From Pseudomonadota bacterium (lineage in GTDB: Bacteria > Desulfobacterota > Binatia > Binatales > Binataceae): a DNA stretch of 64,000 nucleotides. This document shows, piece by piece, positions 1-64,000 of this stretch (the stretch's first letter is position 1; every line of letters begins with the position of its first letter). The notes below the pieces were generated by a model. It had not been told where the DNA came from. It did no database searches and saw only the letters and a program-made list of their open reading frames with translations. Where the stretch lies: contig JAJPIF010000024.1 of NCBI GenBank assembly GCA_021324885.1, positions 1 through 64,000 on the forward strand, written 5' to 3'. The translations under genes and the position numbers were made by a program.

Positions 1-237
1 ACGAGCTGGTGGTGGGGTGCGATTTCGCCCAACTGGACGACGATTTACGATCCGAACGGGACGACGTTCCTGTCCTTCCCGAGCATCCAGTTGACGCCTC
101 CATGGACTAACAAGTACTTCATGAAGCTGGAGTGGGTCGACGTGCAGGGCACCAACAAGTACGGTCTGGACGGCGGCGTGTTCAAGGGCAAGGATCTGAT
201 CTTCGCCCAATTCCAGTACAACTTCTCGCTTATGTAA
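1..237 (+). CDS. C-terminal fragment of a probable outer-membrane beta-barrel protein
   Basis: An open frame runs from the window edge to TAA at 235-237 and gives the last 78 residues of a protein whose start lies outside the window. The fragment is rich in aromatic and alternating polar/hydrophobic residues and ends with strand-like segments (KDLIFAQFQYNFSLM), which fits the closing strands of an outer-membrane beta-barrel. DUF1302 barrels often accompany DUF1329 proteins, and three of those occur at 35620-40450, so DUF1302 is a possible identity. That is inference: no diagnostic motif is visible in so short a piece. A strong hairpin follows 22 nt after the stop, so the gene probably ends its transcript. 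Confidence 0.5.
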   Translation, partial: TSWWWGAISPNWTTIYDPNGTTFLSFPSIQLTPPWTNKYFMKLEWVDVQGTNKYGLDGGVFKGKDLIFAQFQYNFSLM

Positions 238-258
238 GCTGAAACGGGAAGCCCAACC

Positions 259-293
259 AAAACGGCCGGGCGGCGATGCCGCCCGGCCGTTTT
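259..293 (+). terminator. Rho-independent terminator (16-bp perfect stem)
   Basis: A perfect 16-bp inverted repeat (259-274 and 278-293) with a GAT loop is bounded by AAAA on the left and TTTT on the right. The A-tract/T-tract symmetry lets it terminate the upstream plus-strand gene and also the minus-strand lipoprotein gene that ends at 315. Confidence 0.9.
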
Positions 294-314
294 GCATTGA
301 GAGAGCTATCCGAC

Positions 315-602
315 CTATTTGACGGGCGTTGAGTTGGAGCCGTCGGCCGCCTCGGGCACGCAACCGCGCGCTTCATTGATGCTTGTGATGTACTGCGCGC
401 GGCAGCCCGGCGTCAGCACCACGCCGGGAATCCAGCTACAGGGCGGATTGGTGTGGGCAATAAACCGGCGATCCGAAGGGCATTTCCATCCGGCGATCGG
501 CGCTTTCGGATCGGGGACATAAACCATGCTCACAGGCGGAGCGCATCCCGCCAGCAACAATCCGCACGCTATTATAAAATGGGTTCTTCTTTTCCAACGC
601 AT
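315..602 (-). CDS. small secreted lipoprotein, function unknown
   Basis: A 95-residue protein begins with a positively charged stretch (MRWKRR), a hydrophobic core and a lipobox LLAGC whose Cys is residue 20, so it should be lipidated and anchored in the envelope. The mature part is about 75 residues, contains further cysteines (WKCPSD, PPCSWIPG, TPGCRAQ, ARGCVPE) and is Pro-rich. The even number of mature Cys residues suggests disulfides. It is divergent from the aldo/keto reductase with only 23 nt between starts, so the promoters must overlap or one gene lacks its own. I do not recognise the family. Confidence 0.65.
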   Translation of the reverse strand: MRWKRRTHFIIACGLLLAGCAPPVSMVYVPDPKAPIAGWKCPSDRRFIAHTNPPCSWIPGVVLTPGCRAQYITSINEARGCVPEAADGSNSTPVK

Positions 603-625
603 GACCGACTCTCAAGGAGTGCAAC

Positions 626-1636
626 ATGAAAACCAGGCAGATGGGACGCACCGGGCTCAAGGTTTCCGAGATATGTCTGGGCACGATGACTTTTGGATTG
701 CAATGCGACGAGGCCACCAGCGCCGCGATTATGGATACCGCCGTCGAGTGCGGCGTGGATTTCTTTGACACCTCGGACGCCTATCCAATCGGCGGGGATC
801 TCACCACGGTCGGGCGCACCGAGGAGATAATCGGGCGATGGCTCAAGGGGCGGCGCCAGCAGATTGTTCTGGCCACCAAATGCTTCGCAGCGACGGGAAA
901 GGGGCCCAATCAGGCGGGACTGTCGCGCAAGCATATCTTCGAAGCTGTGGAAGCGAGCCTGCGCCGCCTGCAGACCGATTACATTGACCTCTACCAGACG
1001 CATTTCCCTGATCCCGCCGTTCCCATTGACGAAACGATGCGGGCGCTGGACGATTTGGTGCATCAGGGCAAGGTCCGCTATCTGGGATGCTCGAATTATT
1101 CCGCGTGGATGCTGGCGAACGCGCTGTGGACCGCGGATAAGCATGATCTGGCGCGCTACGACTGCGTGCAGCCCCGCTACAATCTGCTGTTTCGCGAGAT
1201 CGAGCATGAACTATTGCCGCTGTGCCGTTTTCATGGCGTCGGCGTGATTGCGTACAATCCCTTGGCGGGCGGGTTTCTCAGCGGCAAATACAAGCCCGAT
1301 GCGCCGCCGCCCTCAAACGCGCGATTTGGCTTTCTCTCCGGACGCACCCGCAACATCTATCACGGCCGCTACTGGCATCAGGAGCAGTTCGCAGCGGTCG
1401 AGCGTCTTAAGGAATTCTTCGCGGCGCGCAACCGTTCGCTGGTCCAGGCTGCGATTGCGTGGGTGCTGGCCCAACCGGGAATCACGTCGGCGATCGTCGG
1501 CGCCAGTTCGGCCGCGCAATTGCGCCAATCGCTGCCGGCAGCGGAAATCACGCTCGACGCTGAAGAGATGGAAGCATGCAATGACGTGTGGTTCACGCTT
1601 CCACGTCTGCGCGATCCGTCGCTCGCCCTGCGGTAA
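626..1636 (+). CDS. aldo/keto reductase
   Basis: A 336-residue NADPH-dependent oxidoreductase of the TIM-barrel AKR superfamily, which reduces aldehydes and ketones in the cytoplasm. The N-terminus (MKTRQMGRTGLKVSEICLGT) is typical of the YajO/Tas-like branch. The catalytic tetrad can be placed at D48, Y53, K85 and H126 (FFDTSDAYP, LATKCF, LYQTHFPDP). The C-terminal NADPH-binding segment appears as AWVLAQPGITSAIVGAS. ATG at 626 has an AAGGAG Shine-Dalgarno 7 nt upstream. It faces away from the lipoprotein gene and no pathway partner is adjacent, so the substrate is unknown. Confidence 0.93.
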   Translation: MKTRQMGRTGLKVSEICLGTMTFGLQCDEATSAAIMDTAVECGVDFFDTSDAYPIGGDLTTVGRTEEIIGRWLKGRRQQIVLATKCFAATGKGPNQAGLSRKHIFEAVEASLRRLQTDYIDLYQTHFPDPAVPIDETMRALDDLVHQGKVRYLGCSNYSAWMLANALWTADKHDLARYDCVQPRYNLLFREIEHELLPLCRFHGVGVIAYNPLAGGFLSGKYKPDAPPPSNARFGFLSGRTRNIYHGRYWHQEQFAAVERLKEFFAARNRSLVQAAIAWVLAQPGITSAIVGASSAAQLRQSLPAAEITLDAEEMEACNDVWFTLPRLRDPSLALR

Positions 1637-1937
1637 GAGGGAAAAGGCGATTTTCCAAAGTCGCTAATTTTCCGTTCCCGACTTGTTCAGCCCGAGGATG
1701 CCTTTGAGTAATACGAGAGCCTCGGCAGTTCCTGCCTCCGCTACGCTCGCGTCGACGACGATTTTGGTCATCGCTCGTGGCGCCCCTCTCTCACCAAAAC
1801 CCCCGCAGGCGTATGCCTGCGGCCTCTGGCGGAGTGCCCTCAACTTTGCCGCCATTTCGTGAAAAATGGAAAGCCTGTAAACGCTTTTCCACCTGTGGCT
1901 AGTGGTATAACGTGCGTTTCAGAACGGAGGACGCCTA
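1637..1937. other. intergenic region with a hairpin; no convincing gene
   Basis: This stretch separates the reductase and the amidohydrolase. It holds a perfect 8-bp hairpin with a GTAT loop at 1803-1822 (arms CCGCAGGC and GCCTGCGG). Short ORFs exist on both strands (54 codons plus from 1698, 63 codons minus from 1855) but neither has a convincing ribosome site or recognisable sequence. The plus-strand gene that follows has a GGAGG at 1926-1930. The segment could be a dispersed repeat, which cannot be tested in one window. Confidence 0.4.
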
Positions 1938-3137
1938 ATGAAAAACGGGGAATTGGTGATCGATGCCGATGGTCACATTCTTGAGCCTCCTGACCTCTGG
2001 GAGCGCTATCTTGAACCGAAGTATCGCGACCGGGCGATGCGGCTTAAGCGCGATGCTGAAGGCTGGGAGTACCTGGAGATCGCCGGCAAGCCTTCAAAGT
2101 ATTGCGCCCGCGGCGCGCTCACGAGGCTGGGTTCGATGGGCCGCGAAATCGATCGGATGAAGGAGCGGCGCGAGCTGTGGAAGGCCGGCAAAATCGACAA
2201 ACCATTTATCGCGCTCAGCCCCGACGAGGGCTACATGAAAGACCTCGCTTTCGGCGCGATGGATCCGAAGGAACGGGTGCAGCGGTTGGATCAGGAAGGT
2301 CTCAGCAAGGCCGTGATCTATCCGACGATCGGGATAATGTGGGAGCCGGAGTGTCCCGATATCGAACTGACTTACGCCTACTGCCGGGCTTACAATCGAT
2401 GGATCGCCGACTTCTGCCGCGATTCGGGCGGCCGGCTCGTTCCCATCGCGCATATCTCGCTGGCCGACCCCGAATTGGCCGTCGCCGAGCTGCAGCGTGC
2501 GGTCAAGGACGGATGCAAGGGCGCGTTCTGCATCCCGTTCACGATTACGCGCAAACCGCACGGCCATCCCTTCCATGATCCGATTTTCGCCGCGCTTCAG
2601 GATCTCGATATACCGTTGGGCATCCATCCCAACGGCACCGAGCCTCCGGACCTGACCCTGCATCAGCGCTACGACGGGATGAGAGGCCCCGCGCGCGTGT
2701 GGTATTCGGACATGTTCGTCGGAGCGGGCACGCAGATGCCGTTCGACACCCTGTTCATGTATGGCGTGTTCGACAAATTTCCGAAGCTGAAAGTGGTGGT
2801 GCTGGAATCGGGCGCCGGATGGATCGGATGGTGGTTGGACCGCGCCGACGCGCTTTACAAGGGCACGATCCTGGGCAGCGCGCTGCCGCTGCGCGAACTG
2901 CCGTCGTTTTATTTCACTCGCCAGTGCTACATCTCGGCGGATCCCGACGAAAAGCGGCTGGCGTTGATCGCCGATTCCGTCGGCGCCGACAGGTTCTTCT
3001 GGGCCAGCGATTTCCCGCATGCCGACCATCCGGGCAACTACATGCAAGAGCTGGCGGAATTGGTCGAGCGGATGTCGCCGCAGGCGGCCCGCGGAATCCT
3101 GGGCGAAAACGTAGCCCGCGCGTACAACCTGATGTGA
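1938..3137 (+). CDS. amidohydrolase-2 family metal-dependent hydrolase
   Basis: A 399-residue protein of the amidohydrolase-2 (ACMSD-like) family, TIM-barrel enzymes that hydrolyse or decarboxylate ring-cleavage and related products. It opens with the metal-binding stretch VIDADGHILEPPDLW (the D-x-H type motif, H13). The barrel continues with PLGIHPNGTEP and VVVLESGAGW, and ends with the conserved WASDFPHADHPGNY and ILGENVARAYNL. A GGAGG lies 8 nt before the ATG. It is one of three family members in this window (also 18891 and 49303). The substrate cannot be told from sequence. A hairpin follows directly after the stop. Confidence 0.9.
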   Translation: MKNGELVIDADGHILEPPDLWERYLEPKYRDRAMRLKRDAEGWEYLEIAGKPSKYCARGALTRLGSMGREIDRMKERRELWKAGKIDKPFIALSPDEGYMKDLAFGAMDPKERVQRLDQEGLSKAVIYPTIGIMWEPECPDIELTYAYCRAYNRWIADFCRDSGGRLVPIAHISLADPELAVAELQRAVKDGCKGAFCIPFTITRKPHGHPFHDPIFAALQDLDIPLGIHPNGTEPPDLTLHQRYDGMRGPARVWYSDMFVGAGTQMPFDTLFMYGVFDKFPKLKVVVLESGAGWIGWWLDRADALYKGTILGSALPLRELPSFYFTRQCYISADPDEKRLALIADSVGADRFFWASDFPHADHPGNYMQELAELVERMSPQAARGILGENVARAYNLM

Positions 3138-3143
3138 TGTTTC

Positions 3144-3174
3144 GGCGGGACCGGCGTCTGTGCGGGGTCCCGCC
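3144..3174. terminator. bidirectional terminator hairpin
   Basis: A perfect 9-bp inverted repeat (GGCGGGACC at 3144-3152, GGTCCCGCC at 3166-3174) fills the 39-nt gap between the convergent amidohydrolase and nuoG genes. There is no clear U-run, so termination strength is uncertain. Confidence 0.65.
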
Positions 3175-3176
3175 TG

Positions 3177-4760
3177 CTACACGTTCAGCTTCAGACCGTT
3201 GTGGCCCAGCTTTTCGTACTCCAGGCCGGCGAAGGCGGCCTCGCGCGCTGCCATTTCAGCAAAGATTCGATCGGCCGCTTGCGGCCGCTCGACGCCGTCC
3301 AGCAGCATGCTCAAATCGGTGATGGCCTCGATGGCGGATTTCGCTTCGCCCGGCGGATCGAAAGCTCGATGCAGCCGCTGCACCACGCCCTGGAAGTTGG
3401 TGAACGTCCCTTCAATTTCGGGATATGCGGCGATAGGAATCACCTGGTTGGCCATCTGCGCAGTTTCATTGACGTCGGTGTCGAACACCAGCAGGTAATC
3501 CAGCGGGCCGAATCTTTTAATGAACTCTGCCTCGCCCAGGGCCGTGCACGCGTCGGCGCGCAGCGCGATCAGCATCTTGAGCCGTCCCGAGGAAACCTCC
3601 TGCGCCAGCGTATCGAGCCCGTCGAGCGCGATCCCCTGAGCGCTGAGGCCGCGCGTGTTGGGGTTCTTATTGGCGCGGATCAACAGATCGTCGTCGCCGC
3701 TTGATCCCGGCGGCGAGTAGCTCATGCCGCCGATCACGTCGGAGCCGATGACGTCATTCATGAAACTCTTGAGCGCGAAGATCTCCTCATTGGTGGCTTG
3801 CGCTCCGACCAGTGCCCCGATCGCGCGGGCGCCGTTGGCTTCGCCGCATTTGCGGATAGCGCCGGCGGCGCGTCTGAGTCCCGCGCTGAAAGTTTCCGGC
3901 ACCAAACGGCCGTCGGACTGATACAGAGCCCGCGTGATGCGGCGTTCGGTTTGAAGGTTGGTGAAACTGTGCCGGCCTTCATCGCACATCCAGTAGCCGT
4001 TGACCAGCGGATTGTGGCGGGGCTTGTAGCGGTAAATCCGCCCATGATTCTCGTAGATATCGATCGCGCATCCGCGCTCGCATCCGGCGCACACCGAGGG
4101 TGTGCGATGCATGTACCAGACACGCATGCGGAAGCGGAAGTCCTTCTCGGTCAGCGCGCCGACGGGGCAGATATCGATAATGTTGCCGGCGTATTTGTTG
4201 TTCAGCTTGCGGCCCGGGTAGGTGTCGATCCGGTTGTGGTCGCCGCGCTCGAAGATCGCCAGTTCGCTGGTATGCGTTACCTCGTCCAGGAAGCGCGTGC
4301 AGCGCGCGCACAGGATACATCGCTCCTGGTCCAGCATCACGTCGCTTCCGATATCGATCGCCTTGCCCTTCTTGTTCTTCTTGCCCAAGGGAAAGCGCGA
4401 GGGCTGGCGGTCGTAGTCCATGTAATAGTCCTGGAGCTTGCACTCGCCCGCCTGGTCGCATACCGGGCAATCGATCGGATGGTTGATCAGCAGGAACTCG
4501 AGCACCGCCTGCTGCGCGGCCCTGGCGCGCTCGCTGTTGGTATGGACCACCATCCCGTCGCTAACCTGCGTATTGCAGGCGATTTGGAGCTTGGGTGCTT
4601 TTTCCACTTCGACCAGACACATTCGGCAGTTGCCGACCACGGTCAGGGCCGGATGGTAGCAGTAGTGCGGGATTTCCATCCCGAGCATCTCGGCGGCCTG
4701 GATCAGGTTGATCCCGGCGGGCGCGTCAAGTTCCTTACCGTTGATGGTTACCTTGGGCAT
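3177..4760 (-). CDS. nuoG: NADH-quinone oxidoreductase subunit G (NuoG)
   Basis: Peripheral-arm iron-sulfur subunit of respiratory complex I, carrying electrons from NuoF toward NuoB. Cluster ligands are readable: 2Fe-2S at C34, C45, C48, C62; the His-Cys N5 cluster at H94, C98, C101, C107; the N4-type cluster at C148, C151, C154, C198. There is also a C224-C227-C231-C259 set matching the optional N7 cluster. The remaining ~260 residues are a shortened molybdopterin-oxidoreductase-like domain, so at 527 residues the protein is much shorter than E. coli NuoG (about 900). It is last in the nuoB-nuoF-nuoG run, 21 nt after nuoF, and is the likely cotranscript end. Confidence 0.95.
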   Translation of the reverse strand: MPKVTINGKELDAPAGINLIQAAEMLGMEIPHYCYHPALTVVGNCRMCLVEVEKAPKLQIACNTQVSDGMVVHTNSERARAAQQAVLEFLLINHPIDCPVCDQAGECKLQDYYMDYDRQPSRFPLGKKNKKGKAIDIGSDVMLDQERCILCARCTRFLDEVTHTSELAIFERGDHNRIDTYPGRKLNNKYAGNIIDICPVGALTEKDFRFRMRVWYMHRTPSVCAGCERGCAIDIYENHGRIYRYKPRHNPLVNGYWMCDEGRHSFTNLQTERRITRALYQSDGRLVPETFSAGLRRAAGAIRKCGEANGARAIGALVGAQATNEEIFALKSFMNDVIGSDVIGGMSYSPPGSSGDDDLLIRANKNPNTRGLSAQGIALDGLDTLAQEVSSGRLKMLIALRADACTALGEAEFIKRFGPLDYLLVFDTDVNETAQMANQVIPIAAYPEIEGTFTNFQGVVQRLHRAFDPPGEAKSAIEAITDLSMLLDGVERPQAADRIFAEMAAREAAFAGLEYEKLGHNGLKLNV

Positions 4761-4781
4761 CTGGTGGGCTCGCTGAAATTT

Positions 4782-6080
4782 TCAAGAGGCGGCGCGTAGC
4801 GACTGCGCGCCGTTGGCGCGAAATGGGCAGCGCTTTTGCTTTACGTGTTCGATGAACTCGTCCTTGTACTTGGGCACGAAGCTCTTGACCGGCATCGACA
4901 AACTGTCGGCCAGCACGCATATCGTGTTGCCTTCCATGTTGGTCGCGACACTGATCAGATAATCGAGATCCTGCATGGTGCCGCAACCGGCCTCCAGATC
5001 GATCAGCATCTTCTCGATCCAGCCCGTACCCTCGCGGCACGGCGTGCACTGCCCGCATGACTCGTGATGGTAAAAGTGGGCGATCGTGCGCAGCGCCCGC
5101 ACCATGCAGGTGTCCTCGTTCATTACCATCACGCCCGCCGTGCCCATCAGCGATCCCGCGGCGCGAACCGAGTCGAAGTCCATGTTGACCTTGACCGCTT
5201 CCTCGGCGGTGAAAATGGGAAACGACGAGCCGCCGGGGATTACGCCTTTGAGCTTGCGGCCGCCCAGGATTCCGCCGCCGACCTCGTAAATGAGGTCCTT
5301 CAGCGGAAAGCCCATCGGCAATTCGTACAGGCCCGGTCTGTTGATATGGCCGGACAGACAGAAGAGCTTGGGGCCGGGGCTTTTCTCCGGACCGATCGAT
5401 TTGTACCAGTCGGCGCCGCGGTTGATGATCCACGGCACGTTGCTCAGCGTCTCGACGTTGTTGACCACGGTGGGGCATCCGAACGCGCCCTGAATAGCGG
5501 GGAAGGGCGGGCGATTGCGGGGATAGGCGCGCTTGCCCTCCAGCGATTCCAGAAGTCCGGTCTCCTCGCCGCAGATGTAAGCGCCGGCTCCGCGATGTGT
5601 ATAAATCTCGACGCTGAAACCGGACCCCATCACGTCGGGTCCGATGATTCCCTTGGCGCGCGCCTGCGCCAGCGCAGCGTCGAAGATTTGCTTTTGAATC
5701 GCGAATTCGCCCCGCATGTAGACGTAGCAGACGTGCGCGCCCACCGCGCGGCAGGTGATCAGGATGCCTTCGATGATGCCGTGCGGATCGTTTTCCAGTT
5801 GATAGCGGTTGGCGAAGGTCCCCGGTTCGCTCTCGTCGGCGTTGCAGCACACGTACACCGGCTTAGGCGAGTTCTTGGGGATGAAGCTCCACTTCATGCC
5901 GGTGGGAAAGGCGGCGCCGCCCCGCCCGCGCAGGTTGGAGTTCTTAACTTCGTCAATAATCTCCTCCGGCTTCATGTCGAAGAATGCCTTGCGCGCGGCC
6001 TTGTAGCCGTCGTGCGCCAGGTAAACGTCGATATCCCGCAGGTTGGGGATATCCAGCCAACGGGTCAGAATTCTTTCCAT
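4782..6080 (-). CDS. nuoF: NADH-quinone oxidoreductase subunit F (NuoF)
   Basis: A 432-residue flavoprotein subunit of complex I that binds NADH and FMN and passes electrons to its 4Fe-4S cluster N3. The nucleotide motif GRGGAAFPTGMKW is at about residues 52-64, the ICGEETGLLESLEG stretch near residue 170, and the cluster motif ESCGQCTPCREG near residue 345. The length is normal for the family. It sits 24 nt downstream of nuoB and 21 nt upstream of nuoG. NuoE, the usual partner encoded just before NuoF, is missing here and must be encoded elsewhere if the module is complete. Confidence 0.96.
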   Translation of the reverse strand: MERILTRWLDIPNLRDIDVYLAHDGYKAARKAFFDMKPEEIIDEVKNSNLRGRGGAAFPTGMKWSFIPKNSPKPVYVCCNADESEPGTFANRYQLENDPHGIIEGILITCRAVGAHVCYVYMRGEFAIQKQIFDAALAQARAKGIIGPDVMGSGFSVEIYTHRGAGAYICGEETGLLESLEGKRAYPRNRPPFPAIQGAFGCPTVVNNVETLSNVPWIINRGADWYKSIGPEKSPGPKLFCLSGHINRPGLYELPMGFPLKDLIYEVGGGILGGRKLKGVIPGGSSFPIFTAEEAVKVNMDFDSVRAAGSLMGTAGVMVMNEDTCMVRALRTIAHFYHHESCGQCTPCREGTGWIEKMLIDLEAGCGTMQDLDYLISVATNMEGNTICVLADSLSMPVKSFVPKYKDEFIEHVKQKRCPFRANGAQSLRAAS

Positions 6081-6104
6081 TTTACTTCAAATAAACGCCC
6101 GGAA

Positions 6105-6644
6105 TCAGGAAACCACGACGGTTTCGTCGCGCCGATCGATCAGCTTCTGCTTCTGGCTCTGGATTTTGCGCTGCAAGGCCATCAGGCCGTCGAGCACGCC
6201 TTCCGGACGCGGCGGGCATCCGGGTACGTAAACGTCGACCGGGATAATCCGGTCGATGCCGGGAAGCGTCGAGTAATTGTCGTAAAAACCGCCGGTGGAA
6301 GCGCACGCGCCGAAGGCCATCACCCATTTCGGCTCGGCCATCTGATCGTAAACCCGGCGCAGAATCGGTCCCTGACGCACGGTCACCGTGCCCACGACCA
6401 TTAGCAGGTCGGCCTGACGCGGCGTAAACCGTGGCAGTAGCGCGCCAAAACGATCGATGTCGTACGGCGTCGTCGACAGGACCATGTATTCCATCGCGCA
6501 GCACGCGGTCGCGAACGGATAGGGGAAAATCGAAAATTTGCGGGCCCATCCCACCGCCTTGTCCAAACGGGTCAGGATAGCAGTGTCGGCCAGCATCGCC
6601 TCGTCACCTTTGCCAACGCCTGAAATCTGTTTGATGTTTGCCAT
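6105..6644 (-). CDS. nuoB: NADH-quinone oxidoreductase subunit B (NuoB)
   Basis: A 179-residue subunit that holds cluster N2, the last iron-sulfur centre before quinone. The four ligands are C48, C49, C114 and C143 (ATACCAMEY, GACASTGG, VPGCPPRP), with the same spacing as E. coli NuoB. The frame is open to a TTG at 6689, but that codon abuts a 22-bp palindrome, so I chose ATG at 6644 (MANIKQ). The ribosome site there is weak. It heads a nuoB-nuoF-nuoG run on the minus strand; nuoA, C, D and E are not in the window. Confidence 0.93.
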   Translation of the reverse strand: MANIKQISGVGKGDEAMLADTAILTRLDKAVGWARKFSIFPYPFATACCAMEYMVLSTTPYDIDRFGALLPRFTPRQADLLMVVGTVTVRQGPILRRVYDQMAEPKWVMAFGACASTGGFYDNYSTLPGIDRIIPVDVYVPGCPPRPEGVLDGLMALQRKIQSQKQKLIDRRDETVVVS

Positions 6645-6689
6645 TGTGGCCTTTTTGCCCTTGTTCACCCCTGTCGTTAAAGCTATCAA

Positions 6690-6742
6690 GCCGCCGCCAA
6701 GCGGGTCAATTACCGTTGGGAATTGACCCGCTTGGCGGCGGC
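6690..6742. repeat. 22-bp perfect inverted repeat, likely terminator or recognition site
   Basis: Arms at 6690-6711 and 6721-6742 are exact reverse complements over 22 nt, with a 9-nt spacer. The element lies 4 nt beyond the stop of the FmdB-like gene and before nuoB, both on the minus strand. No T-run follows on the minus strand. It could terminate the upstream transcript, protect an mRNA end or be a protein-binding palindrome. Confidence 0.8.
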
Positions 6743-6746
6743 GCGT

Positions 6747-7283
6747 TCAGTGAGAGTTCGCCGGCGCGGGCACAGCCTGTCCTGTTTTGCTGCTCGCGGC
6801 TCCGGTGCTTTTGGCGCCGTGATCGTGCGGGTGATCGCGGCCTGTTCCTGAATGCACGTGCTCCTGCGTGCCCCCGGCCTGATGGCGCTTGTGGAAATGG
6901 GCATGGGGAGCGGGAGCAGGGGGCGGGGGCGGCGGCAGCCCGCGCTTCTTGCGCAGCTCCTCGGCCTGTCCCTTGCGGTCGTCGTACTCGGCGCCGCGTC
7001 CTTGCGCGTAAGCCACCGCGCGTTCGGCGGTCGGCTTGTCCATGTGGCACAAAAGCGGGATATGCGGATAGCGCAGGCAAATCGGCGCCTGGGGAGCTTT
7101 CGGTGATTTGGCCGTCACGGCTGTCTGCGGCGAGGCGCCCGACGCGATCGCAAAGGTGGAAATCACCCGCGGACTCATTCGTCCGCAATTGGGACAGGCG
7201 CGCTCGAGTTGCCCATCGCTTAACGCCGCGAGTTCCTCGAATCTGATATCGCAGGCCAGGCATTCCCATTCGTAAAGCGGCAT
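6747..7283 (-). CDS. FmdB-type zinc-ribbon protein with His-rich C-terminal tail
   Basis: A 178-residue protein starting MPLYEWECLACDIRFEEL, the hallmark of the FmdB/CxxC_CxxC_SSSS family. The zinc ribbon uses C8, C11, C30 and C33. Most family members stop near residue 80-110; here the chain goes on through a proline run (GLPPPPPPAP) into a tail with many His residues (HAHFHKRHQ, HDHG) over residues 125-165. Such a tail may bind Ni, Cu or Zn. The role of the family is poorly known; FmdB was named from a putative regulator of amidases. It is 15 nt downstream of the MBL hydrolase gene, probably in one transcript. Confidence 0.8.
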   Translation of the reverse strand: MPLYEWECLACDIRFEELAALSDGQLERACPNCGRMSPRVISTFAIASGASPQTAVTAKSPKAPQAPICLRYPHIPLLCHMDKPTAERAVAYAQGRGAEYDDRKGQAEELRKKRGLPPPPPPAPAPHAHFHKRHQAGGTQEHVHSGTGRDHPHDHGAKSTGAASSKTGQAVPAPANSH

Positions 7284-7298
7284 GATTGCACCCGGCGA

Positions 7299-8084
7299 TT
7301 ATTCTATAGGAGTGGGCGCATGGGGAAACTCCGCCCAATCCTCGGGGTCGTGGCTGATCAGCAGGGTCGCTTCCTGAAAATCTCGAATCGCCTTGAGCCG
7401 ACGCATCGAGAGCACCGCGGCCGCCGGGTCGACGTCGCCCGGCATCGTGATCTCGCCCTCCAAGGCGGCGCGCAGATGGGTGGTGTCGCCGGTCAGCACC
7501 ACCTTGCGATTGGGCAGGCGCACGAACAAAGAGCATTCGCCGGGCGTGTGACCCGGCGTCTTGAGCATCTGGATCGCGCCGTCGCCGAACAGATCGAAGT
7601 CGCCGTTGATTTCGAGCCAGTTGAAGTTGCGGATCGGCACCAGATCGTTGATGTTCAGGATCAGGCGATGCTCGGGGATTGGCCACCACGCATAGCGCAG
7701 TTCGTCGGCCATGACGAGGAACCGCGCGTGCGGGAACAGGTACAGCCCGCCGGCGTGATCGAAATGCAGATGCGAGGCGACCACGTACTTGACGTCGCCA
7801 GGCTTGTAGCCCAAGGCGCGGATTTGCGCGTCCACCACCAGTTCCCTGCTGAAGCGGAGCCGGATCGCGCCGGCGAACGTGCCGAGGTATTCGTTGATAT
7901 CGTCGATCATCCGCGGCGAGCATCCGGTGTCGAACAGTACCAATCCTCTGGGATGCTCGATCAGATAACACGGCACCGGCATCGCGTAGGGTTCGAGCGA
8001 ACCGCCATGCATGATCGCCGCCGCGTTGGCGATAAACTCGGCGCCGGGCAGCGCCCACATCCGCTTCGCTTTGCCTTCCGCCAT
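7299..8084 (-). CDS. MBL-fold metallohydrolase, AHL-lactonase-like
   Basis: A 261-residue metallo-beta-lactamase-fold hydrolase with the zinc motif HLHFDHAGG (H105, H107, D109, H110), a later TPGHTPGECS His and GDTTHLRA Asp, and a final HDPEDW. The layout resembles N-acyl homoserine lactonases of the AiiA/AttM group, which open lactone rings, but many relatives act on other esters. It lacks a signal peptide, so it is cytoplasmic. It is followed at 15 nt by the FmdB-like gene and is divergent from the SDR gene at 8240. The substrate is inferred only. Confidence 0.88.
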   Translation of the reverse strand: MAEGKAKRMWALPGAEFIANAAAIMHGGSLEPYAMPVPCYLIEHPRGLVLFDTGCSPRMIDDINEYLGTFAGAIRLRFSRELVVDAQIRALGYKPGDVKYVVASHLHFDHAGGLYLFPHARFLVMADELRYAWWPIPEHRLILNINDLVPIRNFNWLEINGDFDLFGDGAIQMLKTPGHTPGECSLFVRLPNRKVVLTGDTTHLRAALEGEITMPGDVDPAAAVLSMRRLKAIRDFQEATLLISHDPEDWAEFPHAPTPIE

Positions 8085-8239
8085 TGATTTCTCCAGCCCC
8101 GGTCCGGCCGCCGTTTTTCCTGCGCGCTTATTGCGTAACGCACAAGCGGGTAGCTTTGCAACCGCGCGTCGTTTGACGCGCGCGCCGGGAGTTCGATTAG
8201 ATTGAGCGCGCGTTCAGAGAAATCAGGAGGAGAAGACAA

Positions 8240-9028
8240 GTGGAACTCAAAGATCAGGTGGCAGTGATCACGGGTGCGGCAAGCGGACTGGGCCGGGCGA
8301 TCGCGCTGCGCTACGCGCAGGCCGGCGCCAACATCGCAATTGCAGATCTAAACGATACGGGGGCCGAAGAGACGGCGGAGCAGGTGCGAAAAATCGGGAC
8401 GCGGGCGCTGACCAAAGTTACCGATGTGGCTGAATACGAGCAGGTTGAGGCGCTGATGGCCCAGACGGTCAAGACCTTTGGCCGGATCGATATTCTGGTC
8501 AGCAATGCGGGTATCGGCGGATTCGGTCATTTGGTTGATCTCTCCAGGGAGGTCTTCGAACGGGTCGTGAGGGTCCATCTGTTTGGCGCGTTTTATTGCT
8601 CGCAACTGGCGGCGCGCGAAATGATCAAACGCAAGTACGGCCGTATCATCCTGATGTCATCGATCACCGCGGTACAGGGGCCGATCGGAACCAATCTTCC
8701 CTATGGCGCCGCCAAGACCGGGCTCCTGGGCCTGATGCGCGGGATGACGTTGGACCTGGCCGAGCACAACATTACCGTCAATGCGATCGCGCCCGGACCC
8801 ACCGATACGCCGATGCTGCGCGCGGGCTCGCCCGATTTGTCGCTGCGCTCGCATCACGTGCCGATGGGCCGGATAGGGAATCCCAGCGACATCGCAAACG
8901 CCGCATGGTTTTTCGCCCTGCCCTCATCGGGCTACGTAACTGGAACGGTTCTCCCGGTTGACGGCGGCGCCCTGGCCGGCGGCTGCTACATGGTCGAGTA
9001 CCATCGCAATCGGAGTCAGGCGAAGTGA
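8240..9028 (+). CDS. short-chain dehydrogenase/reductase (SDR)
   Basis: A 262-residue classical SDR. The cofactor motif is TGAASGLGRAIA near residue 12, the NAG motif is VSNAGIGGFG, and the catalytic Ser-Tyr-Lys appear as MSSITA and YGAAK. The start is GTG at 8240, supported by AGGAGG about 10 nt upstream, with no in-frame ATG close by. The C-terminus (GTVLPVDGGALAGG) is standard for the family. It stands alone between a divergent MBL hydrolase and a convergent G8 protein. The substrate, probably an alcohol or 3-oxoacyl compound, is not identifiable. Confidence 0.92.
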   Translation: MELKDQVAVITGAASGLGRAIALRYAQAGANIAIADLNDTGAEETAEQVRKIGTRALTKVTDVAEYEQVEALMAQTVKTFGRIDILVSNAGIGGFGHLVDLSREVFERVVRVHLFGAFYCSQLAAREMIKRKYGRIILMSSITAVQGPIGTNLPYGAAKTGLLGLMRGMTLDLAEHNITVNAIAPGPTDTPMLRAGSPDLSLRSHHVPMGRIGNPSDIANAAWFFALPSSGYVTGTVLPVDGGALAGGCYMVEYHRNRSQAK

Positions 9029-9049
9029 AAAATCTGGAATAATGTCGAA

Positions 9050-9077
9050 ACCGGCGCGCCGATTACGGCGCGCCGGT
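9050..9077. terminator. bidirectional terminator hairpin
   Basis: A perfect 11-bp inverted repeat (9050-9060 and 9067-9077, ACCGGCGCGCC and its complement, loop GATTAC) sits between the convergent SDR and G8-protein genes. An AAAA precedes on the plus strand, giving a T-run for the minus-strand transcript after a short gap. Confidence 0.7.
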
Positions 9078-9095
9078 GCGCCGGAGTAACGTCCC

Positions 9096-12000
9096 TCACT
9101 TGCAGAACATCCCGCTCGGGACGCTCGGATACTTGCACTGCTGCCCGGCCAGGCCGGCCGATACCGGGTTGAAGCTGATGTTGAAGTTGCTGTCGTCGGC
9201 CTTGATGCAGTTCACCGACGGCGGCGGTATCCGCACGGCATTGCTGAAGTCTGAAGCCAGCGTCACGGCGAAGCCGTAGCACCCGCCCTCCGGGCAGTCG
9301 ACGTCCTTGCCCGCCCATCCGCAGATTGGGCTTACTCCGGTCTTGGGGTCGTCCTTGCACTGCAGATAAAGGTCATGCTGAACGGGATCGGTCGGATTAT
9401 CTTTCAGATTACATCCGCAGTACGATACTTTTTCCTTTTTTGGATCATCCGGCATCGTGGTTTTCACCGTGCAAAAGCTTGCCGGCTGACAAGCATCCTT
9501 TTTTGCCGCCGAGTATTGATCACTGAATTTGGTAACCTTTGACATATCCACGTTCACGGTTAGGATACCGTTGCTGTCCAAAGCGGCATTCCAACCGTCC
9601 GGGACCTTGCCCAAATCTGTAATCGTATAGGGCGCCGACTTCGGACTTACCTGCACCAGCGACAACTGCTTGCTCTTGTCAAATGACTTACCGACATAGA
9701 GTTGGTACTTCTGCTGAGTATCCGGCTTGGCGTAGAGCAGGAACACGTAGAATTTCATGCCAGGCTCGAAAACGCTCAGACTGCTCGGCGCCGTCGGCAA
9801 AATGGCCGCCTCCTGGGCCGCCTTACTGACCGTGGTATCGATGTAGTAGGTAGCGTGGTTGACGCTCAAGCTGCTGCGTTGGAAAACGTCCTGGCCGGCC
9901 AAAATGATCGGCTTGGCATTGCCGCCATCCATCGGAGTTATGGATTCACGGAACATCGGGACGCCGTAGCAGCCGTTCTCGGTACAGGAGCTATACCAGA
10001 CCGGACCGCTGCACACCGGAGCCATGGGCCCTGCCGTCAGAGCGCAGTCCGGATAGACCACGGTGCTCACGTAGTCATAGGGACTGGTCTTGGCGGTGCC
10101 GCCGGGAGATAAAGGTGCGATGGCGGCGTCGGAGGCGCATTCGCTGGTCTCGACCGGCGCGTTGAAAAACGGGTCTTCATTGACCGAGATCGTGTTCTTC
10201 AAGCCGGTCAGCGAACCGTCATCGTCATTCAGCTCGGTTTGCCGGTCGATATCGGTGTAGCCGTTGAACAGCCCTACCGCGAAGTAGTTGATCGGCGGAG
10301 TCAGTACTTGATTGGTGTAGGTGCAGTATCGCTTCTGGACCGCAGCGTAATCCGTCCAGAAGATGTGGGGATCAGTCAGGTCGAACTCCGGCTCGATAAC
10401 GAAGTGACGAATGTCAACATTGTCAAAAGAAAGATTGGTCGAGTGGAAGGCCGGCGGGTAGAAAAAGCCATTAGGCTGCTTCCACGCGATTGCCGCATTG
10501 GGCAGATAACATTGACCAATCGCCGGCTCCTTATCGTTGAGCGGCGTGGTAATCCCCTGGGGTATGCCGGTCACTCCAATCTGGAGCTGCATGTACTTGC
10601 TGCTGTTCGCGCAGGGATTTCCATTGCCTGCCTGCGGCTTGCAATCCGTGAGGGGAATCAACGTCGGATTGATGTCCAGGTAAGCGTTGGAATCCTGGTA
10701 GGAAGGGCCGTCGTAGATGTTGAACAGGCGCTGATTGTTGGCAAAACCAGCGGAGGGGATGCTCAGATCAAACTGCCGGTTGAAACATACATTGCCGGGA
10801 TAGGCACCGTTGGTCTGCTTCTCGCAAACCATCGGATTGGGAGTTTTGTATTTGGCATCGAAGGCGGCGCTGAAGGGATTAACCGGTCCCGAGTTCAGCG
10901 CGAACGGATTATCGCATTTCTTCGCATCACAGGTCTGGGTGTTGCCGACAAAAGCCGTTTTGCGGGTCAGGGCCCAAAAACCCAGCGGCGCGTCGGACAG
11001 CGTGTAGCCGCCTCCCGTGACCATCGTGATACCGCCGTTGAGCACGTCGGTGATCGCACTTTGGGTCAGCAGGTACCAACCCGACCGCAGCCAGATCGCG
11101 GAAAAAGTGGTCGGCGCCCAGGTGAATGACGACGTAAAACCGTCGAGCACGGTGACCGCGCAGTTTGCGATTTTGTCAGTTTCACATCGGGGCACCTCGG
11201 CCGCTTTGCTGCAATCCTTGCCGGCAGGGCATAAGGTGCCAAAGCGGCCGCCGCCGTTGGTGATCGGATAGTACGTTTCATCGTTGATGTGAGCTTTGTC
11301 GACGGGCAACGGCGCTCCCGGCGCGCTCAACGGCTTGACGCTGGGAGCCAATCCTCCACCGGGGTTCAGGATTCCAAAGCAAGGATCCGTTGTCTGAACG
11401 GTTTCGAACGCGGTCATCGCCGACACGCACGAGTTGCCGACGAATCGGTAAAGCGGCGAGGTGCTGGCACGGTCCAGGTTGTACTGCTCGGCGGCGTAGC
11501 TCTTGCCCCAATACTGATAAAGCGAGGGACCGCTGTTGGCGCCTGGCACCAGCCAGTAACAGGCGCCACAGGTGCCGGCGCCTGCTGCCATGTTGTACTC
11601 AAAATCATTCCATCCGTTCATGATCCAAAACACGGAAGGATGATTGGCGTCCGAATAGTAAGGAAATTTGTCGGTTGGGGCGTTGGGATAGTTCGGCGCG
11701 ACCAGGATGCCCGGTACCTTCAGCGGATTCTGCGGTCCATCGGTTGCCGAGCGCGCGAAGACGCCCAAATTAGCGTAGAGCTTGTTGTTGATCTCGGTCC
11801 CGTCCTCGATAAAGAAGCCGTGCCCGATGGACTTGTAGCCCACGTTGCGCGACACCAGCGTCCCCTGCGTCGCATGAATCGTGATCCAACGGGTCATCGA
11901 TTCGTTGATCGAGCAGTCCTTCACAAACGTTCCATCCGCCACCATGCGGTCCATGTGGAAGTGCACCGGATAGTGGCCGATGCTTCCGCCCTGACCCAAC

Positions 12001-13298
12001 TGCCTGAATTCAACCCCCTGCACCTGGAATGTCTTGAAGCCCTGCCGAGCGATGGTGTGCCCGCCGTAAAAATAGCCCGTCACCTTGTCAAAGGAGTCGT
12101 TGGGGCCGTCGCCCTTGGATACGATTCGGATGCTGCGGGTCAGCAGTCCCACCGCCGCCCGGGTGTCGATGAAGTTGGACAGCGCCAGCCCGGAACTATC
12201 CGGTCCGGTGCCCGGCCGCGCTTTGGCCAGCGAATACCTGACGCCGTTGTGCGGCCAGGTGACTTTCCCGTTGATCGTAAAGGTGCGTCCGTGTCCCTGA
12301 ACCTTCTTTATGGTCAGCACTTCGGAATGGGCCGCAACGTAGTCGGTAGTGGTCAGCACCACCTGCACGGTTTCCCCTATGGCCGGGTCCCAACCACTGA
12401 CGTCGCGATCCACCGTCAGGGTGGTGTCTCCGGGAGCTGCTGAAGAATCCAGCCGTACCCAACTCGTACCAGTGTTGGAGGGTTGGCTGTCATCCTTGCA
12501 AGCCTTTGATGTGGGATTAGCTGGATCGCAAATGGTGGCGCCGCGGGCGCCGTAAAGCTGCAGCGAACCGCCATAGGACACCGCCAGGACCTTGTGCCCG
12601 AAATAGGCGCCGGCGACGTCACCCTTGTCGAAAACGTCGTACTGGTAAAAGCAGTCTTTCTTGCCGTTGACGAGCTGCATTTCATTGCACGAGCCAGGGC
12701 GCCGCATGCTCGCCATCATCATGTTGGAGTTCCAGATGTCGTTGGGGCTGGTGGCCGGCACTCCACACGTTCCCCCCGGGCTCTTGCAGGTAATGCCGGG
12801 GTCGGTCGACAGGTTTGATGCGCCATACAAATCGATTTCGAGCGAACCCTGCCTTCCGATGGGTGCGGAGGGCGTGCCGGCGCGCAGCGTGCCGCCGTTC
12901 TCGATCAGGATCGACTCGGCCTTGAATATGATCTTAGTGTCGTCGAAGCGCAGGATGCCACCGGTCGCCGCGCCTGAGGCGGTGTAAATATTGACGTTGT
13001 GATAAAAGTAGGTGCCGTTGGGAACATTGCCATCGACCTCGCAATCCCCGGTGACCTCCAAATCTTCGCCGCTGCCGGCCGGCAACACTTTCAACGCCTT
13101 GCCGTCGCAAATCGTGGCTGGTGCAGCGAGCCCCACCGTGGAGGGGTGCAGGATCGCGTTGGAATCCGCCGGACTGGGAACCCAGCCCGCGGAACCCGGC
13201 ATCGGGATACCAGCGTTGGCGCCTGCGACCGCCCATGGCGACAGCATCAGCGTGACCAGCAGCGCCACGTTTATGGTCAGTCCAGTGCATACTTTCAT
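9096..13298 (-). CDS. large secreted G8-domain/beta-helix protein, CEMIP/TMEM2-like
   Basis: A 1400-residue exported protein. Residues 1-29 form a signal peptide (cleavage near AGANA). Residues ~95-250 look like a G8 domain (GILRFDDTKIIFKAE, ENGGTLRAGTP). Near residues 285-340 is a stretch like that of CEMIP/polyductin (PGDTTLTVDRDVSGW, VVLTTTDY). Residues ~430-520 match their beta-helix core (GHYPVHFHMD, CSINESMTRWITIHATQG, NVGYKSIGHGFFIEDG). The C-terminal third is Cys-rich, with no membrane anchor or sorting signal that I recognise. In animals this fold occurs in hyaluronan-degrading proteins; the bacterial substrate is unknown, perhaps a polysaccharide. GGAGG lies 6 nt before the ATG. No partner gene is adjacent. 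Confidence 0.8.
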   Translation of the reverse strand: MKVCTGLTINVALLVTLMLSPWAVAGANAGIPMPGSAGWVPSPADSNAILHPSTVGLAAPATICDGKALKVLPAGSGEDLEVTGDCEVDGNVPNGTYFYHNVNIYTASGAATGGILRFDDTKIIFKAESILIENGGTLRAGTPSAPIGRQGSLEIDLYGASNLSTDPGITCKSPGGTCGVPATSPNDIWNSNMMMASMRRPGSCNEMQLVNGKKDCFYQYDVFDKGDVAGAYFGHKVLAVSYGGSLQLYGARGATICDPANPTSKACKDDSQPSNTGTSWVRLDSSAAPGDTTLTVDRDVSGWDPAIGETVQVVLTTTDYVAAHSEVLTIKKVQGHGRTFTINGKVTWPHNGVRYSLAKARPGTGPDSSGLALSNFIDTRAAVGLLTRSIRIVSKGDGPNDSFDKVTGYFYGGHTIARQGFKTFQVQGVEFRQLGQGGSIGHYPVHFHMDRMVADGTFVKDCSINESMTRWITIHATQGTLVSRNVGYKSIGHGFFIEDGTEINNKLYANLGVFARSATDGPQNPLKVPGILVAPNYPNAPTDKFPYYSDANHPSVFWIMNGWNDFEYNMAAGAGTCGACYWLVPGANSGPSLYQYWGKSYAAEQYNLDRASTSPLYRFVGNSCVSAMTAFETVQTTDPCFGILNPGGGLAPSVKPLSAPGAPLPVDKAHINDETYYPITNGGGRFGTLCPAGKDCSKAAEVPRCETDKIANCAVTVLDGFTSSFTWAPTTFSAIWLRSGWYLLTQSAITDVLNGGITMVTGGGYTLSDAPLGFWALTRKTAFVGNTQTCDAKKCDNPFALNSGPVNPFSAAFDAKYKTPNPMVCEKQTNGAYPGNVCFNRQFDLSIPSAGFANNQRLFNIYDGPSYQDSNAYLDINPTLIPLTDCKPQAGNGNPCANSSKYMQLQIGVTGIPQGITTPLNDKEPAIGQCYLPNAAIAWKQPNGFFYPPAFHSTNLSFDNVDIRHFVIEPEFDLTDPHIFWTDYAAVQKRYCTYTNQVLTPPINYFAVGLFNGYTDIDRQTELNDDDGSLTGLKNTISVNEDPFFNAPVETSECASDAAIAPLSPGGTAKTSPYDYVSTVVYPDCALTAGPMAPVCSGPVWYSSCTENGCYGVPMFRESITPMDGGNAKPIILAGQDVFQRSSLSVNHATYYIDTTVSKAAQEAAILPTAPSSLSVFEPGMKFYVFLLYAKPDTQQKYQLYVGKSFDKSKQLSLVQVSPKSAPYTITDLGKVPDGWNAALDSNGILTVNVDMSKVTKFSDQYSAAKKDACQPASFCTVKTTMPDDPKKEKVSYCGCNLKDNPTDPVQHDLYLQCKDDPKTGVSPICGWAGKDVDCPEGGCYGFAVTLASDFSNAVRIPPPSVNCIKADDSNFNISFNPVSAGLAGQQCKYPSVPSGMFCK

Positions 13299-13559
13299 CC
13301 CAGTCCTCCAAAGTTTGAGGTCGCACTCGATTCGGCGAGGAGATGTCGCAAACCGAGGGTGAAAAAAATCAGCAAGCTTTTACTCTAAATCCGGGCGACT
13401 GGCCCAAGACTATTTAGATGGCGTTAAGATTGCAATAGTCACCAAAAATAATATTAAAAAGAATTTTTAAGAAAATTGCTGTGTTGTCCCGTCGCTGCCC
13501 GGCTCGATGGTCGGTCAAGCTTTCGCGCTTCAGGAATTTTGGAATTTGGTGATCGTCGC
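13299..13559 (-). promoter_or_regulatory. AT-rich leader/promoter region of the G8 gene
   Basis: The 261-nt gap upstream of the G8 protein is AT-rich (about 13425-13490) in an otherwise GC-rich window. It holds a 7-bp inverted repeat TTAAAAA-GAA-TTTTTAA at 13454-13470. The composition suggests the promoter and perhaps an operator or nucleoid-protein site. No exact -35/-10 pair is claimed. Confidence 0.4.
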
Positions 13560-14561
13560 TTATCCAATGCGCAGCACGCCGGCGCCCTTGAGTTCGTCGT
13601 GCTTTAACATCTGGAGCGCCTGATTTGCCTGGTCCAATCCGAAAGCTATTGTGGTCGTGCGGATCGGAATCTTGGCCGCCAGCTCCAGGAATTCCTCGCC
13701 GTCGGCGCGGGTGTTGGCGGTGACGCTGCGCAGTTCCTTTTCATGGAACAGATGGCGCTCGTAATCCAGCGGTGGAATCGGGCTTAGATAAATTCCGGCG
13801 ACCGCGAGGATACCGCCCTGATCCAACGCTTCCAACGCCGGTAAAACGAGATTGCCTGCTGGCGCGTACAGGATCGCCGAGTCGAGCAGCCGCGGCGGAC
13901 GTTCCTGCGCGGTTCCCACCCAGTCGGCTCCCAGTTCTTTGGCATGTTCGCGATGCTTGCCGCCGCGCGTCATCACAAACACGTTGCAGCCCCAATACCT
14001 GGCTACCTGCAATGAGATATGCGCCGACCCGCCGAAGCCATAAAGACCAACCGTGGTGTTGGGCTTGACGCCAGCACGCTTGAGCGCGCGGTATCCGATA
14101 ATCCCCGCGCATAGCAGCGGCGCGCTCTCTTCGATTCCCAGTTGTTGCGGCAGGTGGTAGGCAAAATCCTCGCGCACGACCGCGTACTCGGCGTAGCCGC
14201 CGTCGTGGTCATAGCCGGTGAAGCGAGCGTGGGGGCATAGATTTTCGCTGCCCCGCCGGCAATAGAGGCATACGCCGCAAGTCTCGCGCAGCCACGCGAT
14301 TCCAACCCGCTCGCCCGGCTTGAACCGATTCGCCTGTGGACCGCATCGCTCGACCACGCCGACCACCTCATGGCCGGGGACTATCCGTGGATGGCGCGGC
14401 GGCAGGTCGCCCTCGCTGACATGCAGATCGGTCCGGCACACCCCGCAGGCCAGCACGCGGACGAGAATTTCCCCTCGATTCGGGATGGGTACGTCGAGTT
14501 CAATCAGCTTGAGCGGGCTGCTCTCGATCGGTTTAGGCTCGTATACGGCTGCGGCTTTCAT
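13560..14561 (-). CDS. zinc-dependent alcohol dehydrogenase (medium chain)
   Basis: A 333-residue MDR-family dehydrogenase. Catalytic zinc ligands appear at C42 and H64-E65 (ACGVCRTDLH, VPGHEVVG) and the structural zinc set at C95, C98, C101, C109 (TCGVCLYCRRGSENLC). The Rossmann motif is VGLYGFGGSAH near residue 170. The sequence resembles AdhA-type NAD(P)-alcohol dehydrogenases that include YQKGLKET-type cryptic forms. It is divergent from the methanethiol oxidase gene with 95 nt between starts. Oxidation of an alcohol or reduction of an aldehyde is likely; the exact substrate is unknown. Confidence 0.93.
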   Translation of the reverse strand: MKAAAVYEPKPIESSPLKLIELDVPIPNRGEILVRVLACGVCRTDLHVSEGDLPPRHPRIVPGHEVVGVVERCGPQANRFKPGERVGIAWLRETCGVCLYCRRGSENLCPHARFTGYDHDGGYAEYAVVREDFAYHLPQQLGIEESAPLLCAGIIGYRALKRAGVKPNTTVGLYGFGGSAHISLQVARYWGCNVFVMTRGGKHREHAKELGADWVGTAQERPPRLLDSAILYAPAGNLVLPALEALDQGGILAVAGIYLSPIPPLDYERHLFHEKELRSVTANTRADGEEFLELAAKIPIRTTTIAFGLDQANQALQMLKHDELKGAGVLRIG

Positions 14562-14656
14562 GGATATAAATTATACATGGTGAACGCGGCTCTGGCCGGC
14601 TCGACCAAAGCCAGCGCCACTGTTAGCATCTCGCATCCGCAATGGAGGTTCCAGCA

Positions 14657-16060
14657 ATGGCACTATGGAAGCCGGACCCCAGTTTTTACCCGTCAGCACG
14701 GATGGCCAGTCAGGCTCCGCCTGAGAAGCTCGCCTATGTCGTAACCTTCGACCCACAAACAGCGCTTGGGCGATCCAGGAATGGCAAGCCGGACTCGCTG
14801 GTCGTGGTTGACGTGGACCCATCGTCGGCGAGTTGCGGGAAAATCGTTGGCCGGCTCGAACTCGGGACCGGCAACGAGCTGCATCACTTCGGATGGAACG
14901 CGTGCAGCGCCGCGCTTTGCCCCTATGCACCGCATCCGCACGTTGAGCGCCGCTATTTCATTATCCCAGGCCTGCGCTCTTCACGAATCTTCATCGTCGA
15001 TACCAAACCCGACCCGCGCAAGCCGGCTCTGGTCCGCACGATCGAACCCGAGGAGGTGGCCGCGCGCACCGGATACAGCCGGCCGCACACCGTGCATTGC
15101 GGCCCCGACGCCATCTACATGAACGCGCTGGGTGCGCCCAACGGTGAAGGTCCGGGCGGCGTTTTCCTGCTCGATCATGACAGCTTTGACGTGCTGGGCC
15201 GCTGGGAAGTGGATCGCGGCCCGCAGTACCTGGCCTACGATTTCTGGTGGCATCTGGGCCACGACGTTGCGATCACCAGCGAGTGGGGCACGCCGAGCAT
15301 GGTCGAAAACGGCGTCAATCCCGACCTGCTGCTGGCCGGACGATACGGCCACGCGATCCATATCTGGGATTTGCGCAAGCGCCGCCATCTCCAGACCCTT
15401 GATCTGGGAGCGGAGCAGCAGATGGTGCTGGAGCTGCGGCCCTCGCACGATCCGACCCGGTTGTTCGGCTTCGTCGGCGTGGTAGTCTCGACCAGGGATT
15501 TGTCGGCGTCGGTATGGACCTGGTTCCGCGACGATAAAGGATGGCAGATCCGCAAGACGATCGAAGTCCCGGCCGAGCCCGCCGACCCCGCTCAACTGCC
15601 CCCCGCGCTCAAGCCCTTCAAAGCCGTGCCGCCGCTCATCACCGATATCAACCTCAGCCTGGATGATCGATTTCTCTACGTTTCGTGCTGGGGCACCGGC
15701 GAATTCCAGCAATACGACGTCAGCGATCCGATGAAACCCAAGCTGACCGGCTCGGTCCATCTCGGTGGCATCACGCGCAAGGCGCAGCATCCCCGCGCCG
15801 GCGAGCTGAACGGAGGCCCGCAGATGGTGGAACTCAGCCGCGACGGCCGCCGGGTGTATCTGACCAATTCGCTGTACGCTGCGTGGGACGAACAGTTCTT
15901 TCCCGACGGTGTGCGCGGATGGATGACGAAAATCGACACCAATCCCAACGGCGGCATGAGTCTGGACAAAAACTTCTTCGTCCCGTTCGAGGGCGAACGA
16001 CCGCATCAGGTGCGACTTGAAGGCGGCGACTGCTCCTCCGACTCCTTCTGCTATCCATGA
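14657..16060 (+). CDS. mtoX: selenium-binding protein SBP56 / methanethiol oxidase
   Basis: A protein of about 467 residues that aligns along its length with the SBP56/MtoX beta-propeller family, which in bacteria oxidises methanethiol to formaldehyde, H2S and H2O2 with copper. Visible family landmarks are GNELHHFGWNACSAAL, YSRPHTVHCGPDAIY, SEWGTPSMVENG, GFVGVVVSTRDLSASVW, DDRFLYVSCWGTGE and the C-terminal GGDCSSDSFCYP. His residues in these motifs are candidate copper ligands. ATG at 14642 is in frame, but ATG at 14657 has a GGAGG with proper spacing and is preferred. No signal peptide is apparent. It overlaps the next gene by ATGA. Confidence 0.92.
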   Translation: MALWKPDPSFYPSARMASQAPPEKLAYVVTFDPQTALGRSRNGKPDSLVVVDVDPSSASCGKIVGRLELGTGNELHHFGWNACSAALCPYAPHPHVERRYFIIPGLRSSRIFIVDTKPDPRKPALVRTIEPEEVAARTGYSRPHTVHCGPDAIYMNALGAPNGEGPGGVFLLDHDSFDVLGRWEVDRGPQYLAYDFWWHLGHDVAITSEWGTPSMVENGVNPDLLLAGRYGHAIHIWDLRKRRHLQTLDLGAEQQMVLELRPSHDPTRLFGFVGVVVSTRDLSASVWTWFRDDKGWQIRKTIEVPAEPADPAQLPPALKPFKAVPPLITDINLSLDDRFLYVSCWGTGEFQQYDVSDPMKPKLTGSVHLGGITRKAQHPRAGELNGGPQMVELSRDGRRVYLTNSLYAAWDEQFFPDGVRGWMTKIDTNPNGGMSLDKNFFVPFEGERPHQVRLEGGDCSSDSFCYP

Positions 16061-16701
16061 TCAATGACTGGCCCTGGCTGGCCGTGGCCGCAATGGGCGC
16101 GTACCACGGCCTCAATCCCGCGATGGGATGGCTGTTTGCCGTGTCGCTCGGGCTGCAGGAGCGCAGCCGCAGGAAGGTGATTTCCGCGATGGCGCCGATC
16201 GCCGCCGGGCACATGGTCTCGATTGCTCTCGTGGTGGCGCTGGTCGGCTGGGGCGCGATGGAGATCAGGCCGCATCTGCTGCAAATCATCGGCGGCAGCG
16301 CCGTCGCCTTGTTTGGCGCATTGCGGCTGTTCTCCTCGCGCTTGCATTACAAATGGGTCGGGATGCGCGTGAATTGGTGGGACCTGCTCGTTTGGTCGTT
16401 TTTGATGGCGTCGGCGCACGGCGCCGGCCTGATGCTGTTCCCGGTGCTGATCAACCTGCCGGTCTGCTCGACATCAGCATCACTCGCACGCGGCAGCGGT
16501 GTCGGCGCGATGGCGATGGCGCAGACGGGTTTATGGGTGGTGCTTGTGCACACCGCCGCGATGCTGGCCGTAATGGGACCGGTCGCAATCGCGGTGTACG
16601 ATTGGATCGGACTGGGTATCCTGCGCAAAGCCTGGATCAATGTCGACAAGCTGTGGGCCGCAACCCTGATGGGCAGCGGCCTGCTGGTCCTCGTGATCTA
16701 G
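16057..16701 (+). CDS. multi-pass membrane protein coupled to mtoX
   Basis: A 214-residue hydrophobic protein with about five to six membrane spans. Two His/Pro motifs stand out: AYHGLNPAMGWLFAVSLGLQ near residues 15-34 and SAHGAGLMLFPVL near residue 120. They recall the HxxxxP-type helices of NicO/UreH/HupE-like metal permeases, but I cannot place the family firmly. Its ATG overlaps the mtoX stop (ATGA), so translation is coupled and a shared task is likely. Metal supply, possibly copper, or export of a product are possible roles. Confidence 0.75.
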   Translation: MINDWPWLAVAAMGAYHGLNPAMGWLFAVSLGLQERSRRKVISAMAPIAAGHMVSIALVVALVGWGAMEIRPHLLQIIGGSAVALFGALRLFSSRLHYKWVGMRVNWWDLLVWSFLMASAHGAGLMLFPVLINLPVCSTSASLARGSGVGAMAMAQTGLWVVLVHTAAMLAVMGPVAIAVYDWIGLGILRKAWINVDKLWAATLMGSGLLVLVI

Positions 16702-16748
16702 CTGGCCGCAATTTTGATTGCCCTGGCGGACCTGCGTAGGCTTGTCTC

Positions 16749-18164
16749 ATGGACATCGCAGCGCTGCAGAACTTCGTCAATCGGCGATGGGACGAGTCGA
16801 TCGTACCCACGCTGATGGATTACATCCGCATCCCCAACAAATCGCCCGCCTTCGATCCAGATTGGCAAGCGCACGGCTTCATCGATCAGGTGATCGAACG
16901 CTTCCATCAATGGGCGCTGGACCATCCTTTACGCGGGATGCAGATCGATGTGGTTCGCCTCGCGGGCCGCACCCCACTGCTCAAGATCGACGTGGCGGGG
17001 CAGGGCGATGATTGCGTGCTGATGTATGGTCATCTCGACAAGCAACCTGAGATGGCCGGATGGAGCCAGGGGCTCGGTCCATGGCAGCCGGTGATCCGCG
17101 GCGATAAACTTTACGGACGCGGCGCGGCGGACGACGGCTATGCGATGTTTGCCGGTTTGAGCGCGCTGGCCGCGTTGCAGGAGCAGGGCATTCCCCACGC
17201 GCGCTGCGTCATGTTGATCGAGGCGTGCGAGGAAAGCGGCAGCTACGACCTGCCGCCGATAATCGAGCATCTGGGCGACCGTATAGGCAATCCCAGCCTG
17301 GTCGTGGCGTTGGATTCGGGATGCGGCAACTATGATCAGTTGTGGTGCACCACCTCCCTGCGCGGTCTGGTCGGCGGCACCTTGCGTGTCGCCGTGCTTA
17401 CAGAGGGCGTTCATTCAGGCGATGCTGGGGGAGTGGTGCCGTGCAGTTTCCGAATCGCGCGGATGCTGCTGTCGCGGATCGAGAACGAACAGACCGGGGA
17501 GATTCTTTCACCGGCCTTTCACTGTGCGATACCGTCGGCGCGGCAAAAGCAGGCTGCTGCCGCCGCCGCGATTCTGGACGGCTCGCTGTACCGCAAATTT
17601 CCCTTTGCCGGCGGCGCGGGTCCAATTACCAGCGATCCGACAGAGCTGATTCTGAATCGCACCTGGCGGCCGGCCCTTTCAATAATCGGCGCTGAAGGTT
17701 TGCCGCCAGCCGCCAACGCAGGCAACGTGCTGCGCCCGTTTACGGAATTGAAGTTGTCGTTGCGCGTGCCGCCGCTATGCGATGCGGCGGCCGCGGCGGC
17801 TGAACTCAAGTCGCTGTTGGAGCGCGATCCGCCTTACGGCGCCAAGGTCAGCTTCGAGCCGAATTGGGGCTCCAGCGGATGGGACGCGCCGGAACTGGCG
17901 ACATGGCTGGAACAATCGCTGGAGCGGGCTTCGCGCGATTTCTTCGGCAAATCCGCTGCCTACATGGGCGAAGGCGGCACGATCCCGTTCATGGGGATGC
18001 TGGGCGAGCGTTTCCCGCAAGCCCAATTTCTGATCACAGGAGTCCTCGGTCCCGGTTCAAACGCGCACGGCCCCAATGAGTTTTTGCATCTCCCCGCCGC
18101 CAAGCGCTTAACCTGCTGCGTGGCCCAGGTCATCGCGGACCATTTTCGGAAAGCCCAATCCTGA
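16749..18164 (+). CDS. M20-family metallopeptidase (dipeptidase-like)
   Basis: A 471-residue zinc peptidase of the M20/M25/M40 family. The metal ligands and catalytic acids fit the family: MYGHLDKQPEM (His, and Asp of HLD), YGRGAADDGYAMF (bridging Asp), EACEESGS (catalytic and ligand Glu), DSGCGNYD, and the last His in GSNAHGPNEF. A dimerisation domain lies between. It should act in the cytoplasm on dipeptides or N-acyl amino acids. It begins 47 nt after the membrane protein gene with a weak ribosome site, so it may be cotranscribed with mtoX by chance. A hairpin follows at 18223. Confidence 0.93.
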   Translation: MDIAALQNFVNRRWDESIVPTLMDYIRIPNKSPAFDPDWQAHGFIDQVIERFHQWALDHPLRGMQIDVVRLAGRTPLLKIDVAGQGDDCVLMYGHLDKQPEMAGWSQGLGPWQPVIRGDKLYGRGAADDGYAMFAGLSALAALQEQGIPHARCVMLIEACEESGSYDLPPIIEHLGDRIGNPSLVVALDSGCGNYDQLWCTTSLRGLVGGTLRVAVLTEGVHSGDAGGVVPCSFRIARMLLSRIENEQTGEILSPAFHCAIPSARQKQAAAAAAILDGSLYRKFPFAGGAGPITSDPTELILNRTWRPALSIIGAEGLPPAANAGNVLRPFTELKLSLRVPPLCDAAAAAAELKSLLERDPPYGAKVSFEPNWGSSGWDAPELATWLEQSLERASRDFFGKSAAYMGEGGTIPFMGMLGERFPQAQFLITGVLGPGSNAHGPNEFLHLPAAKRLTCCVAQVIADHFRKAQS

Positions 18165-18222
18165 CAACAGCGCGACCGCTTATGGGACATGAAATTGAAA
18201 ATCAGCGGCGGCGCGATCGCAC

Positions 18223-18250
18223 AGGATGGCCGCCGCGGAGCGGCCATCCT
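18223..18250. terminator. bidirectional terminator hairpin
   Basis: A perfect 11-bp inverted repeat (AGGATGGCCGC at 18223-18233, GCGGCCATCCT at 18240-18250, loop CGCGGA) lies between the convergent M20 peptidase and DUF1328 genes. No strong U-run is present. Confidence 0.65.
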
Positions 18251-18262
18251 TGCGCAGGAGCT

Positions 18263-18433
18263 TTAAACGGTGGTTCGTCCGCCCCGTCCAAAGATGAGAC
18301 CGACGAGGAACAGGATGAGGAAAATTACAAACAAAATCTTTGCAATTCCCGCAGCCGTTCCGGCGATACCACCAAAGCCGAACACCGCGGCGACGATGGC
18401 GACAATCAGAAAAACAAACGCCCAATAAAGCAT
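18263..18433 (-). CDS. DUF1328 (YtjA-type) small membrane protein
   Basis: A 56-residue peptide, [20 protein letters not shown] at its start, with two hydrophobic helices joined by a small glycine-rich segment ([12 protein letters not shown]) and a basic end (FGRGGRTTV). This is the standard DUF1328/YtjA layout, a common stress-linked inner-membrane peptide of unknown function. GAGGAA lies 6 nt before the ATG. The gene is below usual ORF-size cut-offs and is easily missed. It faces the M20 peptidase gene with a hairpin between. Confidence 0.88.
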
Positions 18434-18890
18434 ATAGCTTCCTCTTTCCGCGAAATTCCGGTTCCGGATCCCGCAGTATGAAATGCAAAACCCTGCAGTA
18501 ACCTTTTAATCTCGGCTATCAGCTTTGCCGGGCGGGTTGCTCCAGACGCTGTTCACCCTTCCAGAGCATCAACGGCCGAGAGAGTAACGCCTAAGCAGCA
18601 AGGCATATGCCAGAAACGCAGCCTTGCGGCGCTTGACTCCACTACGGATTCATCAGCCGGAAGCTTGAATTTGGAATGTTTTACCGACAATCGGGGTCAC
18701 CTACCAAGCAGTTGGTTTAATTCACGGTCACAGGCGCAAACGAACGGTGTTCCGTTGCCGTCAGCCGGCTTGCACCACCGCAGCGATTCAATTTCGTTAT
18801 TGATTCCATTATCGTGGCGCTGACGGCGCCGCGCGACCCAGCATCAGGCCTGAAAAGGCGATGCGCTGGCGGCGTCAAAAGGAGGTCCAT
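18434..18890. other. intergenic region, no gene seen
   Basis: 457 nt between the divergent DUF1328 and fused amidohydrolase genes. I see no tRNA-like fold, no ORF with a ribosome site and no clear repeat. It must hold both promoters. The downstream end carries a strong AAAAGGAGGT Shine-Dalgarno for the gene at 18891. Confidence 0.5.
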
Positions 18891-20528
18891 ATGAAAGACC
18901 GGATTGTCTCTTCGGATTCGCACGTGGTGGAACCAGCCGATTTGTGGACCGAACGCCTCGACAATCGCTTCAAGGACCAGGCGCCCAGGGTGATCAAAAA
19001 TGAGGAACGCCCGGGCTATTTCTTCGTTGCTCCCGGAGTGGTCCCATTCCCGGTCGCCTCGATTTCCGCCATCGGCAAAAGCGGCGACGAACTGAAAAAG
19101 CATCTGAGCACCGGTTACGAGGCCGCCCGTCCCAGCGGATGGGACCCGGCTGAGCGGCTCAAAGACCAGGACCTCGACGGGGTTTGCGCGGAAGTTATCT
19201 ACACGTCGCTGGGAATGCCGCTGTTCTCGCTGCCCGACAGCGAACTGCAGCGCGCCTGCTTCAGGGCGTATAACGACTGGCTGGCGGATTTCGCGTCCTA
19301 TAGTCCGAAGCGGCTGTATCCGATCGCCCTGATCTCGCTCGATGACGTGGCCGACGGTGTAAGCGAGATGGAACGCTGCGTCAAACGGGGCCATCATGGC
19401 GTCCAGATCTGCGGCGTCGCGCCGCCCGAGCGCCCCTATTATTCAAGCGACTACGATCCGTTCTGGACCGCGGCGCAGGAGATGCAGATCCCGGTCTCGC
19501 TGCATCTGGGCACCGGGCGCAAGTCATTGCAGGGCCGCGGCGGGCAGGTGAAGCTCACCGGACGCGATTTCATGATCAACACCACGCTGGCGCCGGTGCA
19601 TGAAATCCAGCGCTCGCTCTGCAGCCTGATTTTCGGCGGCGTGCTGGAACGATTTCCGCGGCTGCGCATTGTATCGGCCGAAAACGACAGCGGATGGTTC
19701 CCGCACATGCTCTACCGCATCGACCATTTCTACCAGAAATTCGGCACCATGTCGGACGAGATGAACCTGACGATGAAGCCCAGCGAATACGTGCGGCGCA
19801 ACGTATGGGTGACGTTCCAGGACGACATGGTCGGTCCGATGACGTGGAAAATCTTCGGCGAGGACAACTACATGTGGGCGTCCGATTTTCCGCACAGCGA
19901 TTCCACCTGGCCCCATTCGCGGCAGGTAATCGAGCGCAGCTTTGAAGGCGTGCCGGAAACGGTCAAACGCAAGATCGTCTGCGACAACGCGGCACGCCTG
20001 TACCGGATGGAACTGGAGTGGAAGGGTCCGGGTTCACTCTCAATTTTGATCGCGAAACCAGGCATGGAGCATCTAATGAAGACGCTTGAACAGCAGGTGC
20101 GGGAACTCGCGGACCGCGAGGAAATCAAGGAATTGACGGCCAAATATGCGCATTGGGTAGCGATGGGCCAGGGCGCGAAGGTCGCCCAGCTGTTTACCGA
20201 CGATGGTGCGTTTATTAACGAGTTGATGGGCGAGGAACCCAACATCACCGTGCGCGGACGCAAACAGTTGGACGAGTTCTATCCAAATCTGAAAAAAGGA
20301 ATGGCGCTGCCGTGCATCCATAACCATATTATCGAGATCGACGGCGACAACGCCAAAGGAACCTGCACGATCGAGGTCCGCATCACGCAAAACAACCAAA
20401 GCGTTATCGGCTCGGGCTATTACGCGGACACCTACCGGCGCGTGAACGGCCAATGGAAATTCGTCGAGCGCCATTCCTACTTCCATCACTTCGTCCCGCT
20501 GCTCAAAGGATGGGCCGAGCAAGGCTGA
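18891..20528 (+). CDS. amidohydrolase-2 fused to a SnoaL/NTF2-like domain
   Basis: A 545-residue two-domain protein. Residues 1-380 form an amidohydrolase-2 enzyme (VSSDSHVVEPADLW, PVSLHLGTGRKS, WASDFPHSDSTWPHSR, IVCDNAARLYRM). Residues 396-545 form a complete SnoaL-like domain (TLEQQVRELADREEIKELT, AKYAHWVAMGQG, FVERHSYFHHF). Relatives of each half are normally separate, neighbouring genes. The 15-residue join reads like a former intergenic spacer and has GGAG 6 nt before an in-frame ATG at 20076. ATG 18891 follows AAAAGGAGGT and is preferred over the upstream 18861. The substrate is unknown. Confidence 0.88.
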   Translation: MKDRIVSSDSHVVEPADLWTERLDNRFKDQAPRVIKNEERPGYFFVAPGVVPFPVASISAIGKSGDELKKHLSTGYEAARPSGWDPAERLKDQDLDGVCAEVIYTSLGMPLFSLPDSELQRACFRAYNDWLADFASYSPKRLYPIALISLDDVADGVSEMERCVKRGHHGVQICGVAPPERPYYSSDYDPFWTAAQEMQIPVSLHLGTGRKSLQGRGGQVKLTGRDFMINTTLAPVHEIQRSLCSLIFGGVLERFPRLRIVSAENDSGWFPHMLYRIDHFYQKFGTMSDEMNLTMKPSEYVRRNVWVTFQDDMVGPMTWKIFGEDNYMWASDFPHSDSTWPHSRQVIERSFEGVPETVKRKIVCDNAARLYRMELEWKGPGSLSILIAKPGMEHLMKTLEQQVRELADREEIKELTAKYAHWVAMGQGAKVAQLFTDDGAFINELMGEEPNITVRGRKQLDEFYPNLKKGMALPCIHNHIIEIDGDNAKGTCTIEVRITQNNQSVIGSGYYADTYRRVNGQWKFVERHSYFHHFVPLLKGWAEQG

Positions 20529-20672
20529 TTATTTGGTTTGCGGCCGCGACTCAATGCTGGATGTGCCTGCTGTGCCCACGCCTTGATCAGGGACGTGGCG
20601 GCTCCGCGCCCCGCCGATTCGATATCCCGAACTGCGGCGCATCGGCCAAAAACTGGCCGAGTCTGTGGACAA

Positions 20673-20695
20673 TGTTAAATCAAGTAGAGTTAACA
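20673..20695. promoter_or_regulatory. operator-like inverted repeat upstream of carbonic anhydrase
   Basis: TGTTAA (20673-20678) and TTAACA (20690-20695) form a perfect 6-bp inverted repeat separated by 11 nt, 49 nt before the carbonic anhydrase start. The shape suits binding of a dimeric regulator. No regulator is named. Confidence 0.4.
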
Positions 20696-20744
20696 ATTCC
20701 GATTGGGTAATTTTCACGTTCGCAACTCATAAGGGAGACTTCTC

Positions 20745-21245
20745 ATGAGCATCATCGACGACGCACTTAAAGCTAATGAGGCTTATGCTCATAATTTCAA
20801 GCTCGGGGAGCTGCCGGCTCCGCCGAAGAAAAAGCTCGCCGTTCTCGCCTGTATGGACGCGCGGCTGACGATCGAGCCGATGCTGGGACTGAACACCGGT
20901 GACGCGCACATCATCCGCAACGCCGGCGCAATCGCCACCGAAGACGCGATCCGCTCGCTGCTCATCTCACATTACCTGCTCGGCACCATGGAGTTCATGG
21001 TGATCAATCACACGGGTTGCGGGATGTTGACCTTCAAGGATAGCGAGCTGCTGGAGCGGCTGGAGCGGGAAACAGGCGTATCGGCGGTCACGCCTAGCCA
21101 TTTCCACGCATTTGACAATCTTGAAGCTAATGTGCGCCGCCAGGTGGCAAGAATTAAGGCGCACCCCTGGATTTCCCGGGATATTAGCGTGCGTGGGTTC
21201 GTATTCGATGTTAGAACTGGGAAGCTGAGTGAAATTAAAGCATGA
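20745..21245 (+). CDS. beta-class carbonic anhydrase
   Basis: A 166-residue zinc enzyme interconverting CO2 and bicarbonate. Zinc ligands C36, H89 and C92 lie in LACMDAR and VINHTGCGM, and the catalytic D38-R40 dyad is present (C-x-D-x-R). The short length and the sequence match the Cab-type (clade D) beta class of archaea and bacteria. GGGAG lies about 8 nt before the ATG. It is preceded by an operator-like palindrome and followed by a gene-free stretch, so it is probably a single-gene unit. Confidence 0.93.
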   Translation: MSIIDDALKANEAYAHNFKLGELPAPPKKKLAVLACMDARLTIEPMLGLNTGDAHIIRNAGAIATEDAIRSLLISHYLLGTMEFMVINHTGCGMLTFKDSELLERLERETGVSAVTPSHFHAFDNLEANVRRQVARIKAHPWISRDISVRGFVFDVRTGKLSEIKA

Positions 21246-21741
21246 TAAATTGAGTTGTCGGAAGAATTGCAATGCTGTGAATCTTACCGGAAGACAGAGG
21301 TTTGCACTGACTGATTGGCAAAATAAAGAAAGGTGATTCTCTAAACTACTTGCTTCTTTTTTCCACACTGCGCTGCCAGGATCGTTTTCCATGTCCAAGA
21401 TATCCACAAGTGATGCGAATCAGGAAAACATTCAAAAATCGATTATGCGGGATTTGGAGTGAAGTAAGAGACCGCAAGAAAAATTGGCGGATTCGTGATT
21501 TAGGACGCCAAGACGCAGCCGCAACCGTTCGGCCCATCTCTAAAAAAGCTAGCTGCAACTGGCGACGGTTCTTAAGAGGCATTGATGGGCAATATTGGCA
21601 TACATCTTGCTTTACCGCCTGCGGCTATGTTTAAAACATTTCGCTAAAGTTTGTTTTCGCCGAACAGTCTCTCGCTGCTGGCTGGTGGAGCTCAGTCAGG
21701 TCGCGGACCGGCAAGCGCACTGAGTTAAAAGGACGTTGCAA
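21246..21741. other. intergenic region, no convincing gene
   Basis: About 495 nt, lower in GC than the neighbouring genes. Open frames of 94 codons (plus, 21350) and 146 codons (minus, overlapping the anhydrase) exist but show no signal, domain or ribosome site. I see no RNA gene. The end supplies AAAGGA for the kinase start. Confidence 0.45.
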
Positions 21742-23430
21742 ATGAAACGGCTGCGCGATTTCGAGGCACCTTTGCCGCCCGTACACGGATTGCGTCAGCA
21801 AATCGTTGAATCCTGGAATCGATGCCGGGCGGCGGGCCTGCATCCCTCGAAGATCCGCGCGCGCAAAGTCGCAGAAACCGATTTGGCTCGCCGTTTGGAG
21901 CAAAATCGTCTTTTGATTGAGATCGCGCAATCCCATTTGCATCACCTGGCTATCACCATGGCCGGGAGTCCGCACTCGGCCTGCCTGACCGACGCCGACG
22001 GCATCGTGCTTGCCGCTGTTACGTCGGGCCCGGCAAACAAGCCGGCTGCTCTTCTCCCAGGCGCTGATTGGTCCGAAACCGCCATCGGGACCAATGGAGC
22101 AGGGACAGCTCTGGCGGCAAATCAGCCCGTGGCAATTGTCCGTATGGAGCACTATGCGAGCGCCTGGGCCGAATGGACCTGTACGGGCGCTCCCTTGCAC
22201 GCGACTGACGGGTCGCTGATAGGTGCGATTGACGCGAGCACAACCGATCATGAGGATTGTTATGAGCGCTTGCAGCTGGTAGTCGAAGCGGCACGAAAAA
22301 TTGAATCCGAACACGCCCGGCGCCTGCTGGCGGTTTCCTCAGAAGATAAACGGCCCGTGTCAGTCGGGCTGATCGCGCACTTGTGCGAACTGGGGCATGC
22401 GATGGTGCGCGATCTGGACGGCACTATCCGGTTATGGGGTGCGCAGAATCTGTATGGATGGAGCAGTGGGGAAGCGGCCCGCAGACTTTCCCACGAACTG
22501 CTGAAAACGCAATTTCCGCGGCCATTGGAAGAGATCAATCAAATCCTGCTGCGGCAAGGATTCTGGACCGGCGAGCTTGGCCATACGACCAAAGCCGGAG
22601 GGCGCATCACGGTCTTGAGCTACTGGGCCCTGCTGCACGACAAGGAGGGCTCGGTGGGTGGCGTGGTCGAGACCAGCATCGACGTCACCGCACTCAGGAC
22701 GGCCTGTCAGACATTGTATGAAAGCGATCGTCACAAAGACGAATTCCTTTCGATTCTGGCCCATGAAATCAGAAATCCGCTCGGCGCGATTATCGCCGCC
22801 CGCGACCTTCTCGAACCGGACCGGAAAAAAGATCCGAGGCAGCGCAATGCGCTTGCAATTATAGAGCGCCAGGTCAGCCATTTGAGCCGGCTGACCGATG
22901 ATCTGATCGACCTTCAGCAAATCAGCAAGGGAAAATTGGATTACCGTCCCGAACCCATCCAGCTCTCGGCGATAATCCGCGGCGCGATTGAAATTGCCCA
23001 ACCGAAAATCGACGCCCAACGGCATAAACTGGCCGTTTCCATGCCGCAGGATGAGATCCAGTTGTCCGGCGATCGCGTCCGGCTGATTCAGGCAATTTCA
23101 AACCTGCTCGACAATGCCGCCAAGTACACGCCCGAAGGCGGCAGCATTTTCTTAAAGGCTGAAATTGATGAAGATCACGTTGTCATTGAAGTGCGCGACA
23201 ACGGGATCGGCGTACCCCCTGAATTGCTCCCCGGTATCTTCGAGCTTTATTCACGGTCGGCACGTCAAGGCGAAAAGTCTTTTAAAGGGCTTGGAGTCGG
23301 ACTGGCGCTGGTCAGGAGCATCGTCCACATGCATGGCGGCGAAGTCGAAGCGTTCAGCAAAGGCCTCGGTCAAGGCAGTGACTTCGTGGTGAGATTGCCC
23401 ATTTCCGGCAAGCCGCAAAGCGCCGGTTGA
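21742..23430 (+). CDS. sensor histidine kinase with AcoR-type GAF and PAS domains
   Basis: A 562-residue soluble kinase. The N-terminus (VESWNRCRAAGLHPSKI, then ETAIGTNGAGTAL) is the GAF-containing sensor module usually found on AcoR/DhaR sigma-54 activators. A PAS-like domain spans ~210-320. The HisKA phospho-acceptor is H341 (ILAHEIRNPLGAI), followed by HATPase boxes NLLDNAAKY, DNGIGVPPE and GLGVGLALV. No transmembrane helices are apparent, so it senses a cytoplasmic signal. TTG 21736 is in frame, but ATG 21742 has AAAGGA upstream. No response regulator is adjacent, making it an orphan. Confidence 0.9.
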   Translation: MKRLRDFEAPLPPVHGLRQQIVESWNRCRAAGLHPSKIRARKVAETDLARRLEQNRLLIEIAQSHLHHLAITMAGSPHSACLTDADGIVLAAVTSGPANKPAALLPGADWSETAIGTNGAGTALAANQPVAIVRMEHYASAWAEWTCTGAPLHATDGSLIGAIDASTTDHEDCYERLQLVVEAARKIESEHARRLLAVSSEDKRPVSVGLIAHLCELGHAMVRDLDGTIRLWGAQNLYGWSSGEAARRLSHELLKTQFPRPLEEINQILLRQGFWTGELGHTTKAGGRITVLSYWALLHDKEGSVGGVVETSIDVTALRTACQTLYESDRHKDEFLSILAHEIRNPLGAIIAARDLLEPDRKKDPRQRNALAIIERQVSHLSRLTDDLIDLQQISKGKLDYRPEPIQLSAIIRGAIEIAQPKIDAQRHKLAVSMPQDEIQLSGDRVRLIQAISNLLDNAAKYTPEGGSIFLKAEIDEDHVVIEVRDNGIGVPPELLPGIFELYSRSARQGEKSFKGLGVGLALVRSIVHMHGGEVEAFSKGLGQGSDFVVRLPISGKPQSAG

Positions 23431-23647
23431 CGGTTGAACTCGGGTGCAGGTCCTGTCCCTTTCCCTGATGCCGGTTGCAGTTGGTCTTCTTTCGCTGGTC
23501 TGAATCTGAACCCCGCGTCGCAACCGCTCCAGGCGCCATCGCTTTGCCGGGCGTAGGCATGGACGCGATCCCTGGTCGGGGTTGCCGCTGTTGTCTCCAA
23601 CCCCAATCTTGGTTGACATGTAGCGAAGAAAATACGAAAGTAACTCC

Positions 23648-24613
23648 ATGGCCGCCGCTCTTCCCGCCGTTGGAGCTGCTTCCCTTGATGCTCTGCCGGG
23701 AGTTTTCAAGGGCCGGGAACTGACCCGCAAGGACCGCCGTCTGAGCGCCTCCTTGGCGCCGATCAATACCCTGCTGGAAGGCGGAATCCCACGCGGGCGC
23801 ATCAGCGAAATCGTTGGTCGTCGCAGTTGTGGCAAGACGTCGATCGCCGCCAATTTTATTGGCAGCACCACCCGCCGTGGCGAGGTTGTCGCGGTAATCG
23901 ATCTGGCCAACGCCTTCGACCCGTCCACGATGGCAGAGGCGGGCGTCGATCTATCCAGGGTGTTATGGATTCGGCCGGGACAAAGCTCTTTTTCCGCCCC
24001 CAGTTTTTGCCGCGCATCCAATTCCCCTCTGTCTCTTTTCCCTGATCATGGCGATCCTTTGCCGTCCCCGCTCTCTGGTCAGGACGAGGGCGAATCGCAA
24101 GTGCTCTCTCAAGTTAGCTGCCAGTTATGGCCGTGCCGGCGAAGCTTAAAGGATCGCTCCCCTCGCAGCTTTCTGCGCGCGGCCGAGTTAGTGCTCGAAG
24201 CCGGAGGCTTCGGTCTGCTGATCATGGATTTCGGCGAGAGTATTTTCACCATAAGCCAAAGCAGTGCGCTGCGGCTGGCCCGGATGGCGGAGCGCAGCGC
24301 CACCGCCGTGCTGATGCTGGTCACGCGCCCGGTATGCGGCACCTTTGCAGCGTTAAGCGTGGACCTGGCTTTAACACGCGCGATTTTCAGCTACCGGCAG
24401 AACTGTCTGCGCCAAGGTCCTGACGCAAAACCAATGCATTCCCTGGCGCTGTTCGAAGGATTGGAAACAAGCGCAACGCTCAGGCGCAACAAAATCGGTC
24501 GCTGCGGAACCAGCGCGCGATGGCGCACACTGGTTAATCCTTCCGACTTCATCCTCATCGATCATCAAAAGCCCAGGAAAAATAGAGCCGCGCGCCAAGG
24601 TTCCTCAATTTAA
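23648..24613 (+). CDS. imuA: ImuA-like RecA-fold accessory protein of SOS mutagenesis
   Basis: A 321-residue protein with a RecA-type ATPase core: LLEGGIPRGRISEIVGRRSCGKTS holds the Walker A (G-x4-GKT) near residue 60, and LEAGGFGLLIMDFGE the Walker B. It is followed by a Y-family-like gene, the imuA-imuB arrangement. ImuA partners ImuB and DnaE2 in error-prone lesion bypass. A Ser/Pro-rich insert of about 50 residues (near 115-170) makes it longer than usual for the family. A TTGACA lies 30 nt before the start, but I cannot assign a -10 or a LexA box. Confidence 0.78.
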   Translation: MAAALPAVGAASLDALPGVFKGRELTRKDRRLSASLAPINTLLEGGIPRGRISEIVGRRSCGKTSIAANFIGSTTRRGEVVAVIDLANAFDPSTMAEAGVDLSRVLWIRPGQSSFSAPSFCRASNSPLSLFPDHGDPLPSPLSGQDEGESQVLSQVSCQLWPCRRSLKDRSPRSFLRAAELVLEAGGFGLLIMDFGESIFTISQSSALRLARMAERSATAVLMLVTRPVCGTFAALSVDLALTRAIFSYRQNCLRQGPDAKPMHSLALFEGLETSATLRRNKIGRCGTSARWRTLVNPSDFILIDHQKPRKNRAARQGSSI

Positions 24614-24711
24614 TCCTCTCCCGATCCGGGGAGGAAATCAGGAATTGCCCGCGTGGAAAGCTTTCTCCTTGCAGGGATTCGACATTGCCCAGGGGGAGAG
24701 AATTTTTCCCT

Positions 24712-26280
24712 ATGAACCGCGCGCCTACGTCCGATTCTCCGCGGCGGATTGCCTGCCTGCTGGTCAGGGAACTTCCGCTCGCGGCGATGGTCCGGGCCAA
24801 TCCCGAACTGCGCGACGCCGCCTTTGCCTTGAGTATTGGCACGGGACCGCGCGCTGCGCTCGGATTTGTCTCCGCCCCGGCCCGGCGCGCCGGCGTTGTC
24901 CCCGCAATGACGGTGGCGCAGGCCAGCGCCGTCGTTCCCGACCTGACGATTCTGGCCTGCAATCCCGCCCTTGAACAAGCGGCTGCCGACGCCCTGATTG
25001 ATGTAGCCGAATCGTTTTCGCCGATCGTTGAAGACGGCGGCCCGGGCCGTGTCTATCTCGATCTGGCTGGCCTGAACGGACTTTACGGCGGCGAAGATGA
25101 AATGTCTGCGGAGCTGGCGCGGCGCGTCCGCCAGGTCGGGATGGAAGCTGATATCGGCATCGCCGCCAGCAAGGACATCGCGTGGATTGCCGCCCGCTGC
25201 GGCGGAGTCAGGATCATAGACGCCGGACGCGAAACCGAATTTCTCCAATGGGTGCCGCTGGAACTGCTCGGCCTCGAAGTAGATGTTGAACTTCAACTTG
25301 AACGTTTGGGGATTCGCCGCCTGGGCGATTTGGCGCGGCTTGACGTCCGTGAATTGGGCAGCCGGATGGGTGCCGGTGCGGTCGAATTGATGCGTCTGGT
25401 CAGAGGCCAGACCGGCGGACCCTTGAACTGCCGTCGTCCGGGCGAAATCTTCACCGAAAAGATCGAGCTGGACTACGCGATCGAATTGCTGGAACCACTG
25501 GGGTTCATCCTGCGCGGGATGCTGGATCGGCTGACCGCCAGGCTTAAGCTGCGCGGCTTGGTCGCGGGTGACCTGACGCTCTCGCTCGAAATGGCGGGAC
25601 GCCGCCGCGACGAGCGCCGGGTAACGATTGGAGCCGCCACTAATGAAGTCCGTTCGCTGCTGGCACTGATATTGCTCGATTTGGAAAAATCGCCGCCTTC
25701 TGAGGGCGTCGAGGCGGTGCAATTGTCGGTGCAGGCGCGTGTTTCCCGTCCGGCTCAAAGCGATATGTTCCTGCCGCCCGCACCGGCGCCCGAGCGCTTG
25801 CAGACCACGCTGGCCCGGCTGTCCGCGTTGTGCGGACCGGACAATGTCGGAACTCTGCTCCCCGCCAACTCCCATCGCCCGGATGCGATCAAGCGGGTTG
25901 ATTTCGCGCCGCCTTGCGGCCCGTCGCAAGCGCAGGATCATGCGCAGACGGTAAATCGAATCGTGCTACGAGCGATTCGTCCGCCCCAGGAAGTTGAGGT
26001 GATGTCATCGCGCGGCGTGCCGCAATTCGTGCGCGGACAACATATCTGCGCTCGCGTGGTTTCGATCGCCGGACCATGGCGGCGTCAGGGTGAATGGTGG
26101 AAGACGGCGCTGGAGTCCGGCAACAGAACCGCGAATGGTACTGCCAAAGTCCCGCAAAATGGCCTGGCCGGCGGCTTCGCCCATGATTACTACGAGATGG
26201 CCCTGGATGACGGCGGGGTTTACCGCGTCTATCGCGACCTGCGCTCCGATCGATGGTTCGTTGACGGAATCTATGACTGA
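24712..26280 (+). CDS. imuB: ImuB-like, Y-family DNA polymerase homologue (probably inactive)
   Basis: A 522-residue member of the Y-family polymerase superfamily in its ImuB branch. The usual first catalytic motif (D-x-D-x-F-F-A) is replaced by ACLLVRELPLAAM, so the acidic active site is missing, as in ImuB, which serves as an adaptor between the sliding clamp and DnaE2. VYLDLAGLNGLYG corresponds to the palm region. The C-terminus (DDGGVYRVYRDLRSDRWFVD) is the typical ImuB end. TTG 24685 is in frame; ATG 24712 after GGGGGAGAG is preferred. No dnaE2 follows; a CoA-transferase comes next. Confidence 0.85.
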   Translation: MNRAPTSDSPRRIACLLVRELPLAAMVRANPELRDAAFALSIGTGPRAALGFVSAPARRAGVVPAMTVAQASAVVPDLTILACNPALEQAAADALIDVAESFSPIVEDGGPGRVYLDLAGLNGLYGGEDEMSAELARRVRQVGMEADIGIAASKDIAWIAARCGGVRIIDAGRETEFLQWVPLELLGLEVDVELQLERLGIRRLGDLARLDVRELGSRMGAGAVELMRLVRGQTGGPLNCRRPGEIFTEKIELDYAIELLEPLGFILRGMLDRLTARLKLRGLVAGDLTLSLEMAGRRRDERRVTIGAATNEVRSLLALILLDLEKSPPSEGVEAVQLSVQARVSRPAQSDMFLPPAPAPERLQTTLARLSALCGPDNVGTLLPANSHRPDAIKRVDFAPPCGPSQAQDHAQTVNRIVLRAIRPPQEVEVMSSRGVPQFVRGQHICARVVSIAGPWRRQGEWWKTALESGNRTANGTAKVPQNGLAGGFAHDYYEMALDDGGVYRVYRDLRSDRWFVDGIYD

Positions 26281-26383
26281 ACCATTCAATCGCGCAGCGC
26301 TTGCGGATGGCGCCGGACTTCTGAAAGATCGCGCAATATCATCACTATGCGTCAGTTCGATCGGCAACAAAAGGACATCTGGG

Positions 26384-27616
26384 ATGAGTGAAGGATTGTT
26401 TTCGGACCTCCGCGTCCTCGAGCTGGGCCAATTTATCGCCGGACCGCGAGTCGGTCGTCTGATGGCGGACCTTGGCGCCGAGGTGATCAAAATCGAACTG
26501 GCGCCCAGCGGCGATCTCATGCGCACTTATCCGCCGCTCAAGTCCGGCCAAAGCGGCGTCTTTATCCTGGAAAACCGCGGCAAGCAAAGTATCTGCGTTG
26601 ACCTCAATCGTCCAGAAGGCGCCGAAATCGTAAAAAATCTGGCCGCCAAAACCGATGTGGTGGTCGAAAATTTCAGTCCCGGAGTGCTGCCCCGCCGCGG
26701 CCTTGGTTACGAAGAACTGTCCCGCGCCAATCCCGGACTGATCATGTGCTCGATCACCGGTTTCGGCCAGACCGGGCCATTTGCCAATCGCCCCAGCAAT
26801 GACCGCCTCGCGCTCGCGATGAGCGGCATCATGCATCTGACGGGCGAACCCGACGGCCCGCCGATGCCGATCGGCACCTCGATGGCAGACTCCACCGCCG
26901 GCATCACCGCGTTTTCCGCTATCTGCGCCGCTCTGTTCGGACGCAGCCGCACCGGCCGCGGCCAATACATCGATATCTCGCTGATGGAGAGCCTGTTTCA
27001 CACCCTCGACCTGCCGCTCTCGATGTACCTGCTTGGCGACGGCCAGATCAGCCCGACTCGATTCGGTGTTCACAATCCGACCACGGCGCCGACCGGCACG
27101 TTCAAAGCCCGGGACGGCTACGTTGTGATTTCCGCGTTTATCCATCAGTGGGAATCCTTCGTCGAGGCGATTGGCAAGCCCGAGTTGCTGACCGATCCGC
27201 GCTTCAGCACGCCGGCCGAGCGGGCTAAAAACCGTTGCGCGCTCGCCGAGATCATCGAGGAATGGCTGCAATCGTTTGCGTCGCGCGACGAGCCATTGGC
27301 GATCCTCGCCGCGCATCGGGTGATCAGCGGTCCGGTGCTCGACGTTGGTGGTGCGATGAACCATCCGCAGATGGCGGCGCGGGGCGCAATCCAGAACGTG
27401 GAGCATCCGGGAATCGGTCCGATACCGCTGCCGGTCGCGCCATTGCGCTTTTCCAACGCACGGGTCGCGATTAGGGGGCGCACTCCCGCGCTGGGCGAGC
27501 ACAACGCGGCCGTGCTGTCGCGCCTTCTGGGTTACAGCGCCGAGCAGATCGCGGCGCTCACGGATTCGGGCGTCCTGGTCAGCAAGGTGCCATCGCCATG
27601 GAGTGCCGGGGAGTGA
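26384..27616 (+). CDS. CaiB/BaiF family class III CoA-transferase
   Basis: A 410-residue enzyme that moves CoA between carboxylic acids. It begins with the family opening LRVLELGQFIAGPRVGRLMADLGAEVIK, continues with VVVENFSPGVLPRRGLGYE and CSITGFGQTGPFA, and has the putative catalytic Asp in GTSMADSTAG. The frame is open from 26090, inside imuB, but ATG 26384 follows AAAGGA with 8-nt spacing and starts the domain. Downstream neighbours are a lipoprotein and an acyl-CoA dehydrogenase, which suggests activation and oxidation of an unknown acyl substrate. Confidence 0.92.
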   Translation: MSEGLFSDLRVLELGQFIAGPRVGRLMADLGAEVIKIELAPSGDLMRTYPPLKSGQSGVFILENRGKQSICVDLNRPEGAEIVKNLAAKTDVVVENFSPGVLPRRGLGYEELSRANPGLIMCSITGFGQTGPFANRPSNDRLALAMSGIMHLTGEPDGPPMPIGTSMADSTAGITAFSAICAALFGRSRTGRGQYIDISLMESLFHTLDLPLSMYLLGDGQISPTRFGVHNPTTAPTGTFKARDGYVVISAFIHQWESFVEAIGKPELLTDPRFSTPAERAKNRCALAEIIEEWLQSFASRDEPLAILAAHRVISGPVLDVGGAMNHPQMAARGAIQNVEHPGIGPIPLPVAPLRFSNARVAIRGRTPALGEHNAAVLSRLLGYSAEQIAALTDSGVLVSKVPSPWSAGE

Positions 27617-27951
27617 ACCAAAGCGGCGCGGCACTTGTGGCGATCGCCATTGTGCTGGGCCTGGGCGGCTGCGTGAAAGCGGAAAACATCCGTGCCGACC
27701 GCGACTGGTACACGCTGAAGGAAGCCACCAACGGCCGCAACATGGTGCTCGGCTCATTGCAAATATGCCAGAACGATCCCTCCTGCTCCGCCCAGCAGCG
27801 GATGGAACTGCAGAGCGAGTTCAATCGCGCCGAAGCTGAGTATGAAAAAGCCTGGTCGGCGGTCCAGTATGACCACGCCCACGGATGGTATGCCGACGTC
27901 GGTTCGATGCCGGCGTTCGCCCGCGACCAGTCGCTGGGGCTTTCGCCCTGA
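27598..27951 (+). CDS. small lipoprotein, function unknown
   Basis: A 117-residue protein with a hydrophobic leader ending in LGLGGC (lipobox Cys near residue 25), so it is probably envelope-anchored. The mature part is about 90 residues, with an ICQNDPSCS pair and a helical middle (QQRMELQSEFNRAEAEYEKAW). ATG 27598 overlaps the CoA-transferase end by 19 nt and keeps an Arg before the hydrophobic stretch. GTG 27613 forming a GTGA overlap is an alternative start. I do not recognise the family; coupling to the CoA-transferase may be only translational economy. Confidence 0.65.
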   Translation: MECRGVNQSGAALVAIAIVLGLGGCVKAENIRADRDWYTLKEATNGRNMVLGSLQICQNDPSCSAQQRMELQSEFNRAEAEYEKAWSAVQYDHAHGWYADVGSMPAFARDQSLGLSP

Positions 27952-28033
27952 AAGATGCCGATCGGCGCTGCTTTCCATTGCGCCGTCAGTTGCGCTACCT
28001 GTGGCATGGTGATGCCGCTGCGGAGGCAAGCCA

Positions 28034-29221
28034 ATGGATCAGCATTACACCGAGCGCGAGCAACGTTTTATCGACCTGGCAGCGGAACTGGCCGGCGATT
28101 TTGCCACGCGCGCCGCCCAACATGACGAAGACGGATCATTCCCGTATGAAAATTACGCCCGCTTGAAGGAAAGCGGTTACACCGTGCTGACGATTCCAGA
28201 GGAGCTGGGCGGGATGGGCGCGACTTTGCTCGAGCGGATCAAGGCGCAGGAACGGCTGGCCCAGGGCGACGGCGCTACGGCCCTGGCGATCAACATGCAT
28301 TTCAACACGCTGGGTTTGCTGATCGATGTGTGGCAGCGATCGCGCCCGCCGCATGTGGAGGCGAAACTCAAAAGGATCGCGCGCGAACGGCTGATCTGCG
28401 GGGGATCGGGATCGGAACCGGACAACGCTATCTACAGCCTGCGTCCGCGCACCACCGCGCGCCGCGTCCAGGGCGGATTCATCGTCAACGGCCGCAAGAT
28501 CTTCGGCACGCAAAGCGAGGCGATCGATTACTTTTTCGGACAGGCGCTGTGGGAAGACGGGCCGCAGGGACCGACGGTCCTGACCTTCTTCATTCCGGCC
28601 AAACAAACGCCGGGACTGATCTTTAAGGACGACTGGTACGTGATGGGGATGCGCTCGACGGCGTCGCGCAGTTCGGAACTGAAGGACGCCTTCGTCGCCG
28701 ACGAGGACGTGGCGGCGCAATACCGGGTGGGCAGGACCCTGCGCGTCACCAAGATTTTCGCCAAGGCGCCGTTTTCGATCGGCGCGCCGTATATCGGTAT
28801 CGCGATTGCGGCGCGCGATTTCGTGGTCGAGTTCATGCGCGATCGGCCGCGTTTCCCGCTCAAACATCCGATGAGCCATCTCCCCAGCGTCTACAACAAA
28901 GTCGGCGAGATGGACATGCTGATCGAGGGCGCGCGCGCCGCGATGTGGAAGGCGGCGGCGGAACTTGACCTTGACGATTCGGTCAACTGGTCGCGCAAAG
29001 CGGTGGCCGCGCGGATGATCGCGATCGAGAACTCGGTGCGCGTCGTTGACCTGGCGATGCGCGCGGTCGGCGGCGCCTCTTATTTCAAACGCTTTCCGCT
29101 CGAGCGCATGTTCCGCGACGTCCGCGCCGGCATCTATCATCCCTTCGACAGCGACGAGACGCTGGAACTGCTGGGCAAGACCGCCTTCAATATTCCGTGG
29201 CGAGCCGATCCCGAGGAGTGA
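28034..29221 (+). CDS. acyl-CoA dehydrogenase
   Basis: A 395-residue FAD enzyme that introduces the alpha-beta double bond into an acyl-CoA. The N-terminal helix domain (TVLTIPEELGGMGATLLERI), the middle FAD/substrate domain (ICGGSGSEPDNA, GFIVNGRKIFGTQSEA, DWYVMGMRSTASRSS) and the C-terminal helices (MRAVGGASYFKRFPLERMFRDVRAG) are in order. The start has a GGAGG 8 nt upstream. It lies downstream of a CoA-transferase, so the two may act in sequence. It ends 26 nt from the convergent SDR gene. Chain-length preference is unknown. Confidence 0.92.
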   Translation: MDQHYTEREQRFIDLAAELAGDFATRAAQHDEDGSFPYENYARLKESGYTVLTIPEELGGMGATLLERIKAQERLAQGDGATALAINMHFNTLGLLIDVWQRSRPPHVEAKLKRIARERLICGGSGSEPDNAIYSLRPRTTARRVQGGFIVNGRKIFGTQSEAIDYFFGQALWEDGPQGPTVLTFFIPAKQTPGLIFKDDWYVMGMRSTASRSSELKDAFVADEDVAAQYRVGRTLRVTKIFAKAPFSIGAPYIGIAIAARDFVVEFMRDRPRFPLKHPMSHLPSVYNKVGEMDMLIEGARAAMWKAAAELDLDDSVNWSRKAVAARMIAIENSVRVVDLAMRAVGGASYFKRFPLERMFRDVRAGIYHPFDSDETLELLGKTAFNIPWRADPEE

Positions 29222-29247
29222 ATGGCAGAGCGCGGAAATCGTATCCG

Positions 29248-30003
29248 CTACAAGATCGTCCAACCGCCGTCGACCACGAACGGCGCGCCGGTGGCGAAGG
29301 AGCCTTCCTCACTGGCCAAAAACAGGGCCATCCGCGCGATTTCCTCCGGCCGGCCCATCCGCTCCAGCACGGAGATGCGGTTTATCGCGTTTTGCTTGGG
29401 TTGTGCGCCTTTGCGGATTCGCACCGCCATCGGAGTCTCGATCGCGCCCGGACAGATGCAGTTGACGCGGATGTTGTAGCGGCCGTTCTCGACCGCCGCT
29501 ACTCGCGTCATCGCGATAACTCCGGCCTTCGCCGCAGCGTATCCGGCGCCGCCGCGAATCCCAATCAGACCCGCAATCGAAGCCTGATTGATAATCGAAC
29601 CGCCGCCCGCCCTGATCATGTGCGGAATCGTGTACTTCATACCGAGGAAAACGCCGCGCAGGTTGATCGCAATCACCTGGTCGAATGCCTCTTCCGGCAT
29701 CTTGCTGAGGTAGGCTGATTCGCCTTCGATGCCGGCATTGTTGTAGAGCACGGTTGGCGCTCCGAGTTGCTCGACCGTCGCAGCGACCATCTTCTGAACG
29801 TCTTCGCTTTTGGAAACGTCGGCGCGCAATCCGATCGCCTGACCACCGCTGGCCTTGATTTGCGCAACGGTTTCCTTCACGCCCTGTTCGGAAATATCGG
29901 CAACGGCGACTTTGGCGCCCTCGCTGGCGAACAATAGCGCCGTCGCCTGGCCCATCCCGGAGCCGGCGCCGGTGATAAGCGCAATTTTGTTGGCGAGCCT
30001 CAT
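29248..30003 (-). CDS. short-chain dehydrogenase/reductase (SDR)
   Basis: A 251-residue classical SDR: cofactor motif TGAGSGMGQAT near residue 11, LYNNAGIEGE as the NAG motif, and catalytic Ser-Tyr-Lys in NQASIAGLIG and AGYAAAKAG. The C-terminus is GAPFVVDGGWTIL. The frame is open upstream to 30045, but ATG 30003 follows GGAGG with 8-nt spacing and starts right at the domain. It is downstream of the sigma-54 response regulator gene on the same strand (93-nt gap). The substrate is unknown. Confidence 0.92.
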   Translation of the reverse strand: MRLANKIALITGAGSGMGQATALLFASEGAKVAVADISEQGVKETVAQIKASGGQAIGLRADVSKSEDVQKMVAATVEQLGAPTVLYNNAGIEGESAYLSKMPEEAFDQVIAINLRGVFLGMKYTIPHMIRAGGGSIINQASIAGLIGIRGGAGYAAAKAGVIAMTRVAAVENGRYNIRVNCICPGAIETPMAVRIRKGAQPKQNAINRISVLERMGRPEEIARMALFLASEEGSFATGAPFVVDGGWTIL

Positions 30004-30096
30004 CCTGCAAACCTCCATGGAGCGCGATGCGCCGGGCGCAACCATAACGCCGTGCGCCGGTATCCTGCAAACGCCGACGGTCGGGCAGCGGCCGCT

Positions 30097-31431
30097 TTAC
30101 TCGATCCCGTAGCGCTTGCGCTTGCGCCACAGCGTGGCGACGCTGATCCCGAGGGTGTCGGCGGCTTCTTCCAGCGTGACCGCGTCGGCCAGCACGCGCC
30201 GGATGTGTTCGCGCTCCACTTCCTCGAGCGAGACGGAGCTTTCGGGCGCCGGACGAGGCGGTGTCTGCGCACGGAAGATGCTGTCCGGCAGATCCTCATG
30301 ACGAATAGTGTCGCCGCGGCTGAGCACGACGGCGCGCTCGATTGCGTTGCGCAACTCACGCACGTTGCCCGGCCATCGATAGTGCGATAGCGCCTGTTCC
30401 GCCTCGGGCGCCAGTCTCAGTTTGGGACGGCGATTACGCGCCGCGGCGGTAGCCAGGAACCGCTGCGCCAGGGTCATGATGTCTTCGGACCGCTCGCGCA
30501 ACGCCGGGACTGACAGCACAATCACATTGATCCGGTAATAGAGGTCCTCGCGAAAGCGCCCTTGGGCGACTTCCAATTCGAGATTGCGGTTGGTCGCGGC
30601 GATGATACGGGCGTCCACTTCGACGGTAGAGGTCGCACCCACGCGCTCGAACCTTCGCTCCTGGAGAAAGCGCAGAAGCTTAGCCTGAAGCGTTACTGGC
30701 AGGTCCGCAATCTCGTCGAGGAAGACGGTGCCGCCATCGGCCGCTTCCAGGCGTCCTGGTTTGTCCTTGACCGCTCCGGTAAACGCGCCCCGCACGTGCC
30801 CGAACAATTCGCTTTCCAGCAACTGTTCGGAAAGCGTGGTGCAGCTTACCACCACGAACGGACGATCCGCGCGCGGGCTCCATCGATGAATCTCGCGCGC
30901 CAGCACGTTCTTGCCGGTGCCGCTTTCTCCCAGCAGCAGAATTGTAGCCTCACTGAGAGCGGCCAGATGCGCGGTTTCGATTAGCGTGCGCATGATCGGG
31001 CTGCGCGATTCCAGAATTGGCGTTTCCTCCAGTGCGGCACGCAGAGCGCGATTTTCAACCCGTAGATTGCCCAGCTCCAGCGCTCGTTCAACCACATGCT
31101 GCACTTCCTGGAGCGAGAAGGGCTTGCTCAGGTAATCGGTGGCCCCGGCCTTCATCGCGGCGACCGCATTTTCCACCGTCGCGTACGCCGTCATCAGGAC
31201 GACAGCGGCGTCGGGGGAGCGGCGTTTGATCTCCTTGAGCAGTTCCAGGCCGTTCATCTCGGCCATGCGGAAGTCGGTGAGGACCAAATCGAACCCGCCC
31301 CCATGAGCCATCGCTTCGAGGGCGCAGTGGGCATCAGGCGCGGTCGCGACAGTATGGCCGCAAGAGAGGAAGAAAGTTTCCAGCGAGCGCCGGATGTTTT
31401 TTTCGTCGTCAACTACGAGCAGCCTGGCCAT
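30097..31431 (-). CDS. sigma-54-dependent response regulator (NtrC/AlgB type)
   Basis: A 444-residue transcription activator. The receiver domain has acceptor D53 (LVLTDFRMAE). The AAA+ domain has Walker A GESGTGKNVLA, the sigma-54 contact loop GAFTGA, and Walker B GGTVFLDEIADLP. A Fis-type helix-turn-helix closes the protein (LEEAADTLGISVATLWRKRK). It activates sigma-54 promoters when phosphorylated by the kinase encoded just upstream. The start ATG 31431 lies inside the kinase gene (23-nt overlap); longer upstream frames add only a shadow of that gene. The target genes are not visible. Confidence 0.95.
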   Translation of the reverse strand: MARLLVVDDEKNIRRSLETFFLSCGHTVATAPDAHCALEAMAHGGGFDLVLTDFRMAEMNGLELLKEIKRRSPDAAVVLMTAYATVENAVAAMKAGATDYLSKPFSLQEVQHVVERALELGNLRVENRALRAALEETPILESRSPIMRTLIETAHLAALSEATILLLGESGTGKNVLAREIHRWSPRADRPFVVVSCTTLSEQLLESELFGHVRGAFTGAVKDKPGRLEAADGGTVFLDEIADLPVTLQAKLLRFLQERRFERVGATSTVEVDARIIAATNRNLELEVAQGRFREDLYYRINVIVLSVPALRERSEDIMTLAQRFLATAAARNRRPKLRLAPEAEQALSHYRWPGNVRELRNAIERAVVLSRGDTIRHEDLPDSIFRAQTPPRPAPESSVSLEEVEREHIRRVLADAVTLEEAADTLGISVATLWRKRKRYGIE

Positions 31432-33211
31432 CGGAGGCTCCCATCGGCAGTTCCACCGTGAATTCGCTGCCGCCGGCGGAACTCTCCACAAAGATACGCC
31501 CGCCGTGCCCTTCGACGATATCCTTGACGATGGCCAGACCGAGGCCGCCTCCGCCCGGCTCCAGGCCGTTCGGATTCCATTGAGCGAAGCGCTCGAACAG
31601 ATGCTGGCGAATCTGGGGCGCGATCCCCGGACCGCTGTCGCGGACCCGCAGCCGCACGCCGTCTTCGCAGGGTTGGACGCCGACCGTGATGGTGCCGCCG
31701 TTGGGAGTGTAGCGAAGAGCGTTGCCTACGAGGTTTGAAACCACCCACGAAAGCTTCACCGGATCTCCCATTACCGCCAGATGCGGCGCGGCGATTTCCG
31801 TTTGCAGTCTCACTTGTTTCTGCTCGGCCTGAATCGCGAAACTTTTGACCACCGAGTTCACCACATCGCTCAGATTAAGCGATACGCGGTGGATAGCGAT
31901 CGCGGCCGCCTCGCCATGCGCCAATCCCAGCAGGCTTTCCGCCAGATTGCGCATCCGAGCGGCCTCTTCCCGAATGGTGCTGACCCACTCGCGCTGTCTG
32001 GCATCCAGATTGTTCGCGGAGCGTTCGAGCAGCTCGGCCGCCAGCGCCAGCGAGGTCAGCGGCGTTTTGAGTTCATGGGAAAGAGTGGCGACCAGGTTGG
32101 CGCGCGCGCGATCCTTGTCGCGCAGATAGGTGATGTCCTGGAGGATCAGGATGGTTCCGAACGAAGGCCCCTGTGCCTGACGCAGGGGAACGGCCTTGAG
32201 CACGTAAGTATGGTCGCGCCCGCGCACGTGCAAATCCACTTCGATCTGCCGCCCGTCCGTCCGGGTGCGCATCTCGGCCAGAGCGGCGCGAATCCGCAAA
32301 TAATGGGGATGGCTGCTGTCGAGATCGTCGAACGGGCTGCCCAGCGCAGCCTCGCGTTCGACGCCCAGGATAATGGCCGCCAGTTCGTTGATGTGGGCCA
32401 CAATTCCCCGCGGATCGATCATTACGATACCGTCTTCAAGGCTTTCGATGATCGCCTCGGTCTTGCTCTTCTCGTAGATCAGCCGGTCGACATTGAGCTT
32501 GTCGAATTCCTCCAGCCGTTGCGCCATCCGGTTGAATTCCTGCGCCACCGCCTGCAGTTCGGCGATCGGCTGCTCGCCCAGGCGCAGGGAAGGTCCGCGC
32601 AGGCTGAAACTGCGCAGACGATCAGTAAGTTCGTCCAGGGGTTTCGAAATCGTCCAGGCCAGAGTCCAGGAAAGCGCGATTCCGAGGATGAAGAGCAGCG
32701 CCAGGCCGGCCGCGTATTCATAGGCCAGCCGCTTGCCCATTAAGCTGGCCCGGCTGTCGGCCCGGAACATCGCCTCCTGGTTGATCCGCACCAGTTCGTC
32801 CAGGCGGCCGCGGATGGCGTCGAACTCATCGCCGACTTGCGCCTTCGGGTTCCCGGCCAGGGTGTCGAAAAGCGCGATAGCCCGTCGATCGATGTCGTCC
32901 GCGAGCTTGTCCTCGCCGACTTCCGTGATGTCGCCAAGTTCCACGTTGATCCAATGCATGAACTCCTGGCGATTTGCGGCCAGCACCTCGGGCGTCAGGT
33001 TGCCTTGCGCCTGCGCGAGCTGGGTTGCGTCCAGCGCGGCGGTCATGTGCTGCGCGGCCTCGATACTGAGGTAGTTGCGATACAGGGTGCTGCGAATCGC
33101 CCCGGCCAGGCGATACACTCTGGGCAGCGCGATCACGCCCAAGGCCAGCGCAATGGCGAGCATCAGCAAGGTGCCGTTGCGAATCCTGCTTCTGAGCGGA
33201 GGCGCTTTCAT
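31409..33211 (-). CDS. membrane sensor histidine kinase, KinB-like
   Basis: A 600-residue kinase paired with the NtrC-type regulator. Two membrane helices (MLAIALALGVIALP near residue 20, and AYEYAAGLALLFILGIALSW near residue 165) frame a periplasmic all-helical sensor of about 130 residues. A HAMP segment, a PAS domain (IIESLEDGIVMIDPRG) and HisKA with H379 (TLSHELKTPLTSL) follow, then HATPase boxes NLVGNALRYTP, DSGPGI and GGGGLGLAIV. The layout resembles KinB, which pairs with AlgB in Pseudomonas. The start ATG 33211 is preferred over 33298 because the leader is otherwise unlike a membrane protein. Confidence 0.92.
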   Translation of the reverse strand: MKAPPLRSRIRNGTLLMLAIALALGVIALPRVYRLAGAIRSTLYRNYLSIEAAQHMTAALDATQLAQAQGNLTPEVLAANRQEFMHWINVELGDITEVGEDKLADDIDRRAIALFDTLAGNPKAQVGDEFDAIRGRLDELVRINQEAMFRADSRASLMGKRLAYEYAAGLALLFILGIALSWTLAWTISKPLDELTDRLRSFSLRGPSLRLGEQPIAELQAVAQEFNRMAQRLEEFDKLNVDRLIYEKSKTEAIIESLEDGIVMIDPRGIVAHINELAAIILGVEREAALGSPFDDLDSSHPHYLRIRAALAEMRTRTDGRQIEVDLHVRGRDHTYVLKAVPLRQAQGPSFGTILILQDITYLRDKDRARANLVATLSHELKTPLTSLALAAELLERSANNLDARQREWVSTIREEAARMRNLAESLLGLAHGEAAAIAIHRVSLNLSDVVNSVVKSFAIQAEQKQVRLQTEIAAPHLAVMGDPVKLSWVVSNLVGNALRYTPNGGTITVGVQPCEDGVRLRVRDSGPGIAPQIRQHLFERFAQWNPNGLEPGGGGLGLAIVKDIVEGHGGRIFVESSAGGSEFTVELPMGASDGQAARS

Positions 33212-33325
33212 CGTGGCGGCTTTTGCTGCCAATCCTGTCGACACGCCGTTTCCATCCACGATATTTTGTGCCGAAAGTATAAGTCGGGGAAAGCCCAAGT
33301 CGGGGAAAGCCCGATTCCGGCCGGT

Positions 33326-33691
33326 TCAGGCCCCTTGTCTGGCAGTCATGATTTGAATGATGCCGTCGGCGCGGCGGATCGCCTTGCGCGATCTCGCCGC
33401 CAGCGGTTGGATCGCTGGCTGTTGGTGCCGGCGAGGGGCTCTGGCCGAATCTGGTTGACAGGGACCGTCGCTGAACGTGCTCACCCGCGCGATGGTTTCG
33501 CAGTCTGACAGCAGCTGGCCCGCATCTCCCAGCGCGCGGACCTTGCCGCTCCAGTTCTCGACCACAAAGGCCCATCCGCAACGCAGGCAGGTATAGCGGT
33601 ACCGATGTGCCTTGAACCAGCCGCGCGGCCGACCCAGGTCCTTTATGAGGTAATCGTGTTTAAGCGGTCCAGTGGCTCGTTGCATCGGCAC
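33326..33691 (-). CDS. hypothetical small protein with CxxC motif
   Basis: A 121-residue frame on the strand and upstream of the kinase. The first half looks like a folded domain (KHDYLIKDLGRPRGWFKAH, then YTCLRCGWAFVVENWSG) with a CLRC pair that could bind zinc. The second half is Arg/Pro-rich and less convincing. A later Cys pair (LSDCET, DGPCQP) may complete a metal site. I do not recognise the family and cannot rule out a non-coding frame. Confidence 0.4.
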   Translation of the reverse strand: MPMQRATGPLKHDYLIKDLGRPRGWFKAHRYRYTCLRCGWAFVVENWSGKVRALGDAGQLLSDCETIARVSTFSDGPCQPDSARAPRRHQQPAIQPLAARSRKAIRRADGIIQIMTARQGA

Positions 33692-33847
33692 CCTGGGATG
33701 CCGTCAGAGCACGAGCTGTGCCGTGGCGGGAATGGCCGGTTTTACACGTCCGATGCGATTCATTTCCAATTCCGCTTTTCAGCTTGCATGAACTCATTTT
33801 CACTTTGAAACGTGATTGAGCCGGGCGCGTCGTGTAACCATTGAGGC

Positions 33848-34255
33848 ATGCTTTTGATACGGCTTTTCGCGACGCTGACGGGGGCGGCGATGCTTGAGGT
33901 GGGTGGCGACGCCCTGATGCGGATGGGACTTCACAGGCATGCGGCCGCGCTGGCGGCGGGCGCGGGCTGCCTGATCCTGTACGGCGTTGTGGTCAATTTT
34001 GGCGGAATCGATTTTGGCCGGCTGATGGGCGCCTACATCGTTGTCTTTTTTATCGTCTCGCAAATCTTCGCGATGCTCGCTTTCGGCCAGTTGCCAACGG
34101 TCCGCGCCGTGTTGGCCGGCGCTTTGATGATTGCCGCGGCGGGAGTGCTGTTGACGCCAGCGCCGGTCCATCAGCTGTGGTCCACGCCGATCGCGTCACG
34201 GCCGCCAGTTCCTGGAACTGCAGCCGCTGCATCGGACGATCCCGGCCGACGTTGA
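33848..34255 (+). CDS. small four-helix membrane protein, DMT/SMR-like
   Basis: A 135-residue hydrophobic protein with about four helices. The first carries a conserved-looking acid (AAMLEVGGDALMRMGL), the second begins with LILYGVVVNFGGIDFGRLMG and the third is AYIVVFFIVSQIFAMLAFG. Size and layout are those of small drug/metabolite transporters, which work as dimers, but the family is not certain. The C-terminal 25 residues are polar and disordered-looking. It converges on the KdpD-like gene with 18 nt between stops. Confidence 0.65.
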   Translation: MLLIRLFATLTGAAMLEVGGDALMRMGLHRHAAALAAGAGCLILYGVVVNFGGIDFGRLMGAYIVVFFIVSQIFAMLAFGQLPTVRAVLAGALMIAAAGVLLTPAPVHQLWSTPIASRPPVPGTAAAASDDPGRR

Positions 34256-34273
34256 AACGGCGATCACGGCGAT

Positions 34274-35437
34274 CTATGTCTGTTGTTCCTCCTCGGCGTC
34301 GCTGACGACCTGAACGTCGAAATCGCGGGCCTGATCGATCAGCCGGCGGGTGAGCGAACGATTGAACAGGCGGTTGAGCAGCGTGGGGCGCGTGCGTCCG
34401 ACCATGATGCGGGTGATGCGCTTTTCGTGGGCGAAATCCAGCAGCGCCTTGACCACGTCCGGACCCTTGAGCCATTCAACCTGTGCCCCCATGTCGGCGG
34501 CCAGGTTGATCGAGTCAAGCAGGGCGCGGAAATCGCGGGTGCTGATCTTCTGTTTGGTTTCATCCGGGGTTTCGACGTGCACCGCGTACCAGTCCGTGTT
34601 GGCTTCGCCCGCCGCGCGGCTGGCCTTGCGCAGGAGCTGCATGCTGCTGTCCGGGCGCGAGGACAGGCAGACCATGATGCGCTCTTCTACGGCGGGTTGT
34701 CTTCCGCCTTCGCGCTTGACCATCTCGCGCTCTTCGCGTTTACGCCGCTGATCGCGGGCAACCTGCTGCAGCGCCAATTCACGCAGCGCGCCCAGATTGG
34801 CCGGCCGGAAGAAGTTCCTGAAAGCGTTTTCGATCTGCGCGGGGGGATAGATCTTTCCTTCGCGCAGGCGCTGGCGCAGCGCCTCAACCGAAATATCGAC
34901 ATCGATGATCTGGTCGGCGCGAGCAAGAAATGAGTCAGGTACGGTCTCGCGCACCTCGACGCCGGTAATGCGCTTGACGATGGGAGCGATGCTCTCCAAA
35001 TGCTGTACGTTGACCGCCGTGATGACGTTGATGCCGGCGGCGAGCAGTTCTTCGACATCCTGATAGCGTTTGGCGTGGCGCGAACCAGGTACGTTGGTGT
35101 GGGCCAGCTCATCGACGATAACGTATTCGGGCCGGCGTGCCTTGATGGCATCGAGATCCATCTCCTTGAGCGTCGCGCCGCGATAGGAAACCTCGCGCAG
35201 CGGCACCAATTCGAGGTCGCCGATTTGTGCGATGGTTTCCATCCGCTGGTGTGGCTCGATCAGGCCCAGGACGACATCATGGCCTTCGCGGCGCAACTGA
35301 TGCGCCTCTTCGAGCATCCGGTAGGTCTTGCCTACGCCCGCCGCGCCACCCAGATAAACCTTGAGCTTGCCCCTGGAGGCTTCGGCTTCCAGACCAAGGA
35401 ATGATTCAGGATCGCGGCGCTGGTCCTGGTCGGCCAT
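34274..35437 (-). CDS. short KdpD: N-terminal sensor plus Usp domain, no kinase
   Basis: A 387-residue protein equal to the cytoplasmic N-terminus of KdpD. Residues ~25-235 are the KdpD domain with Walker A YLGGAAGVGKTYRML and the signature VDELAHTNVPGSRHAKRYQD and NVITAVNVQHLESI. Residues ~255-380 are a universal-stress-protein domain (RIMVCLSSRPDSS, ITRIMVGRTRP). The membrane and histidine-kinase halves of normal KdpD (about 900 residues) are absent, and the gene stops cleanly. Neither kdpFABC nor kdpE is in the window. Short forms occur in some cyanobacteria; a regulatory or c-di-AMP-binding role is possible. Confidence 0.9.
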   Translation of the reverse strand: MADQDQRRDPESFLGLEAEASRGKLKVYLGGAAGVGKTYRMLEEAHQLRREGHDVVLGLIEPHQRMETIAQIGDLELVPLREVSYRGATLKEMDLDAIKARRPEYVIVDELAHTNVPGSRHAKRYQDVEELLAAGINVITAVNVQHLESIAPIVKRITGVEVRETVPDSFLARADQIIDVDISVEALRQRLREGKIYPPAQIENAFRNFFRPANLGALRELALQQVARDQRRKREEREMVKREGGRQPAVEERIMVCLSSRPDSSMQLLRKASRAAGEANTDWYAVHVETPDETKQKISTRDFRALLDSINLAADMGAQVEWLKGPDVVKALLDFAHEKRITRIMVGRTRPTLLNRLFNRSLTRRLIDQARDFDVQVVSDAEEEQQT

Positions 35438-35574
35438 CCCAAATCAGATCAGTGCCGCGAGGCGCGGTTTGTAAACGGCTTCATCTCAACCCCGATTCAA
35501 CCTTAATTGTGTGAGGCTGTCCACGCGGCCGATCGCCCCTGGCGCCGCGCGAGTTTGTGAGAGAAAGGCGGCTG

Positions 35575-35608
35575 GCACCGCCGCTGCGAACGGCGGCAGC
35601 GGCGGTGC
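35575..35608 (-). terminator. terminator hairpin after DUF1329 gene A
   Basis: A perfect 13-bp inverted repeat (35575-35587 and 35596-35608, arm GCACCGCCGCTGC) with an 8-nt loop starts 12 nt past the stop of the minus-strand gene ending at 35620. A pyrimidine-rich stretch (CCTTTCTCTC) follows on the minus strand. It probably ends the DUF1329 gene run. Confidence 0.75.
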
Positions 35609-35619
35609 GTACGGATTTT

Positions 35620-36945
35620 CTACTGCAGGATACGGTCGAGTCCGCCGGGCGAACTGAGGACCGCGACGTCCCGGTACGGCCCCGGTACCTGATCGTCGAT
35701 GGTGGGGCGCGTCGCCCAACCGATCGTGGTGTGCGAGTTCTGAAAGTCGATCATCTGGGGCGCGGAGTAACCGTCAAGGAACAGGAACGGGCTACCGTGA
35801 AACTCAAGCGGCGCGTACTTGTTCCAGCCGAACTTCCACAATTTCCCCTCGTTGTCATATTCGTCAATCATCATTGGCACCCAGGTCTCGCGATCCACGT
35901 AAAAGACCCGGTGGGAGAAGCAATACGGCCCCATTGTCGGCATCCATCGCAAGTCGATTATATCCATGGTGCGAGGCTCGAAATGCCCGGTTCCCGCTTT
36001 CGGCCAGCCAGGAAATGCTCCGCTGGTCGGGTCAGAAATGCCGACGTATGCCTTCGCGTTGAACGCCTGGTCCGGATCCTGAACGTTCGTCAGGACTTTC
36101 TTCTCGCCCAGGAAGGCCACCTCGAAGTACGGCGGATTCCACGCGTTGTCGTCCTGCACCCAGTCGGTGCCCAGGATCGGCGAGCATCGCGCGGCGCTCG
36201 ACAGGCGCAGCGATCGCCGCAGCGAGGGGAGAAAGACGTAGGTCTCGGGAACCCGGGTTGGATTGTCGGGCTGCGACTGCAATTGCGTGGTGTACTTGGA
36301 CTGCTCCGGCTCCAGCACCATGAAACGCGAGACATAAAACATCCCGCCGGCATACGGCATGTTGACCGGCATGCCCGGTTCGCTCAGATGGGAAAGCTGG
36401 AAGAAGCTGTCGTCACTGGTGTTCTGAGTGCGATTGCCGTACTTGTCAACCAGCCATCCGTCGGACAGCGAATGCATGTTGAACGGACGCAGCGGCGTCC
36501 AGGCGTTGTACATGATCTCGATCCCTTCGGTGGGTCCGGAGGGGTTCGGGAACGGCGGACCTGCCACCCAGTTGTGCATGATGTAACCGCCTTGCGCGGT
36601 GCGCTCCAGACGGGTCTGGCCGCCGTACCTTTCGCCGTCTTCCTTCCACTTCTGCGGCATCGCGAAGTGCGTCGTTGGTTTCACCACGATCGTGTATTCG
36701 GGGTCCGCGGTAACGTGGAACTGATAGGCGCCGCTAAAAGCCGCCCACAGGCTCACCGGGAGAAAACTTTTGTACTTCTGCCAGTTCGCGATGGTAATCC
36801 GGGTTCCCGGCGCAACGGTAGCGGCCGAACTCGCGTCCGTCAGGTTACGATAGTTCTGTTCGTTCCACTTCATCTGCGCACTCGCGATTCCGGCAGCCCA
36901 AAACAGGCATGACGCCAGGCACACGAATGCTATCGATCTTTTCAT
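35620..36945 (-). CDS. DUF1329 secreted envelope protein (copy A)
   Basis: A 441-residue exported protein with a signal peptide (MKRSIAFVCLASCLFWAAG, cleavage after ASA). It carries DUF1329 features: QNYRNLTDASSAATVAPGTRI-like start, PFPNPSGPTEG, the Arg/Cys core SLRRSLRLSSAARCSP, and a WVPMMIDEYDNEGKLWK-like segment. The family has a LolB-like outer-membrane lipoprotein-sorting fold and often sits beside DUF1302 and RND genes. This copy is the most divergent of the three here and has no small partner gene. GGGGAA precedes the ATG. It is last of the run, 77 nt after copy B. Confidence 0.9.
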   Translation of the reverse strand: MKRSIAFVCLASCLFWAAGIASAQMKWNEQNYRNLTDASSAATVAPGTRITIANWQKYKSFLPVSLWAAFSGAYQFHVTADPEYTIVVKPTTHFAMPQKWKEDGERYGGQTRLERTAQGGYIMHNWVAGPPFPNPSGPTEGIEIMYNAWTPLRPFNMHSLSDGWLVDKYGNRTQNTSDDSFFQLSHLSEPGMPVNMPYAGGMFYVSRFMVLEPEQSKYTTQLQSQPDNPTRVPETYVFLPSLRRSLRLSSAARCSPILGTDWVQDDNAWNPPYFEVAFLGEKKVLTNVQDPDQAFNAKAYVGISDPTSGAFPGWPKAGTGHFEPRTMDIIDLRWMPTMGPYCFSHRVFYVDRETWVPMMIDEYDNEGKLWKFGWNKYAPLEFHGSPFLFLDGYSAPQMIDFQNSHTTIGWATRPTIDDQVPGPYRDVAVLSSPGGLDRILQ

Positions 36946-37022
36946 AATCGTTCCCCTGTTGGTTTTCTTCCTTTGGTCCCGGCAAACAGAGCCAAAACCA
37001 TCCGAGCAGGCCTGTTCCCGAT

Positions 37023-38351
37023 TTACTGCATCACCTGGTCCATCCCGGCCGGTGTCCCCCAGCGGTCGTAATTGTCGTATTCCGCGGCATCCTGGTCGAT
37101 CTGGCCGCCGCTTTGTATGTCAAACGTCATATGGAGGTTCTGCACGTCCCAGAACGTGTATTCACCATCACCGGGACCGCCCGCTCCGGTACATACGTCG
37201 CCGTTGGTGCCGGGCAGTGGCATCGGGCGGTAAATTGAAGGTCCGGTCTTCCAGAGCTTGAGTCCGGAGTCGTACAGGTCCATCCAAATCGGCTGCCATG
37301 TCTCCTTATCGATGTATGCCATCCGGCTGCCGTAACAATAGCCAGCCTGCATCGAGGGTACGCGCCGGATATCCAGCACCGCCACGGGGCGAACCTGCCA
37401 GACCACGGCGTTGGGACCGGGATAATACAAGGGCTTGAAGTAGTTATTTTTGTCGGTGTAACCCTCTACCGGGTAGCCAACAAGGATTTTCTTGTAACCC
37501 AGGAAACGCGCCTGAAAAATCGGCGGCTGCAGGTTCATCGAACGTTCGTCGTCCTGCGTGTAATCGCTGCCGACCAGAGGCGAGCAGCGCGCCGCGGTAG
37601 TCAGGCGCAGCGAGCGTCGCAACGACGGAACGAACACGTAGGACTCGGGCAAATCCGCCGGATCATCGTGGAAGATCTGCAGAGAATTGACGTATTTGGA
37701 CTGCTCCGGCTCCATGATGACGTTGTTCTGGGTGAGAAAGACGTTCGGTGTATTGGTTGGAATCGTAATCGGCTTGCCCGGGTCGCTGACGTGCCGGATC
37801 TTGAAATTTACCTCCCTGACCTCGTTGACGTATTTATTGCCGTACCGATCCATGCCGAAACCCAGCTTGGCATACGTAGTAATGAGGTATGGGATATAGG
37901 CGTAATATTCATTGTAAAGAATCTGGATACCGGCCAGCGGACCGCTGGGATTCGGGAATGGCGCCCCCGCGACGTAGCCTTTGATCTCATAGCCACCATA
38001 CGAGGATTTTACGAGGGAAACCTGATTGGCATACTTTTCCGTATCCGCCTGATATTGTTTGGGGAGCGGCGTCGGAGTTGTGGCTACCACCTTCATTTGC
38101 GCATCGGCCGGCAGGCGCCAGAAAAATTTGCCGGCCCATATATCCTGCATCCCAACCGGCATAAAGTCCTTGTACTGCTGCCAGTTCTGCATCGTGATCA
38201 TCGTTCCCGGCGGGATGGTTCTGGCGGAATCCGAAGGGATCAGCGTGCTGTACGCTTGTTCGCTCCATGGTACCGCCTGGGCTCCGGCGATAGCCGGACA
38301 CAATACACAGATTGCAGTCACCACTAACAATAGTGCTTTGATTCTTCTCAT
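37023..38351 (-). CDS. DUF1329 secreted envelope protein (copy B)
   Basis: A 442-residue exported protein with signal peptide MRRIKALLLVVTAICVLCPA (cleavage near AGA). Diagnostic stretches include APFPNPSGPLAG, LEPEQ-like MEPEQSKYVNSLQIFHDDP, PSLRRSLRLTTAARCSP and VGSDYTQDDERSMNLQPP. It is nearly the same as copy C (39122) through the middle, so the two are recent duplicates. The start has GAGG close upstream. It is preceded at 121 nt by the small secreted protein gene at 38473 and followed by copy A, suggesting one transcript. The function is unknown; lipid or hydrophobic-substrate handling in the envelope is the usual guess. Confidence 0.92.
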   Translation of the reverse strand: MRRIKALLLVVTAICVLCPAIAGAQAVPWSEQAYSTLIPSDSARTIPPGTMITMQNWQQYKDFMPVGMQDIWAGKFFWRLPADAQMKVVATTPTPLPKQYQADTEKYANQVSLVKSSYGGYEIKGYVAGAPFPNPSGPLAGIQILYNEYYAYIPYLITTYAKLGFGMDRYGNKYVNEVREVNFKIRHVSDPGKPITIPTNTPNVFLTQNNVIMEPEQSKYVNSLQIFHDDPADLPESYVFVPSLRRSLRLTTAARCSPLVGSDYTQDDERSMNLQPPIFQARFLGYKKILVGYPVEGYTDKNNYFKPLYYPGPNAVVWQVRPVAVLDIRRVPSMQAGYCYGSRMAYIDKETWQPIWMDLYDSGLKLWKTGPSIYRPMPLPGTNGDVCTGAGGPGDGEYTFWDVQNLHMTFDIQSGGQIDQDAAEYDNYDRWGTPAGMDQVMQ

Positions 38352-38472
38352 GGTCGGCCTCGCTAAATTTTAGAATTTTCCAAGTAGTGAAACGGCAGCG
38401 GAGTGAAAAACCCACTGCCAACCTGTCCGTACGCATCAAATGTAAGGGAGACCCGGATCTGCCGGGCCGAAA

Positions 38473-38817
38473 CTAGTGGCCGTCAGGTTCGGCCGACACG
38501 ATACGGCGTAGTATCCGGCCCGTCCAGAACAGACCCGGCGCAATAAAGGCGCGCTGAGACGCCGGAGAAGCGGGCGGCGTCAAAGTGAAATCGCTTTCCG
38601 TAAGCGTGATCCCGCAATCCTGGGGAGCTTGAATATCACTCGCGCCGCTGGGAACCTCCAACGTCACATGGCGGCTCGAAGCCCCTCTGGCAGCGGATAA
38701 GGATGAGCAGGGGACGAGGCTGATCGATCCCAGGGAGCGTACTCCGCGCACACCCGCGAGTGCCGCGAAGCTCGCCAGCAGAAATGACGTGGTGAATAGC
38801 TTGATGCGCCGTCTCAT
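38473..38817 (-). CDS. small secreted protein with C-terminal RRIVSAEPDGH motif (copy 1)
   Basis: A 114-residue protein with a signal peptide (MRRRIKLFTTSFLLASFAAL) and no lipobox. The mature part is about 85 residues, Ser/Pro-rich, and ends LFWTGRILRRIVSAEPDGH. A paralogue at 40564 ends almost identically (FWFGRIRRIVSAEPDGH) and shares KL-TTS-LL-SF in the leader and a VTLEV/TVLEV patch. Each of the two genes lies directly upstream of a DUF1329 copy. A few upstream residues (from 38829) are possible, but ATG 38817 starts the leader. I do not recognise the family; the strictly kept C-terminus suggests a binding or anchoring role. Confidence 0.75.
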   Translation of the reverse strand: MRRRIKLFTTSFLLASFAALAGVRGVRSLGSISLVPCSSLSAARGASSRHVTLEVPSGASDIQAPQDCGITLTESDFTLTPPASPASQRAFIAPGLFWTGRILRRIVSAEPDGH

Positions 38818-38911
38818 GGTTGACGCCAAATCCCCAGCGTCCGTCAGCGTGTCTAAAAATCACGCTGCTAAAAAACACAGACTCTGACTAATACATCAAA
38901 CCACTAGACCA

Positions 38912-38941
38912 AAGCCTGTCACAAAGTGATGGGTTGAGCAA
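38912..38941 (-). promoter_or_regulatory. conserved element TTGCTCAA-N10-TGTG-N2-AGGCTT (copy 1)
   Basis: On the minus strand the sequence TTGCTCAA, 10 nt, TGTG, 2 nt, AGGCTT lies 94 nt before the start of the small gene at 38817. The same words with identical spacing occur 87 nt before the paralogous gene at 40917. The spacers differ, so selection on the words is plausible. It may be a binding site, a promoter or a structured leader. Confidence 0.55.
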
Positions 38942-39055
38942 CAGATTTGAGAAGGGTGCATTACAGGGTTTGCGAAGGGGAGGTTGCGCCTCGGCTCGGA
39001 GCAGCACTAACCGCGGCGCGAACCACGCCCATTGGAGGTCCGGGCGCAGAAAATC

Positions 39056-39087
39056 GGGTCCTGACGGCGCAACTGCCGCCAGGACCC
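39056..39087 (-). terminator. terminator hairpin after DUF1329 copy C
   Basis: Arms GGGTCCTG (39056-39063) and CAGGACCC (39080-39087), extended past one mismatch by CGGC/GCCG around a 6-nt loop. On the minus strand it is followed by GATTTTC, giving a short U-run. It starts 34 nt after the stop of the gene ending at 39122. Confidence 0.7.
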
Positions 39088-39121
39088 GCAATCACGATGT
39101 TATGGATGATGCGAGCGGATC

Positions 39122-40450
39122 TTACTGCATGATTTCGTCCATACCGCTCGGAGTTCCCCAGCGGGTGTAATTGTCGAATCTGCCGGCATCCTGATTGATT
39201 TCTCCCCCGTTCTGTATATCCAGCGTCAGGTGATTATTCTGAATATCCCAGAAGGTGTAGATGCCGTCTCCGGGACCCCCGGCACCGGTGGAAACGTCGC
39301 CGTCGGTGCCCGGAATCGGCATCGGCCGGTAAACCGAAGGGCCGATTTTCCACAGATGCATTCCGGAGTCGTACAGGTCCATCCAGACAGGCTGCCACGT
39401 TTGTTTGTCGATGTATGCCATCCGGGTGCCATAGCAGTACCCGGCGCTCATCGAAGGTACGCGCCTGATATCCAGCACCGCGACCGGCCGGACCTGCCAA
39501 ATCACCGCGTTGGGGCTGGGGAAATACAGCGGCGGGTAGTAGTTGGCCGTGTCGATGTAGCCCGGCTCAGGATAGCCTACGAGGATCTTCTTATAGCCAA
39601 GAAAGCGCGCCTGAAAAATCGGCGGCTGCAGATTCATCGAACGCTCATCGTCCTGGGTGTAGTCGCTGCCGACCAGCGGCGAACATCGCGCTGCGGTGGT
39701 CAGGCGAATGGACCGGCGCAGCGATGGAACGAAGACGTAAGATTCGGGCAAATCAGCCGGATTATCATGGAAGATCTGAAGCGAATTAACGTATTTGGAC
39801 TGCTCTGGTTCCATGATGACGTTGTTCTGAGTGAGGAAGACATTGGCCGTGTCGGGGATATCGACCGGTTTGCCCGGGTCGCTGAGATGCTTGACCTTGA
39901 AGTTAACCTCCCGCACTTCCTGGACGTACTTGTTTCCAAATCTGTCCATGCTAAAGCCCAGCTTGGCGTACGTCGTAATCACGTATGGAATATACGCATA
40001 ATATTCGTTGTACATGATCTCATCGCCGGCATCGGGTCCGCTTGGATGGGGAAACGGCACTCCGGCGACGTACCCGCCGATGTCGTGGCCGCCGTCCGGG
40101 TTTTTAATCAACTTTACCTGATTTGAATACTTTTCAGTATCTGCTTGATATTTCCTGGGCAGCGGTGTGGACGTGGTTTTTCCCACTACTATTTGCGCAT
40201 TGGCGGGTAGCTTCCAGAAGAATTTACCCGCCCACAGCTCCTGCATTCCAACCGGCATAAATTCCTTATATTTCTGCCAGTTCTGCGCCGTGATGACCGT
40301 TCCAGGCGCGATCGTTGCGGGTGAATTCCCCGAAGCCAGACTGTCGTAGTTTGACTCGCTCCAGGCTATTGGCTGGGCCTTGGCCACGCCGGTGCAGCAT
40401 AACCACACCGTCGCCACCGCGGCGAGCACAAACGGCTTTGTCCTTTTCAT
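39122..40450 (-). CDS. DUF1329 secreted envelope protein (copy C)
   Basis: A 442-residue exported protein with signal peptide MKRTKPFVLAAVATVWLCCT (cleavage after AKA). It keeps GVPFPHPSGPDAG, MEPEQSKYVNSLQIFHDNP, PSLRRSIRLTTAARCSP and SDYTQDDERSMNLQPPIF, and is close to copy B over most of its length. The frame is open to 40501, but ATG 40450 follows GAGGAG with good spacing and starts the leader. It is preceded at 113 nt by the second small secreted protein gene and followed by a terminator hairpin, so that pair is its own transcription unit. Confidence 0.92.
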   Translation of the reverse strand: MKRTKPFVLAAVATVWLCCTGVAKAQPIAWSESNYDSLASGNSPATIAPGTVITAQNWQKYKEFMPVGMQELWAGKFFWKLPANAQIVVGKTTSTPLPRKYQADTEKYSNQVKLIKNPDGGHDIGGYVAGVPFPHPSGPDAGDEIMYNEYYAYIPYVITTYAKLGFSMDRFGNKYVQEVREVNFKVKHLSDPGKPVDIPDTANVFLTQNNVIMEPEQSKYVNSLQIFHDNPADLPESYVFVPSLRRSIRLTTAARCSPLVGSDYTQDDERSMNLQPPIFQARFLGYKKILVGYPEPGYIDTANYYPPLYFPSPNAVIWQVRPVAVLDIRRVPSMSAGYCYGTRMAYIDKQTWQPVWMDLYDSGMHLWKIGPSVYRPMPIPGTDGDVSTGAGGPGDGIYTFWDIQNNHLTLDIQNGGEINQDAGRFDNYTRWGTPSGMDEIMQ

Positions 40451-40563
40451 AGTTCTCCTCTCTGTGGTGTTCTCCAACGTAATAGAGACAGAAACGGCCA
40501 CCCACCCGGCCGGTGGGTCGACCTCAAATGCAAGCGGCTCATCGTTGTCGCGCGCGGAGGATG

Positions 40564-40917
40564 CTAATGTCCGTCAGGTTCGGCGGAAACGATCCGGCGA
40601 ATTCGCCCGAACCAGAACGGCCCGAGCGCAAGCAAGACGTGCTCGCGCATCGGCGAATCCGGAGGCGCGAAGACCTGATTTGACGCCGAGACAAAATCGC
40701 GGGACATGCTGCGGGACACGAGCGGAGACTCGACATTTCCAATTCCGCCGGCTACCTCCAGCACCGTGTGGCGAACCAGCGAGGCAGCCGCGCCGGATGA
40801 TACGCGCACATCATTGGACCCCGTCGAGAACCGGGCGTGTACTGCGCGGGGGCCTTCGAGTACCAGGAAAGAGATCAGCAACACCGAGGTGGTGATCAAT
40901 TTCAGGGTTCTGCTCAT
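40564..40917 (-). CDS. small secreted protein with C-terminal RRIVSAEPDGH motif (copy 2)
   Basis: A 117-residue paralogue of the protein at 38473. The leader is MSRTLKLITTSVLLISFLVL (cleavage near VHA). The mature chain holds a RHTVLEVAGG patch and ends LGPFWFGRIRRIVSAEPDGH. The frame is open to 41061, but ATG 40917 begins the signal peptide. The middle of the two paralogues has diverged while the last 17 residues have not. It is the first gene of a pair with DUF1329 copy C. A conserved upstream element lies at 41005-41034. Function is unknown. Confidence 0.75.
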   Translation of the reverse strand: MSRTLKLITTSVLLISFLVLEGPRAVHARFSTGSNDVRVSSGAAASLVRHTVLEVAGGIGNVESPLVSRSMSRDFVSASNQVFAPPDSPMREHVLLALGPFWFGRIRRIVSAEPDGH

Positions 40918-41004
40918 TTTAGTTACGATAAAGGCCACCTGGCGGCGTTCTTTCCAGAACTGACTATTCGGACGCCCGCACTGATTACTTGACGCTAATG
41001 TATC

Positions 41005-41034
41005 AAGCCTTCCACAGATTGAATGTTTGAGCAA
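41005..41034 (-). promoter_or_regulatory. conserved element TTGCTCAA-N10-TGTG-N2-AGGCTT (copy 2)
   Basis: Minus-strand copy of the element described at 38912, with the same word order and spacing, 87 nt before the small gene start at 40917. The nearby minus-strand words TTGATACATTAG here and TTTGATGTATTAG at copy 1 are also alike. Confidence 0.55.
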
Positions 41035-41136
41035 TATGTTTGCTTGTCCGCCATCCAGCAATCCTGGCCCGGAGCCGTCCGAACAAACGGTTTACCCGCT
41101 TATCGCATGTGCGGTCCTTTGAGATCCTCTATCATT

Positions 41137-41289
41137 TCATAAGCTTGCCGATCGCACTTCACGATCTCGACCACCGAGCCGACCGCTGGCAGCAGCCGCA
41201 GCGACGGCGAGATTTACCACGACGAACTCGCGCTTATCGATCTGGTGGAACCGCTTGATTTTGACTCCCTGATGCGTGTCGAGCATCAT
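41137..41289 (-). CDS. possible 50-residue protein downstream of the efflux pump
   Basis: A short frame, starting at tandem ATG codons at 41289 and 41286, encodes a peptide with a polar first half (DTHQGVKIKRFHQIDKREF) and a small hydrophobic/alanine stretch (VVVNLAVAAAAASG). It lies 32 nt after the EmrB-like gene on the same strand. The composition is plausible for a protein, but there is no strong ribosome site and no family I know. It may be a chance frame. Confidence 0.2.
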   Translation of the reverse strand: MMLDTHQGVKIKRFHQIDKREFVVVNLAVAAAAASGRLGGRDREVRSASL

Positions 41290-41321
41290 TTCACCGGCTT
41301 CGCGCAGGCCGCGGAGCGGAA

Positions 41322-42842
41322 TCAGTGCGCACTGGCGCGGGCTTTGCCCGGCTCGACGCGTTGCAGCAGAAAAATCAGCGGCAACAGGCACAGCGCCACC
41401 ACGGCCAGAATCCAGAACGTATCTATGTAGGCCAGAGTTTGCGCTTGCGCCATCAGCGCCTGATAAATGACGCCGTAAGCCTGAAGGGTCGCATCGGCCG
41501 TGCTTGCGCCCGCCTGATGCAGGGTCTGGGCCAGGCCGGCAACGGCCGCACGCATCTTCGGACTGTACATCGATGCGCTCTGCACCAGAAAATGCTGATG
41601 GCCCTGCGCGAAATTGGTCACCATCACCTCGGTCAGCGAAATGCCGACACTGCCGCCGATGTTGCGCATCAGGTTCATCATCCCGGAGACCTGGTTGTTT
41701 TGTTCGGGCGCTACGCCAGCATAGGACACGGTGTTGATCGGCACGAAAAGAAAGGCAAGCCCGATCGACTGATACACGCGCAGCATCATCATGTGGTTCC
41801 AGCTCATTTCGAGGTTGATGCCAGTCATGTGGTAGAGCGCCGCGGCGATCGAAACGAAGCCGAAGCCGATCACCCAGCGTGCGTCCACATGGGAGAGCAG
41901 ATAGCCGACGAAGGGCAACAGACAGATAATCACCAGCCCGCCGGGAGAAAGCATCATACCAGCCTCTTCGGCCGTGTAGCCCATCAACTCCTGCGCGAAT
42001 TGCGGTAACAGCACCGTGGTCCCATAAAGCACGACGCCGAGCGCGAACATCATGACGGCCGACGTCGCGAAGCTGCGGTTGGTGAACAGGCGCAGGTTGA
42101 CGATCGGATGCTTGTGGTGGAGTTCCCAGACAATTCCGATCAGCAGGGCCAGGGCGGCAATCACTGCCAGCGCGACGATCAAATGAGACGCGAACCAGTT
42201 GTCCTCTTCGCCCTTGTCGAGCACCACCTGGAGCGGACCGAAGGTCAACGCCAGCAGGGCGATGCCGAGGAAATCGATCGGCACGCCGCGGCGGCGGGCA
42301 AGCTGACGTTCGCGCACCAGATGGGGAGGATCCTCGATCATCCGGTAACTGAGCAGCAGCGAGATAATTCCAATTGGTATATTGATGAAGAAAATCCAGC
42401 GCCAGTCGTAATTGTCCGTAATCCACCCGCCCAGGGTGGGTCCGATTGCCGGCGCCAGTACGATCGCCATCCCATAGACCGCGAAAGCCATCCCGCGTTC
42501 CTGCTCCGAAAAGGTGTCGGCGAGGATACTTTGTTCGCTGGGCTGCAAACCACCGCCGCCCGCGCCCTGAAGCACGCGGAAAACAATCAGCATGGTCAGG
42601 CTGGGCGCCAGGCCGCAGAGAAAGGAGCTGATGGTGAACAAGGCGACGCAGCCCATGTAAAAGCGCTTGCGTCCGATAATGGTCGAAAACCAGGCGCTCA
42701 TCGGCAGCACGATCGCGTTGGAAACCAGGTAGGAAGTCAGGACCCACGTGGACTCGTCGTATGTGGCCGAAAGACCGCCAGCGATATGGGGCAGCGCGAC
42801 GTTGGCGATACTCGTGTCGAGCACTTCCATGAACGTCGCCAT
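41322..42842 (-). CDS. DHA2-family (EmrB/QacA) multidrug efflux transporter
   Basis: A major-facilitator proton antiporter with about 14 membrane helices. Signatures include FMEVLDTSIANVALPHIAGG (motif D1-like), YLVSNAIVLPMSAWFSTIIG with GRKR (motif A) and GMAIVLAPAIGPTLGGWI (motif C). It follows the HlyD-type EmrA gene and a MarR repressor, so it should export toxic compounds with EmrA. The first ATG, 42842, begins inside helix 1; residues NPWAIALTV just before fit the family but have no ATG, GTG or TTG in frame until TTG 43064 inside emrA. The real start is therefore unsettled. No TolC-type gene is adjacent. Confidence 0.88.
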   Translation of the reverse strand: MATFMEVLDTSIANVALPHIAGGLSATYDESTWVLTSYLVSNAIVLPMSAWFSTIIGRKRFYMGCVALFTISSFLCGLAPSLTMLIVFRVLQGAGGGGLQPSEQSILADTFSEQERGMAFAVYGMAIVLAPAIGPTLGGWITDNYDWRWIFFINIPIGIISLLLSYRMIEDPPHLVRERQLARRRGVPIDFLGIALLALTFGPLQVVLDKGEEDNWFASHLIVALAVIAALALLIGIVWELHHKHPIVNLRLFTNRSFATSAVMMFALGVVLYGTTVLLPQFAQELMGYTAEEAGMMLSPGGLVIICLLPFVGYLLSHVDARWVIGFGFVSIAAALYHMTGINLEMSWNHMMMLRVYQSIGLAFLFVPINTVSYAGVAPEQNNQVSGMMNLMRNIGGSVGISLTEVMVTNFAQGHQHFLVQSASMYSPKMRAAVAGLAQTLHQAGASTADATLQAYGVIYQALMAQAQTLAYIDTFWILAVVALCLLPLIFLLQRVEPGKARASAH

Positions 42843-43008
42843 CGTGACCGTCAGCGCGATCGCCCACGGATTGTGACGCGGCCTCCACGCGGGTGGGGTG
42901 CCGATTGACCCGAAGGGGGGCGGGGCGGACCGCCGGTTCGCGGGCGTTCGGGATGGCGTTGCGACCTCCGCGCTCCCGCGTCCGGCGCGAGCGTACGCGG
43001 TTTGCGTC

Positions 43009-44160
43009 TTAGTTCTGCAGCCACACCGTCGGCTCCACTGACATTCCGGGCCGCAGGCGCCCAAGATCCTGACCGGGATCGAATTTGATGCGCACCGGCA
43101 AACGCTGTACGACTTTGACGTAGTTGCCCGTCGCGTTTTCGGGCGGCAGCAGGGCGTACTCCGAGCCGGTCGCGCCAGGCATCCTTTCGACATAACCGCG
43201 GAAGTCGCGCCCCAGCGCATCGACGTGGATGGTGACCGGCTCTCCCGGATGCATCCGTGCGATGTCGGTTTCCTTGAAGTTGGCGGTCACCCAGATGTCG
43301 TCGAGCTGCGTCAGGGCCATCAGGCCTTGACCGGGTGTAACCGCCTCGCCGACTTCGGCTGTGCGCTTGCCGATAATCCCTGACGCCGGCGCGGCGATTC
43401 GCGTATAGCTGAGGTTCAACTCCGCCTGGTCCAACCGGGCCTGGGCCGCTTCGACCTGGGCCTGGCGCGAGGCGACGGTGCGCAGGGCGCTGGCAGCATC
43501 AGCCTGGTCGGCCTTAACGTCGGCCGCCTGCACTCGGGCGGTGGCCAGGTATTGCTGATACTCGGCCGGCGCGACGACGCCCATCTTCAGCAGCGTCGCG
43601 TAGCGCCGTTCATTGCTCTGCGCCAACGCGTTTTGCGCCTGCGCCTGATTGACCCGGGCGAGCGCGGACGCATACTGCTGGCGCGCCGCATTGACCTGAG
43701 CCTGAGCCTCGTCGAGGTTGGCCTGCGCCTGCTGAACGGCAACCTGATAATCGCGGGGATCGAGCTCGACCAGGAGCTGCCCTTTTTCGACCCGCTGATT
43801 GTCCTCGACCAGGACTTTGATGATGGTGCCGGTAATCCGGGAACTGATCGGATCGATGTGAGCGCCCACTTCGGCATCGTCGGTGCTCGCATAGGATTGA
43901 AAATAGTTCCACAGGCGCCATCCACCAATCGCTGCGCCGGTCAGGAGCAGAGCCAGCAGCGCCGCGACCACCGGATGACGCCTGAAACGGGACAGGATCT
44001 CAGGTGGCGCGCCTGCTCCACCAGTGTCATCGGGCGGAGCGGATTCGTCCAGGTAAAGCTCATGTTCGGTTTCCTGCTCGCCGGGATTCTGAAGAAAATC
44101 CAGGGAGGGATTGGAAGTGGGATGCTCGGTTTCAGGATGACGTGCAGTGTCGTTATCCAT
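43009..44160 (-). CDS. HlyD-family membrane fusion protein (EmrA-like)
   Basis: A 383-residue periplasmic adaptor. A polar 60-residue cytoplasmic leader precedes one membrane helix (HPVVAALLALLLTGAAIGGW). Then come the lipoyl half-motif (TDDAEVGAHIDPISSRITGT), a long Gln/Ala-rich coiled-coil hairpin at ~125-235 (QAQANLDEAQAQVNAARQQ), the second half-motif (TRIAAPASGIIGKRTAEVGE) and a beta-barrel. It links the EmrB-type pump to an outer-membrane channel. It lies 54 nt downstream of the marR gene and is the middle gene of a marR-emrA-emrB operon. Confidence 0.92.
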   Translation of the reverse strand: MDNDTARHPETEHPTSNPSLDFLQNPGEQETEHELYLDESAPPDDTGGAGAPPEILSRFRRHPVVAALLALLLTGAAIGGWRLWNYFQSYASTDDAEVGAHIDPISSRITGTIIKVLVEDNQRVEKGQLLVELDPRDYQVAVQQAQANLDEAQAQVNAARQQYASALARVNQAQAQNALAQSNERRYATLLKMGVVAPAEYQQYLATARVQAADVKADQADAASALRTVASRQAQVEAAQARLDQAELNLSYTRIAAPASGIIGKRTAEVGEAVTPGQGLMALTQLDDIWVTANFKETDIARMHPGEPVTIHVDALGRDFRGYVERMPGATGSEYALLPPENATGNYVKVVQRLPVRIKFDPGQDLGRLRPGMSVEPTVWLQN

Positions 44161-44214
44161 ATTATTACGGATGCTAATTGTATGGCCGCTAACTATTTCG
44201 ACGCAAAAAGGGTT

Positions 44215-44745
44215 TCAGGGCTTCAACAGGACTGAGACGCCTTCCCGTACTCTGCCCAGCAGCTCCATCATCTTGCGGCGCTCGTTTTCACTCAGGTTTG
44301 ACATCATGCCCGCAATCTTGCGGAAGTGATCGGGCAAGATCCGTTCCAGAAGCCTGCGGCCGTTTGCGGTCAGCCTGACCATGATGCGCCGGCGATCCTC
44401 GCGATCGTCCGCGCGTTTGATGAGCCCCTCGCGTTCCAATCCGTCCAGCAGCCCGGTGATGGTGGCGCGGGATACTCCGATCGAATCGGCGATGTCGGAA
44501 CAGTACATTTCGGCTTCGGACGCGGTGTAAAGCATGATCAAAACGACGAAACGCCCTTGCGAAAGATTGTAGCGGGCGAAATGCTGGTTTAAGGCGCCTT
44601 GAAGCTCCGCGGCAACCTTGAGCAGAGTCAAAGCGGAAGAAATCGCGCTGGGTTCCAGTTCGTTATAGCGCTGCGACAGCGTCTGAAGGACCTGATTTGA
44701 GGGAACCTCCTTGGGGATCACCAATTCGTTGCTCATTGGGTACAT
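44215..44745 (-). CDS. MarR-family transcriptional regulator
   Basis: A winged-helix repressor of 176 residues from ATG 44745 (173 from ATG 44736). The DNA-binding part is typical: MYCSDIADSIGVSRATITGLLDGLEREG for the recognition helix, then RADDREDRRRIMVRLTANG for the wing. MarR proteins usually repress an adjacent efflux operon and let go on binding a drug, which fits the emrA-emrB genes behind it. An extended frame from 44772 would cross the palindrome at 44748, so a later start is preferred. The palindrome overlapping the start suggests self-repression. Confidence 0.9.
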   Translation of the reverse strand: MYPMSNELVIPKEVPSNQVLQTLSQRYNELEPSAISSALTLLKVAAELQGALNQHFARYNLSQGRFVVLIMLYTASEAEMYCSDIADSIGVSRATITGLLDGLEREGLIKRADDREDRRRIMVRLTANGRRLLERILPDHFRKIAGMMSNLSENERRKMMELLGRVREGVSVLLKP

Positions 44746-44747
44746 TG

Positions 44748-44763
44748 TAAGGCGCCTAATTAA
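44748..44763. promoter_or_regulatory. candidate MarR operator
   Basis: TAAGGCGCCTAATTAA contains the 8-bp palindrome AGGCGCCT flanked by AT bases, immediately upstream of the marR start. Position and symmetry fit an autoregulatory MarR operator. Binding is inferred. Confidence 0.4.
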
Positions 44764-45073
44764 CTGTGTCAAGTCGGCCCTTCATAATTGCAACCGGCGC
44801 GGACCGCCCTGCGCAGAACTAAGCGGAAACGGATGTGTTCGAAAAAATAGCTTGAAATCTCGCTTTTTGTTAAAGCCCTGTATAGGATGCCTCAGCAACA
44901 ACGCCGCCTGGTAAAAGTGGCATTCTGCAGCAGCCTGTTGCCGAAGTTTTTGCGGGCGGCTAAAGGCAGTGGAATTGTCCGTGAAAAGTGCTCCTGCCGC
45001 TGAACGCGTGATGACACAGAGCGGGTGAGCGTTGTAGAAGAAAGCCGTTGAACTTGGTGAGCGTGAATTCCGG
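44764..45073. other. intergenic region between marR and the YIDP gene
   Basis: About 310 nt between divergent genes. It should hold both promoters. I see no ORF with a ribosome site, no RNA fold and no repeat. AT-richer stretches near 44845-44875 are the best promoter candidates for the plus-strand trio. Confidence 0.45.
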
Positions 45074-45322
45074 ATGAAAGTTGAAGTAATCTCGATCTTG
45101 CTCCTCGCGATCGCTTTTGGGCTGATTTTCCCGGCGCCCTCATGGGCCTATATCGATCCCAATACCCTGGGGTTCGCCTCGCAAATTCTCGCTCCGCTCG
45201 GGACTTTGTTGGTCTCCTGCCTGATCTATTTCCGACGCAAGGTGAGCGCTGCCGCCTCCGTAGGTTGGCAGTGGGTGAGAGGTTTGGTCTCCAAGCCGCG
45301 CACTGATGACACGATTGGTTGA
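45074..45322 (+). CDS. small YIDP-motif membrane protein
   Basis: An 82-residue protein with a signal-like helix (ISILLLAIAFGLIFPAPSWA) followed at once by YIDPNTLGFASQIL, a second membrane helix (LAPLGTLLVSCLIYF) and a basic tail (RRK). The motif AYIDP-G/N-T right after the leader is known from small proteins encoded beside sulfatase and polysaccharide genes. The next gene overlaps it by 17 nt, so both are translationally linked. It may hold or regulate the membrane enzyme downstream. No biochemical function is known to me. Confidence 0.75.
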   Translation: MKVEVISILLLAIAFGLIFPAPSWAYIDPNTLGFASQILAPLGTLLVSCLIYFRRKVSAAASVGWQWVRGLVSKPRTDDTIG

Positions 45323-47222
45323 AACCTGGCGGCTCCTCTTCCGTTCCATTGCGGTTCCCAGCCTGCTGTTCGTCTGTCCGACGGTGTTGGCGAAGTATTG
45401 GCGCGCCTGGAGCCATTTCCTGCATCCGCTGGACGTCCTCACGCAATGCGTGCTGATTGCCGCGCCGGCGCTGCTGCTGCAGGGCGCCGCAGTCGGCGTG
45501 CTCGCGCTCGTGCTGGTATTGCTGATCCGGCGGGGGCGGCTCGAAGCGGACGCCACCGCGAAATGTGCGGATATCCTGACCCTGGTGATACTCGGCTACG
45601 GTGCGTCGCGCGTATTGTCGGTATGGCAATGGTTTGATTGGCTGCATCCCACGCTGCTGGCGGCAGCCGTGATCGCCCCGGTGGTTTGGACACGCCTGCG
45701 CAGCAGGGAGGCGTGGCCGTCGATCGACCAGTACAACCGGTCATCGGAATTCGTGCTCCCGCTGTTTTTTGCCGCCGCCGCGATTCTGCTGCCATGGCGA
45801 CTGAGCTGGCGCGGCTTCGACCCGATACCCGCGGACCCGCCCGTCGTGAAGGATTCAAACCGCAGGCCGGACATAATCCTGATCACTTTCGACGCGATGT
45901 CGGCCGAGGACATGTCGTTGTTCCATTACGCCCGGCGGACTACGCCCAATTTCGAGCGCCTGGCGAAAACCAGCCACGTATTCACCCATTTCTACTCCAG
46001 CTCCGACTTCACCACTCCCGCGGTAACGTCGCTGCTCACCGGCAAGGACTTGTTCGCTCATCGTGTGTACCAGCTCACCGGGATGGTGCCGGCAGCGCTG
46101 CGCAACCAGAATCTGGCTCAGGTATTGAAGGCGGCGGGCTATAAGACCGCCGCGGTGGTGACCAACAATTACGCCAATCCGCTACATCTGGGGATTGATG
46201 GATCATTCGACTATTTGCCCGCTCCGCCGCTCAATCCGTGGTTGCGAACGACGGCCTGGCCGCTGCAGATCGGCCATAGTCTGTTATTCGATTCTGATGC
46301 GATGCCGACTTCCTGGGTGATGCCGTTTCTGGGAGTGGCGGGAAAATATTTCCCAAGCTTTAATTTGGCGCCCAGCGTGGATCCCGCCGCGGTGTTTGCG
46401 CTCAGCGAGCGCCTGATCGATTCAACCGCAGGGCCGTTATTTTTGTGGATTCACGTGTTCCCGCCCCATTTCCCCTACATGACGACCGCGCGATTCAGGG
46501 GACTTTTTCTGGCCGGTGCGCGTTACACGACGCAGGCGGATTTCCAGGCCGCCCGCCGTTTTGGGCATTACGAGCGCACCAAACAGGCGATTTTCGACCA
46601 ACTGCGCGCGCGCTATGACGAATCGATCGCCGAGTGCGACGCCGCGCTGGGGTCGTTTCTGCAATGGCTTGACGCCCGCGCAAGACGCGACCACACGCTG
46701 CTGGTGGTGACCGCCGATCATGGCGAAAGCTTCCATCAATGGTGGGGCCACGAGTCGCCATTCCTGCTTAATCCCGAAGTGCATATTCCTCTGCTAATCT
46801 CGACGCCGGGTCAGAAAAACGAGGTGAGGCACGACGAAGACGCCGGGCTGCCCGATGTCGCTCCTACGACTCTCAGCCTGGTGGGCGTCGCACCGCCTTT
46901 CTGGATGACGGGTCACGTGCTGCTGGGGGCCGCAACCGGCGATGCGCAGCAGCCCGCCTTTGCCGCCTATCTGGCGCGATCATATATATTTGGTCCGCCA
47001 CACGTGGGGGCGGTAGCCGCCTTCTCAGGTGACTATGAACTCGTCTGGTTTTTTCCGGCAGGGACCAGGGAACTGTTCGATTTGCGCAATAATCCTGAGG
47101 GAACCGTCAATGTCATAAGCGATGATCCCAATGTCGCCGCCAGGCTGAGCCGCGCAATCCGGGCGCGATACGGTTCGCAGGTTCCAGCGCTAGGAAATGC
47201 GTCGGCCCTTGCAGATGAGTGA
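45306..47222 (+). CDS. membrane sulfatase-like hydrolase/transferase (Thr nucleophile)
   Basis: A 638-residue protein: about five N-terminal helices (residues 1-165), then an alkaline-phosphatase-superfamily domain outside the membrane. Metal sites show as DIILITFDAMSAEDM and VVTADHGESFHQWWGHESP. At the place of the sulfatase Cys/Ser is T236 in SDFTTPAVTSLLTG, with Pro238 but no C-x-P-x-R. A Thr nucleophile is normal in phosphoethanolamine and lipoteichoic-acid transferases, so phosphotransfer or phosphohydrolysis is at least as likely as sulfate ester cleavage. It overlaps genes on both sides and is the centre of a three-gene operon. Confidence 0.85.
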   Translation: MTRLVETWRLLFRSIAVPSLLFVCPTVLAKYWRAWSHFLHPLDVLTQCVLIAAPALLLQGAAVGVLALVLVLLIRRGRLEADATAKCADILTLVILGYGASRVLSVWQWFDWLHPTLLAAAVIAPVVWTRLRSREAWPSIDQYNRSSEFVLPLFFAAAAILLPWRLSWRGFDPIPADPPVVKDSNRRPDIILITFDAMSAEDMSLFHYARRTTPNFERLAKTSHVFTHFYSSSDFTTPAVTSLLTGKDLFAHRVYQLTGMVPAALRNQNLAQVLKAAGYKTAAVVTNNYANPLHLGIDGSFDYLPAPPLNPWLRTTAWPLQIGHSLLFDSDAMPTSWVMPFLGVAGKYFPSFNLAPSVDPAAVFALSERLIDSTAGPLFLWIHVFPPHFPYMTTARFRGLFLAGARYTTQADFQAARRFGHYERTKQAIFDQLRARYDESIAECDAALGSFLQWLDARARRDHTLLVVTADHGESFHQWWGHESPFLLNPEVHIPLLISTPGQKNEVRHDEDAGLPDVAPTTLSLVGVAPPFWMTGHVLLGAATGDAQQPAFAAYLARSYIFGPPHVGAVAAFSGDYELVWFFPAGTRELFDLRNNPEGTVNVISDDPNVAARLSRAIRARYGSQVPALGNASALADE

Positions 47223-48282
47223 ACGGCCGGGGGTCTGGACAAGACCGCTCTTCAATATCAATCTGGCTGGATGGCGCCGGCTGTTCGCCCGGTATCAGGC
47301 GCGTCTGGACCGCCGGTTGCGCGTACGCGCGCTGACCACCGGCGGCCTGTTCTCCGCTCTCCAGGCGATGCAGGAGCGGTTGTTCGCCGCGCAATTGAAT
47401 GCGCTGGCGTTGCAGGACCCGGTCTTTATCGTCGGCCATTGGCGCTCGGGCACCACCCTGCTGCACGAGTTGATGGCGCTGGACGAGGGTCTGCTAAGCC
47501 CCACCACGAGACAGTGCTTCAACCCGCACTCGTTCCTGCTATCGGGCAAATCGGCGGATGCCGGCACGGCCGTAGTGCGGCCTTCTGGCGATCGCGCGGT
47601 GTCGTCGGATTCGCCGCAGGAGGAGGAATTCGCGCTGCTCTGCCTCGGCTGCCCGTCGCCGTACGAGGCTTTCATTTTTCCCGGCGCGATGCGCAATATC
47701 GGCGCGCTTACCGATCCGCAGGAGTTCAGCGAAGATTGCCGCAGGCAGTGGGAGCAATCCCTGATCCGCTTCCTCAAAGGGGTAAGTCTGGGTAAGGCAG
47801 GACGCCTGCTGCTGAAATCGCCGACCAACACGTTTCGCATCGCGGCTTTACGCCGGCTTTTCCCCGGCGCGGCAGTTGTTCAAATCGTTCGTAATCCCGC
47901 GCCAGTCATTGTCTCCACCATGGATTTATGGAACCGGATGTGGGAACGATATGCGCTGGGTCCGCGCCTGGACAATGTCGAGCTTCGAGAGACGGTTATC
48001 GATAGCTGGGTGGCGATGGAGAGGAAGCTTCGGGATCAGATGCAAGATTGGCGGGGCGAAGCTTTCACAACTATCAAATACGAAGAGCTGACCGCGCAGC
48101 CGTATCGGACGATCGAACGGATATATTCGGAACTCAGGCTGGGAACCTGTCCATCCGCCGAACGAGTCAGCCGCTTTCTTGCCGACTCACCGCAGCTACG
48201 CCCAAGTCCGGCCGTTGATCCGGAACTTGAAGCGGTATTGCGCAAACGCTGCGCGGAAATATTCGATCGATATGGCTATTGA
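47215..48282 (+). CDS. sulfotransferase family protein (PAPS-dependent)
   Basis: A protein of 355 residues. The PAPS 5'-phosphosulfate loop is FIVGHWRSGTTLLHELM near residue 70 and the 3'-phosphate motif is RLFPGAAVVQIVRNPAPV with a nearby LLLKSPTNTFR. This is the Sulfotransfer_3-type fold, which transfers sulfate to hydroxyl groups of lipids, sugars or proteins. The start may be ATG 47197, but ATG 47215 overlaps the previous stop by 8 nt and begins closer to the domain. As the last gene of the trio it suggests that an envelope molecule is both sulfated and processed by the upstream enzyme. Confidence 0.85.
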   Translation: MSERPGVWTRPLFNINLAGWRRLFARYQARLDRRLRVRALTTGGLFSALQAMQERLFAAQLNALALQDPVFIVGHWRSGTTLLHELMALDEGLLSPTTRQCFNPHSFLLSGKSADAGTAVVRPSGDRAVSSDSPQEEEFALLCLGCPSPYEAFIFPGAMRNIGALTDPQEFSEDCRRQWEQSLIRFLKGVSLGKAGRLLLKSPTNTFRIAALRRLFPGAAVVQIVRNPAPVIVSTMDLWNRMWERYALGPRLDNVELRETVIDSWVAMERKLRDQMQDWRGEAFTTIKYEELTAQPYRTIERIYSELRLGTCPSAERVSRFLADSPQLRPSPAVDPELEAVLRKRCAEIFDRYGY

Positions 48283-48331
48283 AAGGCGCGGGACTGTGGT
48301 GCGGATACAGACGTAATCCAAGGAGCGTAAA

Positions 48332-48362
48332 GCCGCCCGGAGGCTGTTCAGAACCGGGCGGC
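48332..48362. terminator. bidirectional terminator hairpin
   Basis: A perfect 9-bp inverted repeat (GCCGCCCGG at 48332-48340, CCGGGCGGC at 48354-48362) with a 13-nt loop lies between the convergent sulfotransferase and VOC genes. There is no clear U-run. Confidence 0.65.
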
Positions 48363-48408
48363 CTGACGTATTGTGGCAAGGCCGAACGCGGCGGCGAAAA
48401 AAGCGCGG

Positions 48409-49275
48409 TTAGATTTCGTGTTCGACCATCGAGATGGTAACGCCGAAGGCGTCGCGCGGATCGATCGTCACGCGGCGTCTGGCGTCTCCGACAAGACGCA
48501 GCCCCTTGGATTTGAGATAATCGGCCGCCTTGCTCAGTGATTTCACCTTGAAATTAATCGCGTAGATCCCGCCGCCGTATTTCGAAACATAATCGGCCGC
48601 AGGCGTGCCTTTGCCGGCCGGTTCCCAGACCTCGATCACGAACGGTTTTTTGTTGCCGATTCGGAAGGCCGCGGCTTTTACCCCCTCCTCGGGAACTTCC
48701 CTGCGGCCAAGATCCTCAAGACCGAAGGTCTCCTTGTAGAAGCGGGTGGCCTTGCCGAGGTCATCTGTGACCGTCGCGATGCTGGCCAGCTTCTCGATTC
48801 CCAGCGGATGGCTGTCGCGCCACCAGTTGGCCGACCATTCCGGACGCAGGCGCACGTCATTGGGCATCTCGACCGCGCACAACTCGAAACGGATGTTAAG
48901 CGTTTCCTTCGGATCGGTCATGAAGAAGATCTTCTTGTAAACCGGATGCAGACAGATCGGATTGAGCCCGTGCTGGCGGAAATGCGCCTCGGTCGAGTCG
49001 GTGTCAGGGATTTTGATCGCCATCTGGGCGAAGCGCCCCGCGTATGAAGCCCTCAATTTTCCCTGTTCGGAATTGAGATTGGTGGAGCACTGCGGGATCA
49101 GGCACAGCTCCCCGATCACGATCAGCGTTTCGTCGCGATCGAGTCCTTCGACGGGACGCGCTTCGAAATAGGTCTGGGCCGCGAAGACGTCGAGATAAAA
49201 GTTTTCCAGGGCGCGGCGCGCGGACTGGTCCGCCGCGACATGGGTCATGTGCAGCAATTTTTCGGGAGCAAACAT
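48409..49275 (-). CDS. two-domain VOC (glyoxalase/dioxygenase-fold) protein
   Basis: A 288-residue protein with two VOC repeats, residues ~5-130 (LLHMTHVAADQSARRALENF) and ~160-285 (IEKLASIATVTDDLGKATRF, FKVKSLSKAADYLKSKGLRL, TIDPRDAFGVTISMVE). The His and Glu residues needed for a metal site are partly present (H12 in MTHVA, E near IVEHE). The family includes glyoxalases, extradiol dioxygenases and epimerases. AAAGGAGG precedes the ATG. It ends a minus-strand run behind the amidohydrolase at 49303 (27-nt gap), suggesting a joint catabolic role. Confidence 0.85.
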   Translation of the reverse strand: MFAPEKLLHMTHVAADQSARRALENFYLDVFAAQTYFEARPVEGLDRDETLIVIGELCLIPQCSTNLNSEQGKLRASYAGRFAQMAIKIPDTDSTEAHFRQHGLNPICLHPVYKKIFFMTDPKETLNIRFELCAVEMPNDVRLRPEWSANWWRDSHPLGIEKLASIATVTDDLGKATRFYKETFGLEDLGRREVPEEGVKAAAFRIGNKKPFVIEVWEPAGKGTPAADYVSKYGGGIYAINFKVKSLSKAADYLKSKGLRLVGDARRRVTIDPRDAFGVTISMVEHEI

Positions 49276-49302
49276 TTCGCCTCCTTTAATCGAGCTTGTT
49301 AT

Positions 49303-50505
49303 TCACAATCCCAGGCGATACGCCTTGTTTGCGTTCTCGCCCAGGATCAGACGCTGCGCCGGTTCTGGAAGCACACTGAGCTTTGATTTCAACTGGCTGA
49401 CGACTTCAGGACGATACTCGGGATGAGGAAAATCCGAGGCCCAGATTACCCGATCGGGGCCGAGGAACTCCGCGCACGCCGTCAGGTTCCACTCGCCGGG
49501 ATCGAAACTGACGTAGCACTGGCGCTTGAAGTACTCGCTGGGCAGCATCTTGAGCCATCGGCGTTCCAGCCAGAACGTCTCGACCTGTTCATCCATTCGC
49601 TCAAGCTGGGTCGGACACCATCCGCCGCCGGATTCCAGGAAAATAAAGTTGAGCCGCGGAAAGCGCTCGCACACCCCGCCCATCAGCAGCCGGCCCATCG
49701 ACACAATCATGTCGACGGCGTTGCCCACCGCCTGACCTAACCCGGAGCCGCCGTAGATCGGATCTACATTGGAGTTGGTATCGGTGAAGCAGGGGCTCGG
49801 ACGGACGAGCCGAAATTGGCGGCAGGCGCCGGGCGTGTCGATGTGGACGCCGGGATGCAGCGCGATGGGGATATCCAGATCCTGGCAAGCGGCCCAGAAC
49901 CGATCGTAAACGCTGTGGCTGAACGGCAACTCGTCGATATACGCGGACGGACGGATGAATACGCCCTTAAGCCCCAGCTTGTTCACTGCGCGCTGCGCTT
50001 CCGCAATCGCCATCTCGATGTTCTGAAGCGGGACCGCGGCGAGCCCGAACAGGCGTTTGGGCGCGACGCTGCAGAAGTCGGCCAGCCATTCGTTGTACGC
50101 CCGCTGGCAATCGAGCACGAACTCATGGTTGTGAAAGGCCTCGATTGGGTCGAGCGGACCGAAAAACAGGGCGGTGGACGGATAAATGATCGCGGCGTCC
50201 ATGCCGTCGCGATCCATTACCTTTATTCGCTCGTGCGGATCGAAGCCGCCCGGCTCCATGACCATCTTCGCGGTCGGCGCCATCACTTCTTCCACCGTCA
50301 TGCCGTTGGCGTCCGCGATTTGTTTGACCATCTTGAGCCCGCCGCCGCGGCAGATGTTGCCGACGAAGACGCCTTCGTCCTCGGAAACGAAATGTGGAAT
50401 CAAATCGCCCCATTTCTTGTGGTCCATGCGCTCGGACCACAAGGTCGGCGGCTCCATGATATGCCCGTCACCGTCGACCACCAGAGCCTTACCGTTGGTC
50501 GCCAT
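49303..50505 (-). CDS. amidohydrolase-2 family protein
   Basis: A 400-residue TIM-barrel metal-dependent hydrolase/decarboxylase-type protein. Landmarks are VVDGDGHIMEPPTLW at the N-terminus, IPIALHPGVHIDTPG for the second metal site, LNFIFLESGGGWCPTQLERM, and WASDFPHPEYRPE near the end. It is the third member of the family in the window and resembles the one at 1938 in plan. A GAGGG lies upstream of the ATG. It is followed at 27 nt by the VOC gene. The substrate is unknown. Confidence 0.92.
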   Translation of the reverse strand: MATNGKALVVDGDGHIMEPPTLWSERMDHKKWGDLIPHFVSEDEGVFVGNICRGGGLKMVKQIADANGMTVEEVMAPTAKMVMEPGGFDPHERIKVMDRDGMDAAIIYPSTALFFGPLDPIEAFHNHEFVLDCQRAYNEWLADFCSVAPKRLFGLAAVPLQNIEMAIAEAQRAVNKLGLKGVFIRPSAYIDELPFSHSVYDRFWAACQDLDIPIALHPGVHIDTPGACRQFRLVRPSPCFTDTNSNVDPIYGGSGLGQAVGNAVDMIVSMGRLLMGGVCERFPRLNFIFLESGGGWCPTQLERMDEQVETFWLERRWLKMLPSEYFKRQCYVSFDPGEWNLTACAEFLGPDRVIWASDFPHPEYRPEVVSQLKSKLSVLPEPAQRLILGENANKAYRLGL

Positions 50506-50750
50506 AAAACCCTCGCTGCGTATGCCGAAGAACGGCTTTCCGACCTTTTACACCGCTTTGCTCCCGATTTCCAATTGTGCAAAACGCAACGGTAGCCGGG
50601 AAGCGGCCCTGTACCTGGGAGCGGGCGCTACATTCGCGCATTTCTCGACCGCGCGCCGCCGCCCCGTCAACCTGGCGTTCGCTGGGATCAACTTTCTCAC
50701 GTTCGGATCCTCGGCGCGGCTGCGTTTTTCGCAAATCGCTGGTCCGCCAC

Positions 50751-51575
50751 TCATTTCCTGGCGAAATGAATGGTCTCGATCATCTTCTGCTCAACCAGGT
50801 TGGCCAACGGCTGCGGCACATCGAGTTCGCGCCCGTACTGGTTGGCCACCATCTGGTCTTTGCGCGTGATATGGCCCATGCCGAAATCGGCCCATTTGAA
50901 ATCGCCGCCGATTACCGCGCGGGGCAGCATGTTGAGCAGATTGCCATAGGCGCCGTCGCGGGCGACCTTCAGCAGGATTTCCGATGAAAGCCCCGCCTTC
51001 ACGCCCATCGCGAAGCTTTCCGCGATCACCTGAAGGGTGGAATACAGCATCTGGTTGTGCACCAGTTTGGCCGTCAAGCCCATACCAATTGCGCCCATGT
51101 ACGTGAGCTTGTTGCCGAAGGTGGAAAGAACCGGTTTGACCTGCTCGTAGGTCCGGGCGTCGCCGCCAATCCATACCGCCAGTTCGCCGGTAGCTGCACG
51201 GGGGGCGCCACCGCTTACCGGCGCATCGATCGCATGAGCGCCCCTGCTTTGCAGCGCGTCGTGAATCCGGCGCATGTTGGAGGGCAGGGTGGTGCTTAAT
51301 TCGACGTAAACCGCGCCGGGCTTGACGGTCTGCAGGATGCCCTGAGGGCCGAACACGACCTGATCGATTTCCGCTGGTCCCGGCACCGAAACCAGGATCA
51401 CGTCGCTTTGGGCAGCAAGCGTGGCGGCGCTGTCGGCCCATTCGGCCCCGGCCTTCAGATGAGGATCGGCAGCCTCGCGTTTGATATCGAAGACGGCCGT
51501 TTGGTATCCGCCCTTGACGACCCGCAAGGCCATCGGGCCGCCGATGTTACCCAGTCCGATAAATCCCACTCGCAT
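50751..51575 (-). CDS. 3-hydroxyisobutyrate-dehydrogenase-like NAD(P) oxidoreductase
   Basis: A 274-residue beta-hydroxyacid dehydrogenase. The Rossmann start is MRVGFIGLGNIGGPMALRVV, the substrate-binding motif is DAPVSGGAPRAATGE, and the catalytic Lys lies in GMGLTAKLVHNQM. The length is slightly under the usual 290. AAAGGAGA stands before the ATG. It lies 24 nt downstream of the MetE-like gene on the same strand and is probably cotranscribed with it. Whether it oxidises a hydroxyacid or reduces a semialdehyde is not clear. Confidence 0.92.
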   Translation of the reverse strand: MRVGFIGLGNIGGPMALRVVKGGYQTAVFDIKREAADPHLKAGAEWADSAATLAAQSDVILVSVPGPAEIDQVVFGPQGILQTVKPGAVYVELSTTLPSNMRRIHDALQSRGAHAIDAPVSGGAPRAATGELAVWIGGDARTYEQVKPVLSTFGNKLTYMGAIGMGLTAKLVHNQMLYSTLQVIAESFAMGVKAGLSSEILLKVARDGAYGNLLNMLPRAVIGGDFKWADFGMGHITRKDQMVANQYGRELDVPQPLANLVEQKMIETIHFARK

Positions 51576-51599
51576 GGCGATCTCCTTTGCAGCTGCGGT

Positions 51600-52736
51600 T
51601 TACCACAATCGCTTACTGGCCAGTGCCGCGCCGTCAACCATGGACTTCAGCTTCATCCAGACGATGTCCGGATGGACCGCCATGAAGCTGGCGCCGCTGG
51701 CGAATCCGCAATCATTGCCGGCGATCAGGTTTTCACGCCCAACGACCCTGGCCCAGCGTTCGATCCGCTGCGCGACCAGTTCCGGATGCTCAACGAAATT
51801 AGTGACAGTGTCGATCACGCCGGGAATCATGACCTTCTCCGGCGGAAGCTTGATTTTTTCGAAGAGCTGCCATTCGTGTTCGTGCCGTGGATTGCATGCT
51901 TCCAGGACGATTCCCGCCGGGCGCGCCTTGAGTACGATGTTGATGATTTCCTTGAGTTCGATATCGTGATGATGGGGGCCTTCGTAGTTGCCCCAGCACA
52001 GATGCATCCGCATCGCTTCGGGCGGGATGGCGGCGACGGCGCGATTGAGCGCTTCAATCCGCAGTTCCGCCGCCTCGCAGAATTGCTTGTTGGTGAGCTG
52101 GGCGAACTTCTTCTGGCCGCGCGCCATCGCCAGGTCAGGACAATCGACCTGGAGCAAAATTCCCGCCTGATGGAGCCGCTCGTACTCGACCTTCATCGCG
52201 TCCGCCAGCGCCATCAGATAGGCCTCGTCGTTCGGGTAGTATTCGTTATCGAGGAAATGGGCGATCACGCCGGGCGAGGCGGCGCTCATGAACACCTCCT
52301 GGCAGGACTGGCCGGCAATCGCCTGCTTGAGATTTTCGATATCGCGTTCGAGTTCGGCCATGCCGGTGTATGAAACCGGACCGTTACAGCCGCCCATCGG
52401 CACGCGCGCGGCGCCCATCACGCGGTCGCGGTATTCCGGAACCGCTTCGAGATCGGAAAGGGTCATCGGCTGGCCGACGCCGCCAAACCCGCTGAGCCGC
52501 TGCTTGACGTAGGTGGCGTAACTGGGCCGGCCCTGCTCTCCGTCGTTGACGATATCGATTCCGGTCTGAACCTGGCGGCGCACAACATCGGTGACGGCCC
52601 GGCGGACCGCCGCCTGAAATGCGTCGTCGTCCTGCTTGCGCCGCAAATCGCCGGCCTCGATCATCGCCAACAGATCTTTTGGTCTGGTCAGACTTCCAGT
52701 GTGCGTCGTCAAAATCCGCTCAACGCTGCGCTTCAT
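51600..52736 (-). CDS. cobalamin-independent methionine synthase (MetE C-terminal) family protein
   Basis: A 378-residue zinc enzyme related to the catalytic half of MetE. The likely zinc ligands are the His and Cys of RMHLCWGN, a Glu in IVLEACNPRHEHE and the Cys of AGNDCGFASG, in the family order. It lacks the MetE N-terminal half. Relatives include methyl-transfer enzymes and epoxyalkane:coenzyme M transferases, so methionine synthesis is only one option. It begins with KRSVERILTTHTGSLTRP. GGGAGG lies before the ATG. It is upstream of the hydroxyacid dehydrogenase gene. Confidence 0.88.
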   Translation of the reverse strand: MKRSVERILTTHTGSLTRPKDLLAMIEAGDLRRKQDDDAFQAAVRRAVTDVVRRQVQTGIDIVNDGEQGRPSYATYVKQRLSGFGGVGQPMTLSDLEAVPEYRDRVMGAARVPMGGCNGPVSYTGMAELERDIENLKQAIAGQSCQEVFMSAASPGVIAHFLDNEYYPNDEAYLMALADAMKVEYERLHQAGILLQVDCPDLAMARGQKKFAQLTNKQFCEAAELRIEALNRAVAAIPPEAMRMHLCWGNYEGPHHHDIELKEIINIVLKARPAGIVLEACNPRHEHEWQLFEKIKLPPEKVMIPGVIDTVTNFVEHPELVAQRIERWARVVGRENLIAGNDCGFASGASFMAVHPDIVWMKLKSMVDGAALASKRLW

Positions 52737-52864
52737 ATCAACCTCCCGATGCTTTCCGTCATCAGCCGCTTAGCATATGTTGGGCAACGCCGAAAACCGA
52801 TCCGCCGGATCGAAAAACCGAAGACGCTCGCGAGCTCATCTTCATTTGGGCGGCTGATCCGAGA

Positions 52865-53770
52865 TCAGTCCAGGCGCACGGAGCCAGTGGGTTGCTTGAC
52901 AGTTGCGGGCGCGAGGGGTGCGTGTGCGGGTCGCGCATCGTAAGGGAAATCTTCCAGATGGCGCTTTACATCCGCTTCGGTGGCGCGGCTGCCCGGGCGC
53001 GTCAGGGTGTTTGCGGCGAGCGTCAGAAAGGGCAGGAAAATGAAGATCGACGACCATGCAATGGTGGGCGCATCGATATAAAACGCCACCGTAATCCCGA
53101 AGGCCACGATCCCCAGATAAAGAGTGGGGCCCAGCAGCCATCGCAGCGGCAGATGCGGCATCACGCCCATTGGTTTGCGCGTGCCGCCCGCCATCCGCGC
53201 GTCCAAAAACTGAAACAGCGCGACTGCGATGACGGCCACGAAGAACCATCCGAGATAATTGCTAATCGGCACTCCAAAATGCGGACCGGGCGGATCGTAC
53301 CAGAAAATCTTTCCCAGGAACCATCGATTACCCAGCACTGTGATCGGATCGATGACCAAATCGATCATCACCATGAATAGCGCCGACATGAGCCACACGC
53401 GCGGCGAGCGGCGAATCGACCGCGTATCGTAAAGCCGCAAATCCAGTCCATCCCACTGAATCGGCGCAACCAGTATCAACGCGACCGTGTAGCTGGCGAA
53501 CGACAGAAACGTAAACGACAGCGAATCCATGAACGGCACGCCAAATACCCAGATCTCCCGCCCAGCGGTCGCCGGAATATAATGATACAAGCCGAACGGG
53601 AATCCGTTATGCACGGAACTCCATTCGCATCCCAACGCCACCACATAGGTGAGCACGGTGAAAATCGCGGTCGTCCGCAATCCGAAATTGACGATCGAGA
53701 TGAATAGATACGCCGCCAGGAAGAGGAAGACATAGGGGCGGAGCAGGATGGTCGAGATCAGTAGGTGCAT
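52865..53770 (-). CDS. carotenoid biosynthesis protein, CruF/DUF422-like
   Basis: A 301-residue membrane protein with about seven helices. Landmarks are GCEWSSVHNGFPFGLYHY, the conserved VPFMDSLSFTFLSF, MVMIDLVIDPITVLGNRW and WYDPPGPHFGVPISNYLGWF. These match the CruF/CrtC-like DUF422 family of carotenoid 1',2'-hydratases, which hydrate the end of gamma-carotene or lycopene-type chains. No other carotenoid gene is in the window, though HpnE-type desaturases are related. It is last in the hopanoid run. The upstream leader is pyrimidine-rich and has no Shine-Dalgarno. Confidence 0.85.
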   Translation of the reverse strand: MHLLISTILLRPYVFLFLAAYLFISIVNFGLRTTAIFTVLTYVVALGCEWSSVHNGFPFGLYHYIPATAGREIWVFGVPFMDSLSFTFLSFASYTVALILVAPIQWDGLDLRLYDTRSIRRSPRVWLMSALFMVMIDLVIDPITVLGNRWFLGKIFWYDPPGPHFGVPISNYLGWFFVAVIAVALFQFLDARMAGGTRKPMGVMPHLPLRWLLGPTLYLGIVAFGITVAFYIDAPTIAWSSIFIFLPFLTLAANTLTRPGSRATEADVKRHLEDFPYDARPAHAPLAPATVKQPTGSVRLD

Positions 53771-53837
53771 GGCGAGGGGAGAGGAGATTAAAAAGAGGAG
53801 TGAATAGCGAGAGGGGGGAGTTTGGAAACGAGGAAAG

Positions 53838-53939
53838 AGAAATGAGAAAAGAGATTCCAGAAAAAATCAGGGCGACTCGCCGCACTGCAGCTTCAGCGGA
53901 TTTCGAACGGCTGAATCAACTTTATCTTTTCTCATTTCT
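53838..53939. repeat. purine/pyrimidine-asymmetric inverted repeat
   Basis: A plus-strand purine-rich stretch (about 53768-53866) is followed by a pyrimidine-rich one (about 53921-54006). Within them 15 nt are exact inverted repeats (AGAAATGAGAAAAGA at 53838-53852, its complement at 53925-53939). It fills the gap between hpnA and the CruF-like gene and would form a long hairpin in the minus-strand transcript. Confidence 0.7.
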
Positions 53940-53998
53940 TTTTCTGATTCTCACTTCTCTCCGTCACTTTTCTCTTTTTTTCTTTGCTCCTCCTTCTC

Positions 53999-55003
53999 TC
54001 ACTTCTCCGTGGTCGGCGCGGCGCCGGTCATTCGATAGTATGCGACGGCGTCGCTCAACGCGGTGTCGATCGGACCGGGCTCGTAGCCCAGCTCGCGGCG
54101 CGCCTTGCTATGGTCGAAGAACATCTTCTTGCGCGCCATCCGGACCTCGGTCAGGCTGGCGCGCGGCGGCCGCCGGGTAATTCGGCGGGCGACAAAGTCG
54201 GCGCCGATCGCGAATCCAAGCGCGACGCCGTAAGGGATTCTAATCCGCGGCGCGGGTACCCCCGAAATCGAGGCCAGACGCTGGAACAGTTGTTGAAGGG
54301 TCAGGTTCTCGCCGCCCAGGATGTATTTATGTCCGGGTTTGCCATGTTCGGCAGCCAGCAGATGACCCCGCGCACAATGGGTTACATCGACCAGATTGAG
54401 CCCGGTATCGAGATAGGCGGGCATGCGGCCATTGAGAAAATCCACAATGATACGGCCGGTCGGCGTCGGCTTATGATCGAGCGGGCCGATTGGGGTTGAC
54501 GGGTTCACGACCACGACCGGCATACCCTCCCGCGCGGCACGCAACGCGGCCTGTTCGGCCAGGAATTTCGATCGTTTGTAGGGGCCGACCATGTCATTGA
54601 GGCTGACGGGAGTGTCCTCGGTGCCGACTCCGCTTTTGGGAACGCCCAGCGCGCCGACGGTGCTGGTATGGATGACGCGCGCGGCCTTGTGCAGGCGCGC
54701 GGCGGCCAGCACGTTGAGCGTGCCCTGGACGTTGGTGGCATACATCGGGCCCTCATCCAGCACCCATAGACGATAGTCGGCGGCGACATTGTAAATTTCC
54801 TCGCAGCCGCGAGCCGCGGCGGCGACCGCGTCCGGGTCGCGCAGATCGCCGATTACCGGTTCGCAATCCACGCCCTGCAGGGCGCGCAGGTCAGCATTGG
54901 CCCTGACCAGGACCCGCACGTGATCGCCGCGCGCGACCAGAGCCCGCACGACGTGGCAGCCGACGAAACCGTTGCCGCCGGTTACCAGGGAAGTCTTGGC
55001 CAT
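53999..55003 (-). CDS. hpnA: hopanoid-associated sugar epimerase HpnA
   Basis: A 334-residue extended SDR (NAD-dependent epimerase/dehydratase). The cofactor motif is SLVTGGNGFVGCHVVRAL, and the catalytic Tyr-Lys is in GPYKRSKFLAE. It matches HpnA throughout (NVAADYRLW, HTSTVGALGVP, VNPSTPIGPLD, NLVDVTHCARGH). It is thought to act in making the sugar-derived side chain of extended hopanoids. It lies 10 nt downstream of hpnE, in the same transcript. There is no strong ribosome site before the ATG. Confidence 0.93.
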   Translation of the reverse strand: MAKTSLVTGGNGFVGCHVVRALVARGDHVRVLVRANADLRALQGVDCEPVIGDLRDPDAVAAAARGCEEIYNVAADYRLWVLDEGPMYATNVQGTLNVLAAARLHKAARVIHTSTVGALGVPKSGVGTEDTPVSLNDMVGPYKRSKFLAEQAALRAAREGMPVVVVNPSTPIGPLDHKPTPTGRIIVDFLNGRMPAYLDTGLNLVDVTHCARGHLLAAEHGKPGHKYILGGENLTLQQLFQRLASISGVPAPRIRIPYGVALGFAIGADFVARRITRRPPRASLTEVRMARKKMFFDHSKARRELGYEPGPIDTALSDAVAYYRMTGAAPTTEK

Positions 55004-55013
55004 AGAGCAGAGT

Positions 55014-56423
55014 TTACTCCAGCACGGGTACGGGCGAGATGGGTCCGACTCTTTTTTTAACGGCGGCGGCAGCGGCGCATCCGGAGATCACCGCACTTTC
55101 GATCGTAGCGGGCAGGCCAGTCTGAATCCAATCGCCGGCCAGAAACAGGTTGTCGATCGGCGTGTCAGAGCCAGGCCGCAACCGATCTGACTCGCAATCG
55201 GGCGCGATTGTTGCCTGCTTCTCCTTGATCACCAGGGCCTTGATCAGTCTGGCGTCGCGCGAGGCAGGGATCATTTTGTGCAGATCGTCGAGCACCAGGT
55301 CCAACAGTTGCTCGTTGGTGCGTTCCACCAGCGCGCGGGCGCCGCTAATCACGAAACTTAAATAACCGCCCTGCTCGCTGCCGCGCTCGGAGAAAATCGC
55401 CCGCTTGTTGAACAGCCATTGCGTGGTTGAGCCGATGAAACCGACGAAAGCGCAGTCGGTAACCTCGCGATCGAGCCACACGTGAACACAAATGATTGGA
55501 GATGGTCTAAGCTGCGTCAGGCGGGTGAAAAAGGGTTCGTCCTGAAGCGGCGCCGGCAGCATGGCGAGCAGGGCGCCGGCGGGCACCGCGGAGATAAAAT
55601 TGGCGGCTTCAACTTTTTTTCCATCGCGCAACCGTACGCATCCCACCGCGTGATTGCCGTCCAGTTCCAGGCGGTCAACCCCGGTGTGAGCGGCGACGAA
55701 GCCGCCGCGCTGTTCGATAAAATCCTCAGCCGCCTGGCAGTAGAGATCGCTCAGTCCGACTTTGGAATAAACAAAAGCCGAATCGCGACGGCGGCCGAAG
55801 AAGGCGCGCTTCCAGACCTCGGCCAGCAGCGCTGCCGACGCTTTATCCGGTTCCTCGTTGAGCGTGGCGATCGCCAGCGGATACCAAAACCGTTCGCAGG
55901 CGCGGTCGGATTGACCTAATTCCTTAAGCGCGGCGGAGACAGTGGTGTGTTCGAGCCGGTTTCGGCGCAGGCGCGCCTGCGCTATCAACCACGCTCCCGC
56001 CTTCAGGACCGAGACGCGTTCACCGAAACTCAGCATCGAGTAGCGCATCAGGGCCGAGACCATGTGGAGCGGACCCGGAAGATATCCGGCCTTGATTCGC
56101 CCGCGCTCGCCGTTGGCCGCGACCATCTCCATCTCGATCCGGTCGCGGAATACAAGCTTGTCGTAAGTGCCGATTTTTTTGAGGAAATCGAAGGTCTGCG
56201 TATAGCAGCCCATCATCACGTGCTGGCCGTTATCGATCCAGTCGCCGCCTTCGGGGTCCTTGAAGGAATAGGCGCGACCGCCAAGTTTGGGCTTGCGTTC
56301 CAGCACCGCAACTCTGAAACCAGCGTCGGCCAGCGCCACTGCCGCGCTCAGCCCCGCGAAACCGCCACCGACCACCACGACATCGCGCGGATCGGGCATC
56401 ACCGTCCGATCAATCTCGGGCAC
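55014..56423 (-). CDS. hpnE: hydroxysqualene dehydroxylase HpnE
   Basis: A 469-residue FAD-dependent oxidoreductase that reduces hydroxysqualene to squalene in the HpnCDE route. The dinucleotide motif VVVGGGFAGLSAAVALADAG is at ~17-36 and the FAD C-terminal motif is DNLFLAGDWIQTGLPATIESA. It is related to carotenoid desaturases. The start is GTG at 56423 after GGGAGG, overlapping hpnD by 14 nt, so the two are translationally coupled. HpnA follows at 10 nt. Confidence 0.93.
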   Translation of the reverse strand: MPEIDRTVMPDPRDVVVVGGGFAGLSAAVALADAGFRVAVLERKPKLGGRAYSFKDPEGGDWIDNGQHVMMGCYTQTFDFLKKIGTYDKLVFRDRIEMEMVAANGERGRIKAGYLPGPLHMVSALMRYSMLSFGERVSVLKAGAWLIAQARLRRNRLEHTTVSAALKELGQSDRACERFWYPLAIATLNEEPDKASAALLAEVWKRAFFGRRRDSAFVYSKVGLSDLYCQAAEDFIEQRGGFVAAHTGVDRLELDGNHAVGCVRLRDGKKVEAANFISAVPAGALLAMLPAPLQDEPFFTRLTQLRPSPIICVHVWLDREVTDCAFVGFIGSTTQWLFNKRAIFSERGSEQGGYLSFVISGARALVERTNEQLLDLVLDDLHKMIPASRDARLIKALVIKEKQATIAPDCESDRLRPGSDTPIDNLFLAGDWIQTGLPATIESAVISGCAAAAAVKKRVGPISPVPVLE

Positions 56424-57315
56424 GCCTCAACCTCCCACTGGCCCACGCACGTCCAACCAGCAAAATTTTGTGCGGAGCCGACAAACTGAGCTTCCCATCC
56501 ATCACACGATAGCGCGACTTCACTATACGGCGCAGCAAGGCGCTGTAAATCAGGCGCATCGCTTCCGCGGTGAGCAGGCTGGCGCGGTCCTCCTGGGGCA
56601 GCGTCTGCTGTGCGAGCGCATAAAACTGCTCGGCCCGCGTGGCCTCGAATTCCATCAGCCGCTCGAAGCGTGCACTGTGCTGGCGGCTCAGGATTTCCGC
56701 TTCCTTGACATCGAAGCGCTCCAGATCTTCGAGCGGAAGATAGATACGGCCGCGTTCAGCGTCTTCGCGCACGTCGCGGATGATGTTGGTGAGCTGGAAG
56801 GCGATACCGAGATTCTCGGCATAGGTGCGGGCCTGGGGGTTGCGGTAGCCGAAGATTTCGATACAGACGAGGCCGACGGCGGAAGCGACGCGATAGCAGT
56901 AAAGCCGAAGTTCTTCGAAGGTGCGATAGCGCCGGTGCGCCAGGTCCATTTCGACGCCGTCGATGATCTCCTCGAAATAGCGGCGCGGGATCGAAAAGCG
57001 GCGCACGCTGTCGGCCAGCGCGCGAGATATGGGATAGCGCGGGTCGCCAGAATAGACGCGATCCAACTCCTCGCGCCATCGTTCCAAAACAATTGCGGGC
57101 TCGCGCACGTTGCTGTCGTCGGCGATATCGTCAACGAAGCGGCAAAAGGCATAGGTGGCATACAAGGCGCGGCGGCGCGGCGGCGCAAGCAGCTTGAAGG
57201 CGTAATAAAAATTGGAGGACGCTTTGCGCGTAACCGTCGCGCAGTGCGCGAAATCGCCGGCGAGGCTGGAGCCGAAGTCCGTCAGCGTCCCCATTTCATC
57301 CACTCTCTCAGACAC
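56410..57315 (-). CDS. hpnD: presqualene diphosphate synthase HpnD
   Basis: A 301-residue squalene/phytoene-synthase-fold enzyme that joins two farnesyl diphosphates into presqualene diphosphate. Two Asp-rich Mg sites are present: CRFVDDIADDSN and NIIRDVREDAERGRIYLPLE. The start is probably GTG 57315, overlapping hpnC by 8 nt; ATG 57294 is an alternative. Its place between hpnC and hpnE and its motifs tell it apart from phytoene synthase. Confidence 0.93.
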   Translation of the reverse strand: MSERVDEMGTLTDFGSSLAGDFAHCATVTRKASSNFYYAFKLLAPPRRRALYATYAFCRFVDDIADDSNVREPAIVLERWREELDRVYSGDPRYPISRALADSVRRFSIPRRYFEEIIDGVEMDLAHRRYRTFEELRLYCYRVASAVGLVCIEIFGYRNPQARTYAENLGIAFQLTNIIRDVREDAERGRIYLPLEDLERFDVKEAEILSRQHSARFERLMEFEATRAEQFYALAQQTLPQEDRASLLTAEAMRLIYSALLRRIVKSRYRVMDGKLSLSAPHKILLVGRAWASGRLRRARD

Positions 57316-58174
57316 GGACCCTGCCTCTTAATGCATGCCAACCTAAGCGCAGATAGTCCAGCTTATGCAAGCTGGGACGGGCGCGAAAAACGTCGTAATC
57401 CACAGCCTCGATTGCCCGCAGGATCGCCAGACCGCCGCCCGCGAACATCAGGATATCGCGGCGCAGGCGCGGTCCGACCATCTCACTGAGCGCGGCACCC
57501 GAACTGAGCAGGGCGCGCGCGAACTCAATCTCATGGCGCATCAGGGCGACAAAGGCGGGATTGACCACCTGGGCCTGCAATTGGTCGATCGAATACCCGA
57601 AACGGCTGAGATCCTGACGCGGGAAATAAACGCGTCCCTTGGCCCAGTCGATTGCAACATCCTGCCAGAAATTCGCCAATTGCAGTCCCGTGCAAATGCG
57701 ATCGGACAGTTCCTGGCGGCGCTGGTCGCGAAAGCCGAATAGATAAAGCACCAGCCGCCCTACCGGATTGGCGGAATAGCGCGCATACTCCAGCAGATCG
57801 TCAATCGTCTCGAAACCCTTGAACTCCACGTCCGAGCGAAAGGCCTTTAACAGATCGGCAAACGGCTGGCGCGGAATATCGAACCGGCGAACCGTGTCCG
57901 CCAGGGCAACGAACACCGGATGCTGCGGCTTTCCGGCATAGGCCAGATCCAATTCACTTTCCCATCGGTCAAGCTTGCCCAGGTCGTGCTCTTCGTCGGC
58001 AAAGTCGTCGGCGATCCGAGCGTACGCATAAATCGCATACATGTGCGGGCGCATTTCCCGCGGCATCAGCCACGACGCGATGGTGAAATTTTCATAATGA
58101 GAGCGCGCCAGCCGTGCGCAGTAGGCGTATGCGTCGTCGAGGATGGCGGAGGCTTGGTGATTGGCGGCTTCCAT
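57308..58174 (-). CDS. hpnC: hydroxysqualene synthase HpnC
   Basis: A 288-residue homologue of HpnD that turns presqualene diphosphate into hydroxysqualene. The Asp-rich motifs are YARIADDFADEEHD and FWQDVAIDWAKGRVYFPRQD. The frame is open from 58228, but ATG 58174 starts at the normal N-terminus (MEAANHQASAILDDAYAYC). No strong Shine-Dalgarno is visible. It overlaps hpnD by 8 nt and lies 91 nt downstream of dxr. Confidence 0.92.
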   Translation of the reverse strand: MEAANHQASAILDDAYAYCARLARSHYENFTIASWLMPREMRPHMYAIYAYARIADDFADEEHDLGKLDRWESELDLAYAGKPQHPVFVALADTVRRFDIPRQPFADLLKAFRSDVEFKGFETIDDLLEYARYSANPVGRLVLYLFGFRDQRRQELSDRICTGLQLANFWQDVAIDWAKGRVYFPRQDLSRFGYSIDQLQAQVVNPAFVALMRHEIEFARALLSSGAALSEMVGPRLRRDILMFAGGGLAILRAIEAVDYDVFRARPSLHKLDYLRLGWHALRGRVRV

Positions 58175-58265
58175 GAACAAGAATTCAGGAACGAAGGAAG
58201 ATGGTTGAGAAATGAGACAGACGAGCAATCAGGATCTTATGCGTCACTCCTGAGGTTCTCTCTAG

Positions 58266-59426
58266 TCAGGCGGCGATCAGCTCGCGGGTCGCGGCCCTGG
58301 CCCAGCTATCGGTTTCCAGCACGTCCTCCAGGCTTCGGGCCGGGCCGCCCTGATGGCGTTCCATGACGGTTTCGAGATGGCGGGGAATTTCCGGGAAGCG
58401 GATCTTTTTGGCCAGAAAGCCCGCCACCAGTTCCTCGTTGGCGGCGTTCAGGCAGGCCGGCATCGTGCCGCCCGCTTTCAGTGCTTCGTAGGCCAGACGC
58501 AGGCACGGGAAGCGGATCAGATCGGGCTGTTCGAAGGTCAGCGCTCCGCAGTCCATCAATGAGAGCGGCCGCAGATGATCCATGGGCAGCCGTTCAGGAA
58601 ATGCCAACGCATAGGCGACCGGGATCGCCATATCCGGTATCGCCATCTCGGCCAACACCGACCCATCGATCATCTCGACCATCGAATGGACGATGCTTTG
58701 CGGATGGATAATCACGGAGATCTGTGAAACATCCAGGCCGAAGAGCCATCGCGCCTCGATCACTTCCAGCCCCTTGTTCATCAGCGTGGCTGAATCGATC
58801 GTGATCTTGGCGCCCATCTGCCAGGTCGGATGTTTGAGCGCGTCGGCGACGGTGATAGCCTCGAAGCGCTCGCTTGGCCATGTACGGAAAGGGCCGCCGG
58901 AGGCGGTAAGAATAATCCGTTTGACGGCGGAGCGCTTGCGGCCCTCCAGACATTGGAACAGCGCGTTGTGCTCGCTGTCGACGGGCAGCAGCCGGACCTG
59001 ATTGGCTTGTGCCGCGCGGGTCACGACCTCGCCGGCTACAACCAGGACTTCCTTGTTGGCGAAGGCGATATCCTTGCCAGCCTCGATGGCGCGCAGCGTG
59101 GGACGCAATCCCAAGGCCCCGACCAGCGCGGAGACTACCAATTGTGCTCCCGACAACGTTGCGACTGCGATCGCGCCTTCCATGCCGGTCATGATTTCGA
59201 CCTTGTGACTTCCCAAAAGTTGCTCGAGGCCGGAGGCTGCTTCGCGATCGGCGACCGACACCAGTTCGGGACGGAAACGGCGAATCTGTTCGGCCAGCAG
59301 TTTGATGTTTCGGCCAGCGGCCATCGCGCCCACCCGGAAGCGATCGCCAAAGCGGCTCACGACGTCGAGGGTGGTCACGCCAACAGACCCGGTGGAACCA
59401 AGTACCGCGATCGTCTTCATCGCCAT
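58266..59426 (-). CDS. dxr: 1-deoxy-D-xylulose 5-phosphate reductoisomerase
   Basis: A 386-residue enzyme that makes 2-C-methyl-D-erythritol 4-phosphate, the committed step of MEP isoprenoid synthesis. The NADPH motif is VLGSTGSVGVTTLDVV. Metal and active-site motifs include PVDSEHNALFQCLEG, TASGGPFRTWPSERF, HPTWQMGAKITIDSATLMNK and VIIHPQSIVHSMVEM. The length is normal. The ATG directly abuts the TGA of the cyclase gene, so it is tightly coupled. A second in-frame ATG (59420) is also possible. Its presence inside a hopanoid operon links precursor supply to demand. Confidence 0.96.
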   Translation of the reverse strand: MAMKTIAVLGSTGSVGVTTLDVVSRFGDRFRVGAMAAGRNIKLLAEQIRRFRPELVSVADREAASGLEQLLGSHKVEIMTGMEGAIAVATLSGAQLVVSALVGALGLRPTLRAIEAGKDIAFANKEVLVVAGEVVTRAAQANQVRLLPVDSEHNALFQCLEGRKRSAVKRIILTASGGPFRTWPSERFEAITVADALKHPTWQMGAKITIDSATLMNKGLEVIEARWLFGLDVSQISVIIHPQSIVHSMVEMIDGSVLAEMAIPDMAIPVAYALAFPERLPMDHLRPLSLMDCGALTFEQPDLIRFPCLRLAYEALKAGGTMPACLNAANEELVAGFLAKKIRFPEIPRHLETVMERHQGGPARSLEDVLETDSWARAATRELIAA

Positions 59427-61391
59427 TCACCCCGCCGCTTCGCGGTTGAGCCGCGATCGGAATCTGCCAAGCGCCATCAGGGGAAAATAGTGCGGGTAGA
59501 GGTGGTAGCGCAGGTAAAAATGATTGGGAAACCCGGTGCCAGTGAATTCGGACTCATCCCAGCTTCCGCTCTCGTTCTGGCGCTCAAGCAGCCAATCCAC
59601 TCCGCGGCGTACGGCAGCGCTGATTTCATCCTCGCCGGCCAGCAGACCAATCAGCGCCCATGCGGTCTGGCTGGCGGTGCTGGTGCCGCGTCCGCGCCAG
59701 GCGCGATCCTGGTCACTGAGCGGACTCTCGCCCCAGCCGCCGTCGGCGTTCTGATGGTCCTTGAGCCACTGCACGGCGCGCTTAATCCACGGCTCGGACA
59801 TGTTGACGCCGATTGCGCGCAGGCCGGCGAGCGCGGAAAAAGTGCCGTAAATATAGTTGACGCCCCAGCGCCCCCACCATGCGCCGTCGGCGTCCTGAGC
59901 CTTTCTGAGCCAGGCGATTGCGCGCCGCGCCACCGGATGGTCGGCGCTATATCCCACCGCCGCCATCATTTCCAGCACGCGCCCTGTCAGGTCCGGGCAA
60001 CTGGGATCGGTGACAGCCTCCACGTCAGCGAAAGGCATATGGTTGAGCCAGGTCGAGTCGTTGTCGGCGTCGAAAGCCGCAAACCCGCCGTCTCTCGACT
60101 GCATCCCCATCACCCAGTTCGCACCTGCACTGATCGCTTTTTCCCTGGCCGCGGCATCATAAAAAGGAGTGCACGCAAGCACATAGAGAATGACAGCGGA
60201 ATCATCAACGTCCGGATACCAGTCGTTGTAGAACTCGAATGCCCACCCGCCGGGCGCCAGATTGGGCCGCTTAACCGCCCAGTCGCCGCGTTTGAATATC
60301 TGATGATCTATAAGCCATCGCGAGGCTTTGATCAGCGCCTCGTCATCCGGCCGCAGACCCGAGTCGATCAGCGCCTTGGCCGCCAATGCGGTGTCCCAGT
60401 TGGGAGACACGCAGGGCTGGCACAGCAGCTTGTCGCCCATGTCCCAGAGCAACTCGCGGCTGGCTTCGATCGCCTTTTTGAGGACCGGATGATCCGGGCG
60501 GTACCCGATCGCCTTCAGTGCCATCGCACTGAGCAGATAGCAGGGCTCGATTCCACCCCATGAGCCGTTGGCTTCCTGATGCTCCAGGATCCATTTCTCG
60601 GCCGCGCTCACGGCGCGAGCCCGCAGCGCCGGCAGCGGACGGCGGTTCCAGGCGCGCAGTACGGGATCGAGCAGGTTGAAGGCGCCACGCATGGACAGAC
60701 GCCGTCGCGGGGCGGGCGGTCGAAAACGGGTGAAATGCGGTGGTTCGATATACAATTCGAGGATGCCGGCTTCGTAGCTCACCTTGACCGTGGGCCGCAT
60801 CGCCTGCAGCAACATCAGGCCGAATACGGTGCCGCGCGCCCATGAAGAGAGTTCGTAAACATTGACCGGGAACCAGTTGGGGAGCAGGGCCAATTCAATC
60901 GGCAGGGCAGTGGTCGCCTCCCACGGAAGCTGACCCATCGCCGCAAGGTAAAAACGGGCGAGCGCGCCGCATTTGGCGACGCCGCCTCGCGAGAGAATCC
61001 AACGCCGCCCCTGTGTCATCTCCTCGTCGCCCGCCCGCATCCCGGCCAGCTTCAGCGCGAAATAGGCCTCGATGCTGGTGGAGAGGTAGCCTTCGCCTCC
61101 CTCGAACAAGCTCCAACTGCCGTCGGGTTGCTGAAGGTCGAGCAGCATCTTCTTGAGCTTGGCTTCCTGCTGCGGATCGACGCAATCCATGAAGTGGGTG
61201 AAGATGATGTACTCGGCGTTCATCTCCGCGTTGGCTTCCAGCGGACCCTGCCAGTAGCCCTCGGGCCGTTGAAGCGCAAGCAACGCCCGCTGGGCGCGAG
61301 TAATTACCTGGTCGAGGCGGGAACCGATGCGGCCGTCGGCCGATTGCGATTCCTGCGCCGATGCGCTACTGGTTTCAATCGTCTCGTTCAT
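59427..61391 (-). CDS. sqhC: squalene-hopene cyclase
   Basis: A protein of about 654 residues that cyclises squalene to hopene (and hopanol) at the membrane. The proton-donating D-x-D-D motif is DVDD at residues 394-397. Several QW repeats are present (QQPDGSWSLFEGG, ANGSWGGIE, SRDGGFAAFDAD, QNADGGWGES, NESGSWDE). The length is family-typical. Start choice is open: ATG 61424, TTG 61400 behind GAAGAGGG, or ATG 61391, which I used. It is followed without a gap by dxr. Confidence 0.95.
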   Translation of the reverse strand: MNETIETSSASAQESQSADGRIGSRLDQVITRAQRALLALQRPEGYWQGPLEANAEMNAEYIIFTHFMDCVDPQQEAKLKKMLLDLQQPDGSWSLFEGGEGYLSTSIEAYFALKLAGMRAGDEEMTQGRRWILSRGGVAKCGALARFYLAAMGQLPWEATTALPIELALLPNWFPVNVYELSSWARGTVFGLMLLQAMRPTVKVSYEAGILELYIEPPHFTRFRPPAPRRRLSMRGAFNLLDPVLRAWNRRPLPALRARAVSAAEKWILEHQEANGSWGGIEPCYLLSAMALKAIGYRPDHPVLKKAIEASRELLWDMGDKLLCQPCVSPNWDTALAAKALIDSGLRPDDEALIKASRWLIDHQIFKRGDWAVKRPNLAPGGWAFEFYNDWYPDVDDSAVILYVLACTPFYDAAAREKAISAGANWVMGMQSRDGGFAAFDADNDSTWLNHMPFADVEAVTDPSCPDLTGRVLEMMAAVGYSADHPVARRAIAWLRKAQDADGAWWGRWGVNYIYGTFSALAGLRAIGVNMSEPWIKRAVQWLKDHQNADGGWGESPLSDQDRAWRGRGTSTASQTAWALIGLLAGEDEISAAVRRGVDWLLERQNESGSWDESEFTGTGFPNHFYLRYHLYPHYFPLMALGRFRSRLNREAAG

Positions 61392-61589
61392 TTCCCGCAA
61401 CTGTATTCCCTCTTCACCACACATCTCCCAGCGTCGGTCGGGTTGACATTGTTAATTGGTCACCGGCGATTCGATCAAATACCGGTTGTGCCCTGCCAAA
61501 CTGAAAGACCCTGGCCCTCGCCCTGGTCGTAAAGATGTTGCGGCCCAGCGGGCGAGATACAGGCGTTTTCTTTGTCCTCTCCCGCAGCA

Positions 61590-62633
61590 TCACGGGATAA
61601 TCGCGCACTTCAGAACGTCGCCTCGCTCGAGCATATCGAACACCTGCGGCAATTCGCTCAAGCGCCTGTGCTCGTTGATGATTCGGCCTACGCCCAGGTT
61701 GCGCTCGGCCAGCAATTGGCGGGCCCGTATTACATCAGCCGGGCGAAAATGGAAAGGCGCCAGCAACGTCAAACTATCGTAATGCATCCGGCGAGTATCG
61801 AGCTGGACCGAAGTTCCCGCCGCGCAGCCGCCGAAGAACACGACGCGTCCACCGCGCCGCACGCAGCGCAGCGCGCTTTCCCATCCGGAGACCTGACCGG
61901 TCGCCTCAATCACCAGGTCGGGGCCATAACCGCCGTTGAGCGCGGTGGCTTTGCTGGCCACGTCTTCATGGCGCGCGTCGATCACGAGATCAGCGCCCAT
62001 GTCGGCCGCCCATCGCAGTCGTGAATCGCCGCGTCCCGCGACCACGACTCTGGCCACACCGGCGGCCTTGAGCAGTATCGCATGCATCAGCCCGAAGGCG
62101 CCCGCGCCGAGCACCATGCAGGTTTCCACTTTGCGGGGAAGCGCCACCGCCTGGGCGTGAACCACGCAGGCCAGCGGTTCCAGCAGCGCCGCTTCGTCGA
62201 AAGGCAGGCCGGGGGGTTTTCGGAACGCATTGCGTGCAACGACATGGGCGGGGAGCAACAGCAGGTCCGCATACGCGCCCATAACCATCGTGTCGATCAC
62301 CTGGACGCACAGATTTTCCTGGCCGCGTGCGCAAAAAAAACATTTACCGCACGGTGCCGTGGGCGCCGCCATCAGCTCGTCGCCGGGCTTGAAGTTCTCA
62401 ACCCCGGCGCCAGTTTCGACGACCACGCCGGAGAACTCGTGTCCGAAGGGCGTCGGAAAGCTGAACAACGGATGGCCGCGGCGGTAGAATTTCAAATCGG
62501 TGCCGCAACTCAGGGCGCATTTGACCCGGATCAGGACTTCGCCGGGCCCCGGACGGGGTGGAGTCATTTCGCGCAACTCGAAATGCCGCGGTTCGATCAA
62601 CACGGCCTGGCGCGACGATGGAGTCTGCGTCAC
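61590..62633 (-). CDS. zinc-dependent alcohol/polyol dehydrogenase (MDR)
   Basis: A 347-residue medium-chain dehydrogenase of the threonine/sorbitol dehydrogenase type. Catalytic zinc ligands are C43 and H65-E66 (LSCGTDLKF, PFGHEFSGVVV); structural zinc ligands are C95, C98, C101, C109. The Rossmann motif is MVLGAGAFGLMHA. It overlaps the polyprenyl synthase gene by 4 nt (ATGA) and precedes the cyclase by ~165 nt, so it is part of the hopanoid transcript. It is not a standard hopanoid gene; it could act on an isoprenoid or on the polyol side chain. Confidence 0.9.
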   Translation of the reverse strand: MTQTPSSRQAVLIEPRHFELREMTPPRPGPGEVLIRVKCALSCGTDLKFYRRGHPLFSFPTPFGHEFSGVVVETGAGVENFKPGDELMAAPTAPCGKCFFCARGQENLCVQVIDTMVMGAYADLLLLPAHVVARNAFRKPPGLPFDEAALLEPLACVVHAQAVALPRKVETCMVLGAGAFGLMHAILLKAAGVARVVVAGRGDSRLRWAADMGADLVIDARHEDVASKATALNGGYGPDLVIEATGQVSGWESALRCVRRGGRVVFFGGCAAGTSVQLDTRRMHYDSLTLLAPFHFRPADVIRARQLLAERNLGVGRIINEHRRLSELPQVFDMLERGDVLKCAIIP

Positions 62634-63589
62634 AGGGAGCGCTCCACCACGAAATTTGCGATCTCGCGAAGCGGACGCGCGCGCTCGTCGAAGGCCGCCA
62701 GAGCATCGATCGCGCGCTGTTTGAGTTCACGCGCGAACTGACGCGACTTCGCAACCCCCATCAAGGCGGGATAGGTCGCCTTGCCGTGGGCGTCGTCCTT
62801 GTGAGTGCGCTTGCCCAGCTGATCGGCGGACGCCTCGACGTCGAGCACGTCATCGACGACTTGAAAGGCGAGGCCGATCGAGCGGCCATAGCGGGTCAGC
62901 GCGTCAATTTGATCGGGATTCCCGCCGCCAAGCAAGCCGCCGCCGCGCACCGCCGCCAGGAACAGCGCGCCGGTCTTGCGGGCATGCAGATATTCAAGCG
63001 TGGCGAGATCGGTTGCCTTGCCTTCGCAAAGAATGTCGAGCGCCTGCCCGATCACCATACCGGAAGAGCCCGCCGCCTGAGCAAGTTCCGCGACCACGTC
63101 GAGCACCGCGGCGCTCGATGCACGATTGGGATGGGAACGCGCCAGCACGATAAAGGCGTCGGTCAGCAAAGCGTCGCCCGCCAGCGTCGCCATCGCCTCG
63201 CCGTAAACCTTGTGATTGGTGGGGCGGCCGCGGCGCAGGTCGTCGTCGTCCATGCAGGGCAGGTCGTCATGGATCAGCGAGTAGGTGTGGATCATTTCAA
63301 GCGCGCAGGCCAGGCCGAGCGCGTCAGCAGGGTCGCCGCCGACGGCCTCGCAGGCCGCGATGGCCAGGATCGGGCGCAGACGTTTGCCGCCCGCAAACAG
63401 ACTGTAGCGCATCGCTTCCAGCAGTTGCGCTCCGGGACGGCCATCGCTGGCGACGACGCTGTCCAGCGCGCGTTCCACGAACTCGGCCCGTTGCTTGAGA
63501 TAGCTGTCGATCCTAAAGGCGGACGGGTCGCTGTCCGGATGACGGCCAGGTTCGGCGAGATGGGTGGGGCCAGAGCGGGAATTTTCCAT
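62630..63589 (-). CDS. ispA: short-chain polyprenyl (farnesyl) diphosphate synthase
   Basis: A 319-residue prenyltransferase joining isopentenyl diphosphate to an allylic diphosphate. The first Asp-rich motif is DDLPCMDDDDLRRGRPT, with the two-residue insert of bacterial FPP/GGPP synthases. The second is AFQVVDDVLDVE. It overlaps the zinc dehydrogenase gene by ATGA and lies 63 nt downstream of hpnH. Farnesyl diphosphate is the substrate of HpnD, so FPP is the expected product, but chain length cannot be fixed by eye. Confidence 0.9.
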   Translation of the reverse strand: MENSRSGPTHLAEPGRHPDSDPSAFRIDSYLKQRAEFVERALDSVVASDGRPGAQLLEAMRYSLFAGGKRLRPILAIAACEAVGGDPADALGLACALEMIHTYSLIHDDLPCMDDDDLRRGRPTNHKVYGEAMATLAGDALLTDAFIVLARSHPNRASSAAVLDVVAELAQAAGSSGMVIGQALDILCEGKATDLATLEYLHARKTGALFLAAVRGGGLLGGGNPDQIDALTRYGRSIGLAFQVVDDVLDVEASADQLGKRTHKDDAHGKATYPALMGVAKSRQFARELKQRAIDALAAFDERARPLREIANFVVERSL

Positions 63590-63652
63590 CGGTTTTCTCG
63601 GGAGCGGCAGCGAACTTCCCCATAACGCAAAGTAAGCGGGACGCGCGGGACC

Positions 63653-64000
63653 TCAGGAAACGTAATAGCGCACCATCTTCCACGTGTCTTTGAGGTTTTT
63701 GCCGAATTCCAAGGCTACGGTTCCGTCGAAGCCGGAATGGAGCTTGCAGTCACGGCAGCGAATGTCCTGCTTGGTGCGATAGTATTCCCAATCGGTCGCC
63801 TCGTGCATCTCCTTGAACGTTTTGTAGTGTCCGTTGGTTATTAAATAGCAGGGCCCTTTCCATCCGCGCGGATTGCGGGTCACCGTCGTCCACGGGCTGC
63901 ACAAGAGGTCGCGCTCGCCAGTCAGGTATTCGAGATAAATCGGCGTGTTGATGATCTTGTAATCGTCGGCCAGTTTTTTCACCCGCATGAACTTGTATGG
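63653..64000 (-). CDS. hpnH: adenosyl-hopene transferase HpnH, C-terminal part
   Basis: The last ~116 residues of a protein that runs off the window; the frame stays open to base 64000. The end matches HpnH, a radical-SAM enzyme that joins adenosine to hopene, the first step of side-chain extension. Landmarks are TPWT-like CSPWTTVTRNPRGWKGPCYL, ITNGHYKTFKEMHEATDWEY and the Cys pair RCRDCKLHSGFDG. The radical-SAM CxxxCxxC would be upstream, outside the window. It heads the visible hopanoid run. Confidence 0.88.
   Translation of the reverse strand, partial: PYKFMRVKKLADDYKIINTPIYLEYLTGERDLLCSPWTTVTRNPRGWKGPCYLITNGHYKTFKEMHEATDWEYYRTKQDIRCRDCKLHSGFDGTVALEFGKNLKDTWKMVRYYVS

Follow-up and report, generated by a model that had tools for sequence, protein, structure and literature searches.

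A candidate family of upstream regulatory peptide genes ahead of DUF1329 and other transport and stress genes

Nascent-peptide regulators with an anatomy like the one described below act on Sec/YidC genes, metal-related genes and TonB-related genes, according to the parts of the reports drawn on here (PMC10987492, PMC9426467, PMC9973294, PMC12992588). One of them is CruR (DUF2946), a copper-responsive upstream open reading frame (uORF) of Bordetella pertussis, which is separated from the next gene by a spacer of 162 nt and stands ahead of varied downstream genes (excerpts of PMC9426467). Among arrest peptides, the ends LPPP and DGMK-stop gave peptidyl-tRNA in vitro, as stated in the relevant portion of PMC10987492. 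As for the genes that such peptides might control here, DUF1302, DUF1329 and RND proteins have been linked in the metabolism or transport of hydrophobic compounds, namely in the Ame set of Castellaniella (PMC6394551) and in PP_0765/PP_0766 of P. putida (PMC10866462). The same protein families are found as downstream genes in the present work, whereas an upstream small gene is not mentioned in the passages of these two reports drawn on.

The window (the whole stretch of 64,000 nucleotides that was analyzed) carries two successive units on the minus strand, at 40917-39122 and 38817-37023, each made of a small open reading frame followed by a DUF1329 gene (Table 1). This arrangement had been pointed out in an earlier note on the same DNA and it holds, as does the description of the two DUF1329 copies as close duplicates (75% identity). 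The small proteins of the two units are homologous as well (42% identity, E 2.4e-16). The third DUF1329 gene may share the transcript. The decayed 3' end of a glyoxalase-like (VOC) gene is located just upstream of small gene copy 1 (window ~41101-41178, minus strand), and this gene occupies a matching position in genome G002 (L050 8916-9428) and ahead of the L166 DUF1329 of genome G001 (979-1494). At the latter locus the gap between the glyoxalase-like gene and DUF1329 (~1700-1990) may hold a decayed small gene, judged by eye from a broken frame and an end like FWAELPLRHRFISSRDDPHEPEPEA. Elsewhere in the window, positions 9096-13298 (minus strand) are predicted to encode a protein of 1400 aa whose N-terminus resembles a signal sequence.

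Table 1. Features of the two-unit locus, in window coordinates.
Feature	Position	Strand	Remarks
Small leader-like gene copy 1	40564..40917	-	117 aa, ATG start; hydrophobic helix at the N-terminus, then a linker predicted to be unstructured, then the C-terminal motif
Copy 1 conserved C-terminal motif, last 20 codons + stop	40564..40626	-	Ends ...GPFWFGRIRRIVSAEPDGH-stop; pN/pS 0.16, pS 0.68 (five members with the same end)
Copy 1 spacer, 113 nt	40451..40563	-	Shine-Dalgarno-like GAGAGGAG ahead of DUF1329 copy 1; fold z 0.33, no excess
DUF1329 (LolA-like) copy 1	39122..40450	-	442 aa; Pfam PF07044 E 2.1e-31, LolA_like E 2.2e-7
Small leader-like gene copy 2	38473..38817	-	114 aa, ATG start; N-terminal hydrophobic stretch
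Copy 2 C-terminal end, last 20 codons + stop	38473..38535	-	...LFWTGRILRRIVSAEPDGH-stop
Copy 2 spacer, 121 nt	38352..38472	-	Ahead of DUF1329 copy 2; fold z -1.85
DUF1329 copy 2	37023..38351	-	442 aa; Pfam DUF1329 E 4.6e-30; 75% identity to copy 1
Third DUF1329	35620..36945	-	40% identity to copy 1; without a small gene directly 5'

Searches with a profile iterated over 5, then 9, then 29 rows recovered 31 small proteins of this kind; of 41 genomes searched in the window's taxonomic family, 12 carry at least one. The window's own genome (G000) holds ten of them, followed by G002 (n = 5), G001 (n = 4), G437 (n = 3) and G020 (n = 2), with one member each in G003, G004, G010, G011, G023, G029 and G031. 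The other 29 genomes searched in the taxonomic family yielded no credible member, and neither did genomes beyond it, whether searched with the 5-row profile (395 phylum genomes) or with the 29-row profile (148 class and 395 phylum genomes); in these class and phylum searches 11-31 candidates were scored per genome, and the phylum set is a sample. As far as profile searches can tell, the family is narrow, patchy and lineage-specific. Several weaker matches were set aside. Those in the class outside the taxonomic family (E 0.003-0.01) are partial and lie within open frames of at least 270 aa, a phylum match in G332 (E 6e-4) sits in a 177-aa frame with neither signal segment nor C-terminal motif, and a match in G006 (E 0.009) was left out because its C-terminal end lacks the motif. 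Matches with E above ~0.002 in the earlier family search, or above 0.001 in the final search, were not used; many contain internal stops or fall in long frames. Assignment to a known family was rejected after Pfam and NCBIfam scans of 29 of the 31 members (the two G020 members joined later) returned single-member matches only, the best being DUF5316 with E 0.0014. No description of the family was found in the literature searched.

All 31 small proteins are 110-125 aa long (mean 117.1, sd 3.4) and all carry an N-terminal hydrophobic stretch, as judged by hydropathy rather than by a signal-peptide predictor. The common plan continues, usually, with a motif near residue 50, then with a linker and a C-terminal motif close to the stop codon. 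In many members the first of these motifs reads R-[HNY]-x-x-[EQ]-E-V or a variant thereof, while a frequent C-terminal pattern, placed a few residues before the stop, is R-[RK]-[ILT]-x-P-x-S/P-x-D-D. Five DUF1329-linked members of the window's genus end with G-x-FW-x-GRI(L)RR(I/L)-x-S-(A/S)-EPDGH-stop, and 14 of the 21 invariant columns in their alignment are found within the last 19 residues. One more DUF1329-linked member from this genus, the sixth (in G001), ends differently, with HRRTSPSPAADDNCSAAVTSL, and those of other genera (g9 and g17) end with HRKILHPSPEDG, HRKLLPPSPQDG or HRRILPPSPNDDK, nearer to members ahead of other genes (e.g. LFHRRTLPPSPDDGN) than to the window ends. Read from the list of ends and without statistics, the C-terminal end seems to track the lineage and not the downstream protein. 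AlphaFold2, run on three sequences, predicts a single helix at residues 2-21, with a mean pLDDT of 52.6; given the shallow alignment, this only hints that the region outside the helix is unstructured.

This anatomy recalls several described regulators, each with its own differences; the likenesses given here refer to parts of the cited reports. With CruR the small genes share a small, poorly structured ORF at the head of an operon, a signal peptide, two conserved motifs of which one is C-terminal, a long spacer (162 nt in CruR against 113 nt and 121 nt for the two window copies) and varied next genes (PMC9426467). In contrast to CruR, RAPP is absent from the 29 C-termini listed, window copies included, and the small proteins have no conserved Cys column for a CXXC: beyond residue 40 they contain between 0 and 4 Cys, and a single His is frequent in the residue-50 motif. 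Pfam DUF2946 matched none of the 29 members scanned at E up to 1. CutF-like uORFs are similar in being shorter than 150 aa, with an N-terminal hydrophobic segment and a same-strand gene within 1000 nt, in having ACR_tran among their neighbours and in carrying PP near the C-terminus (PMC9973294). Here, 12 of the 31 members have PP among their final 15 residues (16% expected by chance; binomial P 0.002, uncorrected for relatedness), and neither of the two window copies does. The family further differs from CutF-like uORFs in lacking a conserved Cys/His cluster (metal-binding motif) and in its downstream genes, those named here being mostly DUF1329, DUF1302, DksA/TraR and Usp/RND.

Similarly, the arrest peptides SecM, VemP, MifM, ApdA, NAP-stop and DGMK-stop resemble the small proteins in having an N-terminal localisation signal, a spacer of more than 30 residues and a conserved C-terminal end (PMC10987492). 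In the window family the C-terminal sequence is conserved among homologues and the spacer exceeds 30 residues, which are the sequence criteria for arrest peptides, and the ends LPPSPDDGN-stop, IPPPPDDAH-stop and EPDGH-stop recall the arrest-tested LPPP and DGMK-stop of that report. Unlike the Sec/YidC arrest peptides, the window copies do not precede secA, secDF or yidC, and none of these was found among the downstream proteins scanned by Pfam. A localisation signal combined with a C-terminal arrest motif ahead of non-export genes is also shared with the RAPP/RGPP uORFs that precede TonB-related, YcnI and other genes; these are, however, defined by RAPP or RGPP in the passages of PMC12992588 drawn on, and the listed ends here contain neither. 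Because the window copies have neither PP nor a Cys/His motif, show no DUF2946 and are not sec/yidC uORFs, we place them in none of these families, and we favour likening them to CutF-like, CruR and Sec/YidC regulators in way of working only.

We then considered selection on the peptide. Among the five members with the EPDGH end, pN/pS is 0.59 at the N-terminus, 0.81 in the middle and 0.16 in the last 20 alignment columns, with pN values of 0.38, 0.51 and 0.11 respectively, and pS stays at 0.63-0.68 throughout, so that synonymous sites are near saturation. The small-gene frame is genuine, since pN is much lower than pS across the final 20 columns of these members. Low pN next to nearly saturated synonymous sites means that selection acts on the peptide rather than on the RNA; a conserved RNA element behind the C-terminal conservation is ruled out, as third codon positions in the conserved end are just 46% identical and conservation lies at the amino-acid level. 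The pattern extends through the family: pN is lower in the C-terminal 20 residues than in the linker in 8/8 subgroups (26/31 members, leaving out L049, L123, L126, L132 and L164), and pN/pS is lower in 7/8, the exception being the g2/g13 pair (0.50 vs 0.41). A conserved C-terminus of ~20 residues, preceded by a hydrophobic N-terminal part and an unconstrained linker, might also be expected of a secreted signalling peptide freed from the C-terminus. We hold this to be very improbable, since no recurrent export, processing or receptor gene was seen among the neighbours, most of which are unannotated, and one genome carries many paralogues with differing ends. In 6/8 subgroups the pN/pS of the residue-50 motif falls below that of the linker; the window's group (0.77 vs 0.76) and the g2/g13 pair are the exceptions. 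Constraint on this motif could equally be due to a mature protein, and it counts against a regulatory uORF.

The genes in the vicinity of family members are diverse. The next gene encodes DUF1329 in 10 of the 31 members, distributed over three genera (g1, g9 and g17; the L130 match covers the N-terminal part only), and DUF1302 in two, with one additional barrel-like protein without a Pfam match (L132). RND, or Usp followed by RND, is located downstream of four members (in L118 a 123-aa ORF without family precedes Usp and RND), zf-dksA_traR downstream of six (L123 below the cut-off), and a pyridine nucleotide oxidoreductase and a nucleotidyl transferase downstream of one each, the latter in L120, with a short ORF on the opposite strand called between the two. 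Three members are followed by an unnamed gene, L119 has a sub-cut-off downstream match only, L122:2128 is followed only by a 128-aa unnamed ORF, and for L057 no gene follows on its strand within 1.2 kb. In 29/31 members the next gene lies no more than 650 nt away on the same strand, vs 174/296 other genes of the same loci, one gene-calling procedure serving both sets (nominal Fisher p 6e-5, with related members). Spacers measure 79-209 nt in 16 measured pairs and elsewhere reach 545 nt, or 634 nt by the gene caller (L117). At the C23 locus, a small gene, two DUF1329 genes and an MMPL pump gene follow one another on one strand.

This distribution bears on the proposal of the earlier note that the small protein and DUF1329 work together. 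The pairing does recur beyond the window, in the 10 members from three genera, but the remaining 21 of 31 are followed by another gene or by none, and homologues scattered without DUF1329 are what the note itself had named as refuting its proposal, which in that form does not hold. A dedicated secreted partner of DUF1329, whether chaperone/substrate or docking protein, would account for the retention of the small gene in both duplicated units, for the recurrence in three genera and for the enrichment within the own genome, where 4 of the 10 members directly precede a DUF1329 (hypergeometric P 9e-7, assuming 4200 genes and 36 DUF1329 genes). It accounts poorly for the abundance of DUF1329 without a small gene: the own genome (4.5 Mb) contains 38 matches to DUF1329, a few being fragments of a single gene, against four small gene-DUF1329 pairs, and ten DUF1329 genes at seven loci, 62-75% identical to window copy 1, have no recognizable small gene directly 5' (one of these, L172, is the third DUF1329 in a small-gene-headed cluster). 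Two genomes of the same genus contain at least 41 and at least 42 close DUF1329 matches. None of the papers listed in the literature search counts DUF1329. Moreover, the middle of the small protein evolves near-neutrally, and an ectodomain that is near-neutral outside the C-terminus and predicted, from a shallow alignment, to be unstructured argues against a folded chaperone or partner. We consider a dedicated partnership quite improbable, and the small genes look more like built-in on/off sensors, that is leader peptides, than like partner proteins. A small gene conserved beside another gene is not necessarily its protein partner.

On balance, though only just, we read the small genes as uORFs, confined to this lineage, whose peptide products regulate the transport and stress genes behind them. 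The targeting helix, free linker, constrained end, varied next genes and spacer together make up the anatomy of a nascent-peptide regulator, and the downstream families vary as they do with CruR and CutF-like uORFs; the absence of PP and RAPP from the window copies counts against it, as do the patchy occurrence of the family, the lack of a nearby same-strand gene at L057 and the intervening opposite-strand ORF at L120. The product would act mainly during its own synthesis: the N-terminal helix would bring the nascent chain to the membrane, and the conserved C-terminal stretch next to the stop codon would pause the ribosome near or at termination. How long the ribosome pauses, depending on export or on a signal that the exposed residue-50 motif senses, would determine expression of the downstream gene, here the LolA-like DUF1329, whose family is tied to hydrophobic-compound transport. 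Radiation of the family has placed paralogues ahead of transport genes (DUF1329, DUF1302, RND) and of stress-type genes (Usp, DksA/TraR). If true, the leader principle extends to hydrophobic-compound transport, giving a first handle on the control of such systems.

At the RNA level, no conserved hairpin or Shine-Dalgarno sequestration was detected at six DUF1329 loci (fold z -1.93 to 0.36). Masking the small-gene end together with the first 15 nt after the stop gave a marginally larger release of the downstream Shine-Dalgarno site in 16 pairs than in 51 control pairs (p 0.027, uncorrected). These were the 16 of 31 members picked for spacers of 79-209 nt, with controls from a simple gene caller; the effect is driven mainly by L006 and L130, and the three companion comparisons were not significant (p 0.44, 0.27 and 0.13). 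C>G differences were small and inconsistent. The RNA evidence that the downstream Shine-Dalgarno site is freed is weak.

The two constrained motifs and freer linker in most subgroups also fit a membrane-anchored small protein acting in trans, whose helix would stay in the inner membrane and whose exported C-terminal tail would serve as a linear motif for a common envelope partner (a protease, pump or sensor), each paralogue tuning its neighbouring system. Envelope proteins are indeed common among the downstream products, but the cytoplasmic DksA/TraR and Usp families are also present there, and the C-terminal ends vary across the family, both in their composition and in how far they lie from the stop, which would be odd for one receptor. 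We regard this alternative as unlikely. Returning to the uORF reading, a broader form of it is possible rather than probable: the nascent peptide would have multiplied into a set of paralogues, 10 of them in a single genome and most with a gene or operon of their own behind them, and C-terminal ribosome pausing would read nascent-chain export or a non-metal envelope or lipid signal, coordinating a scattered DUF1302/DUF1329/RND and stress regulon without a transcription factor.

Finally, other small proteins were noticed in the vicinity of these loci. Glycine/tyrosine-rich small proteins recur near several small leader-like genes (L057 7740-8252, L121 4560-5033 and L117 5670-6047), two of them with lipoprotein-like N-termini. 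Two g17 genomes encode low-complexity Asn/Asp-rich small proteins next to the DUF1329 locus (L163 5666-6007 and L133 692-949).
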